Source: Verrucomicrobiaceae bacterium (GTDB lineage Bacteria > Verrucomicrobiota > Verrucomicrobiia > Verrucomicrobiales > V1-33). From it: 50,245 bases of DNA. The notes below the pieces were generated by a model, which was not told where the DNA came from, did not search any database, and saw only the letters and a program-made list of their open reading frames with translations. This document shows, one piece after another, positions 1 through 50,245 of this stretch. Position numbers and translations under genes: made by a program. Numbering within the stretch: position 1 is the first letter of the stretch; the number at the start of each line of letters is the position of its first letter. The DNA lies in the NCBI GenBank assembly GCA_027486335.1, contig JAIXPK010000300.1, forward strand, positions 1-50,245, read 5' to 3'.

Positions 1-1259
<1,259 letters not shown>

Positions 1260-1286
1260 GGCAATTCGGATTCAACAATCAATACT

Positions 1287-2411
1287 ATGCGCGGCGACGT
1301 TTGGTATCGGAGCTATGATAGACTCCACGCGCATGTTCTCTTGCTGCGTGGGCAGTTCAAACAGCGCTGTGACGAACTCGAGGTGGATCCGAACGCGGTC
1401 CTTAGCGAATTCACTCGCGAATTCCTGACTCGCGCCGTCCACGAGAGCAACTGGCAGGAGGGTCTGGAACTGGATCGCGGCAAGACCCAGCAACTCGCGA
1501 GCATGGCTTTCGACGAGATGGAGGATGTTGTTGGCCCCCATTTAGACATGAACAAAATCCTCCGGTTCCACCGGAATGCAGTTGTCCGAATGAAGCAAGG
1601 GGGAGCTTCCACGGATGAAATCGGCGCGTACAATTTGGCTAGGGCCCACCACGCTATCTCCTGGGTGGGGAGCGAACTCGCAACCCGGCAATCGGCTTCC
1701 TTGGCTCAAGCTTTACGTAAGTGCCAAAGTCTCATTGCAGGGATTCGCACTAAAGTACCCACTGAGGCCCTGTCAAAAATCGAGGGTGGTTTCGCACTCG
1801 TTGATCGTCTCGAAGCGGACGATAGTTCAGTCGCCGTCCCTATGACTGCACCCCCGAAGAATCAGGGGCATCTGCTGACCCAGTTGTTGAAGCTGGACTC
1901 CGAAAATTTGCTCCACCCGATGCGATGCAGTTACGTCCATTTCCTCCATCGGCTGGTATTGATGGGTATCATGCCCTCGGAAAAATGTGGACGCTTCCGG
2001 AAAACCGCTGTCCACGTTGGAAATTTTGATCTGTATTTTCCGGCTCCCTCAGCTGTCCCACAGATGATGCGTGAGTATTGCAGAAAGTTTCCGACGATTC
2101 TCCCCGGAACTGTTAAGTATGATCCGATTGTTGAAGCAGCCAAAGCTTCACATCGTTTTGTTTCTGTTCACCCTTACGAAGACGGCAACGGAAGAGTGTC
2201 CCGCCTCATAATGAACTTGGTTTTGTGGGGGCATTTTCCGCCAGTCTACTTAAAGGCCGACAAAAAAGGCCGCCATCGTTATAGGCAAGCGCTTCAAAGG
2301 GCGGATCGCGGAAGCATTGAGCCATTAGCATCACTCATTTCGATGTCTCTGCTCGAGATTTACGGACGATTGATCCGGTCTGTTGGTTCGTCTCCGGCAC
2401 CAGGGCCGTAA
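1287..2411 (+). CDS. Fic-domain protein (AMPylase/adenylyltransferase family), self-inhibited type
   Basis: Fic enzymes usually transfer AMP from ATP to a hydroxyl on a target protein. The core motif HPYEDGNGRVSR is at residues 295-306, with catalytic H295, acidic D299, the GNG anion-binding turn and R306. An N-terminal S54-N-W-Q-E58-G59 fits the inhibitory (S/T)xxxE(G/N) helix motif, which suggests intramolecular autoinhibition like class II Fic proteins; that assignment is an inference. The protein has 374 residues, with a helical N-terminal half before the Fic core. ATG 1287 follows thiC by 27 bp on the same strand, and no strong ribosome site is visible. No separate antitoxin gene adjoins it. 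Its AT content is somewhat higher than that of thiC, which fits an accessory gene. The target is unknown. Confidence 0.9.
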   Translation: MRGDVWYRSYDRLHAHVLLLRGQFKQRCDELEVDPNAVLSEFTREFLTRAVHESNWQEGLELDRGKTQQLASMAFDEMEDVVGPHLDMNKILRFHRNAVVRMKQGGASTDEIGAYNLARAHHAISWVGSELATRQSASLAQALRKCQSLIAGIRTKVPTEALSKIEGGFALVDRLEADDSSVAVPMTAPPKNQGHLLTQLLKLDSENLLHPMRCSYVHFLHRLVLMGIMPSEKCGRFRKTAVHVGNFDLYFPAPSAVPQMMREYCRKFPTILPGTVKYDPIVEAAKASHRFVSVHPYEDGNGRVSRLIMNLVLWGHFPPVYLKADKKGRHRYRQALQRADRGSIEPLASLISMSLLEIYGRLIRSVGSSPAPGP

Positions 2412-2449
2412 TCCGCACGGATTGCCGGGAAATGGGGATCTGATGTCGG

Positions 2450-2562
2450 GGAAACGGAGTCAGGCTGCGACCGGCTGACAGAATAGTCCCAGAGTTCTTC
2501 CCGGCTGCTCCGCCGCTCAACATAAGATGCGTCCTAAATCAACGCAGTGCTGTGTTCAACTC
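2450..2562. repeat. Intergenic repeat R1, first flank of the DUF1016 gene
   Basis: This roughly 110-bp segment matches R2 (3983-4094) along its whole length, from ggaaacgg through an identical cataagatgcgtcct to cagtgctg and caactc. The last 34 bases of the well-aligned part differ at about four positions. It carries a hairpin at 2459-2479 with outer arms gtcag/ctgac and a 3-nt loop. On the minus strand its end can be read as E-L-N-T-A-L-R-stop, resembling the ELIAALN-stop C-terminus of the nitronate monooxygenase that overlaps R2. The rest of the 2412-2782 gap holds no convincing gene. Confidence 0.75.
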
Positions 2563-2782
2563 GAGCGGGATCAAAGTGTCTGTTCCTCTATGATCAATGG
2601 AATGCCTGCAACACGCAGAGATTGAAGCCTCACTTAAACAAGATAGTTGCCACTTTCTCCCCAATCGCCCCCTCACCAGCGTTATCGCGGATCACCTAAC
2701 CAGCCAAAGCACTCGACAAACAAAACGCCCTCCAACCCCGGCATTCCTCCCCTTGCAAACGCGACGCCTCCAACCCTAAAGT

Positions 2783-3982
2783 ATGCGCGGAATGAAGAAG
2801 CGAGCCACCAAGAAGCCTCCAACGCTGGCCAAAGCCAAATCAGAATCGTTGTCTTCCCTCCTCACCGAAGTCCGCCAGCTCATCCAGAGCGCCCGGCGGG
2901 GCGTGTCCACCGTCGTGGACACCTTCCAGGTGATGACCAACTTCGAAATCGGCCGCCGCATCGTCGAGCACGAACAAAAAGGCGCAAAGCGCGCGGCCTA
3001 TGGCGAACTGATTCTGTCCGGCCTTTCAGATGCTCTTACAGCGGAGTTCGGGAAAGGGTTTTCCATGACCAACCTCAAGCTCATGAGACAGTTTTTCCTC
3101 CTGTTCCGGGGCAAGATTGGTCTGACACTGTCTGGCGAATCTGCGACTCCGGCAATTGGTCAGACAGCGTCTGACCAATTTGGAATTCTTCAGACACTGT
3201 CTGAAAAATCCGAGACACGGTCTCGGAAATCGGTCCCCACCTCAACTCGCCAGACGCCGTCTGGAAAACCTCCCTTCACCCTCAGTTGGTCGCACTACGT
3301 CGTGCTCATGACCATCAAGGACCCGGACGAACGCAGCTTCTACGAAATTGAATCCCGCCAGGCAGACTGGGATGTCCGCGAACTCAAACGCCAGAAAGCC
3401 TCCTGCCTCTACGAGCGCCTCGCCCTCAGCCGGGACAAGGAAGGCATCCGCAAACTCGCCAAGGAAGGCCAGGTCATCGTCAAGCCGGAGGACTTACTGA
3501 AGGAGCCGCTCGTACTCGAGTTCCTCGGCCTCGACTCACAGTCCAGCTACTCCGAGACCGACCTCGAGCAGGCCATCATCAATCGCCTCGAGCACTTCCT
3601 CCTCGAACTCGGTAAAGGCTTCCTCTTCGAGGCCCGCCAGAAGCGCTTCACCTTCGATGAAGACCACTACTTCGTCGATTTGGTCTTCTACAACCGACTC
3701 CTCCGCTGCTACGTCATCATCGACCTCAAGCTCGACAAGCTCACCCATCAGGATCTCGGCCAGATGCAGATGTACGTGAACTACTACGACCGCGAGGTGA
3801 AGCTCCCCGACGAAAACCCCACCATCGGCCTCCTCCTCTGCAAATCCGCCAGAAAAACCGTCGTCGAACTCACCCTGCCCAAAGACGCCAACATCCACGC
3901 CAAGGAGTATCAGCTCTACCTCCCCTCCAAGGACCTGCTAAAGCAGAAACTCGACGAATGGAGCGCCGCCGCTTCCCGCTAA
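2783..3982 (+). CDS. DUF1016/YhcG-family PD-(D/E)XK nuclease, intact, with palindrome-rich insertion
   Basis: This 399-residue protein has the DUF1016 layout: an N-terminal helical domain (VRQLIQSAR, then NFEIGRRIVEHEQ), a linker, the LSWSHYVVLM motif and a C-terminal nuclease domain. The nuclease core is visible as the E-rich helix ELGKGFLFEARQKR, then HYFVDLVFYNR and VIIDLKL, giving the D and D-x-K catalytic pattern. Family members are associated with recombination, restriction-like and toxin roles; the role here is unknown. Between the helical domain and LSWSH lies a low-complexity stretch encoded by five palindromic units at 3117-3264. The spacing is unusually long there compared with the second copy at 6439. 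ATG 2783 follows an ATG-poor leader; AAG-rich codons 4-10 make the start plausible. The gene is bracketed by repeats R1 and R2. Confidence 0.88.
   Translation: MRGMKKRATKKPPTLAKAKSESLSSLLTEVRQLIQSARRGVSTVVDTFQVMTNFEIGRRIVEHEQKGAKRAAYGELILSGLSDALTAEFGKGFSMTNLKLMRQFFLLFRGKIGLTLSGESATPAIGQTASDQFGILQTLSEKSETRSRKSVPTSTRQTPSGKPPFTLSWSHYVVLMTIKDPDERSFYEIESRQADWDVRELKRQKASCLYERLALSRDKEGIRKLAKEGQVIVKPEDLLKEPLVLEFLGLDSQSSYSETDLEQAIINRLEHFLLELGKGFLFEARQKRFTFDEDHYFVDLVFYNRLLRCYVIIDLKLDKLTHQDLGQMQMYVNYYDREVKLPDENPTIGLLLCKSARKTVVELTLPKDANIHAKEYQLYLPSKDLLKQKLDEWSAAASR
3117..3264 (+). repeat. Cluster of five in-frame palindromic units (cagac-N3-gtctg family)
   Basis: The five units lie within the DUF1016 gene. 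A, about 3119-3137, is degenerate (ctgac-act-gtctg core). B, 3154-3180, has perfect 12-bp arms around loop agc. C, 3189-3205, has 7-bp arms and loop act. D, 3209-3227, has 8-bp arms tccgagac/gtctcgga and loop acg. E, 3250-3264, has 6-bp arms and loop gcc. All sit in the same codon phase and encode L/Q/E-T-x-S. Their codon spacing is 13, 10, 7 and 13. Outer arm bases differ between units but remain complementary within each. Confidence 0.85.
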
Positions 3983-4094
3983 GGAAACGGGGTCGGGCTG
4001 CAACTGTCTGACAAAACATCGCCCTGTCCTTCTCGGCGGCTCCAACTCTCAGCATAAGATGCGTCCTGAATCAATTCAGTGCTGCAATCAACTC
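3983..4094. repeat. Intergenic repeat R2, second flank of the DUF1016 gene
   Basis: This is a direct repeat of R1 (2450-2562), beginning one base after the DUF1016 stop codon and running into the 3' end of the nitronate monooxygenase gene. It includes a degenerate hairpin at 3992-4012 with arms gtcgggctg/ctgtctgac around caa, and the shared 15-mer cataagatgcgtcct. The two copies bracket the DUF1016 gene, as expected if that gene was acquired or duplicated as a unit. Confidence 0.75.
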
Positions 4095-5123
4095 ACTCAT
4101 CAACTCGGACGCCTTTCGGTGCCGGATGAGCGGTGCGGATTGTCCGGCGTAGAGCGGCAGAAGGGACGAGTCGCCAAGCCTAACCCCCTCTGTCTTCACA
4201 GACTGGTTGAAGGAGGCTTGCAGCGGGAAAGGCAAGGCGGGCACTGGACTATTCTCCAGTTCATCCAGCAAAGCAGTGCTCATGAAACGAGCGAGCCTCC
4301 CGGTGAAGCGACGGCTCAACTGCGTGCGAGCCGCTGCAGGAGTAAACAAGGCCTCGCGGTGCGGTGGAGGGCAGTTCGATTCCTCGCAGGCAAGAAAAGC
4401 GGTCCCGATCTGCACCGCATCCGCGCCGAGTTGGAAGGCCGCCCGAATGCCGCGGACTTCCGCGATGCCCCCCGCGGCAATCACCGGCTTGCGGGTGACA
4501 TTTCGCACCTGCGGCACGAGCGCCAACGTGCCCGTGAGCGAGTCCTCAGCGGGCCTCAGAAAGCTCGGGCGATGTCCACCGGCCTCCGAACCCGTCGTAA
4601 CGATCATGTCCACGCCAGCCTCATCCAGCGCGGCGGCTTCTTCTTGCGTCGTGGCGGTTCCAACAGTCACAATACCGCGTCGAGTGCACTCACGCAGGAT
4701 CTCGACATCCGGAATGCCGAACACAAAACTGAACACGGCCGGCCGTGTTTCGAGAATCACCTCAACCTGCTCCTCAAAGCTGAAATCGTCCGGTGGCTCC
4801 ATGGGCGGGCCTTCGATACCGAGACGTTCGTAAACGGCCCCAAACTGCCGCAATCCGGCCTCATGATGCGCGGCTGTCATTTCCTCCGCACCCGGATCAC
4901 AGCGCGAAACCCACAGGTTGATGTTGAAGGGCTTGACGGTGGCCGATTGCAGATCGCGAATCACCTCCCGCATCTGGGTCGGAGACAGATGATGCGCTCC
5001 GAAGGAGCCGAGACCGCCCGCATTCGACACCGCCGCCGCAAGCTTCACAGACGACAACCCGCCGCCGAACGGTCCCTGAATGATGGGATGCTCGATGCCC
5101 AGGCGGGAGGTGAACGCATTCAT
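4071..5123 (-). CDS. Nitronate monooxygenase (2-nitropropane dioxygenase family)
   Basis: An FMN-dependent TIM-barrel flavoenzyme that oxidises alkyl nitronates. Visible motifs are the N-terminal HPIIQGPFGGG (FMN phosphate loop), SEAGGHR with the conserved catalytic His, and the C-terminal AAGGIA and GADAVQIGTAF strands. The length is about 350 residues, normal for the family. The chosen start, ATG at 5123, gives MNAFTSRLG. A TTG at 5129 in the same frame overlaps the nitroreductase stop and would add two residues. It forms an operon with the upstream nitroreductase, and a HxlR regulator is divergent beyond that. The last codons overlap repeat R2. The physiological substrate is unknown; detoxification of nitro compounds or nitronates fits the context. 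Confidence 0.9.
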   Translation of the reverse strand: MNAFTSRLGIEHPIIQGPFGGGLSSVKLAAAVSNAGGLGSFGAHHLSPTQMREVIRDLQSATVKPFNINLWVSRCDPGAEEMTAAHHEAGLRQFGAVYERLGIEGPPMEPPDDFSFEEQVEVILETRPAVFSFVFGIPDVEILRECTRRGIVTVGTATTQEEAAALDEAGVDMIVTTGSEAGGHRPSFLRPAEDSLTGTLALVPQVRNVTRKPVIAAGGIAEVRGIRAAFQLGADAVQIGTAFLACEESNCPPPHREALFTPAAARTQLSRRFTGRLARFMSTALLDELENSPVPALPFPLQASFNQSVKTEGVRLGDSSLLPLYAGQSAPLIRHRKASELMSELIAALN

Positions 5124-5125
5124 AC

Positions 5126-5734
5126 TCAAACGGGGAACTGGTTCTCGATCACCGTTTCACTTACGTCGAGGCGATCCCCTCGCGGCCATGGCTCCTGCAA
5201 GCTTTTGCCAATCGCGATCATGAAGCTGATCGCGTGGTCGTCGGGCAGACGGATGACTTTCGAGACCGCCTCAGGGTCGAATCCCACCATCGGGCAGGTC
5301 TCGTAACCAAGCCCCCTCGCCGCTAGCATCAGCGTCATGCCGCCCAGCGCAGTGGAACGCATCGCCTCATCGCGGATGAGCTGCTCCTTTCCCGCATAGA
5401 AGCCTTTCAAGGCAGGCACCAGAATGTCCTGCACCGGCTGCGGCGCATGACTCCAGTAACGCTCCGGCTGATGCTCATGCGCCCTCAAATCCGCGCACAT
5501 CACAACCAGCAGCGACGCGTCCGTCACCTGTGCCTGATCCCAGGCCACAGCGCGGATCTGTTTGCGCAGCTCCGGATCGCGCACGAGCACAAAGCGGTAG
5601 TTCTGCATGTTAAAGGACGATGGCGCGAGCCGGGCAAGCTCCAGAAGCTTGTCCACCTCAGCCTGTGGCATGACATGGGCAGAATCAAAGTGCTTGATGG
5701 AACGACGGGTTTCGATGGCTTCGAGGATATTCAT
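5126..5734 (-). CDS. Nitroreductase-family FMN oxidoreductase
   Basis: Two-electron NAD(P)H-dependent flavoprotein that reduces nitroaromatics, quinones or related electrophiles. It is 202 residues long. The N-terminal ETRRSIKHFD is the FMN-binding RRSxR-type motif. APSSFNMQNYRFVLV is the conserved APS-x-N-x-Q-W/Y-like segment, and the C-terminal LAARGLGYETCPMVGFD is the family glycine-rich flavin loop. ATG 5734 is the first in-frame start. It is followed directly by the monooxygenase gene and preceded, divergently, by a HxlR regulator with a candidate operator at 5761-5779. This regulator-reductase pairing is common for electrophile-responsive HxlR/YodB systems. The exact substrate cannot be read from sequence. 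Confidence 0.92.
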   Translation of the reverse strand: MNILEAIETRRSIKHFDSAHVMPQAEVDKLLELARLAPSSFNMQNYRFVLVRDPELRKQIRAVAWDQAQVTDASLLVVMCADLRAHEHQPERYWSHAPQPVQDILVPALKGFYAGKEQLIRDEAMRSTALGGMTLMLAARGLGYETCPMVGFDPEAVSKVIRLPDDHAISFMIAIGKSLQEPWPRGDRLDVSETVIENQFPV

Positions 5735-5760
5735 GGGATGAAGCCAGAAGTGTGTTCTCC

Positions 5761-5779
5761 CGGTTACTTTTGTAAACCG
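5761..5779. promoter_or_regulatory. Candidate HxlR operator between divergent genes
   Basis: The sequence cggttacttttgtaaaccg is an imperfect inverted repeat (CGGTT-AC / GT-A-AACCG around TTTT). It resembles the GTTAC-N5-GTAAC-type sites of HxlR/YodB regulators and lies in the 104-bp gap between nitroreductase and regulator. A further gtaac half-site occurs near 5816. The regulatory role is inferred. Confidence 0.5.
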
Positions 5780-5838
5780 TCAGCGTTGCCGATGGCGCTG
5801 AATCCGGTATCCAATCAGTAACCACCACGCCCCTTGCC

Positions 5839-6189
5839 ATGGTCCCCCGCCGCAAAAGCAAAGTCAGCCCACCACCACCGTCTTGTCCGCTGAAACTCTG
5901 CATGAGCTTCCTCGGAGGTGCCTGGACACCGAACATCATCTGGTATCTCAGCGGCGGCCCTCGCCGCTTCACCGAGCTGAAAAACGATCTCGTGGGTATA
6001 TCGGCCAAAATGCTCACCCAGCGCCTGCGCCACCTCGTCGAGATCGGCGTGGTCGATCGTCACGAACAGCCCACCTCACCTCCAACGGTCGAATACTCGC
6101 TCACCGAAATCGGCTGTGAACTCAAACCGGCGATCGAAGCCATCGTCCGCGTCGGCGAAAAACTGAAGCGCCTGGAGAAGCAAGGCTAG
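5839..6189 (+). CDS. HxlR-family winged-helix transcriptional regulator
   Basis: A 116-residue DNA-binding protein. The family core is clear: CPLKLCMSFLGGAW, then NIIWYLSGGPRRFTELKNDLVGISAKMLTQRLRHLVEIGVVDR (helix-turn-helix plus wing) and YSLTEIGCELKPAI. The N-terminal Cys of the CP motif and a second nearby Cys could act as redox or electrophile sensors, as in YodB/QorR relatives; that is an inference. It is transcribed divergently from the nitroreductase/monooxygenase pair and most likely represses or autoregulates across the shared 104-bp region. The first residues, MVPRRKSKVSPPPP, are basic and low complexity. ATG 5839 is the only sensible start. Confidence 0.92.
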   Translation: MVPRRKSKVSPPPPSCPLKLCMSFLGGAWTPNIIWYLSGGPRRFTELKNDLVGISAKMLTQRLRHLVEIGVVDRHEQPTSPPTVEYSLTEIGCELKPAIEAIVRVGEKLKRLEKQG

Positions 6190-6196
6190 GCTAGCG

Positions 6197-6236
6197 GGAA
6201 ACAGGGGCAGGCAGCAACTGCCTGACCAATCACCTT
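6197..6236. repeat. Intergenic palindromic repeat R3
   Basis: Starts ggaaacaggggcaggcagc and matches the first 40 bases of R1 and R2. It contains a perfect hairpin at 6208-6224, caggcag-caa-ctgcctg, with the same 3-nt loop geometry as the units in the DUF1016 genes. It lies 203 bp before the second DUF1016 gene. The rest of the 6190-6438 gap shows no gene. Confidence 0.65.
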
Positions 6237-6647
6237 CCTCGCTCCCGTGGGTGAATCAGCGAGGCTGCGGAACCTGAACCGAGCCCCGAAAGCACCCTCC
6301 AGCCCTCTCCCGGGCGTCCCGGCGGTCCCTCGGTCGCGGTGAATGTTCATCCTTCCTGCACTTGAACCCCGACCATGGCTGCGCCCCACAATTCGCCTTC
6401 CCCGAAGCCGCCGAATCGCGCTATACTCTGCCCTCTCCATGTCCGCCAAGCCCAAGCCTCGCACGCTCGCCCCCAAGCCCGCCGCCCCTGCCGCGCCGCT
6501 GCTTGCGGATGTCCGCGAACTCATCCTCACGGCCCAACAGGGCTTGTCCCGGATGATGAATGCCACTCTGACGCTTCTCTACTGGGGGATTGGTCATCGC
6601 ATTCGCGTCGATGTCCTCAAAGAATCGCGGGCTGAGTATGGAGAGGA

Positions 6648-6674
6648 AATTGTGCAGACTCTGTCTGCACAATT
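6648..6674 (+). repeat. In-frame palindromic unit, 12-bp arms
   Basis: Arms aattgtgcagac (6648-6659) and gtctgcacaatt (6663-6674) are perfectly complementary around loop tct. They encode IVQTLSAQL within the N-terminal half of the truncated DUF1016 gene, in the same phase as all other units. Confidence 0.9.
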
Positions 6675-6756
6675 GGAGAGGGAGTTTGGACGTGGATTCA
6701 GCAGGCGGAATCTCTTCAACATGGTCGCCTTCGCCGCAGCCTTCCCCGACCGTGAG

Positions 6757-6781
6757 ATTGTGCAGACACTGTCTGCACAAT
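6757..6781 (+). repeat. In-frame palindromic unit, 11-bp arms
   Basis: Arms attgtgcagac (6757-6767) and gtctgcacaat (6771-6781) flank loop act. This is a second copy of IVQTLSAQL, placed directly before the LSWSH motif, which is also where the five-unit cluster sits in the paralogue. Confidence 0.9.
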
Positions 6782-7196
6782 TGAGCTGGAGCCATTTTAC
6801 CGCCATCGTTCCCCTGGATGATGCGCTGAAACGCGACTTCTACGCCGAGATGTGCCGCGTGGAGAACTGGAGCTACCGCACCCTGCGCGACAAGATCGGC
6901 TCCATGCTCTACGAGCGCACCGCGATCTCCAAGAAGCCGGACAAGCTCATCAAACAGGAACTCGCCGCCCTGCGCAGCGAGGACAAACTGACGCCAGACC
7001 TCGTCTTTCGCGATCCCTACATCCTCGACTTCCTCGGGCTGAAGGACACCTATGCCGAGAAGGACGTGGAGGCGGCGATCTTGCGCGAGGTGGAGAGCTT
7101 CATCCTCGAACTCGGCCTCGGCTTTGCCTTCCTGGAGCGCCAGAAGCGGAAGGCACAGGTGTTTGCATCACGGCCTGCATGCGTTACACTCCGAGC

Positions 7197-7403
7197 ATGA
7201 GCAAGACCGCCAAAGCACCCGAGATCATCACCCGGCGCGGCAAACCCATTTCGGTGATCCTGCCCATCAAGGACTATCAGGCATTGCTTGATCGACTCGA
7301 AGACGCTGAGGATGCGGCCTGTCTCAAAAAAGCCCGCGCAAAGCCCCAATCCTTCCGCCCGCTGAACGAATACCTCGCCGCCCATGGAAAAGCCCGGATA
7401 TGA
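7197..7403 (+). CDS. Phd/YefM-type antitoxin
   Basis: A 68-residue protein (MSKTAKAPEI...) with the antitoxin pattern ITRRGKPISVILPIKDYQALLDRLEDAED, in which the RGKP-x-x-V-I-x-P-x-x-Y-x-x-L segment forms the DNA-binding and dimer strand-helix. The C-terminal tail QSFRPLNEYLAAHGK would wrap the toxin. ATG 7197 overlaps the stop of the truncated DUF1016 gene (ATGA), and an in-frame ATG at 7179 is possible. The toxin gene starts 20 bp before this stop, so translation is coupled. The complex presumably represses its own promoter, but no obvious operator is seen because the promoter region is now coding sequence of the broken gene. Confidence 0.85.
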   Translation: MSKTAKAPEIITRRGKPISVILPIKDYQALLDRLEDAEDAACLKKARAKPQSFRPLNEYLAAHGKARI

Positions 7404-7650
7404 GGTCCTCATCGAGCGCGCTGCCGAAAGAGACCTCCGCCGGCTGCCCACCGATGTCCATGACAGGGTAGTCGCTGCCATCATTCCCCTCGCCACCAAT
7501 CCCCGGCCCCCGGGCTCAAGGAAGCTCACCGGCACCACGAACGACTGGCGCATCCGTGTCGGCGACTACCGGGTACTCTACGACATCTCCGACAAAGTTC
7601 GCATCGTCCGCGTCTACCGGGTACGACATCGCCGCGACGCTTACCTGTGA
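7384..7650 (+). CDS. RelE/ParE-superfamily toxin
   Basis: An 88-residue toxin, probably a ribosome-dependent mRNA endonuclease. The family signature is nearly complete: YEVLIERAAERDLRRLP, NPRPPGSRKLTG, WRIRVGDYRVLYDI and RVYRVRHRRDAYL, with the conserved basic and aromatic C-terminal residues R-x-R-H-R-R-x-x-Y. It overlaps the antitoxin gene by 20 nt, the usual antitoxin-first order. Reading frame and length are intact, so the module may be active. The alternative ParE-like gyrase-poison activity is less likely given the WRIRVGDYR and HRRxxY pattern, but sequence alone does not exclude it. Confidence 0.92.
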   Translation: MEKPGYEVLIERAAERDLRRLPTDVHDRVVAAIIPLATNPRPPGSRKLTGTTNDWRIRVGDYRVLYDISDKVRIVRVYRVRHRRDAYL

Positions 7651-7700
7651 AACCGCCTCCGCTCACCGCGCCCTCCCCTTCGGAAGCCGCCGACTGAGGC

Positions 7701-7859
7701 GTTCCGGCCACCGGGCGGAAGGTCAGCTTCTCCGGCATGACATGGATGCGCTTCACCAACGACAAACTGATCGAGGGCTGGGACTGCTGGAATGCCCACG
7801 GCCTCGCTGCTCTCCTCGCAAGTGGCGCACAGTCCGCCTCCGTGTGCTGGGCAGAGTAG
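7701..7859 (+). pseudogene. C-terminal fragment of a SnoaL-like ester cyclase
   Basis: The frame opened after a stop at 7695 reads VPATGRKVSFSGMTWMRF, then NDKLIEGWDCWNAHGLAALL and stops at 7859. This matches the C-terminal pattern of SnoaL-like polyketide cyclases (TG-x-V-x-F-x-G, K-I-x-E-G-W-D-x-W-D-x-x-G-L). The N-terminal half is missing, so it is a remnant. Nothing else is recognisable between the toxin stop at 7650 and the kinase stop at 8026. Confidence 0.6.
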
Positions 7860-8025
7860 CCCCTCGGCTCCGCTTCCACTCGGAAAATCAGTCAGATTCC
7901 TCAGTCAGGAAGTCCGGAGCGCAGACTCGGCCACACAGATTGACTACCAATTCCCTGACCGCTTCTTCCATGACGGCCCCCAAGCGCCCCTCCGAAGCTC
8001 GACTGGCCGCACAGAACTGATCCAC

Positions 8026-9663
8026 CTACACCGGAGGAAGATTCCGCAGGCGCACATTGCGGAAGCACGCACCGCGCGCGCTGCCGCGGTTGAGCAGACG
8101 CAGGCGGGGGCCTTTGTCGAGGTCCGCACGCAGCGCCGCGGGGAGGTTGTCGTTCGTCGTGAGATCCACGACGGCGGTGCGCTGGCCATTGAGCCAGTGT
8201 TCGACCCTGGCCGTCGTGCAAATGATGCGGCCTGAGTTCCATGCCTCCGCGGGATGGACAGCCGAGAGAGCCGGGCCTTTGTTCCCCAGCGAAACGCCGG
8301 CGCGGTCGCTCGCCAGCAAAGCACCTGCCCGGTCTTCCGGGCGTCTCGCCGACTCCCGGTTCCCCGCGTCATCAAGGCAGCGGTATTCAATAATGCGCGT
8401 GTTGCCGTAGTTGACGCGGGTGTCACCACCGGCGCTAACTTTCCAATCGAAGCGCAATTCAAATGATCTCGGGAGCTGCCCGCTTTTGACAAGATTTCCC
8501 CCAACGGCAAGACGGCGGACTTCAGCATCCTGACGCGCCCAGATGCCGCTGGCGGGGATCTGCGCCGCGGAGATGACAGCACCGCCCTTTTCGATGTACC
8601 AGCCGGCGAATGAGTGATCGTCGAAGAGAGGCACGAACCCGGCTTCATCGTGTGCTTCTGGCGCATCCGCAGGAACTTCCCGTCTGCGCTGGTATAGCCA
8701 GAACGCACCGCTCGCCGTAAGCATGCCACCTGCAAGGGCGGCACGCATCACCGCACGCCGACTCACGGGCAATCTTCCGGATTCAAGGGCCTCCGCCATT
8801 GTCGCTGCGGAGGCAAAGCGCCGCCGGGGATCGCACTCGCAGGCAGTGTGAATGATCGGATCAAGCGCGAGCACCGCCACGCGGTCCGGCCACGCGGCAA
8901 AATCTGGCGGAGCTTCCGGGAAGCGCATGCGGTCCTGACCAGACGAGATTTCGTAGAGTAGTTTGCCTAGGCTGTAAATGTCTCCGGCGGGCGACCCGCT
9001 GCCTTCGGGCGGCTGATAGCCCTCAGTGCCAAGTTGTTCGGCCGTGGCATCCATTCCAGTCACGAGGCCAAGATCCGCTAGGCGAGGCACACCATCCACA
9101 AAGATCACATTCGAGGGCTTCACATCGCGATGCACCAGCCCGTGGGAATGCAGCGCGGAAAGCGCACGGGCCAGCGCGGCACAGATCTGAGCGGCGCGCT
9201 CCGGAGGAATCCGTCCGGCCTGCTGCAACTCGGCGCGCAGGGTCCACGGCTGGTAATGCAGCAGCCGGGCCGGGTCCGGCTCGCGGGGACTGAGCGGCGA
9301 GACCGAATCCGGCCGCGTCAGGGTTCGCGCCTCGCTCACTTCGGCACCCGCCCCTGGCATGGCGTCCGCCAGTTCCATCACATAGAAGAAAGACTCCTCA
9401 TCCCCGCTGCGGCCCACATGAAGAATCTGCACCAGATTGGGATGCCGGCGGGAAAGCGGTTCGTAGGCGAGCAGGCCGCGAAACTCCCGCTCGTACGGCT
9501 TGTCGTCCGCGAAGTGCCGGCGGTGGATGAATTTCACCGCCCTCGTCTGTCCAGTGAGCGACACGGCCAGCCACACTTCACCGTAACTGCCCCGACCAAT
9601 GCGCCGCACCAGACGGTGGTCCGGCACCAGCATCGGCTGTGCGTTGTCGTCAGGATCGTTCAT
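8026..9663 (-). CDS. Membrane Ser/Thr protein kinase with extracytoplasmic DUF1080-like domain
   Basis: From ATG 9663 (MNDPDDNAQ) the product has 545 residues. The kinase domain is near residues 15-290: glycine loop IGRGSYGEV (22-30), K44 in AVKF, H178-R-D180-VKPSN catalytic loop, ADLG in place of DFG, and GYQPPEG in place of APE. A single membrane helix follows at about 301-325. The C-terminal 200 residues (FVPLFDDHSFAGW, FELRFDWKVS, NYGNTRIIEYR, VEHWLNGQ) form a DUF1080/LamG-like jelly roll, typical of glycan or keto-glycoside binding in this phylum. The domain order suggests external binding coupled to cytoplasmic phosphorylation, an inference. The ATG overlaps the stop of the sigma-factor gene (ATGA), giving a two-gene operon. 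The in-frame extension up to 9843 overlaps sigma coding sequence and is rejected. Confidence 0.9.
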   Translation of the reverse strand: MNDPDDNAQPMLVPDHRLVRRIGRGSYGEVWLAVSLTGQTRAVKFIHRRHFADDKPYEREFRGLLAYEPLSRRHPNLVQILHVGRSGDEESFFYVMELADAMPGAGAEVSEARTLTRPDSVSPLSPREPDPARLLHYQPWTLRAELQQAGRIPPERAAQICAALARALSALHSHGLVHRDVKPSNVIFVDGVPRLADLGLVTGMDATAEQLGTEGYQPPEGSGSPAGDIYSLGKLLYEISSGQDRMRFPEAPPDFAAWPDRVAVLALDPIIHTACECDPRRRFASAATMAEALESGRLPVSRRAVMRAALAGGMLTASGAFWLYQRRREVPADAPEAHDEAGFVPLFDDHSFAGWYIEKGGAVISAAQIPASGIWARQDAEVRRLAVGGNLVKSGQLPRSFELRFDWKVSAGGDTRVNYGNTRIIEYRCLDDAGNRESARRPEDRAGALLASDRAGVSLGNKGPALSAVHPAEAWNSGRIICTTARVEHWLNGQRTAVVDLTTNDNLPAALRADLDKGPRLRLLNRGSARGACFRNVRLRNLPPV

Positions 9664-10331
9664 CGCACTTCGGTCGCGGCTGCCGCCTTCTGAACCTGCG
9701 CGGCATTTTCCATGGCCTTCTCCATCGCCTTCGCCTCCCGGGTAATCCTCGCGCGAATGCGGAACACCGCCACATGCACGCACGCGCCACTCACGCCAAA
9801 CGTCTTCGCCACCTCGCGCGCCGGCACCCCGCGCACCGCACATTCATGCCACAGCCGGAATTGATCCGCGCTCACACTGAAGCGCACTTTTTCCACCGCC
9901 GCCGCCACGAGGTCCGCCTGCCACTGCCGCTCCCAGACTTCATCCGGCGCGTCGTCCGGCGCAGCGCAGTGATCCGTCCCCTCGCCCAGCGAAGTAGTGT
10001 CCGGCTGCCGCGCGCGCTTGCGCCACTGATCCGCCACCTTGTGCCGCACGATGCCGCGCAACCAGGCTTTGAACGACGACTTGCCCGGCTGGTACTCGTA
10101 GCTCCCGATATTCCGCGACACCGCGATCAGCGTCTCCTGTGCCACCTCCTCCGCCTCGTACGGTCCAAGGCCCCGGCTCTTCGCGTAACCCACGAGCAGC
10201 CCCCAGTAGTGCGCCCGGAAATACTCCCAGCTCCTCCCATCCGCCGGATCGCGCAGCCCGGCCACAAGGCTGACGCGGGTCGGCAGCAGCGAACTCGCCG
10301 CAGTGCCCACCGGTCCTGATTCGGATTTCAT
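9660..10331 (-). CDS. ECF-type RNA polymerase sigma factor
   Basis: A 223-residue extracytoplasmic-function sigma factor from ATG 10331 (MKSESGPVG). Region 2 is visible in YAKSRGLGPYEAEEVAQETLIAVSRNI with the following SSFKAWLRGIVRHKVADQWRKR. Region 4 is the helix-turn-helix around VPAREVAKTFGVSGACVHVAVFRIRARI. A basic, alanine-rich tail of about 25 residues follows. A longer start at 10382 would add a hydrophobic stretch atypical of sigma factors. No anti-sigma gene is present; instead the next gene is a transmembrane kinase overlapped by ATGA, matching the kinase-linked ECF groups of Planctomycetes and Verrucomicrobia, where phosphorylation may control the sigma factor. The divergent tyrosinase operon starts about 100 bp away and is a possible target. 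Confidence 0.9.
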   Translation of the reverse strand: MKSESGPVGTAASSLLPTRVSLVAGLRDPADGRSWEYFRAHYWGLLVGYAKSRGLGPYEAEEVAQETLIAVSRNIGSYEYQPGKSSFKAWLRGIVRHKVADQWRKRARQPDTTSLGEGTDHCAAPDDAPDEVWERQWQADLVAAAVEKVRFSVSADQFRLWHECAVRGVPAREVAKTFGVSGACVHVAVFRIRARITREAKAMEKAMENAAQVQKAAAATEVR

Positions 10332-10433
10332 CACCGCAGTGAAGCCGATCGCGATTGCAGGGGAAAGCAGCAAAATCTGCACCTCCTGAAAAATAGTTGG
10401 TAAGCACCCGCCGATTCCAGCGACTGCCCTGGC

Positions 10434-11861
10434 ATGAACACGCCATTTTTCCGCGCCTTGGCTACCGCCCTATTACTTATGCTCATTACGTCGGCGGAGG
10501 CGGCACCACTAGTGGTGCGCAAGAACGTCCTGCGGCTCACGACGGCGGAAAAGCAGAACTTCATCGCGGCCGTGCGCCAGATGAAAGTGAGGCTCTCATC
10601 CTATAACTTGCCCGGCGAGTCGCTGAGCGCCTACAACTGGCTCGTGCGGCTCCACAAGGATGGCTTTGACAACCACCTCACCGGCGGCTCGGGCGTGCAC
10701 ATGGCCCCGTCGTTCTTTCCGTGGCACCGGGAGTTCTTGCGGGCCTTTGAGTCGGAATTGAAACTGGCGGCAACGGAACTCAACATCACCGCTCCCGTCG
10801 CCGTGCCCTACTGGGACTGGACCGATGCGGCCTGCACCGCCGCTGTCCTCCATCCGAACTTCATGGGCGGAAATGGCGGCGGGCAGGCTAACCAGTTCTC
10901 GTCAGGTCCGTTTCCGCGGAGTTCTGACTACCGCGCGCTGACGGGGGCGTTTGCCACCGCGAACGATCAGTCCAGCACCTTCCCGGTGAGCGTCGACCCT
11001 GACATTTCCGGCTTCAGCATGGCGGCGGGCAGGGCGGAACCGCCCCGGTTCTTCCTGCAGCGCAGTTTCACCACCGATCCGTCATTCGACGGCGGCTATG
11101 CGGGCGGAGTGCCACCGCCGGCACAGCCGGATCAGCAAATGCTCGACTTCCTGCCAACGGCCTCGCAGGTCGCCACCGGCATGGCGATGACGGTCTATGA
11201 TATGGCCCCGTGGGACAACACCGTGGAATCTCCCGGTGTGCCCTACGCCAGCCGCACCACCTTCCGCAACTACATGGAAGGCCACGTCGGCGCAGTGGAT
11301 GCGCAGGGGAATCCGGTGGGCACCATGATGCACGGGCGCGTCCACAACTGGGTAGGCGGCAACATGTCCTCGTCCAGCTCGCCCAACGAGCCGCTCTTCT
11401 GGATGCACCACGCAAACCTCGACCGCATCTGGGCCGAATGGCAGGACCTCCACGGCATCCGCAATTTCCCGACGCAGTGGACCTACAAGGAAACCGACGC
11501 CAGCGCCCCCAAGGTTTTCATCACGGACTACCTCTATGGATTCACCACCGAGGACCAATACTCGCGCGATGTGAACAGCGCCGATACCCTCGACCTCCGC
11601 GCCGCAGGCATCATCTACGACACCCAGGACTTTCTCCCGGTGCTCACCGTGGAAACCGTGACAACCGCCCTCGCCACGCTGCGATTCCCATCCATCCAGG
11701 GCCGGCAGTATGCGCTCGTTCAGTCATCGAATCTGACAGCCTGGTCGCCCGCCGCCGCCGCCGTGAACGGCACGGGTGAAGCCATCACACTCAATATCGC
11801 CGTCTCCCCAGGCGTGAAGCGGATGTATTTCCGCCTCCATGTTTCCTATCAGATTCCATGA
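10434..11861 (+). CDS. Exported tyrosinase-family binuclear copper oxidase
   Basis: A 475-residue protein with a signal peptide (residues 1-24, hydrophobic core ALATALLLMLITSA, cleavage after AEA). Copper site A is H74, H89 (GVHMAPSF) and H98 in FFPWHREFLRAFE. Copper site B is H300, H304 (HGRVHNWVGGNM) and H325/H326 in PLFWMHHANLDRIWAEW. YWDW near 126-129 is also typical. The last 90 residues (FPSIQGRQYALVQSSNLTAW) resemble C-terminal domains of verrucomicrobial secreted proteins. It probably hydroxylates or oxidises phenols, or polymerises them, outside the cytoplasm. It is first gene of a three-gene operon in which each start overlaps the previous stop by ATGA, together with a heme/copper monooxygenase-like protein and a redoxin. 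Confidence 0.92.
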   Translation: MNTPFFRALATALLLMLITSAEAAPLVVRKNVLRLTTAEKQNFIAAVRQMKVRLSSYNLPGESLSAYNWLVRLHKDGFDNHLTGGSGVHMAPSFFPWHREFLRAFESELKLAATELNITAPVAVPYWDWTDAACTAAVLHPNFMGGNGGGQANQFSSGPFPRSSDYRALTGAFATANDQSSTFPVSVDPDISGFSMAAGRAEPPRFFLQRSFTTDPSFDGGYAGGVPPPAQPDQQMLDFLPTASQVATGMAMTVYDMAPWDNTVESPGVPYASRTTFRNYMEGHVGAVDAQGNPVGTMMHGRVHNWVGGNMSSSSSPNEPLFWMHHANLDRIWAEWQDLHGIRNFPTQWTYKETDASAPKVFITDYLYGFTTEDQYSRDVNSADTLDLRAAGIIYDTQDFLPVLTVETVTTALATLRFPSIQGRQYALVQSSNLTAWSPAAAAVNGTGEAITLNIAVSPGVKRMYFRLHVSYQIP

Positions 11862-13282
11862 AACTCCTGCGTTTCATCCTCGCCGTGTCCCTGCCGCTCA
11901 TGGCCCGCGGCCAGGTGGTGTTCACCCGCGACATTGCCCCGCTGATTCACTCGCGCTGCGCCGGTTGCCACCACGATGGCGGTGATGCCCCCTTCCCCCT
12001 GCTCACCGCAGCGGATGCACAGAAACGGGTGCGCCAAATCGTGGAAGTGACCGCTGCCGGCGACATGCCTCCGTGGCTGCCAATGGGCACGGACGGCCAG
12101 TTCGCGAATGAACGCCGCCTCTCTGCGGCGGAGAAGGAACTCTTGCGGCAATGGCTCGCGGATGGTGCACCGGAAGGCGACCCCTCGCTGCTGCCACCGA
12201 TGCCGGAATTTTCCCACGAATGGCAGTGCGGTGCGCCGGACCTGATAGTTGAAATGCCCACGCCGTTTCTCATTCCCGCGGACGGTCCTGCCATTTACCG
12301 GAACTTCGTGATCCCGCTGCCGCATGGCGCGCCCCAATACGTCACCGCCGTGGAAGTGCGCCCGTCCTCGCGTGCCGTACACCACGCTTTTGTCAGGGCG
12401 GAAAAAGCATCCGCCACCATGGTCGCAGACGCTGCGGATGCAGCGCCGGGTTATGCCGGAATGGCGTCGTTCGGCCCAGGCGCTTTGCCAGCTGCGGACG
12501 CGTTCGCCTTGCCGTCGGTCCAGCGTGAGGCTTACCGTCGGCTGTTGCCGGAAGGTCGCAAGTCGCCCCCGGAAATGCTGCCAGGCACTGCCGGGGCGCT
12601 CGGCGCGTGGGTACCCGGATTCAAGGTGCCGCCGCTTCCCGCAGACACCGCTCACCGGTTGCCGGAAGGATCCCACCTGGTCCTGTCCCTCCGAATGGTC
12701 CCGATCGGCAAGCCTCAGCACGAGCGCACACGCATCGGCCTCCACTTTGCCAGACAGCCACCGGCACGCGAGATCATCCCCGTCCCGCTGAATACGTTCC
12801 GCATCGTGCTCCCCGCGGGATCACGCGCCGAGGAAGCCCGCGCGAAATTTGTCACGCCCGTGCCGCTCTCGGTACTCAGCCTCTGGCCCCATGCGCATCA
12901 GTTGGCGACGATGCTGGAAGTGATCGCTCACGTTCCCGGCGCAGAGCCACGCCGGATCCTCGACATTCGGGAGTGGGACTTCGATCAGCAACAGCCATAC
13001 ACTTTCCGCGAGCCTCAGCAGTTCCCCGCCGGTACGCGCTTCGAACTCTGCGTCCGCTACAACAACAGCAGCACCAATCCCGCCAACCCGACCGTGCCGG
13101 CACGCACCGTCCGCTTTGGCGAATCACTTCGCGATGAAATGGCGCTCGTCATTCTCCAGACCACCCTGCCAAACCCCACCGACCGACCGTCACTCAACCT
13201 CGCCCTCGCAGCCTCCCGCGACCGCATGTTCAGCGGCCTCCTCACCGGCCTGCTCGAAGGACCTCCATCACCACCTCCATGA
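11858..13282 (+). CDS. Exported fusion of cytochrome c motif and Cu type II monooxygenase-like domains
   Basis: A 474-residue protein with a signal peptide (LLRFILAVSLPLMARG). Near the N-terminus, RC34AGC37H38 is a c-type heme motif followed by a short planctomycete-cytochrome-like domain (DIAPLIHSRC; MPPWLPMG). The remainder resembles Cu type II ascorbate-dependent monooxygenases, with copper-ligand candidates H175-H176 (AVHHAFV) and H345/H347 (WPHAHQLA), plus a late YNNSSTNPANP. The enzyme may use the heme domain in place of ascorbate as electron donor, an inference. ATG 11858 overlaps the tyrosinase stop, and its own stop overlaps the redoxin start. All three operon products carry export signals, suggesting a shared periplasmic oxidation pathway. 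Confidence 0.82.
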   Translation: MKLLRFILAVSLPLMARGQVVFTRDIAPLIHSRCAGCHHDGGDAPFPLLTAADAQKRVRQIVEVTAAGDMPPWLPMGTDGQFANERRLSAAEKELLRQWLADGAPEGDPSLLPPMPEFSHEWQCGAPDLIVEMPTPFLIPADGPAIYRNFVIPLPHGAPQYVTAVEVRPSSRAVHHAFVRAEKASATMVADAADAAPGYAGMASFGPGALPAADAFALPSVQREAYRRLLPEGRKSPPEMLPGTAGALGAWVPGFKVPPLPADTAHRLPEGSHLVLSLRMVPIGKPQHERTRIGLHFARQPPAREIIPVPLNTFRIVLPAGSRAEEARAKFVTPVPLSVLSLWPHAHQLATMLEVIAHVPGAEPRRILDIREWDFDQQQPYTFREPQQFPAGTRFELCVRYNNSSTNPANPTVPARTVRFGESLRDEMALVILQTTLPNPTDRPSLNLALAASRDRMFSGLLTGLLEGPPSPPP

Positions 13283-13860
13283 AATCACTCCTCACCCTCC
13301 TGCTCGCCGCCAGTCTCTGCCTGCCCGCCCACGCAGGACCGGAAACACCCGCCGACGCGCTGCGCCGCGCATGGCACGACGCCTCCGGTAAGTCCACAGC
13401 CGTCCTGCCCGCGGGAGACACCCGTTTCGTAGTGCTGGTCTTCATCCGTCAGGACTGCCCCATCGCCAATGCCACTCTGCCGGCGCTCCTCGCACTCCAC
13501 AGGGAACTCGGCCCCAAGGGCGTCCGCATCATCGGTGTCCATTGCGACGATCACCTAACTGTCACCGATGCCAAAGCCCACGCCACTGAGTACGGCCTAA
13601 CCTTCCCCGTCATCCTCGATCCCCGCCACGAACTCGCCACCGCCACTGGAGCCACCGTCACACCCGAAGCCGCCGTGGTCGATGCCGCGGGCAAAGTCGC
13701 CTACCTCGGGCGCATCAACAACCTCTACACCGAGACCAGAAAGCGCCGCGCCGCTGCCACGAGTCACGACCTCTCCGCAGCCCTCACCGCCCTCCTCGCC
13801 GGCAAGGCGCCGCCCTCGACAGGATGCAAGGCCACCGGCTGTTACATCAGAAGCCACTGA
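13279..13860 (+). CDS. Exported redoxin (AhpC/TSA-like thioredoxin fold)
   Basis: A 193-residue protein with a signal peptide (residues 1-19, LLTLLLAASLCLPAHA). The thioredoxin-fold core is VVLVFIRQDC60PIANATLPAL, with a single peroxidatic-type Cys in DCPIAN rather than CxxC. VRIIGVHCDD, FPVILDP and the strand AYLGRINNLY follow. The C-terminus GCKATGCYI contains two further cysteines and matches the PxxGCxI end common in redoxins that accompany cytochrome/monooxygenase proteins. It overlaps the preceding gene by ATGA. It probably protects or recycles the copper/heme enzymes of the operon, or reduces peroxide they form; both are inferences. Confidence 0.88.
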   Translation: MKSLLTLLLAASLCLPAHAGPETPADALRRAWHDASGKSTAVLPAGDTRFVVLVFIRQDCPIANATLPALLALHRELGPKGVRIIGVHCDDHLTVTDAKAHATEYGLTFPVILDPRHELATATGATVTPEAAVVDAAGKVAYLGRINNLYTETRKRRAAATSHDLSAALTALLAGKAPPSTGCKATGCYIRSH

Positions 13861-13882
13861 GGTCCGGCATTGCCCTGCCGTC

Positions 13883-13990
13883 TTGATTCGCTGCATCAAC
13901 CCTACCCTCGGCATTCTCGGCGGCTGCAGCGGCCTCCGGCAAACCCATCGTCATGGCCACGGAGAACAAGGAAGGCAGCACCCGCTTGAA
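13883..13990 (+). pseudogene. Remnant 5' end of a zeta-toxin-like P-loop gene
   Basis: Bases 13883-13933 align with 19209-19259, the leader and P-loop start of the zeta-like gene, at 43 of 51 positions. The frame reads NPTLGILGGCSG and then shifts. Allowing a one-base change near 13934 restores a GCSGSGK-like Walker A. Nothing of the downstream kinase domain is recognisable, so this looks like a decayed duplicate start just before the nucleotidyltransferase operon. Confidence 0.5.
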
Positions 13991-14022
13991 AGTGCACATG
14001 CCTCAGCGACACAAAGGGTTTA

Positions 14023-14532
14023 ATGAAGGAGACACTCGCCGTCGTCGAACAACTGCATGCCGATGGCGTCATCGGTCCGTATGCAGTCGGCGGCGCTGTC
14101 GGCGCGGCGTTTTACCTCGAACCTGTGGCCACACTGGATGTGGACATCTTTGTCCTCTTTGAGCCTGCACCTCTCATCCTCACTCTGACGCCCATTTATG
14201 AAGCCTGCGCCATGCGCGGCTACCAGCCCGAGGGCGATGCCATTAAAATCGAAAGCTGGCCCGTGCAGTTTCTGCCCGCGACTCAACCGCTCGTGGCCGA
14301 AGCCGTTCGCGAAGCCGCTTCTCTAACCGCAGCCGGATTGACCACCCGCGTCATGACCGCCGAGCACCTGATGGCCATCGCCCTGCACACCGGCCGCGCC
14401 AAAGACCATGCGCGCCTCGTCATGTTCGTGGAAGCAGGCATCGCCGACACAACCCGCCTGCGTGACATCCTCACCCGGCATTCCCTGCTTGAAGCATGGG
14501 CGAAGTTCGACAATCGTTTCCTCACTCCATGA
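14023..14532 (+). CDS. Nucleotidyltransferase-fold protein (MNT-like, possible toxin/antitoxin component)
   Basis: A 169-residue protein with the minimal nucleotidyltransferase pattern G23-G24-A-V-G-A-A followed by T37-L-D39-V-D41, the paired acidic metal ligands. Two helical segments follow (LTTRVMTAEHLMAIALHTGRAKDHARLVMFVEAG), in which HLMAIALHTGRAKDxxR is typical of AbiEii/DUF6036-like nucleotidyltransferases that contact the substrate through K and R. It may adenylylate tRNA or protein, an inference from related toxin families. ATG 14023 follows an AAAGGG stretch at 14012-14017 that may serve as a ribosome site. The stop overlaps the next gene by ATGA, and the same happens again downstream, giving a tightly coupled trio. 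Confidence 0.75.
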   Translation: MKETLAVVEQLHADGVIGPYAVGGAVGAAFYLEPVATLDVDIFVLFEPAPLILTLTPIYEACAMRGYQPEGDAIKIESWPVQFLPATQPLVAEAVREAASLTAAGLTTRVMTAEHLMAIALHTGRAKDHARLVMFVEAGIADTTRLRDILTRHSLLEAWAKFDNRFLTP

Positions 14533-14723
14533 GCGACCCCATGCCGCAGATCATCCAATCCAAGGACGCGGAACGCCGCCGCCTGAGGGAGCTTCCGTGG
14601 CTGGAGAAGCTAGTATTGCTGGACAAGCTCCGCCAGCGCCACATGTGGCTGCAATCATTCAGGTCCACAGCACCGATGCGCGCTATATTGTCTGATCCGC
14701 ATAAACCCAAAGGCTCCCCATGA
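14529..14723 (+). CDS. Small charged partner of the nucleotidyltransferase
   Basis: From ATG 14529 (MSDPMPQII) this 64-residue protein contains KDAERRRLRELPWLEKLVLLDKLRQRHMW, an amphipathic, highly charged helix of the kind found in small proteins encoded beside MNT-type nucleotidyltransferases. ATGA overlaps on both sides strongly support translation as part of the trio. It could be an antitoxin or a structural partner; sequence does not decide which. No DNA-binding motif is apparent. Confidence 0.65.
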   Translation: MSDPMPQIIQSKDAERRRLRELPWLEKLVLLDKLRQRHMWLQSFRSTAPMRAILSDPHKPKGSP

Positions 14724-14950
14724 TCAGCGCTGAAGAACTGGTCGGCGAGGAGTGGGCCAAGTGGTACCGGCTGACTCCTGCTCAACTCTGGACAGTGATG
14801 TCGCGCCTCTGGCAGGCTTACCTTGCACTTGGATGCTCCCTGGATCCCGAACCCGGTACGCAAAGTCCCTGCTTCGATGCGGACGCACCAGGTCCAGTCC
14901 CTGCTGATGGGCAGCCACGCCTGCGCGTTATACGGCGCAGCGGAGTTTAG
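14720..14950 (+). CDS. Small conserved-looking protein, third gene of the nucleotidyltransferase operon
   Basis: A 76-residue protein: residues 5-20 read EELVGEEWAKWYRLTP and are followed by LWTVMSRLWQAYLALG, then SLDPEPGTQSPCFD and a C-terminal RLRVIRRSGV. Tryptophans and tyrosines are frequent. I recall this layout from hypothetical proteins beside nucleotidyltransferases but cannot name a family. It overlaps the preceding gene by ATGA at 14720. The SLDPEP-x-x-x-SPxFD segment looks like a conserved surface loop. The function is unknown; it may be a third component of the same module. The 14951-15246 gap after it holds nothing recognisable. Confidence 0.6.
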   Translation: MISAEELVGEEWAKWYRLTPAQLWTVMSRLWQAYLALGCSLDPEPGTQSPCFDADAPGPVPADGQPRLRVIRRSGV

Positions 14951-15246
14951 CTGACCCTCGGAGTCGACTTCATTACCGTGCCTCCGCTTCGGCTCCGTGA
15001 TCTCCCCAAGGCCCTTCCCGCGCTCCCAACTTCTCTCGACGACGAGAAACGCCGCGAACGTCTCGCCGACCGCGCCTCCTCGCATTCCCTGAACTAGGAA
15101 CCCGAGCCCCATCGCCATCGCTGAGCCCTCCCCCACCCGCCCGCGCCCGGTCCACGCCCGCATTTCCCCCGCTCGCGTCTGGACAGACAGGCCACCCCAT
15201 CCTTAAATCGCCCAGGATCAGCCGCCACCCTGTTCTCCCTGCGCCC

Positions 15247-18063
15247 ATGCCGCCCTCAAAACTCGCCCATCTCCTCAGCAAGAAGCCCTCCCCAGTGCCT
15301 AACCGCACGAAGGCCAAAAAAGCCCGCGCTGCCGACGAAATCCAACTCCCCGCCGACGGCGACTGGCGCACCACCGACGAAGACGAAATCAATCGCCGCC
15401 GCCTCCGGGCCCGCGAGGAACCCATGCAGGTCACCAACCTCGCACCAGAGTTCCCCATCTTCTCCGACTTCCACGTCTCCTCGGCCAGCGCCCAGTCCTA
15501 CGCCGTCCAGATCCATGATGTCACCGGGCGTCAATTCGCCTGCTCCTGCATGGACTTCCGCATCAACGGTCTCGGCACCTGCAAACACGTCGAAGCCGTC
15601 CTCTGGCAACTCCAGAAACGCCATGGCAAAATTTGGCAGGATGCCGTGGAACAGGGATCGCCCCGCGCGGAAGTCATGCGCCATCCCTCCCTCCCGACGC
15701 TCATCGCGGGCGGAAACCGCAAACGCTTGCCCGCCAAAGCCAAGCCCCTGTTCGCCAAAGACGGTACGCTGTCGCCCGACGTCGCCCCCGAAGACGCCTT
15801 CCGCATTCTCGCCCCGCTCCATGGCCACGCCATGCGCGTCTCCCTCGTCATTCCTCCATGGCTGGAACGCCGCCGCCTCGCCGACGAACGCATCACCCTC
15901 CGGCGCGACTACGAGCAGTCCATCGTTAGCGGCACCGAGCCGCCCCAGGTCACCCTCATGCCGCTCTATCCCTATCAGCGCGACGGCATGCTCCACCTCG
16001 CCTTCACCGGACGCGCCATGCTCGCCGACGAAATGGGCCTCGGCAAAACCGTCCAGGCCATCGCCGCCTGCGCACTCCTCCACCGTCTCGGCAAGGCCTC
16101 CCGCGTCCTCGTCATCTCCCCCGCATCCCTGAAATCTGAATGGGAAGATCAGATCCGCAAGTTCACCACGCTCGACTATCAGATCGTCTACGGCAGCCGC
16201 CGCCAGCGCACTCCGCACTACTCCCGGAAAGCTCCCATGTTCACCCTCATGAACTACGAGCAGGTCCGCACCGATGTCCTCGACATCAACGACCGTCTCG
16301 CCCCCGACATCGTCGTCCTCGATGAAGCCCAGCGCATCAAGAACTGGGCCTCTAACACCGCACGCTCCATCAAGCTCCTACGCAGTCCCTACGCCTTCAT
16401 CCTCTCCGGCACCCCGCTCGAAAACCGCATCGACGAACTCTACTCCCTCGTCGACTTCCTCGACCCCGAGGTCTTCGGCCCGCTCTTCCGCTTCAATCGC
16501 GATTTCTACAAGCTCGACGACAAAGGCCGCCCCGAAGCCTGCACCAATCTCCGCGAGCTCCACGAACGCGTCCGCCCGCTCATGCTCCGCCGCCGGAAAT
16601 CCGATGTCGAAAACGAACTCCCCGGCCGCACCGACGAAACCCGCTTCGTCCCCATGAGCGCTCAACAGGCCGCCGCCTACGAAGAACCAAAACTCCAGGC
16701 CGCCCAGATCGCTAACATGGCCAAAAAGCGACCTCTCCGTAAAGAGGAATTCGACCGGCTCATGCTCAATCTCGCCAAAATGCGCATGATCTGCGACACG
16801 GTCTTCATCCTCGACCACGAATCCCGCGAATGCCCGAAACTCCTCGAACTGCGCAGCATCCTCGAAGACTGTCTCTCCGAACCCGAGGTCAAGGTCATCA
16901 TCTTCTCCGAATGGCTCCGCATGCTCCTCCTCGTCCAGGGGCTCCTCAAGGAAATGAACATCGGCTACGCCCTCCACACCGGCCAACTCCCCCAGAAACG
17001 CCGCCGCGCAGAACTCATCGCCTTTAAAGAGGACCCCGCCACCCGCGTCCTCCTCTGCACCGAAAGCGGCGGCACCGGCCTCAATCTCCAGAACGCTAGC
17101 GTCGTCATCAATTGCGACCTGCCATGGAACCCAGCCAGACTCGAACAACGCATCGCCCGCGCATGGCGCAAACACCAGAAACGCGCCGTCACCGTCATCA
17201 ATCTCGTCACCGAAAAATCCATCGAACATGGCATGCTCGAAACCCTCGCCATGAAGCAGGGCCTATCCGACGGTGTCCTCGATCTCCGCGGCAATCTCGA
17301 CCACATCAATCTCAAATCCGGCGGCCAGTCATTCCTCAACCGTCTCCAGCTCATCCTCACCCCAGCCTCCCCCAACCCGCGCGACACCAAACCACCCGCC
17401 CCGCCCGACCGCCCCCAGGCCATCGCCCACGAATGCCAGCAACTCCTCGGCAATCACTTCGTCTCCTGCCACGAACGCTTCGCCACCGACGCCCCCGGCA
17501 GCACGGTCACCGTCGTCGTCGACCGCGACGCCGATGCATGGCGCCCACGCATCGAAGCCCTCCACCAACGGCTCTTCGCCGACAATCCCTCCCACGATCC
17601 CACCCGTCTCCTCGTCCTTGATCGCGCCACCCTAGCCGCTCTCGATGCCCTCCAGGCCGCCGGCCTCATCCAGCGCACCGAACGCGCCAACCGCCCGCTC
17701 GACGGCCTCACCCCCGCCTCACCACCACCCATCACCCTCACCGAATCGGAAATCCAGCACATCGCCGACCTCACCCCGAAACTCCAGCACCGCCTCAAGG
17801 TCGCCAAAGCCCTCATCGCCGCCGACCTCCACTCCGACGCCATTACGCCCCTAACCGACGCCCTCTCCCTCGCCTGCGAAATCCTCTGCACCAGACAACG
17901 CACCGCCCCACCCACCTCCCCCAGCGACCTCACCCTCCGCCCATGGCTCGATCTCTGGTCCCCACCAGCCCGCGACGCCCTCCGCTCCCCCACCCCCAAC
18001 CCAAACCCCTCCACCCAATCCCTCCTCCTCTCCGAATGCCAGCGCATCCTCGATGCCCCCTAA
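15247..18063 (+). CDS. SNF2-family ATPase/helicase with N-terminal SWIM zinc finger
   Basis: A 938-residue Swi2/Snf2 ATP-dependent translocase. The SWIM zinc finger is C99-S-C101...C112-K-H114 in a context typical of SWIM-helicases. The helicase core shows DEMGLGKT (261-268), D359-E-A-Q, LSGTPLENRIDELYSL (motif III region), then the second lobe IIFSEWLRMLLLV, CTESGGTGLNLQ and LPWNPARLEQRIARAWR. The last 250 residues are proline- and alanine-rich with a helical tail and no family I recognise. It stands alone on its strand, with no nuclease or methylase beside it. The family ranges from nucleic-acid remodelling to defence (for example DISARM-type helicases); assignment here is open. ATG 15247 is the first start in the frame. 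Confidence 0.93.
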   Translation: MPPSKLAHLLSKKPSPVPNRTKAKKARAADEIQLPADGDWRTTDEDEINRRRLRAREEPMQVTNLAPEFPIFSDFHVSSASAQSYAVQIHDVTGRQFACSCMDFRINGLGTCKHVEAVLWQLQKRHGKIWQDAVEQGSPRAEVMRHPSLPTLIAGGNRKRLPAKAKPLFAKDGTLSPDVAPEDAFRILAPLHGHAMRVSLVIPPWLERRRLADERITLRRDYEQSIVSGTEPPQVTLMPLYPYQRDGMLHLAFTGRAMLADEMGLGKTVQAIAACALLHRLGKASRVLVISPASLKSEWEDQIRKFTTLDYQIVYGSRRQRTPHYSRKAPMFTLMNYEQVRTDVLDINDRLAPDIVVLDEAQRIKNWASNTARSIKLLRSPYAFILSGTPLENRIDELYSLVDFLDPEVFGPLFRFNRDFYKLDDKGRPEACTNLRELHERVRPLMLRRRKSDVENELPGRTDETRFVPMSAQQAAAYEEPKLQAAQIANMAKKRPLRKEEFDRLMLNLAKMRMICDTVFILDHESRECPKLLELRSILEDCLSEPEVKVIIFSEWLRMLLLVQGLLKEMNIGYALHTGQLPQKRRRAELIAFKEDPATRVLLCTESGGTGLNLQNASVVINCDLPWNPARLEQRIARAWRKHQKRAVTVINLVTEKSIEHGMLETLAMKQGLSDGVLDLRGNLDHINLKSGGQSFLNRLQLILTPASPNPRDTKPPAPPDRPQAIAHECQQLLGNHFVSCHERFATDAPGSTVTVVVDRDADAWRPRIEALHQRLFADNPSHDPTRLLVLDRATLAALDALQAAGLIQRTERANRPLDGLTPASPPPITLTESEIQHIADLTPKLQHRLKVAKALIAADLHSDAITPLTDALSLACEILCTRQRTAPPTSPSDLTLRPWLDLWSPPARDALRSPTPNPNPSTQSLLLSECQRILDAP

Positions 18064-18589
18064 CTCCACCCCTCCGCCAACCGTAGGCCCCATCACTCCC
18101 ACCCGCCATCTCGGTCACCATGGCAGCCGTGCCCATATCGGTCCCATAGGCCCTATCTGTCCTATCTCTCCCCTGTCCCACCCCATCGCCTTCACCAAGC
18201 CTCTCAACCCCTCCCGCAGCACCCCCCCATCCATCCACCCCTCCCCCAAGCAACCCGTACTGGACGGAACCCCGCACTTAGCTATCATCCACCAGCCGCT
18301 GCCCTCGTGACCGACCGAATCTCCCCCTTTAGCTGGCCACCACTCCGTCGTTGCAGAGTTCAGCTAGCTTGAGCACCAACTCTCACCTCCGGCACCGGAG
18401 GGCAGCAAACCCACAACCATTCCGTCGGCAAGGCCCGCCCACCCAGTCCAAAGTCGAATCCGATTGCTTCGTGAGGACGGCCTCTTAGACCACCTCACCT
18501 CACAGGACCACGATTCCGCTCAGATCGAAATACCCGCATTCCAAACAGGCGGCGCTTGCCGAATCCCCCATTCCGTGCATGTTTCGTGC
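18064..18589. repeat. Intergenic region with degenerate 9-bp tandem repeat and a hairpin
   Basis: No convincing gene lies here. At 18129-18182 there are about six degenerate 9-bp units built on cccatag/ccctatc (for example gtcccatag, gtcctatct); the open + frame through them would read repeated GPI/SPI. At 18386-18401 a perfect hairpin cctccgg-ca-ccggagg occurs without a T-tract. Immediately before the vapB-like start, the octamer cgtgcatg is repeated at 18574-18581 and 18585-18592, 11 bp apart. This is a possible binding site for the antitoxin, but only weakly supported. Confidence 0.45.
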
Positions 18590-18829
18590 ATGGCAACAAA
18601 GACCATCACCTTGGAACTCGATGCCTACGAGAAACTCCGCCACGCCAAGCGCGCAGGCGAGTCCTTCACGGAAGTCGTACGTCGGGCCGTCTGGATGGAT
18701 GCTCCGGCGACCGGGGAATCCCTGCTGACCTATTTCCGGAACGGCGGCAGTGGCACCAGTGACAAGTACCTGGATGCAGTCGAAGACGCGGCCAGCCACG
18801 ACCCCATTCCCGATGATCCATGGGCCTGA
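18590..18829 (+). CDS. VapB-type antitoxin
   Basis: A 79-residue protein from ATG 18590. MATKTITLELDAYEKLRHAK followed by GESFTEVVRRAVW is the ribbon-helix-helix-like signature of VapB antitoxins that pair with PIN toxins: a strand, then a helix ending in SFTEVV. The acidic tail EDAASHDPIPDDPWA likely occupies the toxin active site. The toxin ATG at 18820 lies inside the end of this gene, so translation is coupled. A longer in-frame start at 18464 is unlikely because its extra residues are unlike the family. Two direct cgtgcatg octamers overlap the start codon and may be autoregulatory. Confidence 0.82.
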   Translation: MATKTITLELDAYEKLRHAKRAGESFTEVVRRAVWMDAPATGESLLTYFRNGGSGTSDKYLDAVEDAASHDPIPDDPWA

Positions 18830-19212
18830 TCCTCGACACCAATTTCATCATCGTGGCCGAACGTGAGGCCAAGCGCGGCATCACCACCACGATTGACCGC
18901 TTCTTTGCCTCCAGGACCAGCGAGACCTTCTACATCACGTTCACTGTGGCCGGAGAATTGGCGTGCGGGCAATCCGCGAGCCCGAAGCGCGACTGGGAGC
19001 GCCTTTGCCGTCCTTACCCGATTCTCCCTTGGTCCAGCGAAATCTCCTGGCAGTACGGCGAAATCTACCGGGCGCTGACAGCCAAAGGACAGCTGATCGG
19101 AACCAATGACATGTGGATCGCCGCCACCGCGTTGGTGCACGGCATGGGCATCGTCACCAACAATGTGGCCGAGTTCAGTCGCGTGCCGGGCCTGCCAGTG
19201 GTGTCCTATTGA
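18820..19212 (+). CDS. VapC-type PIN-domain ribonuclease toxin
   Basis: A 130-residue PIN-domain endoribonuclease. The acidic quartet is visible: D6 in LDTNFI, E46 in TVAGELACG, D97 in GTNDMWIAATAL, and the late N114/N115 in IVTNN that usually precedes an acidic residue. IGTNDMWIAA-x-AL is the diagnostic VapC motif. The 10-bp overlap with the antitoxin gene is typical of vapBC. The frame is intact, so activity is plausible; VapC targets are commonly initiator tRNA or the sarcin-ricin loop. The gene ends 8 bp before the ATG of the broken zeta-like gene, which may therefore share its transcript. Confidence 0.9.
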   Translation: MGLILDTNFIIVAEREAKRGITTTIDRFFASRTSETFYITFTVAGELACGQSASPKRDWERLCRPYPILPWSSEISWQYGEIYRALTAKGQLIGTNDMWIAATALVHGMGIVTNNVAEFSRVPGLPVVSY

Positions 19213-19220
19213 TTCGCTCC

Positions 19221-20025
19221 ATGACGCCTACCCTCTGCATTCTTGGTGGCTGCAACGGCGCAGGGAAGACCACCCTCGCACGCGAACTGCTGCCACGCCT
19301 GGGCCTCATGCGTTTCCTGAATGCGGACGAACCGGAAGCCTGAGGAAGGCTGGAGATAGACTGATCGAAGATCAGCCCGAAGGGCGGCGGACTGGGATGT
19401 CCGCCGTCAAATCGCCCGCGGGCTGTCGCCACTGGATCCTTCGCTGACCGCATTCCGGGCGGGGCGACTGGTGCTGGAGGAAGCGCGTTCACTGATTGCA
19501 TCAAAGGCCAGCTTCGCATTGGAATCCACACTCAGCGGCAAAACCCACATCGCTCTGATCCGAGAAGCAAAAGCCCGAGGCTATCGAGTCTTGCTCCACT
19601 ACATCGTCATCGACTCGGCCTCACAGGCCGTCGCCCGTGTCGCCCTGCGCGTGAAACTCGGTGGTCATCACGTGCCCGAAGACGACATCCGCCGCCGCTT
19701 TGACCGCAGCCGCCAACATTTCCTTGAGGATTACCTCCCCCTTGCCGACGAGTGGGGCCTGTGGGAAAATCACTCGCCACCCGCGGTGCAGATCGCCGAC
19801 AGCAAGACGCACACGATCGACCAACTTCACGCCATGCTCACCTCCAACAACCCTCAAGAGACACCTCCTCGCGAGATGTCCGAGATGTCGAAAATCGTGC
19901 TCGAAGCCAGCCGCGTGGCCACCGAGAAGATGCTCGACTACTACAAGCGCATGGGCATCAAGGTCACCCCGCAGATGACCCTCGCCCCGGAGAAACCGAA
20001 GCGCGTCCGCCGCAAAACGAAGTGA
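19221..20025 (+). pseudogene. Zeta-toxin-like P-loop kinase gene, interrupted
   Basis: ATG 19221 gives MTPTLCILGGCNGAGKTTLA, a clear Walker A, then LNADE at 19320-19331. A 79-bp insertion brings a TGA and a +1 shift. The family sequence resumes at 19411 as IARGLSPLDPSLTAFRAGRL, then VLEEARSLI, FALESTLSGKTH (the substrate-binding region) and REAKARGYRVLLHYIVI, and ends at 20025 with a basic tail PKRVRRKTK. Removing the insertion restores one frame of about 240 residues: a zeta/chloramphenicol-phosphotransferase-like kinase that would phosphorylate UDP-GlcNAc or another small molecule. The downstream part is otherwise undamaged, which suggests a recent event. The 143 bp after it hold nothing recognisable. 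Confidence 0.85.
19332..19410. mobile_element. 79-bp hairpin-rich insertion (MITE/REP-like) in the zeta-like gene
   Basis: Boundaries come from the host protein alignment: NADE ends at 19331 and IARG starts at 19411. Inside are four consecutive perfect hairpins: agcct/aggct (19337-19351), ctgatc-gaa-gatcag (19361-19375), gccc-gaa-gggc (19375-19385) and ggcggac/gtccgcc (19386-19405). An AA dinucleotide lies at both junctions (gaa before, caa at the end) and could be a 2-bp target duplication. There is no coding capacity. Mobility is inferred from the insertion itself; no second copy is present in this window. Confidence 0.7.
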
Positions 20026-20168
20026 ATTCACCGGCGGGGAGCAAGCTGACGCCTTCCGCCCCAAACCCGCTCCCCCCGGCCAGGTGAATCCAGTCATCAG
20101 ACAAAGCACCGGCATGCCGATCTCCGTCCGCCCAACGGACGTCCCGCATCGCAGCGTTCGGAGACGAT

Positions 20169-22988
20169 TCATGAATCTCCCGGTCCCCGCTTTGCATCCC
20201 GCATCCTCATCGCCATCACTCTCAGCACCGTGTCCAGAACCTCATCCAGATGCCTGCCGAGATCGTCGGCTAGGAAGCGTAACACAAAATAGCCAGCACC
20301 CTGAAGAATGGCGTCTTTTCGGCGATCCCTGCGATAGGCACCAGCATCGCCAAGATGCTGGGCCCCGTCGATTTCGATGACGAGTTTCGCTTCCTCGCAG
20401 AGCAGGTCGACTTCGGTCTGACCGCGATCATTGAATGGAATGGGCAGGATCTCATTGAGTCGGAAACGGCCTTTGAGTTCGGGCAGTGACTCGAAGCGGC
20501 GGAAGATGAAGGCTTCACTGGCACTGCGTGCACGCCCGGCGTCCGCGGCATCAGCAGCCAATGGTCTGGCGATGTGAACGAAAAGTTGGGCGAGGGGCTG
20601 ATCCACGCCATCTCGGATCAGCCGCTTTACGCTCGCAGCGTAGTCCTGCTTCCACTGCGGATCAATCGGCAGCGGCACTTCGGCGGGCCAACCCGGCAAT
20701 GCACTTCCCGGCAACAGGATTGTGTAACCGATGGCTTCATAACCCGCGCACCGTTTGTCAAACATCCGTGCGAGCATCGGCACATCAAGATCGGCATAGT
20801 CATACACCCGCACCACTGTCTTGCCGTCGTGCAGGCGGTGCAACCTCCCCGCATATTGCGCGATAGTTCCACGCCATGAAACCGGCATGGCAAGAAACAG
20901 AGTATCGAGCCGCGAATCGTCGAAACCTTCACCGATGAAGCGTCCCGTGGCAATCAGGACCCGGCTTCCGGTGGCAGGGATGCTCTTGAGGTGATCAAGC
21001 GCCGCCTTGAGCGCCTTGCGGCTCATTCCCCCCTGCAGGGTAATCACGTGATCAATGTGCTGACGCAGTTGCGAAGCGATCATTTCCAGATGCCCGGTGC
21101 GCTCTGTGAGCACCACAGGCGAGCGTCCTAGCTTCACGGCCTCTATGATGTCCGAGACGATGAACCGATTGCGCGACTCCGAGTGCATCACCGCCGCGCA
21201 CAGTCGCTGATACTCCAGACGCATGTCAGCCTCGGCCCCACCGTCCGGGAAGAAGCCCGTGGGCCGAACAAGAACCTCATGAGTGAAGGGACGCTCTTCC
21301 GCCTGCTGGCGTGCGTCCACGCGGTGCCGCACCGGCCCGCATTGCATGAATATAATGGGATGGTGCCCGTCCTTCCGCGCAATAGTGGCGGACAGCCCGA
21401 GCACAAACTTCGCCTTCGACCGTCGCGCCACGAGTTCGAAACTATGCGCCGATAGATGATGGCACTCGTCCACCACAAGGTGCCCATAGTCGCCGATCAT
21501 GTCATTGACGGCCCCTCCTCTAACCACACTCTGCATCAGCGCAATGTCGATCCTGCCCGTCAGCGACTTCCGACCACCGCCCCACCGCCCGATCTCCTTC
21601 GCGCTCAAACCGAGAAACTGACTCAGTCGCTCTACCCACTGCTCCATCAATTGCTGCCGATGCACCAGCACGATCGTGTTCGTCCCGCGCTCGGCAATCA
21701 TCCACGCAGCAAGCACCGTCTTGCCGAAAGCCGTGGTCGCCGAGAGCACCCCGAAATCATGCGCTAGCATCGCCGCGGCAGCCTTCGCCTGCTCGGCTCT
21801 CAACGTGCCCCTGAATGTGACGCCAATCGCCCGTCCAGCAAATCGTTCATCGCGGATCTTCGCCTTGATCTTCAGCGAACGAAACAACTCCAACGCATCA
21901 TCCAGACAACCGCGAGGCAGCGCAATGTGCTCAGCATGATCCTCCGCACACGCGATGATGCGCGGCTTGTCAAAGGTCGGCAGTCGCATGGCCTGCGCTT
22001 TGTAGAACTCAGGATTCTGGAACGCCGCCAGCCGCACCACCGCATTCCGCAACGACGCAGGTAGCGCCGCCTTCGCCAGGTATACCTGATCGGACAAAGC
22101 AATCTCCAGTCCCTTTGGCATCTCTCCCGAAGGAACGCTGTGTTTGCTGCGGGAAGGCGTTAGCTTCCACGGCTCGCCATCATCGTCATCATCCGGGATC
22201 GCCATCCGCACACCCATGACCCGCCCCCGTCCCTCAGCCTCGTGAACAATCGCCTCGACACGCCCCATCGACACTCGTCCGAGGCTCGCCAGAAACTCCC
22301 ACTGATCAGCATGCGGCTTCAACTCGCTATCGACAAACAGGCTGTTGCCTCTCTCCCTGGCAGCCTTCTGCAATGGCAGCGCAATCAGATTGCCAAAACC
22401 ACCGCGCGGCAAGGTGTCCTGATTCGGGAAAAACCGGTCATACGATTTCAATCCCGCCTCCGGCCGCCGCTCCATCGTTTCCGTCAGAATGTGTGCGCCC
22501 AGTTTCCGGGCTAGCGACGCTGGGATCGCTTCAGAAAAGAATATCCAGACATGCCCCCCGTTACCAGAGCGGGATCTCTCCAGTGCCGCAGGGATTCCCG
22601 CACGCTCGCATGTCGCCAGATAGGCCAGTGAATCCGCCGCCCAATCGCCATCGTCAAAATCAACCGCCAGAAATAGGCATCGCTCATCCAGCAGCATCGG
22701 ATACACCCCGATCACACATGGTCGGCCGAGATCATCGCTGCCCGACAAATGCCAGCGCACCACCTCATCCGTCACTGGCAGCCAGCATTGATGCGCACAG
22801 TCACCACACTTGATGCGCGGCTTCTCGCACACGCCGCGCACCCATTCGTTGCCGCAAACTGGTGAGTAGCCTGCCCTGCCTGTCTTGACGCTCTCGAACC
22901 GTCGTGGATAAACATCCTCCCGGCCTCGGAAGAGCGAGCGAAACAACGCGATCTTTTCCTCTGGTGCAGAACTATTGTTGATCGGCAT
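20169..22988 (-). CDS. TOTE-type archaeo-eukaryotic primase, SF2 helicase and DUF559-like nuclease fusion
   Basis: From ATG 22988 (MPINNSSAPEEKIALF) the product has 939 residues. Residues 10-30 (FRSLFRGREDVYPRR) and a Cys cluster C45, C54, C61, C64, C68 open the TOTE primase domain. Its catalytic signatures are AVD110-F-D112, SGNGGH146-VW and FPNQDTLPRGGFGNLIALPLQ. The SF2 helicase follows: TAFGKT near 418, VVDECHH near 506, GLSATIARKDG and the QYAGRLHRL motif VI near 714. The last 75 residues (LVIEIDGAQHLG, YRRDRRKDAILQGAGY, VLRFLADD) form a DUF559/Vsr-like PD-(D/E)XK nuclease. The family is linked to NTP-dependent biological conflict. An open extension to 23285 is low complexity and was not used. 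It is divergent from the two-ATPase operon. Confidence 0.9.
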   Translation of the reverse strand: MPINNSSAPEEKIALFRSLFRGREDVYPRRFESVKTGRAGYSPVCGNEWVRGVCEKPRIKCGDCAHQCWLPVTDEVVRWHLSGSDDLGRPCVIGVYPMLLDERCLFLAVDFDDGDWAADSLAYLATCERAGIPAALERSRSGNGGHVWIFFSEAIPASLARKLGAHILTETMERRPEAGLKSYDRFFPNQDTLPRGGFGNLIALPLQKAARERGNSLFVDSELKPHADQWEFLASLGRVSMGRVEAIVHEAEGRGRVMGVRMAIPDDDDDGEPWKLTPSRSKHSVPSGEMPKGLEIALSDQVYLAKAALPASLRNAVVRLAAFQNPEFYKAQAMRLPTFDKPRIIACAEDHAEHIALPRGCLDDALELFRSLKIKAKIRDERFAGRAIGVTFRGTLRAEQAKAAAAMLAHDFGVLSATTAFGKTVLAAWMIAERGTNTIVLVHRQQLMEQWVERLSQFLGLSAKEIGRWGGGRKSLTGRIDIALMQSVVRGGAVNDMIGDYGHLVVDECHHLSAHSFELVARRSKAKFVLGLSATIARKDGHHPIIFMQCGPVRHRVDARQQAEERPFTHEVLVRPTGFFPDGGAEADMRLEYQRLCAAVMHSESRNRFIVSDIIEAVKLGRSPVVLTERTGHLEMIASQLRQHIDHVITLQGGMSRKALKAALDHLKSIPATGSRVLIATGRFIGEGFDDSRLDTLFLAMPVSWRGTIAQYAGRLHRLHDGKTVVRVYDYADLDVPMLARMFDKRCAGYEAIGYTILLPGSALPGWPAEVPLPIDPQWKQDYAASVKRLIRDGVDQPLAQLFVHIARPLAADAADAGRARSASEAFIFRRFESLPELKGRFRLNEILPIPFNDRGQTEVDLLCEEAKLVIEIDGAQHLGDAGAYRRDRRKDAILQGAGYFVLRFLADDLGRHLDEVLDTVLRVMAMRMRDAKRGPGDS

Positions 22989-23293
22989 AGGTCGCTTCTC
23001 CGATAACTTCCAACGCCGCTTCCTTATTCGCAAGCCTCGAATCCCGACGAGTTCAGTTCCCTTCGGCTCCGCGGAACCGCTGCCCGCCCTCTGCCCGCCC
23101 GCCACATCCACAAGCGAGAACCACGCGCGCACTCCGACTCGCCGCAAGTTTCTCGTCGCCGCGCCCAAAAAAGGCGCCCGCGCATCGGACAAATGGCCAA
23201 TAGCTCCAACGAGGTCGTCGATACCCCGCGCCAATCTCTCCGCCTCCCCTAAATCGATCCCCTCGGCATCAAAGACCAAGCCCAACCAACACT

Positions 23294-23341
23294 CATACGT
23301 CCCTCTTGACGCACGTCATTCGGGACGTATGTTCACCCATG
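23294..23341 (+). promoter_or_regulatory. Promoter with overlapping perfect inverted repeat, likely leaderless
   Basis: TTGACG (23306-23311), a 16-bp spacer and TATGTT (23328-23333) form a near-consensus sigma-70-type promoter. The ATG at 23339 lies six bases after the -10 box, so the transcript would begin at or beside the start codon. Arms catacgtccc (23294-23303) and gggacgtatg (23322-23331) are a perfect 10-bp inverted repeat with an 18-bp spacer that covers both boxes. A third acgtc lies at 23313-23317. A repressor site is the natural reading. The rest of the 22989-23338 gap shows no gene on the ATPase side. Confidence 0.65.
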
Positions 23342-24508
23342 AAAGCAAACCCCGGAGGCCAAATCGACCTCAACTCAGTCCTAGGACGCGACCGGCTCAT
23401 CAAGAACATCTGGGAAATCGTCCAGCAGCAAAGCATGGTGATCACCGCCGAACGCCGTATCGGCAAAACCACGGTCATGAAGAAAATGTCGGCCGAACCT
23501 CAACGGGGTTGGCTTCCAGTATATCAGGACCTGGAAAGCTGCCACTCAGCCGCCGAATTCTCGATGGCGGTCTATAAGCAGGTGCATCACTTCCTCAGCG
23601 GAAAGAGCAAATTGGCCCGACGATCCAAGGAGCTTCTGGGATCCCTTGGGGGCATCGAACTTGGTGGCACCATCAAGCTGCCAGAAAAGTCAGTCACTCC
23701 TTGGAAGGAGGTTCTGACCAAGTCGATCGAGGATCTGATGCACGAGAACGATGAGGGCACCAAACTGCTGTTCCTGTGGGATGAGTTGCCGTTCATGCTG
23801 ATGAACATCCGCGACGGCGAAGGCGAACAAACCGCCATGCAGGTGCTTGATCATCTGCGGTGGCTGCGCCAGACGCACAGCGGGCTTCGCATGGTCATCA
23901 CGGGCTCCGTCGGCCTTCACCATGTCCTCACTTCCCTCAAGGAGAAAAACTACGCCAACTCTCCAGTCAATGACATGGCAACGGTGGATGTCCCTCCCTT
24001 GGCACCAAACGACGCCGCCAGCTTGGCTCTATTGTTGATTGACGGGGAATCCCTGACGTCTCCTGACAAACCCGCCGCCGCAGAAGCCATTGCCCGGGAA
24101 GCGGATTGCTTCGCCTTCTACATCCACCACATTGTCAGAGGCCTGAAAATCATGGAATGGGACGCCAGTCCTGAAAATGTCGCCAAGGTGGTAACCTCGC
24201 ATCTGATGGATGCCAACGACCCATGGGAGTTGCTTCACTATCGCGAGCGGATTGCCACCTATTACCAGAACCACCAGAAGGAAGTCTCCCTGATTCTTGA
24301 TGAACTGGCAGCTCAAAACGAGCAAGCCTCGGTGGCCGAATTGTTGGCCATGCTCAAGGGCGCAAGCCAGTTTGACGACCGAGACAGGCTCCTTCGCCTT
24401 CTCAACCTGATGGAGCGTGATCACTACCTGAAACGGGACGAGTCTGGAGCATATCGCTTCCGCTTCCCGCTGATCCGCCGCTGGTGGAAACTCAACCGCG
24501 GCCTGTAA
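23339..24508 (+). CDS. AAA-type ATPase with C-terminal winged helix (ATPase_2/ORC-like), gene 1 of pair
   Basis: A 389-residue ATPase starting MKANPGGQIDLNSVLGRD. Walker A is A37-E-R-R-I-G42-K43-T44 in VITAERRIGKTT, Walker B is LLFLWD148E149, and a sensor-like MVITGS ends at 190. The C-terminal 75 residues (LLRLLNLMERDHYLKRD, FRFPLIRRWWKLNRGL) have the winged-helix shape of prokaryotic ATPase_2/ORC-CDC6-like proteins. A TTG at 23306 in frame would add 11 residues but sits on the -35 box, so ATG 23339 was preferred. Gene 2 starts 2 bp after its stop. The pair is divergent from a TOTE primase-helicase. No substrate is evident; regulation or sensing in a conflict system is an inference. Confidence 0.82.
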   Translation: MKANPGGQIDLNSVLGRDRLIKNIWEIVQQQSMVITAERRIGKTTVMKKMSAEPQRGWLPVYQDLESCHSAAEFSMAVYKQVHHFLSGKSKLARRSKELLGSLGGIELGGTIKLPEKSVTPWKEVLTKSIEDLMHENDEGTKLLFLWDELPFMLMNIRDGEGEQTAMQVLDHLRWLRQTHSGLRMVITGSVGLHHVLTSLKEKNYANSPVNDMATVDVPPLAPNDAASLALLLIDGESLTSPDKPAAAEAIAREADCFAFYIHHIVRGLKIMEWDASPENVAKVVTSHLMDANDPWELLHYRERIATYYQNHQKEVSLILDELAAQNEQASVAELLAMLKGASQFDDRDRLLRLLNLMERDHYLKRDESGAYRFRFPLIRRWWKLNRGL

Positions 24509-24510
24509 CC

Positions 24511-26736
24511 ATGCAGCCGTCACACCCCGCAGAGAGTCCCCACAGCGGCAAAGCCATCTGGGTCTTCACCCCCAGCCGCACCGATCCGAAGGACCTCGAG
24601 TTCATTCTCGTCCAAAGGCAAAGCCTCCTGCGGGACGCCGTCGAGCGGGTACAGGAGAGCGCGCTGACAAACCACAAGCACCACCTCCTCTTCGTGGGGC
24701 CGCGCGGCTGTGGGAAAACTCACCTCGTCACGCTCATCGTCAGCCGACTCGCTGAAGACGAGTCTCTCACAACCCATCTGCGCATCGCATGGCTGAATGA
24801 AGACGAAACCTGCACGACCCTCCTCGAGCTTCTTTTGAAGTTCCACGCGGCTCTTGAGAAGCGCTACCCCGCTGAATTCCACGCAGACATGCTCAGTCCC
24901 GCGTATGACCTCAAACAGGACGCCGCCTTGGAATTCGTCTCGAAGCATCTCCTCTCTGCTCTCGGTTCTCGCACACTCCTGGTCGTGACCGAAAACCTCG
25001 ACGCCATCTTCGAGGGACTCGGCGATTCCGGACAAAAACAGCTGCGATCCTTCATCCAGGAAAACCCCCGCCTCTCCATCGTCGCCACCGCCCAGCGGCT
25101 GGTCGAAGACCTCTCCAATCGGAACAGTCCCTTCTTCGGTTTCTTCCAGACAGAACATCTTAAGCCGCTCACGGTCACGCAGGCCACCGAACTCCTCCAG
25201 AACATCGCCCGTCTTCAGAACAAGGACTCTGTCGTAGATTTCCTCGCCACCAGCCAGGGACGCTCCAGAGTCCGGGCCATCCATCATCTCTCAGGGGGCA
25301 ATCACCGGATCTACATCGTCCTCTCGCAGTTCATCACTCGCGACAGCGTGGATGCGCTCTTGGAGCCGTTCATGAAAATGATCGACGAACTCACACCCTA
25401 TTACCAGGAACGCATTCGCTGGTTGCCGCCGCTGCAGCGAAAGATTGTCGAGTATCTCTGCACCTGCGAAGGCACCGTGCCAGTGAAAGATATCGCCAAG
25501 CGACTCTTCGCTACTCCGCAGACCATCTCCAGCCAGCTTCAGGACCTCCGGGAAAAGGGCTACGTCGAGGCCAATCAACGCGGTCGCGAGTCCCTCTACG
25601 AGATCAGCGAACCTTTAATGCGCACCTGCGTCGAAGTGAAGGACAATCAGCGCCTTCAACCACTCCGCCTGCTCGTGGATTTCCTCCGCGTCTGGTATGA
25701 CGATCAGGACCTCAAACTCCGTCTCGACACACTCGAACCTGCCTCCACATCCTTCTCCTATCTGCAATCTGCCATCCAAAAGAACCGCACCGACGGCAAT
25801 CTCAGAAAGCAGATCCTTCTGGACCATCTCCAATTGTCACTTCCGGAGGAGACTCCCTCAGTGGTTCGCGAGGGGATGGTTAATGGCTTGAAGAATGCTC
25901 CAGAAGAATTACTTCTGGCCTTGCAAAGCATGAGCGAGAAAATGCCAGCCGAGGCGGTCCTTTCTCTCAATGAAGCCATCGCTGAAGAAGCCACGCCCGC
26001 GACCAAGGTTGGCCTCTTGCTCGTTCGCGCGATAATTCATTCAGAATTGGAAGACCGAGCCAAAGAAATCGCCGACTACACGGCCGTGATCGACCTGCCT
26101 GGCGCATCGGTTAAGCACGTCGCCAAAGCGCTCCTCAATCGCGGCCTCGCCCATCTAAGTCATGGACGGAAAAAAGAATCAAGATCGGACTTTGAAACAC
26201 TTATTCGCCTTCGACAGACTCCTGTAGAAACCATAGTCTATGCGCACCTCTTCATTGCCGAAACCCACTTCAGCGACGGCAGATGGAGCGAAGGCTTCCA
26301 ATCCCTTGAGGCTAGTTTGGATCGCGGCGCGAAAGCACAGCCCGCATATCACGGAAATCCTGCCGGTTTGATCGGCATGATCTTCTCCGCTGGTCTGAAC
26401 CCAGAGGGCCGTCGCAGCAAAGTGGCCGAACTCCTCCGTCTCTATCAGAAGTATCAGGCGCTGCCCGCCTTGGGTGCGGCCGTCATTCAACACATCGGCA
26501 GCATCTACCGCTCCGGCGAGCCCTTTCCATCCTCGGACAATCTCGAAGACTGGAGATCAGCATGGGAGCAGGTCTCGGAAGGCTTTTCTGACTTTCGCCT
26601 TTCCATCCGCCTGCTTAAAACGTCGATCGCATTCCTCAAAACGGGAGGAAAGGACCGTTCGATCCTGCTGAACCTCGCATCCGCTGAGCGTTCCATCGTC
26701 GAGCAAGCCTTTGGCCTCGATAGAGAGCCTCGTTGA
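24511..26736 (+). CDS. AAA/STAND-like ATPase with MarR-like winged helix and TPR-like tail, gene 2 of pair
   Basis: A 741-residue protein. Walker A is G63-PRGCG-K69-T70 in LLFVGPRGCGKTHLV, Walker B is LLVVTE161NLD164, and FIQENPRLSIVATAQRL is a sensor-1-like strand. Residues about 305-375 (LPPLQRKIVEYLCTCEGTVPVKDIAKRL, TPQTISSQLQDLREKGYV) are a clear winged-helix/MarR-like DNA-binding domain. The C-terminal third is helical with TPR-like pairs (KALLNRGLAHLSHGRKKESRSDFETLIRL, then AHLFIAETHFSDGRWSEGF). NTPase, effector-like helix and superstructure repeats in this order recall STAND-type conflict proteins. ATG 24511 is 2 bp after gene 1; a GTG at 24484 overlapping gene 1 is an alternative. Codon use is less GC-extreme than flanking metabolic genes. 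Confidence 0.8.
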   Translation: MQPSHPAESPHSGKAIWVFTPSRTDPKDLEFILVQRQSLLRDAVERVQESALTNHKHHLLFVGPRGCGKTHLVTLIVSRLAEDESLTTHLRIAWLNEDETCTTLLELLLKFHAALEKRYPAEFHADMLSPAYDLKQDAALEFVSKHLLSALGSRTLLVVTENLDAIFEGLGDSGQKQLRSFIQENPRLSIVATAQRLVEDLSNRNSPFFGFFQTEHLKPLTVTQATELLQNIARLQNKDSVVDFLATSQGRSRVRAIHHLSGGNHRIYIVLSQFITRDSVDALLEPFMKMIDELTPYYQERIRWLPPLQRKIVEYLCTCEGTVPVKDIAKRLFATPQTISSQLQDLREKGYVEANQRGRESLYEISEPLMRTCVEVKDNQRLQPLRLLVDFLRVWYDDQDLKLRLDTLEPASTSFSYLQSAIQKNRTDGNLRKQILLDHLQLSLPEETPSVVREGMVNGLKNAPEELLLALQSMSEKMPAEAVLSLNEAIAEEATPATKVGLLLVRAIIHSELEDRAKEIADYTAVIDLPGASVKHVAKALLNRGLAHLSHGRKKESRSDFETLIRLRQTPVETIVYAHLFIAETHFSDGRWSEGFQSLEASLDRGAKAQPAYHGNPAGLIGMIFSAGLNPEGRRSKVAELLRLYQKYQALPALGAAVIQHIGSIYRSGEPFPSSDNLEDWRSAWEQVSEGFSDFRLSIRLLKTSIAFLKTGGKDRSILLNLASAERSIVEQAFGLDREPR

Positions 26737-26806
26737 ATACCGGACTTTCCCATGAATCTATTCGCAGCATTCGACGTAATCCCGCCTGGCTGACGACACG
26801 CACCAC

Positions 26807-28717
26807 ATGACCACTCCCGGAACCACCCGCCGCAGCCTCGCGCTCACCGCCCTCCTCGCCTTCATCTGCGCACCCTCTTCTCACGCCGAACCCAATCCCC
26901 CCACCGCCCACGCCGACGCCCGCAAAGCCTTCCTCAACGGCGTCACCCCATTCGTGAACGCCTACTGCACCGAGTGCCACAGCGACCGGAAATCCAAAGG
27001 CGGCCTCAATTACCAGTCCGCCCTCAAGGACCCCGGCAGCTCCGCCTCCCGCAAACGCTGGAAGCAGGCCCTCGCCAACGTCAAAGCCCACGACATGCCC
27101 CCGAAGGAAGCCGATCGCCAGCCCACCGACGACGAACGGCAGCAATTCCTCGACTGGATCGGCAAACTCAAATTCCTCAGCGCCAAAGACCCGGGCCTCT
27201 TCGTCATCCGCCGGCTCACCAAAACCGAGTACGGCAACACTCTCCACGACCTCTTCGGCGTCGACCCTTCCATCGCCCGCGATCTCCCTGACGAAGTCTC
27301 CGGCGCCGGCTACCTCAATACGCTCTCTCCTCTCCAATCCGAACAATACCTCGCCATCGCCGGACAAGTCCTCGACAAGGCCCTTCCCCCCAGCGGCCCA
27401 CCATCCGCCGAGTGGCTGCAGCCATGGTTCACCACTCCGCCTGCCGATGGCACCGACCCAAAATCCGCCGCCACCCTGGCCGCTCGCTCGCTCGCCCGTA
27501 AAGCCTTCCGTCGTCCGCCTTCCGACGCCGAAATCCAGACTCTGCTCGCCGTCTTCGATCTCGGCCTCGCTAACAATCTCAGCTACCAGGATGCGCTCCG
27601 CCTCATGCTCAAAGCCATCCTCGTTTCCCCCTCCTTCCTCTTCATCACCCCAGCCAGCGCCGCCCCTCAAGGCCAGTCCATCATCCCCCTCGATGACCAT
27701 CAGCTCGCCTCGCGTCTTTCCTATCTGCTCTGGGCCACCATGCCCGACGCCGAACTCTCCGCCCTCGCCGACAGCGGCCAGCTCCACCAGCCCGAAACCC
27801 TAACCACACAAACCCGCCGTCTCCTCGCCGACCCGCGCTCCCGCGCCCTCTTCGACGGCTTCGGCACTCAGTGGCTTGGCCTCGGCGACCTGAAATCCAA
27901 AACCTTCGACCCCGCCAGGTTCCCCCAGATGTCCGCCGACTTGCGCGACGCCATGATCGACGAAGCTCGTCTCTTCTTCGACAGCATCGTCCGCGAAAAC
28001 CTCAGCGTCATCCGCTTCATCGACGGCGACTACACGTTCCTTAACAACTCCCTCGCCGCCCTCTACGGCATGGAAGCCTCCGTCACCGGCCCGGAAATGC
28101 GCCGCGTCTCCCTCACCGACCCCAACCGCGGCGGCATCCTCGGCATGCCCGCCGTCCTCGCCGCCACTTCCTTCCCTAACCGTACCAGCCCCGTCCGCCG
28201 CGGGGTCTTCGTCCTCGAACAGGTCCTCGGCGAACACGTCCCGCCCGCCCCGCCTAACGTCCCAGCCCTCGATAAGCAGGACCCCGCCAAAGTCGCCTCC
28301 CTCACCCTCCGCCAGCGCACCGAACTCCACCGCACCAACGCCGTCTGCGCCAACTGCCACAACATCCTCGACCCCATCGGCTTCGGCCTCGAAAACTTCG
28401 ACGCCATCGGCCGCTGGCGCTCTCAGGACGACTCCGGCGGCCCCATCGACGCCGCCGGCGACCTCCCCGGCAACCACCACTTCTCCTCCCCGCGCGACCT
28501 CAAATCCATCATCGCCACCAGAACCAGCGACATCGCCCGCAACCTCACCGAAAAACTCCTCGCCTACGCCCTCTGCCGCCAGCTCGACGGCTACGACGAA
28601 ATCATCGTCGACCAACTCATGGACTCCATCGCCAAAGACGACTTCCGCATGCAGTCCCTCATCACTGCCATCGTCACCAGCTACCCCTTCACCCATCGCC
28701 GCATCACCGACGACTGA
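26807..28717 (+). CDS. Planctomycete-type cytochrome, DUF1592/DUF1588/DUF1585 family
   Basis: A 636-residue exported protein (signal peptide around [18 protein letters not shown]). C-type heme motifs are CTECH near residue 50 and CANCH near 520. The DUF1587-like [20 protein letters not shown]1592 core ([30 protein letters not shown]), DUF1588 ([26 protein letters not shown]) and DUF1585 tail ([19 protein letters not shown]) appear in order. These proteins are abundant in Planctomycetes and Verrucomicrobiota and are thought to act in polysaccharide-linked oxidation. The usual DUF1552 partner gene is absent; a terminator and tRNA follow instead, so this is a solitary copy. Confidence 0.92.
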
Positions 28718-28724
28718 AAACTAA

Positions 28725-28757
28725 AAACCCCTGTAAGCCTTTAACTTACAGGGGTTT
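28725..28757. terminator. Intrinsic terminator, probably bidirectional
   Basis: A perfect 13-bp stem (aaacccctgtaag/cttacaggggttt) around a 7-nt AT-rich loop lies 8 bp after the cytochrome stop and 5 bp before the convergent tRNA 3' end. A-rich sequence precedes it, giving a short U-tract for the minus strand. Confidence 0.85.
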
Positions 28758-28761
28758 GAAA

Positions 28762-28838
<77 letters not shown>

Positions 28839-28950
28839 TGTCTGTCCTAGTCGCTGGCATGGGGAATGCAACTGGTTTTCCCAAATTGCTCGCGATTCAG
28901 CGCCGGGAAGGAAACGGAACAGTGACTTGACCCGCCACACGCCCCCTCAG

Positions 28951-30465
28951 ATGGATCGATCCATGCACGTTCTCCGGTTCGCTCTCGCCGCCGCTCTGCT
29001 CACCGGACCTCCAGCCGCCACTGCCGCCGCACCTCCCGCACGCGTCCGCTTCGCCACCTTCAACGCCTCGCTCAACCGCACCGCGCTCGGCCAGCTCTTC
29101 ACCGACCTCGTCTCCCCCGGCGCAGCTACCACCGGCGTTGCCCAAGCCAAGCGCATCGCCGAAATCATCCAGCGCAACGCCCCGGACATCCTCCTCATCA
29201 ACGAATTCGACTGGGACCCGCAACGCGACTTCCGCGGCCGCACCGTCCTCGACCTCTTCCACGACAACTACCTCGCCGTCTCCCAGAACGGCCAAACCGC
29301 ACTCTCCTTCCCCTACCGCTACACCGCCACCCCTAACACCGGCTTCTCACCTTACGACACAAACGACGACGGCGTCATCGACATCACGCCACCCGCGCCC
29401 GGTACCCCGGCCTTCCTTGACTTCGACAACTCCGGCACCGCAGTGACCACCCCGGGCTCCGAAGCCTACGGCAACGACGCCTTCGGCTTCGGCGAATTCC
29501 GCGGCAAATACGGCATGGCCGTCTACTCCCGCTTCCCTATCGACACTGCCTCCGTCCGCCAGTTCCGGCGTCTCCTCTGGAACGCCATGCCCGGAGCGCG
29601 CCTCCCTGACAACTCTTCCTCCCCAGCCCCCGCCGACTGGTACTCACCCGCCGAACTCGCCGTCTTCCGCCTCTCCTCCAAAAGCCACTGGGATCTCCCC
29701 ATCGACCTCGGCGGCGGCCACCTCGTCCACTTCCTCGTCGCCCACCCCACGCCCCCGGTCTTCGACGGCGCAGAAAACCGCAACGGCCTTCGCAACGCCG
29801 ACGAAATCCGCTTCTGGGCCGACTACATCGACCCCGCACGCTCCTCATGGATCTCCGACGATCAGCAAACCCGCGGCGGCCTCGCCCGCGGCGATCGCTT
29901 CGTCATCGCCGGCGACTACAACGCCGACCCCGCCAAAGGCGACAGTTTCCCCGGAGCCGCCCAGCAACTCGCCACCCACCCGCTCATCCTCAACTCCCCC
30001 ATCCCCTCCGCCTCCCGCTACTCTAACAACACCACCAACACCGCCGACTTCGCCCAGGACCTCCGCGTCGATTACGTCCTCCCCTCTCGCTCCGGCCTCT
30101 CCATCCTCGACAGCGCCATCTTCTGGCCCCTCTCCCCTCACCCCCAGGCCTCCCTCGTCACCACCGCCAACGCCAGCGACCACAAACTCGTCTGGCTCGA
30201 CGTCCGCCCCGATGTCTCCCTCGACGCCGCCGTCCAGAACTTCACCGCCACATGGACCGGCAACGCCATCCGCATCACGTTCTCCGGCGCCCCCGGCCAC
30301 CTCTACTCTCTCCAGGAGTCCACCAACCCCGCCTCCTCCCCATGGCTCCCAGTCCCAGGAGCCGACCCAGTCCCCCTCAACCCCGACTTCTCCGCCTCCA
30401 TCGACATCCCTCCCACCCCTCCAGGCCGCCGCTCCTTCCGCCTCGCCATCTCGTTCGCGCCTTAA
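28951..30465 (+). CDS. Exported endonuclease/exonuclease/phosphatase-family protein
   Basis: About 504 residues from ATG 28951 (MDRSMHVLRFALAAALL), with a signal peptide ending near AATAAA; ATG 28963 is an equally good start. Fold motifs are RFATFNASL, DILLINEFDWD (catalytic Glu), a long insertion, GLRNADEIRFWADYI, FVIAGDYNADP, RVDYVLPS and the terminal SDHKLVWLDV (catalytic His). The final 75 residues (IRITFSGAPGHLYSLQESTNP) resemble the beta-sandwich that ends many verrucomicrobial secreted proteins. It probably cleaves a phosphodiester or phosphomonoester outside the cytoplasm, perhaps for phosphate acquisition; the substrate is unknown. A short gap separates it from cysD. Confidence 0.88.
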   Translation: MDRSMHVLRFALAAALLTGPPAATAAAPPARVRFATFNASLNRTALGQLFTDLVSPGAATTGVAQAKRIAEIIQRNAPDILLINEFDWDPQRDFRGRTVLDLFHDNYLAVSQNGQTALSFPYRYTATPNTGFSPYDTNDDGVIDITPPAPGTPAFLDFDNSGTAVTTPGSEAYGNDAFGFGEFRGKYGMAVYSRFPIDTASVRQFRRLLWNAMPGARLPDNSSSPAPADWYSPAELAVFRLSSKSHWDLPIDLGGGHLVHFLVAHPTPPVFDGAENRNGLRNADEIRFWADYIDPARSSWISDDQQTRGGLARGDRFVIAGDYNADPAKGDSFPGAAQQLATHPLILNSPIPSASRYSNNTTNTADFAQDLRVDYVLPSRSGLSILDSAIFWPLSPHPQASLVTTANASDHKLVWLDVRPDVSLDAAVQNFTATWTGNAIRITFSGAPGHLYSLQESTNPASSPWLPVPGADPVPLNPDFSASIDIPPTPPGRRSFRLAISFAP

Positions 30466-30566
30466 ACAACCTAAACCCGACCATTCCGATCAGGAATCGG
30501 GAGAATTCGCTTGCGCCTCGCCTCTCCCTCCGTAGGCGTCCATCAACGTCTCCACCACTTTCCGCC

Positions 30567-31484
30567 ATGTCCACCTTCCACCGCTACCAGATCAGTCACC
30601 TCCAGCAGTTGGAATCGGAAGCCATCTACGTCCTCCGCGAAACCGCTGCCCAGTTCCGCAACCCCGCCCTCCTCTTCTCCGGCGGCAAAGACTCCATCGT
30701 CATGGCATGGCTCGCACGCAAAGCCTTCCACCCGGCCCGCATGCCCTTCGCCCTCTTCCACGTCGACACCGGCCACAACTTCCCCGAGGCCATCACCTAC
30801 CGCGACGAATTCGTCACTCTCATCGGAGCCCGCCTCGTCGTCGCCCTCGTCCAGGACAGCATCAACCAGGGCCGCGTCGCCGAAGAAAAAGGACCACGCG
30901 CCAGCCGCAATAAACTCCAGACAGTCACCCTACTCGACGCTATCGCAGACAACAAATTCGACGCCTGCCTCGGCGGCGGCCGCCGCGACGAAGAAAAAGC
31001 CCGCGCCAAAGAACGCTTCTTCAGCCACCGCAACGACTTCGGCCAGTGGGACCCAAAAAACCAGCGCCCCGAACTCTGGAACCTATTCAACGGCCGCAAA
31101 CACGAAGGCGAACACTTCCGCGTCTTCCCGCTCTCTAACTGGACCGAAATGGACATCTGGCAGTACATCCAGCAGGAAAACATCCCTCTCCCTTCACTCT
31201 ACTTCTCCCACCAGCGCCGCGTCTTCCGCCGCGACGGTTCATGGCTCGACGCAGAAACCGGATTCGCCAACCCGCAACCCGACGAACCCGTCGAATCCCG
31301 CACCATCCGCTTCCGCACCGTCGGCGATGTCACCTGCACCGGAGCCGTCGAATCCTCAGCCTCCTCGCTCGACGACATCGTCGCCGAAGTCGCCGCCGCT
31401 CGCCAGACCGAACGCGGCACCCGCGCCGACGACCAGCGCAGCGAAAGCGCCATGGAAGACCGCAAAAAAGAAGGCTACTTCTGA
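30567..31484 (+). CDS. cysD: Sulfate adenylyltransferase subunit 2 (CysD)
   Basis: The catalytic subunit of ATP sulfurylase makes adenosine 5'-phosphosulfate from sulfate and ATP in assimilation. It is 305 residues, the normal length. The PP-loop is SGGKDS (38-43), followed by FHVDTGHNFPEAITYRDE, the CLGGGRRDEEKARAKERFFSHR segment and the C-terminal VGDVTCTGAVESSA with AMEDRKKEGYF. ATG 30567 is supported by the family N-terminus (RYQISHLQQLESEAIYVLRE); upstream in-frame codons belong to the preceding gap. cysN follows after 51 bp, so the heterodimer genes are co-transcribed. No other sulfate-assimilation gene lies in the window. Confidence 0.97.
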   Translation: MSTFHRYQISHLQQLESEAIYVLRETAAQFRNPALLFSGGKDSIVMAWLARKAFHPARMPFALFHVDTGHNFPEAITYRDEFVTLIGARLVVALVQDSINQGRVAEEKGPRASRNKLQTVTLLDAIADNKFDACLGGGRRDEEKARAKERFFSHRNDFGQWDPKNQRPELWNLFNGRKHEGEHFRVFPLSNWTEMDIWQYIQQENIPLPSLYFSHQRRVFRRDGSWLDAETGFANPQPDEPVESRTIRFRTVGDVTCTGAVESSASSLDDIVAEVAAARQTERGTRADDQRSESAMEDRKKEGYF

Positions 31485-31535
31485 CCCGCAGCGTCCTAGC
31501 CACCCCTCCTTCCTAGCACCCCCTCTCCCAAAGCC

Positions 31536-32780
31536 ATGGACCTTCTCCGCTTCACCACCGCCGGCTCCGTCGACGACGGCAAATCCACTCTCATCGGCCG
31601 TCTCCTCTACGATTCCAAATCCATCTTCGAAGACCAGCTCGCCGCCGTCGAACGCTTCTCACAGAAACGCGGCGACGCCCGCGTCGACCTCGCCCTCCTC
31701 ACCGACGGTCTCCGCGCCGAACGCGAACAAGGCATCACCATCGACGTCGCCTACCGCTACTTCGCCACCCCGCGCCGCAAATTCATCATCGCTGACACCC
31801 CCGGCCACATCCAGTACACCCGGAACATGGTCACCGGCGCCAGCACCGCCAACCTCGCCATCATCCTCATCGACGCCCGTAAAGGTGTCATCGAACAAAC
31901 CTGCCGCCACGCCTTCCTCGCTAACCTCCTCCGCATCCAGCACGTCATCCTCGCCGTCAATAAAATGGACCTCGTCGACTACAGCGAGGAAACCTACGAA
32001 CGCATCAAGGCCGACTTCAGCGACTTCGCCAGCCGTCTCGAAAACCTCGTCGAGATGACCTTCATCCCCATCAGCGCTCTCAACGGCGACAACGTCGTCG
32101 ATAAATCCGACGCCATGCCGTGGTACAAGGGCCCCACGCTCCTCTATCACCTCGAAACCGTCTACGTCCGCCCCGGCGAAAACCACGTCGAAGCCCGCTT
32201 CCCAGTCCAGACCGTCATCCGTCCCCACAGCGACGAATGGCACGACTTCCGCGGCTACGCCGGCCGCGTCGCCGGCGGTGTCTTCAAACCCGGCGACGCC
32301 GTCGTCGCCCTCCCCTCAGGCTTCCAGTCCCGCATCAAATCCGTCCACTCCGCAGACGGCGATCTCCAGGAGGCCTTCGCCCCGCTCTCCGTCACCCTCA
32401 CCCTCGAGGATGAAATCGACATCTCCCGCGGCGACATGATCGTCAAACCCAACAACCCTCCAGAAACCGGTCAGGACCTCGAAGCCATGATCTGCTGGTT
32501 CAGCGAACGCCCCCTCAGCACACGCACCCGCTTCGCCCTCCGCCACACCACCCGCGAGGTCGCCGCCATCGTCAAAGACGTCCGCTACAAGGTCAATATC
32601 AATACCCTTCACAAAATCGAAGACGACCTCGTCTTCCGCATGAACGACATCGGCCGCATCGCTATCCGCACCTCCGCGCCGCTCATGTTCGACAGCTACG
32701 CGAAAAACCGTATCACCGGCAGCTTCATCCTTATCGACGAAGCCACCAATGAAACGGTCGCCGCAGGGATGATCATCTGA
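31536..32780 (+). CDS. cysN: Sulfate adenylyltransferase subunit 1, GTPase (CysN)
   Basis: The regulatory GTPase subunit drives APS formation with GTP hydrolysis. It is EF-Tu-like, with P-loop G10-SVDDG-K16-S17, D87-TPGH91, N142-KMD145 and the beta-barrel domains carrying VGRVAGGV-like and DEIDISRGDMIV motifs. At 414 residues it is the short form without a fused CysC APS kinase, so PAPS formation would need a separate kinase or direct APS reduction. The 51-bp spacer from cysD has no separate promoter that I recognise. The next gene is convergent and lies 25 bp beyond the stop. Confidence 0.97.
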   Translation: MDLLRFTTAGSVDDGKSTLIGRLLYDSKSIFEDQLAAVERFSQKRGDARVDLALLTDGLRAEREQGITIDVAYRYFATPRRKFIIADTPGHIQYTRNMVTGASTANLAIILIDARKGVIEQTCRHAFLANLLRIQHVILAVNKMDLVDYSEETYERIKADFSDFASRLENLVEMTFIPISALNGDNVVDKSDAMPWYKGPTLLYHLETVYVRPGENHVEARFPVQTVIRPHSDEWHDFRGYAGRVAGGVFKPGDAVVALPSGFQSRIKSVHSADGDLQEAFAPLSVTLTLEDEIDISRGDMIVKPNNPPETGQDLEAMICWFSERPLSTRTRFALRHTTREVAAIVKDVRYKVNINTLHKIEDDLVFRMNDIGRIAIRTSAPLMFDSYAKNRITGSFILIDEATNETVAAGMII

Positions 32781-32805
32781 ACATCCCCTTTCGGTTCCGG
32801 CCGCC

Positions 32806-33411
32806 TCAGCGCCGGCGCCGCCGCAGCAGCGCCACCGCGCCAGTCATCGCCACCACCGCAGCCGTCCCCGGCTCCGGCACGGCCCCGGCGTTGATCGCTG
32901 CCCCGATAACCGTCTCATACGCATAACTCATGATCAGGCCACCGGTCACATCATCGTTCAGCGAGACCTGAATCCATCCATACTGCACCCCTCCCCCAGT
33001 CGGATTCATCGCAAAACCCAGATACACCGGGCTCCCCGCCGTAATCTGCCCAGGCCCCGCACCAAGGTGACTCGTGCTCGCACTTGGCCCGCTCACATAC
33101 GTCAGCAATGGCCCTACAGGACTGTCAAACGGCAGCGCCACCACCTGATCACCCCCCGTCACCGCCGGAAACAACCCGTCGCCATTCACCACGTCCACCC
33201 CGGCAAAATCCATGCTGATCCACGGAGCCGCCGGATTGCCGTAGAAATCAGCCGGCTGGCTGTTCACTACCGCACCGCTCACAACATTCAGATACACCCC
33301 CGCAAAATTATACGGGATCGGAATGTTCGCATCACCACTGTAAACAATGGCCGCAGACACAGGGCTGGCCGCAAGGGCCGCTAGACACATTAGGGAACGA
33401 AGGCTTTTCAT
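32806..33411 (-). CDS. PEP-CTERM sorting-domain protein
   Basis: A 201-residue exported protein from ATG 33411 (MKSLRSLMCLAALAASPVSA, signal peptide). The C-terminus is a textbook PEP-CTERM signal: VPEPG, a hydrophobic helix TAAVVAMTGAVALL and RRRRR. It implies an exosortase elsewhere in the genome and probable surface or exopolysaccharide association. The body (ANIPIPYNFAGVYLNVVSG, YGWIQVSLNDD) resembles the small beta-rich PEP-CTERM proteins of Verrucomicrobiota, with no catalytic motif. It follows the giant surface protein gene by 47 bp on the same strand and may share its transcript. In-frame ATG 33462 would precede the signal peptide and is less likely. Confidence 0.9.
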   Translation of the reverse strand: MKSLRSLMCLAALAASPVSAAIVYSGDANIPIPYNFAGVYLNVVSGAVVNSQPADFYGNPAAPWISMDFAGVDVVNGDGLFPAVTGGDQVVALPFDSPVGPLLTYVSGPSASTSHLGAGPGQITAGSPVYLGFAMNPTGGGVQYGWIQVSLNDDVTGGLIMSYAYETVIGAAINAGAVPEPGTAAVVAMTGAVALLRRRRR

Positions 33412-33458
33412 GGCTGTTACCGGATTCGGTGTAGGGTTTTGGAATTCGCTCGTCTCTC

Positions 33459-36400
33459 TCATGGCATCGTCACCATCAGACGGGCAAACTGGGCCTTCCG
33501 CCCGTTGATGAACCGGATGTACGGCACACTCACCACTTGGTGCGTCCCGTCATCCGCAAGGATCTCCGGCACCGCCGTCGAGGAGCGCCACGTCACCAGA
33601 TCAGCACTGAACTGCGGCGTGTAAATCAGCCCGGCCGCCTCGTGATCCTTCCGCCGGATGAAGACAAACCGGAAATCAACACTGTTAGGCACCTGCTCGA
33701 CACCCGTCACCGGCTGCCCCTTCGCCCCAATGCTCCCATTCCCAGCAAACGTCCCGAGGTACGAAAGCTCACCAGTCCCGCTTACCGCACTCGACGGATT
33801 CGTCCCGAACGCAAACTCAAACAGATTGTTCACGCTGTCGCCATCGGCATCACCCTCATTGCCCTGGTTACCACTCCCGTCCGGATTCCCGAAGTTCTCC
33901 TGCCTCCACAGCTCCACAGGGCTGAAACGCACCGTGTCCAGCGACCGCACCGGCAATTGCTGAATCCGCTGGTCCTGCGCCATCGGCGTGTCCGCCGCAT
34001 TGTACGCCAGTGTCCGCGTCCCGTGCCGCGCCGTCAGGTAATCGCCAAACGCTCTCTGCTCACCCAGCGAAGTCGCAGGCACTACCCCGGCCGCCGTGAA
34101 ATCAAGATTCCGTGCCACCGCCGCCGACAAGCCACCGCCCGTCAGCAGATACCGGAAGTTACCCGTCTCAGGATTCACAATCTGGTTGGCCGGTGTCGCC
34201 GCAGGATCAAGATACTTGATCGGATACCCGTCCCCGCCGTTCGCCGTGAAGTTCAGCGCTACCATCGGAATGCTCGCAGGCGCTCCCGCAAGGATCACCC
34301 CGTCCCTCACAATCTCCGACACAATCGCACCAACGTCATTCACCAGCACCACCGACCTCACTTTCGGCGTCAGCGCTCGGTCAAACGAGAACCGGATGTT
34401 CCCAACCTGCGGAAACCCGCCATTCCCCGCCGCCAACCCTGACGCATACTCAAGGATCGCCACAAGGCCCTTCGGCGTCGCGTCGAACACCATCAACCGG
34501 TTGTCAAACCGCAGCGCATTCTCAATGTCCAGCAGCGATACACCTCCCTCCGGCTTGCCCGTCAGCGGATTCGCCACCGGCGGAATCTTCGTGCCATCCG
34601 CAGCCACCGCACCAAGCGAGGCCCGCAGCCCGCCGCCGTTCTTCAGCGACACCACCGGCGCAGCCGTCGGCAGTCCCAGCGCAACCCGCGCCGCAGCCGC
34701 ATTCGCATCCGCCGTAATGTTCCCCAGATTCACTTCCTGCGCCCGCCCAAACACCCGGTCACCTTCAAGATACACCTTCGTGAACCCGTAGACCGTGCTG
34801 TCCTTGCTCACCACCACCGCATTCAGCGCATCCACAATCGCCTTCACACGCGTCGCCACCGGACTCGCCGCCACAATCTGCGCTGCCGTCTGCCCATTCC
34901 CCACCACCGATTCAAGAACCGCCGGAGCCGCCGCATACGCCCCGTTCACCACCGGATTCAACGAACCCGTCACCAGTTCCCCATTCGCGTCAAAATCAAC
35001 GACCAGTCGCCCGAGGTACGAATACTCTGTGTCAGTCGTCACAATCAGCGTCGGCTTCCCGTCAAGACCCTGCGTCACAATCGGATAGCTGTCGGCAATG
35101 AAATCAGCATCGTGCCCGTTGAACCCGACCGCCACATCGTTCGCATCTCCCATCCGCTCGTGCCCGCCACCAGCCACCATCACGTCCACACCGGTCAGAA
35201 GCGGCGCCAGATCCTTATTCCTCTGCAGCGTGTCCAGCTGGTCAATCATGATGATCTTGTTCACCCCTATCGCCCGCAGCGCATCCACCGCCGTCTGCAC
35301 ATACGCCGCCACTTCCTGCAAGTCGCTCGTCGCAACATTCCCGTCATCCATCGGCCGGGTCCCGTTAGGTGACGACTTCACCAGCAGTTCCCACGTCGTC
35401 GCCCCCACAAACCCGATCTTCTGCCCCGCCACCGTCTTCACCGCATACGGCGCAATCCGCGCCCGCTGACTCGTCACCTCATCACCCCGGAAGTTGTTCG
35501 CCGCAGGCCCGCCCAGCGTCACATCCGCCAGACTCCGCAACGAACTGTCCGACGCAAAATCAAGATTCGCAGTAATCAGCGGGAACTGAGCCCCGACCCA
35601 CGCCGAAGCTCCGCTCCCACTCGGCGCGATCGCCGTCTGCAACACTGGCGACCCAAGGTCAAACTCATGATTCCCCAGCGCCGACGCCGTCGTCCCGAAC
35701 GCGTTCATGATCGCAATGTCCGGCCGTGCCAGCGCCGTCGTTCCAATCCCTGGAACCGCATTCAATGACGCATCCGCACCAGCCGTCAGCCACGGGCCGG
35801 GAATGAAGCTGTCGCCCTCGCCCAGCACCACCGTCGGATATTCGTTGTCAAACCGGTCAATCATCGCACCCATGATCGGTGCCGTCTGGATCCCCAGCAG
35901 CCCGGACTCCCCGTAATAGTGGAGGATCTGCAACTGCATCGCCGGCGCGGCCGGCAAAAGGCTGAACACCGACAGCGTGAACGACACCTCGCTCGCGACC
36001 AGCAGCAGCGGTTGTCCATTCGGGCTGTCCGCCGCAGGCACCACCAGCATCCCCTCAGGATTCAAATCCCCGCGCCGCGACACCGCCGTCACAAAACTCA
36101 CCGCCGCTGGGTCCGTCACATCAAACACAAACACCGCATGCGCACGCTCCAATCCGATGAACGCATAACTCCGCCCGCCCAGCGTCGCCACCGACACGCC
36201 TTCCGGCTCGATCGACTTGTTATCGCTCCGGCTGTCATCCCACAGTGATGGGTAATACTGCGCCACAATCCGGTCGAGCACGTCACCACTGTCAAACACC
36301 CGGCGTCCCTCAGAATCCAGAATCGAGAACGACCGCCCACCGTACGACAGGATCCGGTCAATGTCCCCGTCCCCGTCAAGGTCACCACGCAGCCCCGGAA

Positions 36401-39400
36401 CATTCGACACCGTCAGGCGTCCCAGTTGATCGTTCCCCTTCAACCCAGTCCCCGCACCCGCCGATCCCGAACCCCCTGCCGTCCCTTCCGTCGGAAACAC
36501 CGTGTTATCGAGATCATAGGCCGTCACATTCACCGTCGTCGTCTCCACAGGCACCATGAAGTCGTTCCGGTCATCACCCTCATTCGCCGTCACGTAATAA
36601 GTCGCCCCGCCAGTCTGATAGGCCGCAATCGCATCCGGCATGAACATCCCGAACGCCGGCAGACCCGACTTCAGCTCGATCGCCTGACCGTTCCCGCTCC
36701 CGTCACGATCCGAGAAATCACCCGTCACCCGCGCATAGTTCTTCAACCCTAGCGGCTTCACCGCCGTGATCGTCGCTGTCGCAATGTCCAGCGTCGCAAT
36801 CGCATTCGCTTCTTGCAGGGTTACCATCGCCCGCAGCCCATCTGGCGAGATCGCAATGTATTCAGGCTCCAGATCCCTCGAAGCCGCACGCCCGGGGAAC
36901 ACCCGCACACCAGCCGCCCGCAACGTACTCTCCTGCCCGTCAAATGCCCCAAACCCAGCCGTCGTCACCATCGGCGACGCAAACCCGCCACTCACATCAA
37001 TGATGCTCACCGACCCAACCGGATCAGGATCCGCCGGAGCAGGCGCCGGAGCCACAACCGGCGCAGTCATCTCACCTTCGTTCGCCACAAGGACTTTCGT
37101 CCCGTCGGGCGTGAAGATCAGTTGGTCAGGCACCGCGCCCACCGCCACCGATCCCAGCAACACCCCCGTCGCCGGCTCGAAGAATGCCACCGTTCCAGGC
37201 AGGGTCTTGTCAGGACTCGCAATCAGCGACGCCGCCAGCACCCCATTCTTAACCACCACATGCGACACATCCTTCGTCGTCAGTCCCAGCACCGTCGGAT
37301 CAATCGGAGCCAATCGCACCGGCACCGCAGGATTCGACAGGTCAATCACCTGAATCCCCGCGTTCGACGCACTGAACGCACGCTTCGACACAGGATCAAA
37401 GGCCGGAATCTCCGCCCCGCCCACTCCCGTCGCCGTCCCGTTGTCACTCACCACCACCGATCCCGCCAGCACCGCCGTCAACGCATTGTTCGGAACCGTC
37501 GGCAGCACCGGAGCCGGTGTCACCGTCACCGTGAAACTCACCTGCTCAGTCCCCACCGTGTAAGTCAGCACATTCGCTCCCACCGCCGCCAGCGCAGGAT
37601 CAAACACGCCTCCCTCAACTCCAGCACCCGCAAACACCCCGCCCACCGGGCTCGCACCAGTCACCTGCGCCAGAGCCAGCGGCGATGTGTCCGCTCCAAC
37701 ACTCAATCCCGCCGTCGCTGCCGCATTCACCGTCACATTCACCGCCAGTTCATGCACCGTCAGGGTCTGCGATACCTCGCTCGCCACCAACAGCAGCGCC
37801 TTCCCACTCGGGCTGTCCGCCGGAGCCACAAACGCCATCCCCTCAGGATTCAGATCCCCAGTCCGCCGCAAACCGCCCGTGAAACTCACCGCCGCAGGAT
37901 TCGTCACGTCAAATACCAGCACCATGTGCGACCGCTCCAACCCAAGAAACGCATACGTCTGCGCCCCAATCGTCGCCACCGTCACACCCTCAGGCTCCGG
38001 CCCCTTGTTATCGCTCCGCCCATCATCGAAATTCGCCAGAAACTGCGAAGCCATGATGTTCTCCAGCATGTCGCCACTGTCGAAAACGATATCGCCAGCC
38101 GCATTCAGAATCGAAAACGACCGCCCGCCGTAACTCAGGATCTCGTCAATGTCGCCATCGCCATCCGTGTCCCCGCGAATTCCCGGGACGTTAGAAACCG
38201 TCAACCGCCCGAGGCTCGCCTGATTCTTCAAGGCCGTCTCATTCGGAAACACCGTGTTGTCCAGGTCATACGCAGCATTCGCCACCGTCGTCGTCTCCGC
38301 AGGCACGATGAAATCATTCCGGTCATCCCCTTCGTTCGCCGTCACATAATAAGTCGCTCCACCCGAACTGTACGCCGCCACCGCGTCCGGCATGTACAAC
38401 CCGTAAACCGGTTGCCCGGCCCGAGGATTGACCAGCGCCACCCCACCCGCTCCGTCACGATCACTGAAGTCATACTCGCCCGTCGCAAAGTTCTTCTTCC
38501 CTAGCGCCTTGATGCTCGTGAACGTCGCCGTATCAATGTCAAGCACCGCCACCGAGTTCGCTTCCTGCAGCGTCACCAGCGCCTTCTTGCTGTCCGCACT
38601 CACCGCAAAATACTCGGGCTCCAGATCCCTCGATGGCACACCCCCGGGGAACAACCGCACCCCATTCGCCACCAGCGTCGCCGCCTGCGCATCAAAGGCC
38701 GTGAAATCCGCCGTCGTCACCAAAGGACTCGCAAACCCGCCCGCCACATCCACAATGCTCACCCCGCCCTTCGTCAGGTCATCCACCACATTCCCAGCCG
38801 TCTCACCTTCGTTCGCCACCAGCAGCTTGCTTCCATCAGGCGTAAACGAAATGTGGTCAGGATTCGGCCCCGTCACCGCACTCCCCAGCAGCGCACCCGT
38901 CGCCGCATCAAGAAACACCACATACCCCGCATCCGTTTTCGGCACCGAAATCACCCCCGCCGCCAGCACCGCTGGACCACCACCAGCCGCCTTCCGCACT
39001 GTCACCGACGAAACATCGTTGCTCGTCAACCCAGGCACCCCGAGACTCGCCGGAGCAATCACCGACACAAACGCAGGTGCCGCCGGATTCGTCAGGTCAA
39101 TCACCTGAATCCCTGTGTTCGATGACGTGAAGGCCCGCTTCGACGCCGGATCAAAGGCCGGAATCTCCGCCCCGCCAGTCAGCGGCGCCGCATCCAGATC
39201 AATGAATCCTTTCACCGTACCACCCAGCACACCAGATGCCGGAAACCTCGATGGCACAAAATCATCATTCACAATCGTCCCAGTACCCGCAGATGCTGCC
39301 CCCAGCACCGTCGCCCCCGTCGTATTCACAATCCCGGAAAGCGTCAGGATCACCGTCTCGCCAGCCTCGATCACCGTATCGCCATTCACCGTCACCGTCA

Positions 39401-40343
39401 CCGTCTGCGAAAGGGCTCCACCCGCAGCAAAATTCAGCGTCCCGGCCGCAATCGCCACATAATCAGTCCCCGATACCGCCGTCCCGCTGAATGCATAATT
39501 CACTGCAAACGCCGTGTCCGTCACCGTCCGGCTCACCGTGAACACCAGAGACGCCGTCCCGCTGTTCCCTTCCGTCACCGACGTGTTCGCCACACTCACA
39601 GGATAACCCACCGCAATCACAAAATCCGTACTCACCGACCCCGGCGGCACCCAGTTGTCCGTCGCCGTCAGCCTCACCGTGTAACGCCCGATGTCCGCCA
39701 CCGCTGGCGTCCCGCTGAACGTCCGCGTCCCCGCATTGAAACTCAGCCACGCCGGCAGCGCCGATCCGTTACTCAGCGTCGCCCCATATGTCAGTGGATG
39801 CCCGTCGGCGTCCGCAAAGGTATTCGCAGGAAACGCATACGAAAACGCCACCGTCACCGGCGCGTTCCGCTCGCTGATCGCCGTCGCCACCGTCGGCGCA
39901 CGATTCGCATCGTCATTCAGAATCGTCGCCACACCCCGCGCATCAGCAAGACTCGCTACCCCGCCCGTCACCACCAGATCAGTCAGATCCACAAAAACCG
40001 TCTCATCCGCCTCCGCCAGCACATCCCCCTTCACCGTCACCGTCACCGTCTGGCTCAGCGACCCTCCCGCCGCAAACGTCAGCGTCCCACTCCCCGCCGT
40101 GTAATCCCCCGGCTGCACCGCCGTCCCGTTCACCGTCGCCCACCTCACCGTGAAATCCGCCTCATTCACACTCCGCGTCACCGTGAAACTCACATCCACC
40201 GTCCCGCTGTTCCCCTCAGACACGCTCACATCATTGATCGATACCGCATCATCCGCGGCAACCTGTCCCGCCATCATCAGCCCGCCAGCCATCAGGCCGG
40301 CCACTGCACGCAGGACCTTACTTGATCTCAGTCGTTTATTCAT
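33459..40343 (-). CDS. Giant surface protein: Calx-beta, tandem choice-of-anchor I, degenerate 5'-nucleotidase
   Basis: A 2294-residue exported protein with a signal peptide (about 1-30, VAGLMAGGLMMAGQVAA). In order: a Calx-beta domain (about 35-145, VSVSEGNSGTVDVSF), a cadherin/He_PIG Ig-like domain (about 150-245, LPAWLSFNAGTRTFSGTP), a second Calx-beta (about 250-360), two tandem choice-of-anchor I beta-propeller regions (from about 373 and about 956, each with AEIPAFDP, ANEGE, DLEPEY and YYVTANEGDDRND), a metallophosphatase/5'-nucleotidase region from about 1466 (GDSFIPGPW, LGNHEFDLG, NLGNITADAN) and a C-terminal DGDSVNNLFEFAFGTNP segment. The phosphatase start reads LHYYGESGLLG, lacking the usual D-x-H metal pair. 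It may handle extracellular phosphate or nucleotides, or be structural. ATG 40343 is the sole start. Confidence 0.88.
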   Translation of the reverse strand: MNKRLRSSKVLRAVAGLMAGGLMMAGQVAADDAVSINDVSVSEGNSGTVDVSFTVTRSVNEADFTVRWATVNGTAVQPGDYTAGSGTLTFAAGGSLSQTVTVTVKGDVLAEADETVFVDLTDLVVTGGVASLADARGVATILNDDANRAPTVATAISERNAPVTVAFSYAFPANTFADADGHPLTYGATLSNGSALPAWLSFNAGTRTFSGTPAVADIGRYTVRLTATDNWVPPGSVSTDFVIAVGYPVSVANTSVTEGNSGTASLVFTVSRTVTDTAFAVNYAFSGTAVSGTDYVAIAAGTLNFAAGGALSQTVTVTVNGDTVIEAGETVILTLSGIVNTTGATVLGAASAGTGTIVNDDFVPSRFPASGVLGGTVKGFIDLDAAPLTGGAEIPAFDPASKRAFTSSNTGIQVIDLTNPAAPAFVSVIAPASLGVPGLTSNDVSSVTVRKAAGGGPAVLAAGVISVPKTDAGYVVFLDAATGALLGSAVTGPNPDHISFTPDGSKLLVANEGETAGNVVDDLTKGGVSIVDVAGGFASPLVTTADFTAFDAQAATLVANGVRLFPGGVPSRDLEPEYFAVSADSKKALVTLQEANSVAVLDIDTATFTSIKALGKKNFATGEYDFSDRDGAGGVALVNPRAGQPVYGLYMPDAVAAYSSGGATYYVTANEGDDRNDFIVPAETTTVANAAYDLDNTVFPNETALKNQASLGRLTVSNVPGIRGDTDGDGDIDEILSYGGRSFSILNAAGDIVFDSGDMLENIMASQFLANFDDGRSDNKGPEPEGVTVATIGAQTYAFLGLERSHMVLVFDVTNPAAVSFTGGLRRTGDLNPEGMAFVAPADSPSGKALLLVASEVSQTLTVHELAVNVTVNAAATAGLSVGADTSPLALAQVTGASPVGGVFAGAGVEGGVFDPALAAVGANVLTYTVGTEQVSFTVTVTPAPVLPTVPNNALTAVLAGSVVVSDNGTATGVGGAEIPAFDPVSKRAFSASNAGIQVIDLSNPAVPVRLAPIDPTVLGLTTKDVSHVVVKNGVLAASLIASPDKTLPGTVAFFEPATGVLLGSVAVGAVPDQLIFTPDGTKVLVANEGEMTAPVVAPAPAPADPDPVGSVSIIDVSGGFASPMVTTAGFGAFDGQESTLRAAGVRVFPGRAASRDLEPEYIAISPDGLRAMVTLQEANAIATLDIATATITAVKPLGLKNYARVTGDFSDRDGSGNGQAIELKSGLPAFGMFMPDAIAAYQTGGATYYVTANEGDDRNDFMVPVETTTVNVTAYDLDNTVFPTEGTAGGSGSAGAGTGLKGNDQLGRLTVSNVPGLRGDLDGDGDIDRILSYGGRSFSILDSEGRRVFDSGDVLDRIVAQYYPSLWDDSRSDNKSIEPEGVSVATLGGRSYAFIGLERAHAVFVFDVTDPAAVSFVTAVSRRGDLNPEGMLVVPAADSPNGQPLLLVASEVSFTLSVFSLLPAAPAMQLQILHYYGESGLLGIQTAPIMGAMIDRFDNEYPTVVLGEGDSFIPGPWLTAGADASLNAVPGIGTTALARPDIAIMNAFGTTASALGNHEFDLGSPVLQTAIAPSGSGASAWVGAQFPLITANLDFASDSSLRSLADVTLGGPAANNFRGDEVTSQRARIAPYAVKTVAGQKIGFVGATTWELLVKSSPNGTRPMDDGNVATSDLQEVAAYVQTAVDALRAIGVNKIIMIDQLDTLQRNKDLAPLLTGVDVMVAGGGHERMGDANDVAVGFNGHDADFIADSYPIVTQGLDGKPTLIVTTDTEYSYLGRLVVDFDANGELVTGSLNPVVNGAYAAAPAVLESVVGNGQTAAQIVAASPVATRVKAIVDALNAVVVSKDSTVYGFTKVYLEGDRVFGRAQEVNLGNITADANAAAARVALGLPTAAPVVSLKNGGGLRASLGAVAADGTKIPPVANPLTGKPEGGVSLLDIENALRFDNRLMVFDATPKGLVAILEYASGLAAGNGGFPQVGNIRFSFDRALTPKVRSVVLVNDVGAIVSEIVRDGVILAGAPASIPMVALNFTANGGDGYPIKYLDPAATPANQIVNPETGNFRYLLTGGGLSAAVARNLDFTAAGVVPATSLGEQRAFGDYLTARHGTRTLAYNAADTPMAQDQRIQQLPVRSLDTVRFSPVELWRQENFGNPDGSGNQGNEGDADGDSVNNLFEFAFGTNPSSAVSGTGELSYLGTFAGNGSIGAKGQPVTGVEQVPNSVDFRFVFIRRKDHEAAGLIYTPQFSADLVTWRSSTAVPEILADDGTHQVVSVPYIRFINGRKAQFARLMVTMP

Positions 40344-40567
40344 ATCGTTTGGAAATTGGTGCCGCCCCCTTTTATTTAAGTGAGGCGGCCCGCATCATGG
40401 ATTCCCAGCGTTCCTCGACAATGTTTTTAAGGTGCCGAAACAGCCACATTGCATGCCTATCTTCCACCACCGTTGATCAGTTCACGGAACTCCGTGACAA
40501 TCCCGACCCTCCATTTTCCATTTTCCACGTCCAATCCGGCTCCCACCCCCCGTACGCGCACAGGCAG

Positions 40568-40597
40568 TTGACGCCGCTCCAGCCCGTCTGCTATGGC
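40568..40597 (+). promoter_or_regulatory. Candidate promoter of the NHL-propeller gene
   Basis: TTGACG (40568-40573) and TATGGC (40592-40597) are separated by 18 bp, 38 bp before ATG 40636. The rest of the 40344-40635 divergent gap has an AT-rich ttttatttaa run near 40370-40379 that may serve the giant gene; no other feature was seen. Confidence 0.4.
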
Positions 40598-40635
40598 ACC
40601 GACGGCTTAATCACCCGCCAACCCACAGTACCCCC

Positions 40636-41682
40636 ATGCACCCCGCGTTCCGCATCGCTCTCTTCTGCTGCGCCCTCCAGCCCGTTGTCGCCCACGACGG
40701 CGGTCTCCTCCAGCATGCCACCAAACCGCTCCGCCGCTCCCTCGCCGAAGCACCCTTCCCAGTCGTCACCGGCTCCGGTTCCCTCGCCTACCAGACCGTC
40801 CCAGGCTGGGGCGCCGTCCCCGGCACCGTCAACATCGGCCCCACCCACGGCGGCGTCGTCGTCGATAAAGCCGGCCACATCTACGTCAGCTCCGATGGCA
40901 ATGAAGGTCTCTTCGTCTTCAAACCCGATGGCGCTCTCGTTAAAAAAATCGCCCCCGAGTTCTCCGGCATCCACGGGCTCATGATCCGCGAAGAAGACGG
41001 CAAGGAATTCATCTACGCCGCCCACCTCCGCTCCAAGCACGTCGTCAAACTCGACCTCGACGGCAAAGCCATCCTCAAACTCGGCTACCCCAAGGAAGCC
41101 AACGCCTACCCGGATGGCAACGGCTACGCCCCCACCGGCGTCACCGTCGGCCCAGACGGAGCCATCTTCGTCGCCGACGGCTACGGCAAATCCCTCATCC
41201 ACAAATACGACGCCTCCGGCAAGTACCTCAAAACCTTCGGCGGCAAAGGCAACACCGACGGCAAATTCGAAACCTGCCACGGCATCACCCTCGATACCCG
41301 CGGCCCCAAACCTCTCCTCCTCGTCTGCGACCGCGAAAACCGCCGTCTCGTCCACATGGACCTCGATGGTAACTTCGTCGCCGTCATCACCAAGGACCTC
41401 CGCCGCCCCTGCGCCGCCACCATCCACGGCGATCACGTCGCCATCGCTGAACTCGAAGCACGCGTCACCATCATCGACAAAACCAATCAGCCCGTCGCCT
41501 TCCTCGGCGACAATCCTGACAAAAGCCTCTGGGCCAAATTCCCAGCCGCTCAGTCCGAATGGAAAGACGGGCTCTTCACCGCCCCGCACGGTCTCTCCTA
41601 CGACAAAGACGGCAACCTCTACGTCCAGGACTGGAACCAGACCGGCCGCATCACCAAAATGGTGAAACAAGCCGCTCAGTGA
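40636..41682 (+). CDS. Exported NHL-repeat (six-bladed) beta-propeller protein
   Basis: A 348-residue protein with a signal peptide (MHPAFRIALFCCALQPVVA). NHL-type blades recur: GGVVVDKAGHIYVSSDGNEGLFVFKPDG, GVTVGPDGAIFVADGYGKSLIHKYDASG and GLSYDKDGNLYVQDWNQTGRITKM, each with the xGxIYVaDxxNxxIxxF pattern. No catalytic residues typical of lactonases or peptidyl-glycine lyases are certain; the propeller may bind ligands or act as a gluconolactonase-like enzyme. It starts 38 bp after a candidate promoter. The next gene begins with a GTG that overlaps this stop (GTGA), but a strong terminator hairpin lies just beyond, inside that next reading frame. Confidence 0.85.
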   Translation: MHPAFRIALFCCALQPVVAHDGGLLQHATKPLRRSLAEAPFPVVTGSGSLAYQTVPGWGAVPGTVNIGPTHGGVVVDKAGHIYVSSDGNEGLFVFKPDGALVKKIAPEFSGIHGLMIREEDGKEFIYAAHLRSKHVVKLDLDGKAILKLGYPKEANAYPDGNGYAPTGVTVGPDGAIFVADGYGKSLIHKYDASGKYLKTFGGKGNTDGKFETCHGITLDTRGPKPLLLVCDRENRRLVHMDLDGNFVAVITKDLRRPCAATIHGDHVAIAELEARVTIIDKTNQPVAFLGDNPDKSLWAKFPAAQSEWKDGLFTAPHGLSYDKDGNLYVQDWNQTGRITKMVKQAAQ

Positions 41683-43586
41683 CCTCCACCTCCCATCCCT
41701 CACGCGCCGCCGTCCCACCAAGGGGCGGCGGCGCTTTTCTTTGGCTCCTCGGCCTCCTGGCACTCCCCGCCGCCGCCGACCAATCATGGTCCTTCGCCCC
41801 CTCCCTCCTCCCCTCCCCCATCCGCAACACCGCCTCCGGCCCGTTCCTCATCCGCGGCACCGCGCCTTCCTCCGCCACCACCTGCACGGTCTCCGTCACG
41901 CTCTCCAGCACCGGCACTTCCTTCTCCGCCCCCGCCACCATCCGCGACGGCACATTCTCCCTCCGCTACCCTGACAACTTCCCCGGTGCCCCACCCCTCA
42001 CCCCCGCTCTCCTCTACCTCGACGTCCTCTCCAATCCCAACAACGTCCCCGACGCTGAAGGCCTCCTCGTCATCCACGGCCCCACTCCGCCAGACCTCCC
42101 ACTCCCTTTCTCCGACGACGCCATCGATTCCTCCGGCCGCCGCGACCGCGACGCCGCTCAATTCCCGCTCCACCGCGCCCTCGTCAACCACTTCCTCCAC
42201 AGCCGCGCCGCTTCCCTCATGGGCATCCGCCGCCCGGACTTCGATCTCGCCCAAGCGGACGACCTGACATGGTTCCGCAACCACGCCGCCCTCTACGACT
42301 TCGATCACCGCGACCGCGACTGGTCCACCCCCCTCGGCCACCGCCCCGCCCGTGGCTTCTGGCAGGCTGTCTGGAACCGCTGGTTCAATACCTCCAACAA
42401 CCACCCATGGGACGGCAATCCCGCCAACACTTCTCCTGACAACTTCCGCCCCTACACCTTCACCAACGACGCCGCAGACCTCGCCGTCCTCTACGCCATG
42501 CTCCGCCGCGCCTCCCCAGCCGCCCCGGACCACCGCCACGGTCTCCTCCGCGAGGTCATGGAAAATCTCCTCGCCCTCCAGCACCGCTCCCCTGACAATT
42601 TCTCCCTGCCCGACGCCTCCGGCCGCCGCGAACACTACTCCGCAGGTGCCTTCCGCTACGGCATGTTCGAATCCGGTGAATGGCTCACCGAAGGCACCGG
42701 CTGGTTCGCCAACCCACGCTTCCGCGACTTCGCACACGGCGGGGTCTTCAACGGCCGCGCCGTCTGGGCCCTCGGCGAGGTCCTCGCTGCCGATCCCCAA
42801 TCCCCCCTCGCCCCGCGCCTCCGCGACGCCCTCGCCCTCACACTCCGCTTCTGCCTCCACGACGGTCTCGCCCAGCGCTACACGTCCCTCACGCCTTCCG
42901 GTCTCCCGCTCTGGAATCACCCAGGCGAACACGGCTACCTCCTCCTCGGCCTCACCGCCGCCTGCCGCTCCATCCCGGACTTCCCCGTCGCCCTCAACCC
43001 GGCAAAATCCCCACGCCCGCTCCGCGACATCACCGCCGACGCCCTCGACGCCCTCACCGAATCCGCATCTCCTGACGGATCATGGACCGACTACGCCAAC
43101 GTCAACGCCGTCAACATCGCCGCCCTCGCCTCCGGCACCCTCGCCCTCCCGTCCCACCCGCACGCCCCCGCATGGCGCTCCGCCGCCCTCAAAGCCACCT
43201 CCCTCTGGCTCTCGCTTTCCTCACAACCAGATGACGCCGCCATCTTCGGCCCGCTCTTCGGCGACCGCCGCGGCAAATCCATGACGTTCCGTCACACCAA
43301 CGCTCCCGCCCACGCCGACCTTTACGTCAGCGGCCACTGGCTCCACGCCCTCGTCATCGCACACCGCGCCACCAGTCTCCCCGCCGCTCTCGACCGCGCC
43401 AACGCCCTCATCGCCACTCTCTGCGGCCACAATCCCCTCCACGTCCGCCTCCTCAGCGAAATCGGTTCCATCAGCAACCGCATCACCGCCCCCGCCAGCC
43501 CCGGCCTCCCACCACGCCTCGCATGGGACGCCTACCCGGAATCCACCGCCTTCTTCCAGATCGGTCTCCTCCACCTCCTGCCATGA
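41679..43586 (+). CDS. Exported protein of unknown function, possible alpha-toroid enzyme
   Basis: About 635 residues if started at GTG 41679, which overlaps the NHL-gene stop. An N-terminal signal peptide (FLWLLGLLALPAAA) is followed by a small beta domain (about 20-130). A long helical region rich in Trp and Arg comes next (WFRNHAALYDFDHRDRDW, RGFWQAVWNRWFNTSNNHPWDGNP, ADLAVLYAMLRRASP, FRYGMFESGEWLTEGTGWF). The repeated helix pairs and aromatic or acidic loops recall alpha/alpha-toroid enzymes such as glycoside hydrolases, but I recognise no family and no catalytic residue can be named. A Rho-independent terminator is embedded in the signal-peptide region (41704-41742). No ATG is available near the start. 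Confidence 0.6.
   Translation: MTSTSHPSRAAVPPRGGGAFLWLLGLLALPAAADQSWSFAPSLLPSPIRNTASGPFLIRGTAPSSATTCTVSVTLSSTGTSFSAPATIRDGTFSLRYPDNFPGAPPLTPALLYLDVLSNPNNVPDAEGLLVIHGPTPPDLPLPFSDDAIDSSGRRDRDAAQFPLHRALVNHFLHSRAASLMGIRRPDFDLAQADDLTWFRNHAALYDFDHRDRDWSTPLGHRPARGFWQAVWNRWFNTSNNHPWDGNPANTSPDNFRPYTFTNDAADLAVLYAMLRRASPAAPDHRHGLLREVMENLLALQHRSPDNFSLPDASGRREHYSAGAFRYGMFESGEWLTEGTGWFANPRFRDFAHGGVFNGRAVWALGEVLAADPQSPLAPRLRDALALTLRFCLHDGLAQRYTSLTPSGLPLWNHPGEHGYLLLGLTAACRSIPDFPVALNPAKSPRPLRDITADALDALTESASPDGSWTDYANVNAVNIAALASGTLALPSHPHAPAWRSAALKATSLWLSLSSQPDDAAIFGPLFGDRRGKSMTFRHTNAPAHADLYVSGHWLHALVIAHRATSLPAALDRANALIATLCGHNPLHVRLLSEIGSISNRITAPASPGLPPRLAWDAYPESTAFFQIGLLHLLP
41704..41742 (+). terminator. Strong intrinsic terminator inside the next gene's 5' coding region
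   Basis: A 13-bp G/C stem (41704-41716 with 41722-41734, one G-T pair) has a 5-nt accaa loop and is followed by ttttcttt. It lies 21 bp after the NHL-gene stop and overlaps codons 9-22 of the GTG-started gene downstream. Confidence 0.85.
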
Positions 43587-43642
43587 TCGCCACCCCTCAT
43601 GCGGCATTGGCAAACCCGCCGGACGTGCTTTGATGCGCCCCC

Positions 43643-44953
43643 ATGGAACAAGGGCATCTCGTGCTGGCCGGCGGCGCTGCGATCTTCGCAGTCGCCTCCC
43701 TCTTTGCTGGCCACCGCGCAAACAAACGCCGGCGGCTCCTCACCGCTCTGCCCACGTCCTCCGTCCAGGGGGTCTTCATCGGTCTCGTCGAACTCAAAGG
43801 CTCCGCCGAAACTGAACGCCCCTTCACCTCGTGGCTCGCCAACCAGTCCTGCGTCCTCTACTCATGGCGTGTCGACGAACACTGGCGCCGCGTCGTCCAG
43901 GAATCCTACACCGATCAGAACGGCCGCCGCCAGACCCGCACCCGTGTCGAAACCGGCGTCGTCACCGTCGCCAGCGGCGGCGAATCCGCTCCCTTCTACC
44001 TCCGCGACGACTCCGGCGTCATCCTCATCAACCCCGACGGCGCAGAAATCCGGCCGCTCAGTCTCGTCCAGATGACTTGCGGCCCCTCCCATCCCTTCTA
44101 CTACGACCGAGGCCCCCGTGGAGCCATCCCTAACACCACCATGACCCGCACGTTCGTGGAAACCGGGATCCCTCTCCACACCCAGCTCTTCGTCGTCGGC
44201 GAAGCCCGCGAACGCACCGACATCGTCGCCCCCGAAATCCACGCCGCCCCCAAAGCACCTCTCTACCTCCTCACCACCGAATCCGAAGAACAGGTCCTCA
44301 GCCGCTACGGTTGGTCCCGCTCCGGCTGGGGCATCGGCGGGCTCTTCGCATCAGGCCTCGCCGGCTGGGCCCCCTTCCTCAACGACTCCGGTAGCCAGGG
44401 CCTCGTCACCGCCCTCATCGCCGCCGCCGCCTACGCCGCCCTCTGGCTCCTCAGCTGGACCATCCTCATCTACAATAGTCTCATCGACTCCAGACACCGC
44501 GTCCGCCAGGGCTGGTCGCTCCTCGAAGTCCAACTCAAACGCCGCGCCGACCTCATCCCCCAGCTTGTGGCAATCGTCGACGGCCTCAAATCCCACGAAC
44601 GCGAGGTCCAGGAAACCCTCGCCGCCCTCCGCAACCAGCTCGCCGCCACCCCAGACGGTCAGCAAGGCCCAGACTTCTCAGGCGTCGCCTCACAAATCGT
44701 CCGCCTCGCCGAACACTACCCCGCCCTCTCCGCCACCCCCGCCTTCGCTCAGCTCCAGTCCCAGCTCATCGAAACCGAACAGCGCATCGCCCTCGCCCGC
44801 GCCTACTTCAACGACGCCGCGTCCGCCTACAACACCGCCATCGAGGTCTTCCCGGACCGGCTCTTCGCCTCCCTCGGCGGCTTCCGACGCATGCCCCTCC
44901 TCGAAGCCCACGACTTCGAACGCGCCAACGTCCACGTCCAACTCGCTTCCTGA
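43643..44953 (+). CDS. Fusion of GIDE (E3-ligase-like) domain and LemA domain, membrane protein
   Basis: A 436-residue protein. An N-terminal membrane helix (VLAGGAAIFAVASLFAG) is followed by a GIDE/MUL1-like domain (about 35-200): SSVQGVFIGLVELKGSAE, CVLYSWRVDEHW, FYLRDDSGVILINPDGAEI, YYDRGPRGAIPNTTMTRTFVETGIPL. These domains in bacteria lack the RING finger of the mitochondrial ligase. A hydrophobic pair of segments (about 235-275) then leads to a LemA domain: LIYNSLIDSRHRVRQGWSLLEVQLKRRADLIPQLV, LIETEQRIALARAYFNDAASAYNTAIEVFPD. Family data give LemA an envelope-stress or presentation role. Fusion of the two in one chain is notable. The gene faces the GntP permease, 13 bp from its stop. Confidence 0.85.
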   Translation: MEQGHLVLAGGAAIFAVASLFAGHRANKRRRLLTALPTSSVQGVFIGLVELKGSAETERPFTSWLANQSCVLYSWRVDEHWRRVVQESYTDQNGRRQTRTRVETGVVTVASGGESAPFYLRDDSGVILINPDGAEIRPLSLVQMTCGPSHPFYYDRGPRGAIPNTTMTRTFVETGIPLHTQLFVVGEARERTDIVAPEIHAAPKAPLYLLTTESEEQVLSRYGWSRSGWGIGGLFASGLAGWAPFLNDSGSQGLVTALIAAAAYAALWLLSWTILIYNSLIDSRHRVRQGWSLLEVQLKRRADLIPQLVAIVDGLKSHEREVQETLAALRNQLAATPDGQQGPDFSGVASQIVRLAEHYPALSATPAFAQLQSQLIETEQRIALARAYFNDAASAYNTAIEVFPDRLFASLGGFRRMPLLEAHDFERANVHVQLAS

Positions 44954-44966
44954 CAATTTCCCCTCC

Positions 44967-46451
44967 TCACCCGCTGAACGGAAGCACCACCGACAGCAGC
45001 TTCGTCACCACCAGCCCGATCACTGACAGAATCGTCAGCAGCACCGTCCACGTCCGCAGGGTCTCCCGCTCCGTAAACCCGCTCAGCCGCGACACAACCC
45101 AGAACCCGCTGTCGTTCATCCACGAACACCCGTACGCCCCGAACCCGATCGCCAGAAACAGGTACATCGGATGATAACTCAAGGTCGTCGCCGCCATCAG
45201 CGGATAAATCATCGCCGACGTCGTCTGCATCGCCACCGTCGCACTCCCCTGCGCAATCCGCAGCACCAGCGCCACCACCCACGACAGCAATAGCAAATCC
45301 ACACTCCGCCCCGCCACCACGTGCCGGATCGCGTCCCCCACCCCCGCATTCCTCAGCATCAGCCCGAACGCCCCGCCCGCCGCCGTAATCAGAATAATCA
45401 CCCCGGCCGTCTCCAGCGGCGGCCCCATCAGATCACTCACCGCCTCCATTCCTAACTTCTTCTGCCGCATCAGCAGCACAATGCTCAGGAACCCGCCCAT
45501 CATCAGCGCGATGTTCTTGTTCCCGATGAACTCGAACACCTGATACCCGCCCGCAAACCACTCCGCCTCCACTCCGCCGCTCCCCGCAAACTGCGCCCAC
45601 GTCTTCCCATTCACTAACGCATGCCGCGTGATCTCGAAAAACGACGCCGCACTGATCAGCAGAATCGGCACCACCACCGGTGCAATCGACGCCAGAAACG
45701 ACGGCAGTTCGCTCTCCGGCCGGTCCACCAGCGCCCGCAACCCGCTCAACGGCGCATTCGGAGTCTCCCGCAACGGCACCGGATTCGCCGCCGCAATCCG
45801 CTTCATCACAAACCAACCCAACCCCACCGGCACCATCCCCACCAGAATCCCCGCAAACAGCGACACCCCCGCATCCAACCGCAGATTCTCCGCCACCATC
45901 AACGGCCCCGGATGCGGCACCGTCATCGAATGCGTCGTCACCCCAGCCCCGCAGATCGCCAGCACATAAAGCACAAAACTCCCCCCAGTCCGCAGCGCCA
46001 GCGCCATCGCAATCGGCACCATCAGCATGAACATCGTGTCGAAGAAAATCGGAATCGAAAGAAAATACGTCGCCGTTAGCAGCGCCAGCCCCGCCCGCTT
46101 CTCCCCTGTCACCGCCAGAAACCGCCGCACCACCTTGTCCGCCGCCCCGCTCTGCATCATGCACATCCCTATCAAGGTCGCCATCCCCACCACAATCGAC
46201 AGCTTCCCCGCCGTCGTCCCGAATTCCTCCGTGCACAACTCCACCGCCCGCAGCAGCTTTCCCTTCCCCGGCGCCTTCGGATCCGCAGGCAGACTCGCCG
46301 CCATCACTCCAGCTAACAAGGCCGCCAGTATCAGCGCCAGAAACGCATGCAGCCGCAGCTTCGAGATCGCCACGATCACGAAGGCCACACACACAACCAG
46401 TACAACGAATGGCCACCACACAGGTGCCGTAAATGCTATCAGGGGGAGCAT
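44967..46451 (-). CDS. GntP-family permease (gluconate/organic-acid proton symporter)
   Basis: A 494-residue inner-membrane transporter with about 12-14 hydrophobic segments from ATG 46451 (MLPLIAFTAPVWWPFVVLV). Family motifs include TYFLSIPIFFDTMFMLMVPIA, THSMTVPHPGPLMVAENL (the GntP signature), IAQGSATVAMQTTSAM and the GCSWMNDSGFWVVSRLSG block near the C-terminus. The best-known substrates are gluconate, fructuronate and other sugar acids; a nearby propeller is suggestive but does not identify the substrate here. No kinase or regulator gene is adjacent. Upstream in-frame codons to 46520 are polar and were excluded. It is divergent from the CotH gene across 126 bp. Confidence 0.93.
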   Translation of the reverse strand: MLPLIAFTAPVWWPFVVLVVCVAFVIVAISKLRLHAFLALILAALLAGVMAASLPADPKAPGKGKLLRAVELCTEEFGTTAGKLSIVVGMATLIGMCMMQSGAADKVVRRFLAVTGEKRAGLALLTATYFLSIPIFFDTMFMLMVPIAMALALRTGGSFVLYVLAICGAGVTTHSMTVPHPGPLMVAENLRLDAGVSLFAGILVGMVPVGLGWFVMKRIAAANPVPLRETPNAPLSGLRALVDRPESELPSFLASIAPVVVPILLISAASFFEITRHALVNGKTWAQFAGSGGVEAEWFAGGYQVFEFIGNKNIALMMGGFLSIVLLMRQKKLGMEAVSDLMGPPLETAGVIILITAAGGAFGLMLRNAGVGDAIRHVVAGRSVDLLLLSWVVALVLRIAQGSATVAMQTTSAMIYPLMAATTLSYHPMYLFLAIGFGAYGCSWMNDSGFWVVSRLSGFTERETLRTWTVLLTILSVIGLVVTKLLSVVLPFSG

Positions 46452-46577
46452 GCCGCCGTCATAGAGATTCGCGCTCCGCTCGGCAATCAGTTTTCCTCCA
46501 CGCATCCACCCATCTCCCACGGAGGCACGTCAGGGATTTGTCTTGGCACAACCTCCCCCCGTTCCCATGCTCTCCCC

Positions 46578-49500
46578 ATGAAGCTCCCCTTCAAACTCCG
46601 GCTCCTCCTCGCCGTCTGCGCCGCATCCCTCGCACCCTCCTCCCAAGCAGCCATCAGCGGCGTCGAGGTCCTCGTCGGCGGCCGCTCCAACCTCAGCGGC
46701 GAAGGCACGCTCATCCAAGCCACCAACCTCGGCACCACCACGTCCGTCAACGTCCCCGGCGTCGGCACGTTCACCGGTGACACCGGCACCGACGGAGTCG
46801 CAGGCATCGCCTCCATCGCCACCACCGGCGGCGGTACCCTCAACGCCGCTGACATCGGCAGCGCCATCGACCCGCTCTTCTTCACCGAAACATGGAACAG
46901 CGGCGGCACCGGCATGCGCGTCACCGTCACCCTCCCGGACTCCGGCGACTTCCTCGTCGAATTCCTCCACGCCGAAGCCCGCAACTGCTGCACCGGCCGC
47001 TTCAACACCGCCACACTCTCCGACGCCTCCGGCACCGTCCCCGTCCCCGAATTCACCATCGGCAACGGCATCGCCAACCAAAACCCGCCCGCCGACGCCG
47101 ACTGGGTCATCATCCGCGCCGCCATCCAGGGGGTCTCCACCTTCACCTACACCGTCCCCAACGGCGTCGGCCGCGGCACATCCATCATGGGCTTCCAGAT
47201 CCGCCGCACCACCTTCAACCCCACCGATTCCTCACCCTTCATCCGCGAATTCTCCGCTGCAGGCAACACCACCTACAAAGACGAAAACGGCGACTCCCCG
47301 GACTGGATCGAAATCTACAACCCCACCGCCAACCCAGTCAATCTCTCCGGCTGGCACCTGACTAACAACACCCTCTCTCCCGACCTCTGGTCGTTCCCCG
47401 CCGTCATCATCCCGCGCGGCGCGTCCCTCGTCGTCTTCGCCTCCGGCAAAAACCGCGCCGTCCCAGGCTCACCGCTCCACACTAACTTCCGCCTCCCCGC
47501 CTCAGGCAGCTACCTCGCCCTCACAAACCCTGACAACTCCACCGCCCACTCCTTCGCCCCCTACCCACCCCAGACTGACGGCTTCTCCTACGGCCTCGCC
47601 GGATTCGCCCGCTCCGCTCCCTCCGCCTTCTTCTTCCCCGCATCCCCAGGCGCAGCCAACGGCATCCCGCTCTCCTCTCCACTCCCCGCCCCGGTCTTCT
47701 CCGTCAAAAAAGCCGTCTTTACCGTCTCTCAATCCGTCTCCCTCTCCACCACCACCCCCGGCAGCATCATCCGCTTCACCACCGACGGCTCCATCCCCTC
47801 CGCCACCTCCACTCTCTACTCCGCCCCGCTCACCCTAACCGCCACCACCCAGATCCGCGCCCGCGCCTTCGACCCGGTCTCCGGCGGCGGCGGCGAGGTC
47901 GACTCGGCCTTCTTCACCCGCATCGACTCCTCCTCCAATCTCTCCGGCATCGCCCCTCCCGCCACCTTCTCCTCCAATCTCCCCGTCCTCATCATCGAGA
48001 ACTTCAACGGCGGAGCCATCCCCGGCACCAGTCAACCGCTCCAGTTCTCTCAACTCGCCGTCTTCGAACCCGATCCCATAACCGGGCGCACATCCCTCAA
48101 CCGCACGCCTGACAAAGCCATCCGCGCCGGCCTTCGCATCCGCGGCCAATCCAGCTCAGGCTTCCCCAAGAAACAATACCGGCTCGAAACATGGTCCGAA
48201 GCCAACGCCGATAAGGACGAATCCCTCCTCGGTCTCCCCTCCGACTCCGACTGGGTCCTCAGCGCCCCCTACGCCGACGAATCCCTCCTCCGCAACCCGC
48301 TCGTCTTCAGTCTCGGCCGCGACTTCAACCTCGCCGCCCCCAACACCCGCTACTGCGAGGTCTTCCTCAACACCAACGGCGGCCCCATCGGCAGCGCCGA
48401 CTACGCCGGGGTCTACATCCTCACCGAATCCATCAAAATCGGCGCCAACCGTCTCCCGCTCGCCAATGTCAGCGACTTCCCTGACAACGACGGCGGCTTC
48501 ATCATCCGCCACGAAGCCAGCGCCGCCTCCAAAACCCGCATCACCGGCTGGACGTTCGCGGAAATCCACGACCCAACCACCACCACCGCCCAGTCCACCT
48601 TCATCAGCTCATGGATCAATGGCTTCAACTCCGCCCTCCGATCCCCCACCGCCTTCAACCCAGTCACCGGCTACGCCGCATGGGCCGATCCCGCCTCGTT
48701 CGCCTCCATGGCCGTCCTCACCGAATTCGTCCGCTCCCAGGACGGCTACGTCCGCAGCGCCTACTTCCACAAGGACCGCGGCGGCAAACTCATCGCCGGC
48801 CCTCTCTGGGACTACGACCTCACCTTCGGGGTCTCCTGCTGCTTCAATTCCCACCTCACCGGCATCGACCCCGCCACCGGCTCCGGCTGGCAGTACAATA
48901 ACGGCTACAACCGCGGCGCCCGCGAAAACGGGCTCGCCGACAACGCCCACGGCTCCACCATGGCCCGGCTCGACTGGACGCGCCTCATGATGGCCGACCC
49001 CGCCTTCAGACAGCGCTTCACCGATTCCTATCAACTCCTCCGCCGCGGCCCGCTCTCCAACTCCGCCTTCGCCGCACGCATCGACGCCCTCGCCAGCCAG
49101 CTCAGCGACAATAACAACACCACCGACTCCCCTCAGCGCCGCAACTTCCTCAAGTGGGGCACGCTCGGCACAGCCACCACCGGCTTCCAGGCCTTCCTCC
49201 CGGTCAATCTCCGCAACGGCTCGGAAACATGGGCCGCTCACGTCGATTACGTCAAATCATGGGCCGCCCAGCGCACCACATGGATGGATTCCCAATTCAT
49301 CCCCATGCCCGTCGCCTCCACCCCGGACGGTGTCGTCCCCCCGGGCACCCGCATCGCCCTAACCGCCATCAACGACATCTTCGTCACCCTCGACGGCTCG
49401 GACCCGCGCCGCCCCGACGGCTCACCTTCCCCCTCCGCCACGCTCCTCTCTCCCGTCCCCGGCGGCCCAACCCCCTCCATCCTCATCTCCTCCACCTCCC

Positions 49501-50245
49501 ACGTCATCGCCCGCTCCCGCAACGCCGCCGCCTCCACATGGAGCGCACCCCTCAACCTCTGGTACCTCGTCGGCAACCCCGCCACCCCCTCCTCTCTCAT
49601 CGTCTCCGAACTCCACTACCACCCCGCCGATCCCTCCCCCGCAGAACAACTCCCTGACAACTCCCTGACCGACGGCGACTTCGAATTCATCGAACTCAGA
49701 AACATCAGCACCACCACCCTCGACCTCTCGGGCGCTTCCTTCACCGACGGCATCGTCTTCACCTTCCCCGCCGGCTCCATCCTGCCCCCCGGCAATGTCG
49801 TCGTCCTCGTCTCCAATCCCGTCGCCTTCTCCCGACGCTACGGCCCCGCCACCCCCATCACCGGTCAGTACTCGGGCCGTCTCAACAACTCCGGCGACCG
49901 TCTCGAACTCCGCTACCCGTTCGGTGGCCCCATCCTCGCCTTCTCATGGAACGACTCATGGCACGACCCATCCGACGGCCCCGGCTTCTCCATGGTCGCC
50001 CGTCCCTCCGCCAACCCAGTCGATCCTAACTTCCCCTCCTCATGGGCCATCAGCCCGGAATCCGGCGGTTCCCCAGGCACCATCACCCAAGGCTTCTCCC
50101 TCACCTACTCCAGCTGGCGTCACTCCCACTTCAGCCTCGCCGACATCGCCGCCGGTGGCCTCGCCGACCAATTCGACGACCCGGACCGCGACGGGCTCTC
50201 CAATTTCCTCGAATACGCCTGCGCCACCCACCCGCGTCTCCCCAC
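46578..50245 (+). CDS. Exported CotH-kinase / lamin-tail-domain protein, truncated by window end
   Basis: At least 1222 residues are open from ATG 46578 to the window edge. A signal peptide (MKLPFKLRLLLAVCAASLAP) is followed by a beta-rich region; a lamin-tail domain (about 219-357, DWIEIYNPTANPVNLSGWHL); a chitobiase-C-terminal-like repeat (about 371-441, GSIIRFTTDGSIPSATSTLY); a CotH domain (about 467-850, with RIRGQSSSGFPKKQYRLE, WVLSAPYADESLLRNPL and the catalytic GPLWDYDLTFG); and a second lamin-tail domain (about 1005-1167). It ends near DDPDRDGLSNFLEYA, the usual C-terminal tail of this phylum's secreted proteins. CotH family kinases can phosphorylate extracellular proteins. The gene is divergent from the permease. 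Confidence 0.9.
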   Translation, partial: MKLPFKLRLLLAVCAASLAPSSQAAISGVEVLVGGRSNLSGEGTLIQATNLGTTTSVNVPGVGTFTGDTGTDGVAGIASIATTGGGTLNAADIGSAIDPLFFTETWNSGGTGMRVTVTLPDSGDFLVEFLHAEARNCCTGRFNTATLSDASGTVPVPEFTIGNGIANQNPPADADWVIIRAAIQGVSTFTYTVPNGVGRGTSIMGFQIRRTTFNPTDSSPFIREFSAAGNTTYKDENGDSPDWIEIYNPTANPVNLSGWHLTNNTLSPDLWSFPAVIIPRGASLVVFASGKNRAVPGSPLHTNFRLPASGSYLALTNPDNSTAHSFAPYPPQTDGFSYGLAGFARSAPSAFFFPASPGAANGIPLSSPLPAPVFSVKKAVFTVSQSVSLSTTTPGSIIRFTTDGSIPSATSTLYSAPLTLTATTQIRARAFDPVSGGGGEVDSAFFTRIDSSSNLSGIAPPATFSSNLPVLIIENFNGGAIPGTSQPLQFSQLAVFEPDPITGRTSLNRTPDKAIRAGLRIRGQSSSGFPKKQYRLETWSEANADKDESLLGLPSDSDWVLSAPYADESLLRNPLVFSLGRDFNLAAPNTRYCEVFLNTNGGPIGSADYAGVYILTESIKIGANRLPLANVSDFPDNDGGFIIRHEASAASKTRITGWTFAEIHDPTTTTAQSTFISSWINGFNSALRSPTAFNPVTGYAAWADPASFASMAVLTEFVRSQDGYVRSAYFHKDRGGKLIAGPLWDYDLTFGVSCCFNSHLTGIDPATGSGWQYNNGYNRGARENGLADNAHGSTMARLDWTRLMMADPAFRQRFTDSYQLLRRGPLSNSAFAARIDALASQLSDNNNTTDSPQRRNFLKWGTLGTATTGFQAFLPVNLRNGSETWAAHVDYVKSWAAQRTTWMDSQFIPMPVASTPDGVVPPGTRIALTAINDIFVTLDGSDPRRPDGSPSPSATLLSPVPGGPTPSILISSTSHVIARSRNAAASTWSAPLNLWYLVGNPATPSSLIVSELHYHPADPSPAEQLPDNSLTDGDFEFIELRNISTTTLDLSGASFTDGIVFTFPAGSILPPGNVVVLVSNPVAFSRRYGPATPITGQYSGRLNNSGDRLELRYPFGGPILAFSWNDSWHDPSDGPGFSMVARPSANPVDPNFPSSWAISPESGGSPGTITQGFSLTYSSWRHSHFSLADIAAGGLADQFDDPDRDGLSNFLEYACATHPRLP

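What the first reader, a model, noticed from the sequence alone, without database searches (positions are those of the whole stretch)
19332..19410. 79-bp four-hairpin element interrupting a zeta-like kinase gene
The element boundaries are exact because the kinase sequence NADE continues as IARG on the other side. The inserted DNA is almost entirely four perfect hairpins, with AA at both edges as a possible 2-bp duplication. It is too short to encode a transposase, so it is either a MITE/REP-like mobile unit or a structured RNA inserted into a toxin gene.
Basis: partly seen in the sequence, partly recalled or inferred. Interest (0 to 1): 0.65.

Follow-up and report, generated by a model that had tools for sequence, protein, structure and literature searches.

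The report
Palindromic mobile element interrupting kinase gene
A 79-base mobile DNA element, one of a previously unnamed family of small hairpin elements scattered through Verrucomicrobiaceae genomes, has landed inside and broken a zeta-toxin-like kinase gene, and closely similar copies have hit the same gene in three other species, twice at exactly the same spot.

Summary
A 79-bp, four-hairpin segment (19332-19410, +) splits a zeta-toxin-like kinase ORF after NADE and puts a stop codon in frame. At least 27 homologues run straight through the site, including one in the same genus.

The segment is one copy of a dispersed, REP-like family. A covariance model finds it in 57 of 68 genomes of one family (Verrucomicrobiaceae), up to 40 copies each, and 7 times in the window's own genome. 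Shared anatomy: a native GAR (less often CAR) just 5' of the element, then YCG-hairpin, GAGAYAGA, a 6-bp hairpin, CCCGAAGGG, a variable hairpin, and a TCAA end (93 of 101 copies).

Pairing is kept by double base changes with almost no G-U pairs, which points to a DNA hairpin rather than RNA. There is no target-site duplication. The TCAA end, GAR flank and precise empty sites resemble IS200/IS605 (Y1 transposase) elements, but no cognate transposase was found beside any copy.

The kinase gene was hit in four lineages, not shown to form a clade, three times at the same base. One interrupted gene has decayed further. Best reading: a non-autonomous palindromic mobile element with strong target preference that inactivates the kinase. 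Bypass or splicing is unlikely.

The parts
19221..19331 (+). 5' part of the zeta-like kinase ORF (MTPTLCILGGCNGAGKTT...NADE, Walker A motif), target GAA at 19329-19331
   Evidence: AAA_33 / Zeta_toxin, below curated cut-off for the 37-aa piece; 82-100% aa identity to homologues
19332..19410 (+). 79-bp palindromic mobile element
   Evidence: 92% and 89% identical copies in G015, G071; 90% in G151
19337..19351 (+). Hairpin 1: AGCCT-GAGGA-AGGCT
19352..19360 (+). Conserved unpaired linker GGAGATAGA (family consensus GAGAYAGA)
19361..19375 (+). Hairpin 2: CTGATC-GAA-GATCAG, covarying in the family
19376..19384 (+). Hairpin 2b: CCC-GAA-GGG, nearly invariant
19386..19405 (+). Hairpin 3: GGCGGAC-TGGGAT-GTCCGCC (compensatory change GCCGGAC/GTCCGGC in G071)
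19407..19410 (+). Right terminus TCAA (93 of 101 family members end TCAA)
19341..19343 (+). In-frame stop (TGA) created by the insertion
19411..20025 (+). 3' part of the kinase ORF (IARGLSPLDPSL...RRKTK stop), no Walker A
   Evidence: (Zeta_toxin PF06414, 24.3 bits, over cut-off)

Best explanation
The 79-bp segment is one copy of a non-autonomous, REP-like palindromic mobile element family of one order of Verrucomicrobiota. Shown by the data: it is dispersed in many copies; it has fixed ends (native GAR on the left flank, TCAA at the right end); it inserts without duplicating its target; it leaves empty sites in homologues; and its hairpins are maintained by paired base changes. Shown: its insertion here truncates a zeta-toxin-like kinase after 40 codons. 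Inferred: it moves as single-stranded DNA, cut and joined by a Y1 (HUH) transposase of the IS200/IS605 or RAYT type acting in trans. That enzyme would recognise the hairpins, cut 3' of TCAA at the right end and 3' of GAR at the target. Inferred: a target preference longer than GAR explains why the same kinase site was hit in separate lineages. The kinase is probably inactive in this strain.
For: At least 27 homologues have one codon at the site where the window has 79 bp, including G001 of the same genus. Copies 89-92% identical sit in the same gene in G015, G071 and G151. The AU test rejects the interrupted kinases of G000, G015 and G071 as one clade (p 3e-6; 3 changes), and flanking DNA between interrupted genes is no more alike than between intact ones. 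Hence independent insertions, at two positions of the gene. The family occurs in 57 of 68 Verrucomicrobiaceae genomes, up to 40 copies, and 7 times in the own genome. The right end is TCAA in 93 of 101; GAR/CAR-YCG is found at the left in about three quarters (74 of 99) against 6% at random positions. 106 double-sided pair changes against 25 in shuffles, with only 2 wobble cells. Copies also interrupt IS110-like ORFs at one site, a RAYT and a second repeat family with unoccupied copies in the same genomes. The G151 kinase has decayed further. IS608 also has TCAA at its right cleavage site and inserts 3' of a short retained target (PMC5934647).
Against: No Y1 transposase gene has a convincing copy beside it: of 58 Y1 loci, only one weak match. 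So the enzyme is unidentified and the ssDNA step rests on analogy. The kinase-type subfamily (89-92% identical) was found only in kinase genes: 4 of 4 copies, with only two exact-pattern hits in 84,980 species. A simple random mobile element would not be expected to do that. Apart from the insertion the window's kinase shows no decay.
Confidence: 0.75

Rival explanations
1. The element is tolerated because it is removed or skipped at RNA or ribosome level (splicing, or translational bypassing as in T4 gene 60), so the kinase stays functional.
For: All copies found inside ORFs are in the sense orientation, and in the kinase (both sites), thiC and IS110 they follow an in-frame Glu codon. pN/pS of the interrupted 3' halves is the same as for intact genes. 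Structured, conserved element.
Against: Take-off and landing triplets do not match (GAA or GAG versus CAA). Almost no G-U pairs among changes. The G151 kinase and the G184 IS110 gene have further disruptions. Most copies are intergenic-like. The sister gene is intact and the end branch of G000 is short (0.026), so its insertion is probably recent and the low pN/pS says little.
Confidence: 0.05
2. One ancestral insertion in the kinase gene, lost by precise excision in many lineages and moved 120 bp in G015.
For: Three of four kinase copies are at the same base. IS200/IS605 excision is precise, which would leave clean sites. In G015 the first site is clean and the copy is about 120 nt downstream.
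Against: Interrupted genes are rejected as a clade, and G000 is sister to an intact gene (100/100). Elements differ by only 6-11 of 79 bases while synonymous sites of the genes differ by 0.56-0.68. Many losses would be needed.
Confidence: 0.1
3. The element is spread between kinase genes by homologous recombination (gene conversion) instead of transposition.
For: All four copies of this subfamily lie in the same gene.
Against: No rise of identity even in the 30 bp next to the insert (0.73-0.83 against a mean of 0.83 for intact pairs). The G015 copy is at another site.
Confidence: 0.05
4. Mobile element of the same family, but mobilised by an enzyme other than a Y1 transposase.
For: No Y1 gene with a convincing copy beside it, as also reported for CGTC REPs (PMC3733652).
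Against: TCAA end, no duplication, single-strand hairpins and Y1 genes in every one of the 21 genomes searched for them.
Confidence: 0.25

Closest known systems
IS200/IS605 family ends (IS608)
   Same: Subterminal single-strand hairpins; right cleavage site TCAA; insertion 3' of a short fixed target kept on the left flank (PMC5934647); no target-site duplication.
   Different: 62-84 bp, no tnpA or tnpB; target GAR instead of TTAC; guide sequences not identified.
REP / RAYT (GTAG-tagged) elements
   Same: Short dispersed palindromes, mostly between genes, some inside genes, low to moderate copy number.
   Different: No GTAG tag at the hairpin foot; three to four hairpins with a conserved core; no flanking RAYT.
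CGTC-tagged REPs and Rickettsia palindromic elements
   Same: Palindromes inserted in ORFs, no dedicated transposase known (PMC3733652).
   Different: Longer, other core; usually frame-breaking here; TCAA end; found here only in one order of Verrucomicrobiota.
Classical MITEs
   Same: Non-autonomous, under 100 bp, no coding capacity.
   Different: No terminal inverted repeats and no target-site duplication.

Membership tests
IS200/IS605-derived non-autonomous element | Hairpins near both ends, conserved as structure | tested here: met
   (hairpin 2 and 2b by covariation; hairpins 1 and 3 by folding)
IS200/IS605-derived non-autonomous element | Insertion 3' of a fixed short target, no duplication | tested here: met
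   GAR flank with empty sites in kinase and repeat family; duplication excluded by G015 and G151
IS200/IS605-derived non-autonomous element | Parent element with the same ends and a tnpA gene | tested here: not met
   No convincing copy of the core within 1.5 kb of 58 Y1 loci (one weak match at L127)
IS200/IS605-derived non-autonomous element | Cleavage by a Y1 transposase | not testable with these tools
   Needs protein and DNA in vitro
GTAG REP | GTAG (or GTRG) tetranucleotide at the hairpin foot | tested here: not met
   Absent from consensus
GTAG REP | RAYT gene flanked by the repeat | tested here: not met
CGTC REP | CGTC at one end of an 8-9 bp stem | tested here: not met
   The window copy ends CGTCAA, but the family ends RTCAA with varied bases before it
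MITE | Terminal inverted repeats and target duplication | tested here: not met
Known structured RNA (Rfam) | Match to an Rfam model | tested here: not met

The most novel reading that the evidence does not exclude
The kinase-type subfamily is a homing-like mobile palindrome: a miniature ssDNA element whose target recognition reaches well beyond GAR, so that it finds the same kinase gene, at GAR|ATCGC or GAG|TCGAC, in species after species, without being retained elsewhere in the genome.
Probability: 0.2. Interest if true: 0.65.

Novelty: new member of a known kind. Interest (0 to 1): 0.42.

Why it matters
It defines a new family of dispersed palindromic elements in Verrucomicrobiaceae with clear ends, a clear target and no known mover, so the open question of which enzyme moves transposase-less REPs becomes testable. 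Repeated hits on one base of one gene in separate lineages are a natural experiment on target choice by miniature elements. It also means that the kinase here should not be annotated as functional.

Tried and rejected
Rfam search of the window and of the site at E up to 10: nothing at the element. BLAST of the segment alone shows one full copy in the own genome, which wrongly suggests a singleton; the covariance model shows 7. Plasmid collection: only chance matches. Viral contigs: none. Phylum-wide pattern outside the order: none. Y1 transposase as neighbour in 21 genomes: no REPtron-like arrangement. Hits L024, L026, L027, L029, L031, L033, L041, L042, L062 and L067 were judged chance matches to the element or pattern and set aside. 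A claim that the terminal AA is a target duplication was tested and dropped.

Full report
OBSERVATION. The 79-bp segment 19332-19410 is as described. The kinase frame begins at ATG 19221, runs through GGCNGAGKTT (Walker A) to NADE at 19331, and continues with IARGLSP from 19411 to the stop at 20023-20025. The 3' half scores over the curated cut-off for Zeta_toxin PF06414 (24.3 bits); the 37-aa 5' half matches AAA_33 and Zeta_toxin weakly. The insert shifts the frame by one and brings TGA at 19341-19343, leaving a 40-codon product. It folds into four hairpins. A VapB/VapC-like pair lies directly upstream.

EMPTY SITES. A protein search of 387 genomes of the order found the kinase in 88. In 27 aligned homologues that have this site uninterrupted (G015 among them), one codon (ATC, ATG, ATT, CTT or GTA) stands where the window has 79 bp plus ATC. 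G001, of the same genus, is intact and is the sister of the window's gene (support 100/100).

OTHER COPIES IN THE SAME GENE. G015 carries the element (92% identical) at FAFE|STLSG, about 120 nt downstream of the window's site, and its NADE site is clean. G071 (89%) and G151 (90%) carry it at NADE|IARG; in G071 the flank reads GCG and the end TCCA, both departing from the rule by one base. G071 and G151 are Verrucomicrobiaceae MAGs by record title. The G151 gene has a further deletion and truncation. The copies differ by 6-11 of 79 bases in a star-like manner, while synonymous differences between the host genes are 0.56-0.68. The interrupted genes do not form a clade (AU p 2.9e-6 for G000, G015 and G071, 1.4e-5 for G000 with G071). 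A short-fragment tree leaves G151 unresolved and does not join it with the others. DNA next to the insert is no more alike among interrupted genes than among intact ones. Independent insertion is therefore favoured over common descent or gene conversion.

THE FAMILY. A pattern for the core (GAYWGACTG-N9-CAGCCCGAAGGGC, up to 2 mismatches) gave 46 matches in 30 of 387 genomes; the reversed control pattern gave 4. Not all pattern matches are members: several lie in conserved genes and were set aside. Twenty-one clear members were aligned and a covariance model was built. In 68 genomes of the family of G071 it found matches at E <= 0.001 in 57, up to 40 per genome. In the own genome it found 7 at E <= 0.01, the window copy best. 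A stricter pattern search over 388 genomes of the phylum found it only in the order.

ENDS AND TARGET. In 101 matches, 93 end TCAA. Upstream, GAA or GAG (63 of 99), or CAA or CAG (11), directly precedes YCG; the same rule is met at 6% of random positions. The model's fitted alignment biases the end statistic somewhat, but the kinase, IS110 and repeat-family cases with known empty sites fix both ends independently. GAG on the left with TCAA on the right (G015, G151) rules out the proposed AA duplication. In G042, G110 and relatives, copies sit at one point of a second repeat family (GTCTTGGAR|TGCGG), with unoccupied copies in the same loci. Occupied copies read GAA and unoccupied ones GAG, so these may stem from few events that were then amplified. 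Two IS110-like genes (G338, G184) carry copies at the same site. Target preference thus seems to exceed three bases. At the kinase site all three occupied genes have ATC next, against 11 of 27 among homologues; G015, which has GTA there, was hit at GAG|TCG instead. This is suggestive only.

STRUCTURE. Hairpin 2 and 2b keep 95% of cells paired over 99 distinct sequences, with 106 double-sided changes (shuffle mean 25) and two G-U cells in all. In the 21-member alignment, which was made without a structure, the figures are 96% paired and 26 double-sided changes against 5. Structured RNAs usually pass through G-U pairs; their near absence argues for selection on a DNA hairpin. This last step is inference.

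MECHANISM. Fixed right end TCAA, a short target retained on the left, no duplication, precise empty sites and DNA hairpins are the marks of IS200/IS605 transposition; IS608 itself has TCAA at the right cleavage site and TTAC at the left (PMC5934647). Y1 genes occur in all 21 genomes searched for them, but 58 Y1 loci gave one weak match to the model. The enzyme is thus unknown. The same is reported for CGTC REPs (PMC3733652). I could not find this family described in the papers searched, which is a limited library.

RIVALS. Skipping at RNA or ribosome level is disfavoured: take-off and landing triplets do not match, further decay is seen in G151 and in the G184 IS110 gene, and most copies are intergenic-like. 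The one point in its favour, that all in-ORF copies are in sense orientation (kinase, thiC, RAYT, IS110), rests on about five independent cases. An ancestral insertion with many losses remains possible at low probability.

VERDICT. Real, well-bounded insertion of a new REP-like, transposase-less palindromic element. Ordinary in kind, new as a family, and notable for repeated hits on one gene.

Noticed in passing
window 20169-23285 (-): A 1038-aa ORF with an AEP-TOTE primase domain, ResIII/DEAD helicase and a DUF559 nuclease domain: a TOTE conflict-system protein next to the interrupted kinase.
   Followed up: no
window 18590-19212 (+): VapB-like antitoxin and PIN-domain toxin directly upstream of the interrupted kinase, so two toxin-like genes stand together.
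   Followed up: no
L176, L179, L158, L239-L241, L252, L253: A second repeat family in G042, G110 and relatives (CGCGRCAGCGTCTTGGAGTGCGGTGGCA...) that serves as a repeated target of the element; occupied copies read GAA, unoccupied ones GAG.
   Followed up: partly
L150:4572-4649 (-): In G082 a copy sits in frame at the 5' end of a duplicated 3' fragment of thiC that follows an intact-looking thiC end.
   Followed up: partly
L146:5374-5861: A copy lies about 30 bp from what looks like a CRISPR array (repeated CSEPHRGVKSK in translation), and L138 has a copy about 1.3 kb from a Cas9-like ORF.
   Followed up: no
L043:1484-1552 and L056:41-109: Two diverged IS110-like transposase genes in different genomes interrupted at the same codon by copies of the family.
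   Followed up: partly
window 33459-40343 (-): A 2294-aa ORF, very long for this genome, not examined.
   Followed up: no
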